The position numbers were made by a program, and so were the translations under genes. From assembly GCA_015662175.1 (NCBI GenBank), contig DQUR01000262.1:1-5173 (forward strand): 5,173 bases of DNA, written 5' to 3'. Numbering within the stretch: position 1 is the stretch's first letter; the number at the start of each line of letters is the position of its first letter. The notes under the pieces were generated by a model that was not told the DNA's origin, did not search any database, and saw nothing but the letters and a program-made list of their open reading frames with translations. The DNA comes from Thermococcus paralvinellae (GTDB lineage Archaea > Methanobacteriota_B > Thermococci > Thermococcales > Thermococcaceae). Below, piece by piece: positions 1-5,173 of the stretch.

Positions 1-93
1 CACTATCTTGTTGCCCTCAATGAGGATGTCCGCTTTGATAACTTCAAGGTTCTCGCCGTAAATTATGTAGCCGTTCTTGATTAGAATGCTCAT
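1..93 (-). CDS. Amidohydrolase, N-terminal fragment (probable MTA/SAH-deaminase group)
   Basis: Partial gene: the ATG is at 93..91 and 31 codons are visible before the window edge cuts it. The protein starts MSILIKNGYIIYGENL and continues to a DILIEGNKIV segment. This is the first beta-sandwich strand pair typical of metal-dependent amidohydrolases, where a leading 'hydrophobic-KNG' strand is followed by 'D-I-L-I-x-x-G-x-I'. The metal-binding HxH motif would lie beyond the edge and is not seen. In Thermococcales, proteins with this kind of start are annotated as methylthioadenosine / S-adenosylhomocysteine or 5'-deoxyadenosine deaminases, so the subfamily is inference, helped by a methylthioadenosine phosphorylase gene on the same strand upstream. 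Dihydroorotase-like or cytosine-deaminase-like enzymes share the same N-terminal fold and cannot be excluded. The start is supported by AAGGTGGT four bases upstream (98-105) and a TATA-like box further up. Confidence 0.75.
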   Translation of the reverse strand, partial: MSILIKNGYIIYGENLEVIKADILIEGNKIV

Positions 94-144
94 AACCACC
101 ACCTTCTTTTTTAAGAGGGAATATTCAGAAGACAAGTTAAAAAG
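94..144 (-). promoter_or_regulatory. Promoter and RBS of the amidohydrolase gene
   Basis: Read on the minus strand, a TATA-like CTTTTTAAC lies at 144-136. A start site about 26 nt downstream (near 114) would give a leader of about 20 nt, which contains the ribosome binding site AAGGTGGT (105-98) just before the ATG. This gives the gene its own promoter, independent of the cassette upstream. BRE match is weak; positions are by eye. Confidence 0.5.
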
Positions 145-173
145 ATGTCGGGAAAGAGAGAAAGCCGTTCCCC

Positions 174-558
174 TCATTCCCAAGTTTCGTATGTATCGTC
201 AATATCGATATTAAACGTATCTTGAACGTCTCTCCAGCATATATGCCACATCCGAGATACTCTACCACAAAACCGGTTTAATTGTGATGCTCTTTGGAAG
301 TTTTCCTTTTAGCTCAACCTCATAGTGTTATCTTCCATTGTAACGTTGAATCGTTTAGTTCAGTATGGCTACAAATGGGTGAGAACACTGACATCATCAG
401 TCCATGAAAGTGTCGTTTGAGGATATTACTTTCTGTGTGCCGTTTTCTATAATGATTTTCTAGGCCAAGGAGCCGTTAATGTAATTTTCTCTAATTATTT
501 TGCCCAATTCCATGAAAATCACGTGGCTCTCAAAAGACTTAACGAATAGCCATCTCAT
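174..558 (-). pseudogene. Decayed third gene of the bacteriocin-like cassette
   Basis: The stretch looks empty in single frames, but minus-strand reading gives pieces of one protein. From ATG 558..556 comes MRWLFVKSFESHVIF followed by an ELGKIIRENYINGSLA segment, then an in-frame TAG (462-460), then KIIIENGTQKVISSNDTFM and a double TGA at 399-394. Further pieces appear in shifted frames: YEVELKGKLPKSITIKPV (324-271), VEYLGCGIYAGETFKI (265-218) and FNIDIDDTYETWE-stop (215-174). The middle (about 325-395) is readable in two frames and is ambiguous. At least one nonsense change and two or three frameshifts are needed, so this is decay rather than one sequencing error. The ATG overlaps the stop of the 118-aa gene as ATGA, the classic sign of translational coupling. 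The intact product would be about 125 aa. Several N-x-S/T sequons (NGS, NGT, NDT) hint at an exported domain. I do not recognise the family. Confidence 0.7.
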
Positions 559-911
559 TTTTCTTCACCAACTTGATCTCGACTTCTAACCATGAGCCTT
601 CTGATACCTATCAAATATGCAAAAACAATGAAAAGCATCCAGAGATAAATGGAACTACGATCATAAGGACGTATAGATTGAATAATTCTTATACCCACGT
701 ATCCATCTACAATAATTGATAAAGTATATTCAGCTATTGACTTAATTTTGTTATTCCTTAAATAATAAGAAATGATCCCTGATATTGTGACATATAAAAC
801 CAATAGTGTTAAAATTTCAGTAATAGACAAAAAATGCTTCCATACCAAACCAATCACTAAGATGAAATGTAAAAAAACAAGAGATAGGACAACATATCTA
901 TTTCTTTCCAA
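555..911 (-). CDS. Small four-helix membrane protein, candidate immunity/export partner of the upstream precursor
   Basis: A 118-aa protein starting at TTG (911..909); the only later Met in frame is at residue 92, so the TTG is the sensible start. A G-rich GGGGGTTGAG lies a few bases upstream, in the 21-nt gap after the precursor gene, and serves as ribosome binding site. Hydrophobic segments at about residues 6-24, 30-51, 60-80 (weaker) and 87-107 predict four membrane helices, with short charged ends (MERNR; a basic and acidic tail RSRDQVGEEK). Positive loops at LRNNKIK (51-57) and IRRLMVRSR (103-111) would both face the cytoplasm if the N-terminus is inside. No catalytic motif or known family was recognised. 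Its place directly behind a secreted Cys-rich precursor, in the same operon, suggests immunity, processing or export, but this is inference from position only. The stop overlaps the start of the decayed gene. Confidence 0.8.
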   Translation of the reverse strand: MERNRYVVLSLVFLHFILVIGLVWKHFLSITEILTLLVLYVTISGIISYYLRNNKIKSIAEYTLSIIVDGYVGIRIIQSIRPYDRSSIYLWMLFIVFAYLIGIRRLMVRSRDQVGEEK

Positions 912-932
912 TTTCGCTCAACCCCCAATATA

Positions 933-1757
933 CTATTCAATTATAACCAAACCCAGATTTGCTAATCTTCTACAAATAGTTTCTGCTTTCTCCCTACAAA
1001 CTTTGTCTATGGTTTCTGAATACTTGTCCTCAAAGTACCAACAAATAATAGCACATATTGAAGGACCTACTGGCCACAATGGGGCAAATACACAAAAACC
1101 ACATGTCCAGAAGTCACCTAATACCTTTTGACAGATTTTATTAACAGTCCACTTACAGACTTCCATAAATTTATCAATTGGAACAACAATTTTTGACTGA
1201 GCTATAATGGAGCCATATTTTTCTATGTTTTTCTGACCCAATAGAATCGTCAAAGAACCAACAACACGTATTTTGCCATCTAATGTTTCCTTCACATACA
1301 CTCCATGTATTTCCTGAGTACCTGTTTCGACAGCGAGTACTTTATATATCCCCGTGGAGTTTCTTAATACTAATAAAAGACCTCTAAACTCTCCATTTTC
1401 CATGTACACCCTAAGTGGAACAGACATCTGTTCAATGATTTTGTTGTCCATTCTTATAAACCTAATATACGCCTTTTTAAACTCTGGGCGAATCACCATA
1501 ATGCCCAATCTTGTTTTCATATCCGATATATCTTCTGATGATATTAAATGCATAGTGACAAAGTAGGCAGCTGGTCCTTTAAGTTCCTGCACTTGAATAT
1601 CTCTGGAAAGAGTCATGTTTCCAGAACGGCATGGACATGCTGGGATTTGTTGAACAGTTGGTGTTTGTTCAGGAACATCCTCTGCACTTGCTAAAGCTGG
1701 GCTAACCACCAAGCCCAGCATTAACCCCAACAGCAAGAGGCTCAAAAGCCTTTTCAT
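933..1757 (-). CDS. Secreted precursor with C-terminal halocin C8-like Cys-rich domain (candidate archaeocin)
   Basis: A 274-aa protein with a Sec-type signal peptide: basic MKR, a Leu-rich core (residues 4-20) and an ALASA-ED cleavage site near residue 25. There is no twin-Arg. A short linker follows with a CPC pair (C41, C43). Residues about 50-188 form a beta-rich Cys-free domain with two sequons (NMT 47, NST 133). The last about 85 residues are different: eight cysteines (201, 209, 219, 222, 235, 239, 254, 262) around a hydrophobic core at 217-242 (WTCGFCVFAPLWPVG...), then a charged helix EDKYSETIDKVCREKAETIC. Recalled halocin C8 has the same plan: Cys-rich, a hydrophobic Gly/Pro centre, then a DEYSGCGDAVAKEAC-like end. 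Its precursor (about 283 aa) also carries a long N-terminal part, reported to act as immunity protein, ahead of a 76-aa peptide. Length and order match; identity is low, so activity is inferred. Start: AAGGTGGT just before ATG and a clear TATA box. First gene of a three-gene operon. Confidence 0.75.
   Translation of the reverse strand: MKRLLSLLLLGLMLGLVVSPALASAEDVPEQTPTVQQIPACPCRSGNMTLSRDIQVQELKGPAAYFVTMHLISSEDISDMKTRLGIMVIRPEFKKAYIRFIRMDNKIIEQMSVPLRVYMENGEFRGLLLVLRNSTGIYKVLAVETGTQEIHGVYVKETLDGKIRVVGSLTILLGQKNIEKYGSIIAQSKIVVPIDKFMEVCKWTVNKICQKVLGDFWTCGFCVFAPLWPVGPSICAIICWYFEDKYSETIDKVCREKAETICRRLANLGLVIIE
936..1193 (-). other. Putative mature bacteriocin domain within the precursor (residues about 189-274)
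   Basis: This part codes for the Cys-rich C-terminus that would be released if the precursor is processed like halocin C8. Cys spacing is 8, 10, 3, 13, 4, 15, 8. In halocin C8 as I recall it, the first C-to-C gap of 8, a gap of 14 across the hydrophobic centre and a late gap of 8 are similar, while others differ and two cysteines are absent here. The upstream boundary is a guess placed at SKIVVPIDK; no protease site is evident. Confidence 0.5.
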
Positions 1758-1760
1758 GGA

Positions 1761-1806
1761 ACCACCTTCAAAATTAATGAAAACAAACTCATATTTAAAT
1801 TTTACG
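1761..1806 (-). promoter_or_regulatory. BRE/TATA promoter and RBS of the bacteriocin-like operon
   Basis: On the minus strand the sequence reads GTAAAATTTAAATAT: a BRE-like GTAAAA at about 1806-1800 next to TATA TTTAAATAT at 1799-1791. A start about 26 nt downstream of the box centre would fall near 1770, giving a leader of roughly 12 nt. The ribosome binding site AAGGTGGT is at 1768-1761, three bases before the ATG. This is the best-formed promoter in the window and implies the cassette is (or was recently) expressed. Confidence 0.7.
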
Positions 1807-1892
1807 CTTTACTATAGTTCTATTGTTTTTTTCCAAAGCGTCATAAAAGAAATTATTCAAAGAGTATTCAACAAATCACAAAACAGATTAAG

Positions 1893-1923
1893 CAAAAAGA
1901 AGAAAAAACAACTCAAAAGAGTT
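1893..1923 (-). terminator. Terminator behind mtnP
   Basis: Just downstream of the mtnP stop, the minus strand has the perfect 5-bp stem AACTC-TTTT-GAGTT (1923-1910) followed by a T-rich run GTTTTTTCTTCTTTTT (1909-1894). Archaeal termination mainly needs the T-tract. The position between mtnP and the cassette promoter fits separation of the two transcription units. Confidence 0.6.
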
Positions 1924-1929
1924 AAAAGA

Positions 1930-2703
1930 TCAAACGAACATGCTCTTTAGCACGTCTGCACAGCCACAATTTCTCTCCTCCGGTATGCACGGAATACCCT
2001 TCCTCAGGATTTCCTGGACTTTGTAGTTGTTCTCTTTCATGACTTTGAGAACCTCCTGGGCATCCACGGGCTTGTCGGCCCAGACGTCGTAGTCGGTAAC
2101 GGTTGCAACGTTCACGTAGCACATTCCGAGTTCTCTCGCCAGAACCACTTCAGGAACGAGGGTCATGCCGATTATGTGAGCGTACTGCCTGAACATGAAG
2201 CTCTCGGCCCTCGTTGAAAACCTCGGACCCTCTATACAGACGTAGGTTCCCTTTTCGTGAACATCGAAGTTCAGTTCTTTAGCCGTCTCGTAAAATATTT
2301 TCCCCATCTCCGGGCAGAAGGGGTCAGCCATGCTGACGTGGGCAACCCTTGGTCCATTGTAGAAGGTGTATTCCCTCTTTTTCGTGAAGTCAATGAACTG
2401 GTCAGTAATTACAATGTCCCCGGGTTTATACTCTTCTCTAAGGGAGCCAACGGCCGTTACACCAATAATTCTCTCAACGCCAAGTTCGTGAAGAGCCCAG
2501 ATGTTTGCCCCATATGGCACTTCATGCGGGGGAAACTCATGGGCTTTACCGTGTCGTGGAATGAAAGCCACCTCAACGCCTTCAACTTCCCCTATTTCAA
2601 TTGGTGCGGATGGTCTTCCATAAGGTGTGTGAACCTTTATCGTTTCTTTTGGCTCAAAGACACCGTAAACACCGGAACCACCGATAATCCCAATCCTTGG
2701 CAT
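1930..2703 (-). CDS. mtnP: S-methyl-5'-thioadenosine phosphorylase
   Basis: Phosphorolysis of 5'-methylthioadenosine (from polyamine synthesis) to adenine and methylthioribose-1-phosphate, a step of methionine/adenine salvage in the cytoplasm. Archaeal enzymes of this group often also accept other purine nucleosides. The 257-aa protein has the family's phosphate loop ([11 protein letters not shown], residues 4-14), PRHG plus HEFPPHEV (49-62), a TAVGSL segment (83-88), [11 protein letters not shown] (157-167) and TDYDVW (203-208), whose two Asp recognise the 6-amino group of adenine. Cysteines 130, 195, 246 and 248, including a C-terminal CGC, fit the disulfide/CXC pattern known for hyperthermophile members. 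Start: an in-frame ATG exists at 2727, but AGGGTGAT (2715-2708) sits four bases before ATG 2703, the TATA box places transcription start near 2712, and the family begins at MPRIG. A hairpin/T-tract terminator follows. Confidence 0.96.
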
Positions 2704-2707
2704 GAAC

Positions 2708-2748
2708 ATCACCCTGTTAATCTTCAACTTAGGTTTATTTAAGCTTTA
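2708..2748 (-). promoter_or_regulatory. Promoter and RBS of mtnP
   Basis: Minus strand GTTAAAGCTTAAATAAA: BRE-like TTAAAGC (about 2748-2742) followed by TATA CTTAAATAA (2742-2734). Expected transcription start is near 2712, giving a leader of under 15 nt that carries AGGGTGAT (2715-2708). This decides the ATG at 2703 against the upstream in-frame ATG at 2727, which would lie before the transcript begins. Confidence 0.65.
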
Positions 2749-2754
2749 ACCCCC

Positions 2755-2763
2755 AAAGGGTGA
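2755..2763 (+). repeat. Left copy of imperfect 9-bp flanking duplication
   Basis: AAAGGGTGA, immediately outside the left inverted repeat. It differs by one base from AAAGGATGA at 2943-2951. Interpreted as a target-site duplication with one later mutation; a 9-bp match with one mismatch alone is modest evidence, but its exact abutment to both repeat ends raises it. Confidence 0.55.
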
Positions 2764-2942
2764 GGACGTGTCCACATTAGAATTTGGCTGTAGATGTGGG
2801 GGGAGACGGTTCAATGAGTCTATACAACGCTCACTAAAGTCTTTTGAAGCCTAAATATAGCTTCACGGCCAATCAGTCAAAGCAGTGCTAGCTAAAACAG
2901 TTTTTTACCCGGGATGGTGCCTATGTTAAAGTGGACACGTCC
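2764..2942. mobile_element. MITE-like non-coding element with terminal inverted repeats
   Basis: The 179-bp segment begins GGACGTGTCCACATTA (2764-2779) and ends with its inverse (2927-2942); 15 of 16 bases pair, including a perfect outer 12. Each end is itself near-palindromic (GGAC-GT-GTCC). Flanks are AAAGGGTGA (2755-2763) and AAAGGATGA (2943-2951), directly abutting the repeats and 8 of 9 identical, as expected for an aged target-site duplication. The inside has no ORF of note; on the minus strand a short LAVKLYLGFKRL-stop (about 2878-2840) faintly recalls the start of archaeal transposases, but this is too short to rely on. The element fills most of the gap between the divergent mtnP and pbaA promoters without breaking either. 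The IS family that could move it is not recognised. A structured RNA or a remnant of a larger IS are alternatives. Confidence 0.65.
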
Positions 2943-2951
2943 AAAGGATGA
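2943..2951 (+). repeat. Right copy of imperfect 9-bp flanking duplication
   Basis: AAAGGATGA directly after the right inverted repeat; partner of 2755-2763. Confidence 0.55.
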
Positions 2952-2954
2952 TGG

Positions 2955-2999
2955 CAAAAACTTAATTACTCCCAATGGCTAAAGTTAGCTCTGGGGTGA
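2955..2999 (+). promoter_or_regulatory. Promoter and RBS of pbaA
   Basis: A weak BRE/TATA-like CAAAAACTTAATTA lies at 2955-2968, just outside the mobile element. Transcription would begin near 2990, giving a very short leader. GGGGTGA at 2993-2999 is a strong ribosome binding site five bases before GTG 3005, which decides that start over the in-frame ATG at 2975, since that ATG has no such site. Confidence 0.5.
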
Positions 3000-3004
3000 A
3001 TAGA

Positions 3005-3727
3005 GTGGAAAAGCCTGTGAAGTTGGTTCTTCCAGAGATAGATAATCCAATTTTCATTGAAGGTTACCCGGGAATTGGGCTTGTGGGGCACATTGCCGCC
3101 AATTTTCTGGCAAAAGAGCTCAACATGGAAATGATTGGCTACATTGAGAGCCCATTCATACCGCCAATGAGCTTAATCCTTGAGGGAAAACCCAATCCGC
3201 CTTTAAGATTCTACGGAAAGGACAACATTATCGTAGCCGTTGCTGACATTTACGTTCCGCCGACCTTGGTTAATGAAATAGCCAGGGATATTATAAGCTA
3301 TTTAAAAGAGACAAATGCTCAAAAACTCATTTCCATCGGCGGAATGGGAATTGGCTTCTTCAAGGAAAGGATGGAAGTGTGGGGTGTTGGGACAAACGAA
3401 GAGCTCAACAAAGAGCTTGAAAATCTGGGGGTTAAAATACTCCAGTATGGCTCAATAATGGGCATGAGTGGAAAGCTTTTATGGGAATCCTCGAGGGAAA
3501 AGCTTAACGGATACGTTTTACTGGGTGAAACGTTTGGGGACAGACCCGATCCAAGGGCGGCAGCAAATGTTATTGAGATCATCAAGAAGCTCGCACCGAT
3601 TGAAATATCGACAGAGCCCCTCATAAAGGAAGCAGAAATGATTGAAGAGCAGCTTAGAAAGATGCACGAACAGATGGAAATGGCGAGAAAGAAGGCAGAG
3701 AAGCAATATGAAAGCATCTATCTGTGA
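3005..3727 (+). CDS. pbaA: PbaA, PAC2-family proteasome-assembly-chaperone homologue
   Basis: A 240-aa PAC2-domain protein. The diagnostic N-terminal motif FIEGYPGIGLVGHIAANFL sits at about residues 17-35; a second conserved Gly-rich strand SIGGMGIGFF follows about 100 residues later. The C-terminus, after an IKKLAPIEIS segment, is a charged heptad-like helix (about 205-236) ending in IYL. That is a hydrophobic-Tyr-X tail, the motif by which proteasome activators dock onto the 20S alpha ring. In P. furiosus the homologue PF0015/PbaA is a homopentamer in which this tail is reported packed against the core, and its partner is PF0014. The adjacent genes here (mtnP behind, PF0014-like ahead) match that order. 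Chaperone or activator function in the cell is not established. The start chosen is GTG 3005; ATG 2975 would add ten residues. The next gene follows 10 nt later, so both are probably co-transcribed. Confidence 0.9.
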   Translation: MEKPVKLVLPEIDNPIFIEGYPGIGLVGHIAANFLAKELNMEMIGYIESPFIPPMSLILEGKPNPPLRFYGKDNIIVAVADIYVPPTLVNEIARDIISYLKETNAQKLISIGGMGIGFFKERMEVWGVGTNEELNKELENLGVKILQYGSIMGMSGKLLWESSREKLNGYVLLGETFGDRPDPRAAANVIEIIKKLAPIEISTEPLIKEAEMIEEQLRKMHEQMEMARKKAEKQYESIYL

Positions 3728-3737
3728 GGTGATGCCC

Positions 3738-4118
3738 ATGGAGGTTCCAATTTTGGCGGGAATTACAAGACGAGCCCTTGACCGGTTGTTGAGAAATCCA
3801 TACCGCACGCTGGAAATCAGGAGTGCAAATAATGTGTTCGTTCTTGAGCACCTTAGGGAGGGCGATAGGGTATTCCTGACATATGAATCCCTGCAAGACA
3901 TAACGAAGGGGACTGAGGGGATAATAGCCCAGATATTAAGGATGGAGAAAATGGAGCAGAGGATTCTGTGGGAGGAAAGTGACGAGAGAGAGCAGATGGT
4001 GTGCAGAGTCCAGCTTCGCTTAGTGGGACTTGGAAAAGTTATCGAAATCAAAAGGGAAGGAGATTTAATCAAAGCAAAAGTCAGGGAAATGCTTCCCCAC
4101 GAAATGGCTATAGGCTGA
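3738..4118 (+). CDS. PF0014-like protein, structural partner of PbaA
   Basis: A 126-aa soluble protein with no signal peptide or membrane segment, starting MEVPILAGITRRALDRLL. It has an amphipathic N-terminal helix, then short beta-strands (RTLEIRSANNVFVL, GDRVFLTYESL), a charged helix (IIAQILRMEKMEQRILWEE) and a beta-strand end (GKVIEIKREGDLIKAKVREM). No enzyme motif was seen. By position it corresponds to P. furiosus PF0014, reported to assemble with PbaA into a large 'tholos-like' complex of unknown function. The identification rests on gene order and my recollection, not on a search. Start: the stop of pbaA is embedded in TGAGGTGA (3725-3732), which acts as ribosome binding site five bases before ATG 3738. 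An ATG at 3732 lies inside that site and is less likely. The tail overlaps the convergent nucS by 11 bases. Confidence 0.8.
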   Translation: MEVPILAGITRRALDRLLRNPYRTLEIRSANNVFVLEHLREGDRVFLTYESLQDITKGTEGIIAQILRMEKMEQRILWEESDEREQMVCRVQLRLVGLGKVIEIKREGDLIKAKVREMLPHEMAIG

Positions 4119-4875
4119 GGAAATCAAGAGTTTTTTGCATGCCTTTGTTATTCCTTTCCCGCTTTGGCGGATTCAGCTTTTTAAATTCCAGTCCTTCCTT
4201 TTCGAGCAATTTTTTAGCGCCAGCTGTAATGGATGGGGCAATCAGAATCCCCCGGACATTTCCATGTTCCTCTCTCAGGGACTCCACATATCTTTTAAGC
4301 TGGCTAACTGCGTGCAGATCAGCCCTCCTGCGCTTGAGCTCAAGAACAACCAGATTACCATGTTTGTCCCTTCCAAGCACATCAACTATCCCATGCTTAA
4401 TGGGTTTCTCCCTAAAAAGTGGTTTAAAACCTTCCTCGATTAATGAGGGATTTTCAAAGATCAAATCGGCCATCTCCGCTTCACTTCCGGTCAATGCCAG
4501 CTCCTCATAATCCTCTGCCTGAAAATAACTCACAAGATAGGTTTTAATGAGCTCAACTTCAAGGGTTTCCTTTGGCTTCCTTCTAACGCTTTTCAGAATT
4601 ATCTTTCCATCTTCAACAACAATACTGACAACACTCCCCGGCGGTTGCCAGTTAGCAGGTTCTCTCTTGTTCTTCTGATGGATTAGAAAAGAGCCATCTG
4701 GCTTGATTATGATAACCCTATCCCCCGGGCCCAGCTCACTCTTGGCCCTCCCATCATAGAACACCCTACAATAGGCAAAGAGCGTTATGACGGCATCGCT
4801 GGAGAGGGCCCTATTCAAAATTTTAACTATCTCTTCCCGGGAGGGCTCAACTCTGGCTTCCACCTTCATGCCCAT
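4108..4875 (-). CDS. nucS: NucS/EndoMS mismatch-specific endonuclease
   Basis: Cuts both strands around mismatched bases in double-stranded DNA, replacing MutS/MutL-type mismatch repair in many archaea; first described as acting on branched single-stranded DNA. The N-terminal dimer/DNA-binding domain covers about residues 1-115 (YDGRAKSELGPGDRVI, then KREPANWQPPGS). The C-terminal RecB-like nuclease domain has E-x-x-M-A-D-L-I-F, then GIVDVLG and LVVLELKRRRA. The metal-binding Asp, Glu and Lys of D-(13)-E-x-K are all present (D165, E179, K181 counting from ATG 4875). The C-terminus MQKTLDFLSL is a PCNA-interacting (PIP) box, Q-x-x-L-x-x-L. Length of 255 aa is normal. Three starts compete: TTG 4878, ATG 4875 and ATG 4869; the TATA spacing would make the transcript nearly leaderless, so 4875 or 4869 is likely. 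It follows radA by 40 nt. Confidence 0.95.
   Translation of the reverse strand: MGMKVEARVEPSREEIVKILNRALSSDAVITLFAYCRVFYDGRAKSELGPGDRVIIIKPDGSFLIHQKNKREPANWQPPGSVVSIVVEDGKIILKSVRRKPKETLEVELIKTYLVSYFQAEDYEELALTGSEAEMADLIFENPSLIEEGFKPLFREKPIKHGIVDVLGRDKHGNLVVLELKRRRADLHAVSQLKRYVESLREEHGNVRGILIAPSITAGAKKLLEKEGLEFKKLNPPKRERNNKGMQKTLDFLSL
4131..4165 (+). terminator. T-rich candidate terminator behind the PF0014-like gene
   Basis: Twelve bases after the plus-strand stop comes TTTTTT (4131-4136) followed by TTTGTTATTCCTTTCC. Such T-tracts suffice for archaeal termination. It lies inside the nucS coding tail, so terminator and C-terminal PIP-box coding share sequence. No hairpin seen. Confidence 0.35.
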
Positions 4876-4890
4876 CAACTAGGCTGTAGC

Positions 4891-4898
4891 ATTTAAAA
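4891..4898 (-). promoter_or_regulatory. TATA box of an internal nucS promoter
   Basis: TTTTAAAT on the minus strand, in the 40-nt gap between radA and nucS. Counting about 26 nt from its centre gives a transcript start near 4868, at or just before the ATG codons, so transcripts from it would be almost leaderless. It may add to read-through from radA. Confidence 0.45.
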
Positions 4899-4915
4899 GA
4901 TAAGAATTAAGAGGG

Positions 4916-5173
4916 TCAATCCTCAATGCCCCTGTCCGTGATTCTGAAGGTTGCCTCACCTTCAGGTAGATGAGGTGAATCAATGAGCCGTGCAATTCTC
5001 TTTCCAGCCTTGCCTTTTCTGAGGTATACCCTGAGTGTGGCCGAGTGGGCCAGTATATGCCCACCAACAGGTCTCGTTGGATCACCAAAGAATGCATCCG
5101 GTCTTGCCTGGACTTGATTTGTAACGAATACCGCAATGTCATACAGGTTGGCCAAGCGGTGTAAATCTGCCAG
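4916..5173 (-). CDS. radA: RadA recombinase, C-terminal fragment
   Basis: Archaeal RecA/Rad51-family recombinase that forms filaments on single-stranded DNA and drives strand exchange. Only the last 85 codons are inside the window; the rest, including both Walker motifs, lies beyond the right edge. Visible are [20 protein letters not shown], a beta-strand ending in the conserved NQV, then the DNA-binding loop L2 region [20 protein letters not shown], then [20 protein letters not shown] and the standard archaeal RadA end [16 protein letters not shown]. No change to the conserved loop was noticed. nucS follows on the same strand after 40 nt, a pairing known in Thermococcales, which links recombination and mismatch cleavage. 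Confidence 0.96.

What the first reader, a model, noticed from the sequence alone, without database searches (positions are those of the whole stretch)
933..1757. Candidate halocin C8-type archaeocin precursor in a hyperthermophile
The 274-aa product has a signal peptide, a long Cys-free middle domain and a C-terminal about 85-residue Cys-rich hydrophobic domain. The order and size resemble the halocin C8 precursor (N-terminal immunity part plus C-terminal 76-aa peptide). The ending EDKYSETIDKVCREKAETIC parallels the recalled DEYSGCGDAVAKEAC end. Peptide antimicrobials are well described from haloarchaea and Sulfolobales but scarcely from Thermococcales. Direct from sequence: signal peptide, eight clustered cysteines. 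Recalled: halocin C8 layout. Inferred: antimicrobial function.
Basis: partly seen in the sequence, partly recalled or inferred. Interest (0 to 1): 0.85.

Follow-up and report, generated by a model that had tools for sequence, protein, structure and literature searches.

The report
Hypervariable peptide-weapon gene in Thermococcus
A Thermococcus-like archaeon carries a gene for a protein with a signal-peptide-like start and a cysteine-rich tail that is likely cut off and used against competing archaea, next to a small membrane-protein gene that would protect the producer; related genomes carry other tails at the same place, followed by other membrane-protein genes.

The parts
933..1757 (-). archaeocin-precursor candidate, 274 aa (P0001), stop codon included
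   Evidence: homologues at the same site; dN/dS 0.17-0.31
1683..1757 (-). signal peptide-like segment, residues 1-25
   Evidence: sequence, by eye; no predictor run
1617..1637 (-). CPCRSGN, the window's form of the conserved CPCCSGN motif, residues 41-47
   Evidence: alignment A1: C41, P42, C43, G46, N47 invariant in 12 of 12 rows; C44 is R only in the window
1194..1622 (-). N-terminal/middle domain, residues 46-188: two helices and about eight beta strands predicted; conserved at its start, diverging towards the C-terminus
   Evidence: AF2 model, 10-residue block means 73-91 for residues 61-170; segment identities
936..1190 (-). Cys-rich C-terminal domain, residues 190-274, 8 Cys: the variable 'warhead' (type A)
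   Evidence: predicted helical, pLDDT 69.3; saposins top the structure list
555..911 (-). 118-aa small membrane protein (TTG start), candidate cognate immunity protein, 21 nt after the precursor stop
   Evidence: found in 5 of 94 genomes, 5 of 5 next to a type-A precursor or a remnant of one
271..540 (-). broken remnant of the conserved lipoprotein-like gene ('lip')
   Evidence: tblastn 49.6% identity over 111 columns with in-frame stops, E 6e-23; open ORF in L002 and L003
1762..1767 (-). Shine-Dalgarno-like AGGTGG before the precursor ATG
   Evidence: sequence read; motif recalled
1792..1799 (-). archaeal TATA-box-like TTTAAATA before the precursor
   Evidence: sequence read; motif recalled
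1930..2727 (-). MTAP (S-methyl-5'-thioadenosine phosphorylase), the conserved neighbour that marks the site
   Evidence: NF006334 456.5 bits, cut-off 382

Best explanation
The gene pair is best read as a likely polymorphic archaeocin system: complement(933-1757) encodes a protein with a signal-peptide-like start and an exchangeable cysteine-rich C-terminal domain that is predicted to be released as a disulfide-bonded antimicrobial peptide, and complement(555-911) encodes a small membrane protein that would give the producer immunity to that peptide. Shown: the N-terminal part and the neighbouring MTAP gene are conserved while the C-terminus and the following membrane gene change together; one C-terminus/membrane pair of the family is also found on a second precursor scaffold with no detectable N-part similarity; the window-type membrane gene stays open in two genomes where the precursor is broken. 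Inferred: export by Sec, cleavage near residue 190 by an unknown protease, disulfide formation outside the cell, insertion into the membranes of related strains (saposin-like helical fold, weak structural evidence), and neutralisation by the cognate membrane protein in the producer's own membrane. The conserved middle domain likely acts as a chaperone or mask for the peptide during export.
Confidence: 0.76

Rival explanations
1. Secreted signalling peptide with a cognate membrane sensor (pheromone or quorum pair), not a toxin. The C-terminus would be released as a signal and the small membrane protein would sense it.
For: Co-variation of a secreted peptide and a membrane protein is also what a signal/receptor pair would show; orphan membrane genes could be receptors that only listen.
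Against: The membrane proteins fall into 19 single-linkage clusters over 55 units; the six that were scanned show no Pfam family above its cut-off; a homologous allele is halocin C8-like, a family whose founder is a peptide antibiotic (PMC11509114 passages).
Confidence: 0.11
2. Surface self/non-self recognition or adhesion protein, like the hypervariable VARTIG modules of Thermococcales, with the membrane gene as anchor or partner.
For: Same order of organisms, same logic of hypervariable C-terminus plus variable membrane genes (PMC8416519, passages).
Against: No Ig domain in P0001 or in the eight relatives scanned; the C-termini are Cys-rich stretches of 71-132 residues with 6-20 Cys.
Confidence: 0.07
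3. Ordinary secreted Cys-rich protein of unknown housekeeping or stress role; its variability is neutral drift.
For: No profile match for the window protein in Pfam or NCBIfam (E up to 1) or in PHROGs or PADLOC (E up to 0.1).
Against: Patchy presence (13 of 94 genomes at E 1e-3, weak matches included); C-termini fall to or near shuffled identity while MTAP beside them stays at 88-97%; exchange between scaffolds; orphan partners.
Confidence: 0.06

Closest known systems
Halocin C8 precursor ProC8 and the halocin C8-like domain family (TIGR04449, NF040679)
   Same: Exported precursor of about 270-280 aa with a Cys-rich C-terminal peptide of about 76-85 residues; a sister allele at the same site carries the family's domain
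   Different: The window's own C-terminus has 8 Cys and no profile match; no twin-arginine signal; immunity appears to be a separate membrane gene, whereas in ProC8 it is the HalI part of the same protein (PMC11509114 passage)
Polymorphic toxin systems (PTS)
   Same: Conserved N-part, exchangeable C-terminus, cognate partner gene directly downstream, orphan partners, and in L016 a displaced C-terminal cassette with its own partner
   Different: Warhead is a small Cys-rich domain rather than a nuclease or other enzyme; no contact-dependent delivery machinery seen in the window
VARTIG modules of Thermococcales
   Same: Hypervariable C-terminus plus variable membrane genes in the same order
   Different: No Ig domains found; short precursor; halocin-like C-termini in some alleles
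Saposin-like bacteriocins (enterocin AS-48, aureocin A53, lacticin Q)
   Same: Compact helical peptide, predicted saposin-like arrangement
   Different: No sequence match shown; disulfide-rich; near-neutral net charge; made as part of a large precursor

Membership tests
Halocin C8-like domain (TIGR04449) | Profile match of the protein's own C-terminus above 24 bits | tested here: not met
   No TIGR04449 row for P0001 at E up to 1; 0 matches in G000 at E up to 1
Halocin C8-like domain (TIGR04449) | Remote profile-profile relation of the window's C-terminus to halocin-like domains | tested here: inconclusive
   prob 7.8 and 40.8; 0 of 200 shuffles reach the latter score, but 6 of 6 control clusters score higher
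Halocin C8-like domain (TIGR04449) | Match in a homologue with the same N-part at the same site | tested here: met
   L011 41.6 bits; L010 20.1 and L008 19.7, below the cut-off on their own; L025, the same gene as L010, 24.1 bits with its frame neighbours
Halocin C8-like domain (TIGR04449) | Ten cysteines in the mature peptide (recalled) | tested here: not met
   8 cysteines in residues 190-274
Halocin C8 | Tat export of the precursor (PMC11509114, passage) | tested here: not met
   No twin arginine in MKRLLSLLLL (read by eye)
Halocin C8 | Immunity carried by the N-terminal part of the precursor (HalI) | not testable with these tools
   No functional assay; a separate co-varying membrane gene exists
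Halocin C8 | Growth inhibition of related strains | not testable with these tools
   Needs an experiment
Polymorphic toxin system | Conserved N-part with exchangeable C-terminus at one site | tested here: met
Polymorphic toxin system | Partner gene downstream that changes with the C-terminus | tested here: met
   109 / 62 / 0 / 1,314 of 1,485 pairs
Polymorphic toxin system | Orphan partner genes | tested here: met
   G029 and G015
Polymorphic toxin system | Dedicated delivery or protease module | tested here: inconclusive
   None named among the six window ORFs scanned; the rest of the genome was not searched for it
Saposin-like fold | Clear structural match | tested here: inconclusive
Saposin-like fold | Nested disulfides (recalled) | not testable with these tools
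VARTIG | Ig domains | tested here: not met
   No Pfam Ig match in P0001 or eight relatives

The most novel reading that the evidence does not exclude
Thermococcaceae wage peptide warfare with a polymorphic system in which interchangeable, disulfide-armoured, saposin-like peptides (of which halocin C8-like domains are one branch) are swapped, together with their membrane immunity genes, among unrelated secreted scaffolds: a hyperthermophile counterpart of polymorphic toxins with membrane-active peptides as warheads.
Probability: 0.42. Interest if true: 0.88.

Novelty: new variant of a known kind. Interest (0 to 1): 0.74.

Why it matters
It would give the order Thermococcales a defined peptide-weapon system with matched immunity genes, and would show that toxin/immunity module swapping extends to small disulfide-rich peptides in hyperthermophiles. 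It also offers possible heat-stable antimicrobial scaffolds and many ready-made peptide/immunity pairs for specificity tests.

Tried and rejected

Homology of the window's C-terminus to halocin C8 is not claimed. One search (7 window-type and L006-type against 11 halocin-like rows) gave prob 7.8; (6 against 13) prob 40.8, score 25.6. All six control clusters scored higher (26.5 to 36.1): four of them (c2, c4, c5, i1) over 12-26 columns at the scaffold tail that precedes the C-terminus, c1 over 67 and i3 over 41 columns. None of 100 full and none of 100 Cys-fixed column shuffles reached 25.6, but shuffles also destroy the helical pattern.

A weak 'remnant' in L077 lay on the opposite strand inside another gene and was dropped. 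One search (alignment A1, 115 genomes of the phylum) listed 40 genomes, but most rows cover only about 40 signal-peptide positions and were not counted as relatives. The MTAP survey covers 80 fetched stretches; G004, G011, G012, G049, G078, G082, G083 and a second G077 copy were not fetched, and several fetched stretches are cut by contig ends.

Literature: the 2019 mBio survey of archaeal antimicrobial peptides and polymorphic toxins is not held; I recall from its abstract that it expands the halocin C8 family, so it may list thermococcal members. The 2008 HalI paper is not held. Searches for 'halocin C8' with 'domain', with 'Thermococc', 'halocin C8-like', 'halocin C8 family', 'archaeocin' with 'Thermococc', 'Thermococcales' with 'bacteriocin', polymorphic toxin terms and 'saposin' with archaea and bacteriocin listed nothing that by title or abstract start describes this locus. 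Passages were read in seven papers: PMC12893001, PMC8628083, PMC8416519, PMC11509114, PMC6393860, PMC10058572, PMC7559574.

Full report
What is there. The finding's ORF is real but lies on the minus strand: complement(933-1757), 274 aa. It reads as a Sec-type signal peptide, a conserved Cys motif (CPCRSGN here; CPCCSGN in 10 of the other 11 rows of alignment A1 and CPCCLGN in P0011), a Cys-free domain, and a C-terminal stretch of about 85 residues with eight cysteines. A TATA-like box and an AGGTGG sequence precede it (sequence; motifs recalled). Neighbours are MTAP, a PAC2-family protein, a DUF473 protein and NucS.

The window lies in a 1.41-Mb, 287-contig genome, 75% complete. Three relatives found in named records are Thermococcus MAGs, two of them 89-91% identical.

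Relatives. A search of the protein in 94 genomes of the family found 13 with a match at E 1e-3, the window's own and weak ones included. The open frames of the better matches show the same N-terminal part joined to different, Cys-rich C-termini. NCBIfam gives the C-terminus of the L011 precursor as a halocin C8-like domain, E 1.9e-10, 41.6 bits, cut-off 24; L010 and L008 score 20.1 and 19.7; the window protein, its close relatives, L006 and L009 give none.

The site. An MTAP match is found in 92 of 94 genomes, in a few only to a paralogue of about 52% identity. In 80 fetched stretches downstream of MTAP the precursor N-part was found as an ORF in 11: L028, L030, L038, L047, L057, L072, L079, L082, L083 (cut by the contig end), L089, and L094 (about 8 kb further on). 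All ten that are not cut are followed by a membrane ORF and by a conserved lipoprotein-like gene; in L094 the two are one fused ORF. Among the 80, the lipoprotein-like gene occurs as an ORF without a precursor only in L046, and broken in L048. In the window it is broken.

Cassette replacement. Between representatives of different types, MTAP is 88-97% identical, the first 67 residues of the precursor 43-79%, the middle 21-50%, the C-terminus 20-42%, the membrane protein 16-26%, and the lipoprotein-like protein 54-77%; shuffled means are about 20% for middle, C-terminus and membrane protein. C-termini above about 30% are related pairs (window-type with L006-type, and some of the halocin-like ones). 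A hypervariable cassette is thus held between conserved ends.

A second scaffold. Halocin-like domains also sit on a different precursor (about 315-370 aa) at other sites. A search with one of these found matches in 29 of 94 genomes, up to six matches in one genome, with very diverse Cys-rich C-termini. In L016 a full precursor and its membrane gene are followed by a displaced partial precursor with another C-terminus and its own membrane ORF.

Pairing. I collected 57 precursor units of both scaffolds (identical proteins, frames cut by a stretch end and ORFs under 140 aa were left out; some units have a broken N-part), dropped two with truncated C-termini, and compared the remaining 55 (44 type 2, 11 type 1) C-termini and their 55 next membrane proteins all against all (phmmer, E below 1e-4). 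Both similar: 109 pairs; C-terminus only: 62; membrane protein only: 0; neither: 1,314. Shuffling gave a mean of 12.9 and a maximum of 29. The downstream ORF was chosen by a hydrophobicity rule; two choices (L079, L150) were set by hand. The shuffle does not keep genome relatedness. The strongest pair across scaffolds (L016 against L020 and L025) shares both C-terminus (E 1.7e-16 and 1.2e-17) and membrane protein (E 4.4e-8 and 4.6e-8); BLASTP of the whole precursors (P0010, the L025 gene, against L016) aligns only the C-termini. Most other cross-scaffold C-terminus matches come without a membrane-protein match, and the window-type and L006-type C-termini, though related, have different membrane proteins.

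Orphan partners. The window's membrane gene is found in 5 of 94 genomes. Three have the intact type-A precursor just upstream. In G015 only the last 19-20 residues of a type-A precursor remain (E 8e-5), followed by an open membrane ORF. In G029 the site holds a broken N-part (E 6e-9), a 14-residue tail like that of L011 (E 0.039) followed by an open 74-aa membrane ORF 63% identical to the L011 partner, and a 14-residue type-A piece (E 0.012) followed by the open window-type membrane ORF. Related membrane ORFs without precursor also occur in L050 and, weakly, L092. Retention of the partner after loss of the weapon is known of immunity genes (established knowledge), but dN/dS values of 0.28-0.67 show only moderate constraint.

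Relation of the window's C-terminus to halocin C8. One profile comparison gave prob 7.8; another, with 13 thermococcal halocin-like C-termini, prob 40.8 and score 25.6 over 61 columns, with several cysteines in register. None of 100 full and none of 100 Cys-fixed column shuffles reached it, but all six control clusters of other C-termini scored higher, four of them through short matches to the scaffold tail. Common descent is possible, not shown.

Reading. A secreted, exchangeable, Cys-rich domain with a membrane partner that changes with it and can outlive it is best explained as an archaeocin with an immunity protein. Killing, cleavage and immunity are untested. The system would work like a polymorphic toxin system with peptide warheads; the window's protein is not a halocin C8 family member by profile, though a sister allele is.

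Noticed in passing
L014-L019, L138-L167, L171-L185: A second precursor family (N-part with SSVTFRRAVVAWYDD-like sequence) with matches in 29 of 94 Thermococcaceae genomes and very diverse Cys-rich C-termini, generally followed by a membrane protein.
   Followed up: partly
L016:116-1007 (-): Displaced partial precursor with an alternative C-terminus and its own small membrane ORF behind a complete unit, like the orphan cassettes of polymorphic toxin loci.
   Followed up: partly
L094, ORF 9366-10184 in the reverse-complemented stretch: Membrane protein fused to the lipoprotein-like domain in one ORF, which links that domain to the candidate immunity function; the lipoprotein looks LolA/LppX-like to the eye, but no Pfam profile passed its cut-off for three of its relatives.
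   Followed up: no
window 271-540 (-): The lipoprotein-like gene is broken in the window while precursor and membrane gene are open.
   Followed up: partly
L046, L050, L061 near the MTAP site: A protein of 153-172 aa that looks like a secreted thermonuclease (recognised by eye, no profile run) sits at the same site in genomes without an intact precursor.
   Followed up: no
L079:2546-2905 in the reverse-complemented stretch: A second, divergent copy of the L079-type membrane gene (E 1e-13), possibly an extra immunity gene.
   Followed up: no
P0004: A 220-aa relative with nearly the window's N-terminus but another, shorter Cys-rich C-terminus; its locus was not available.
   Followed up: no
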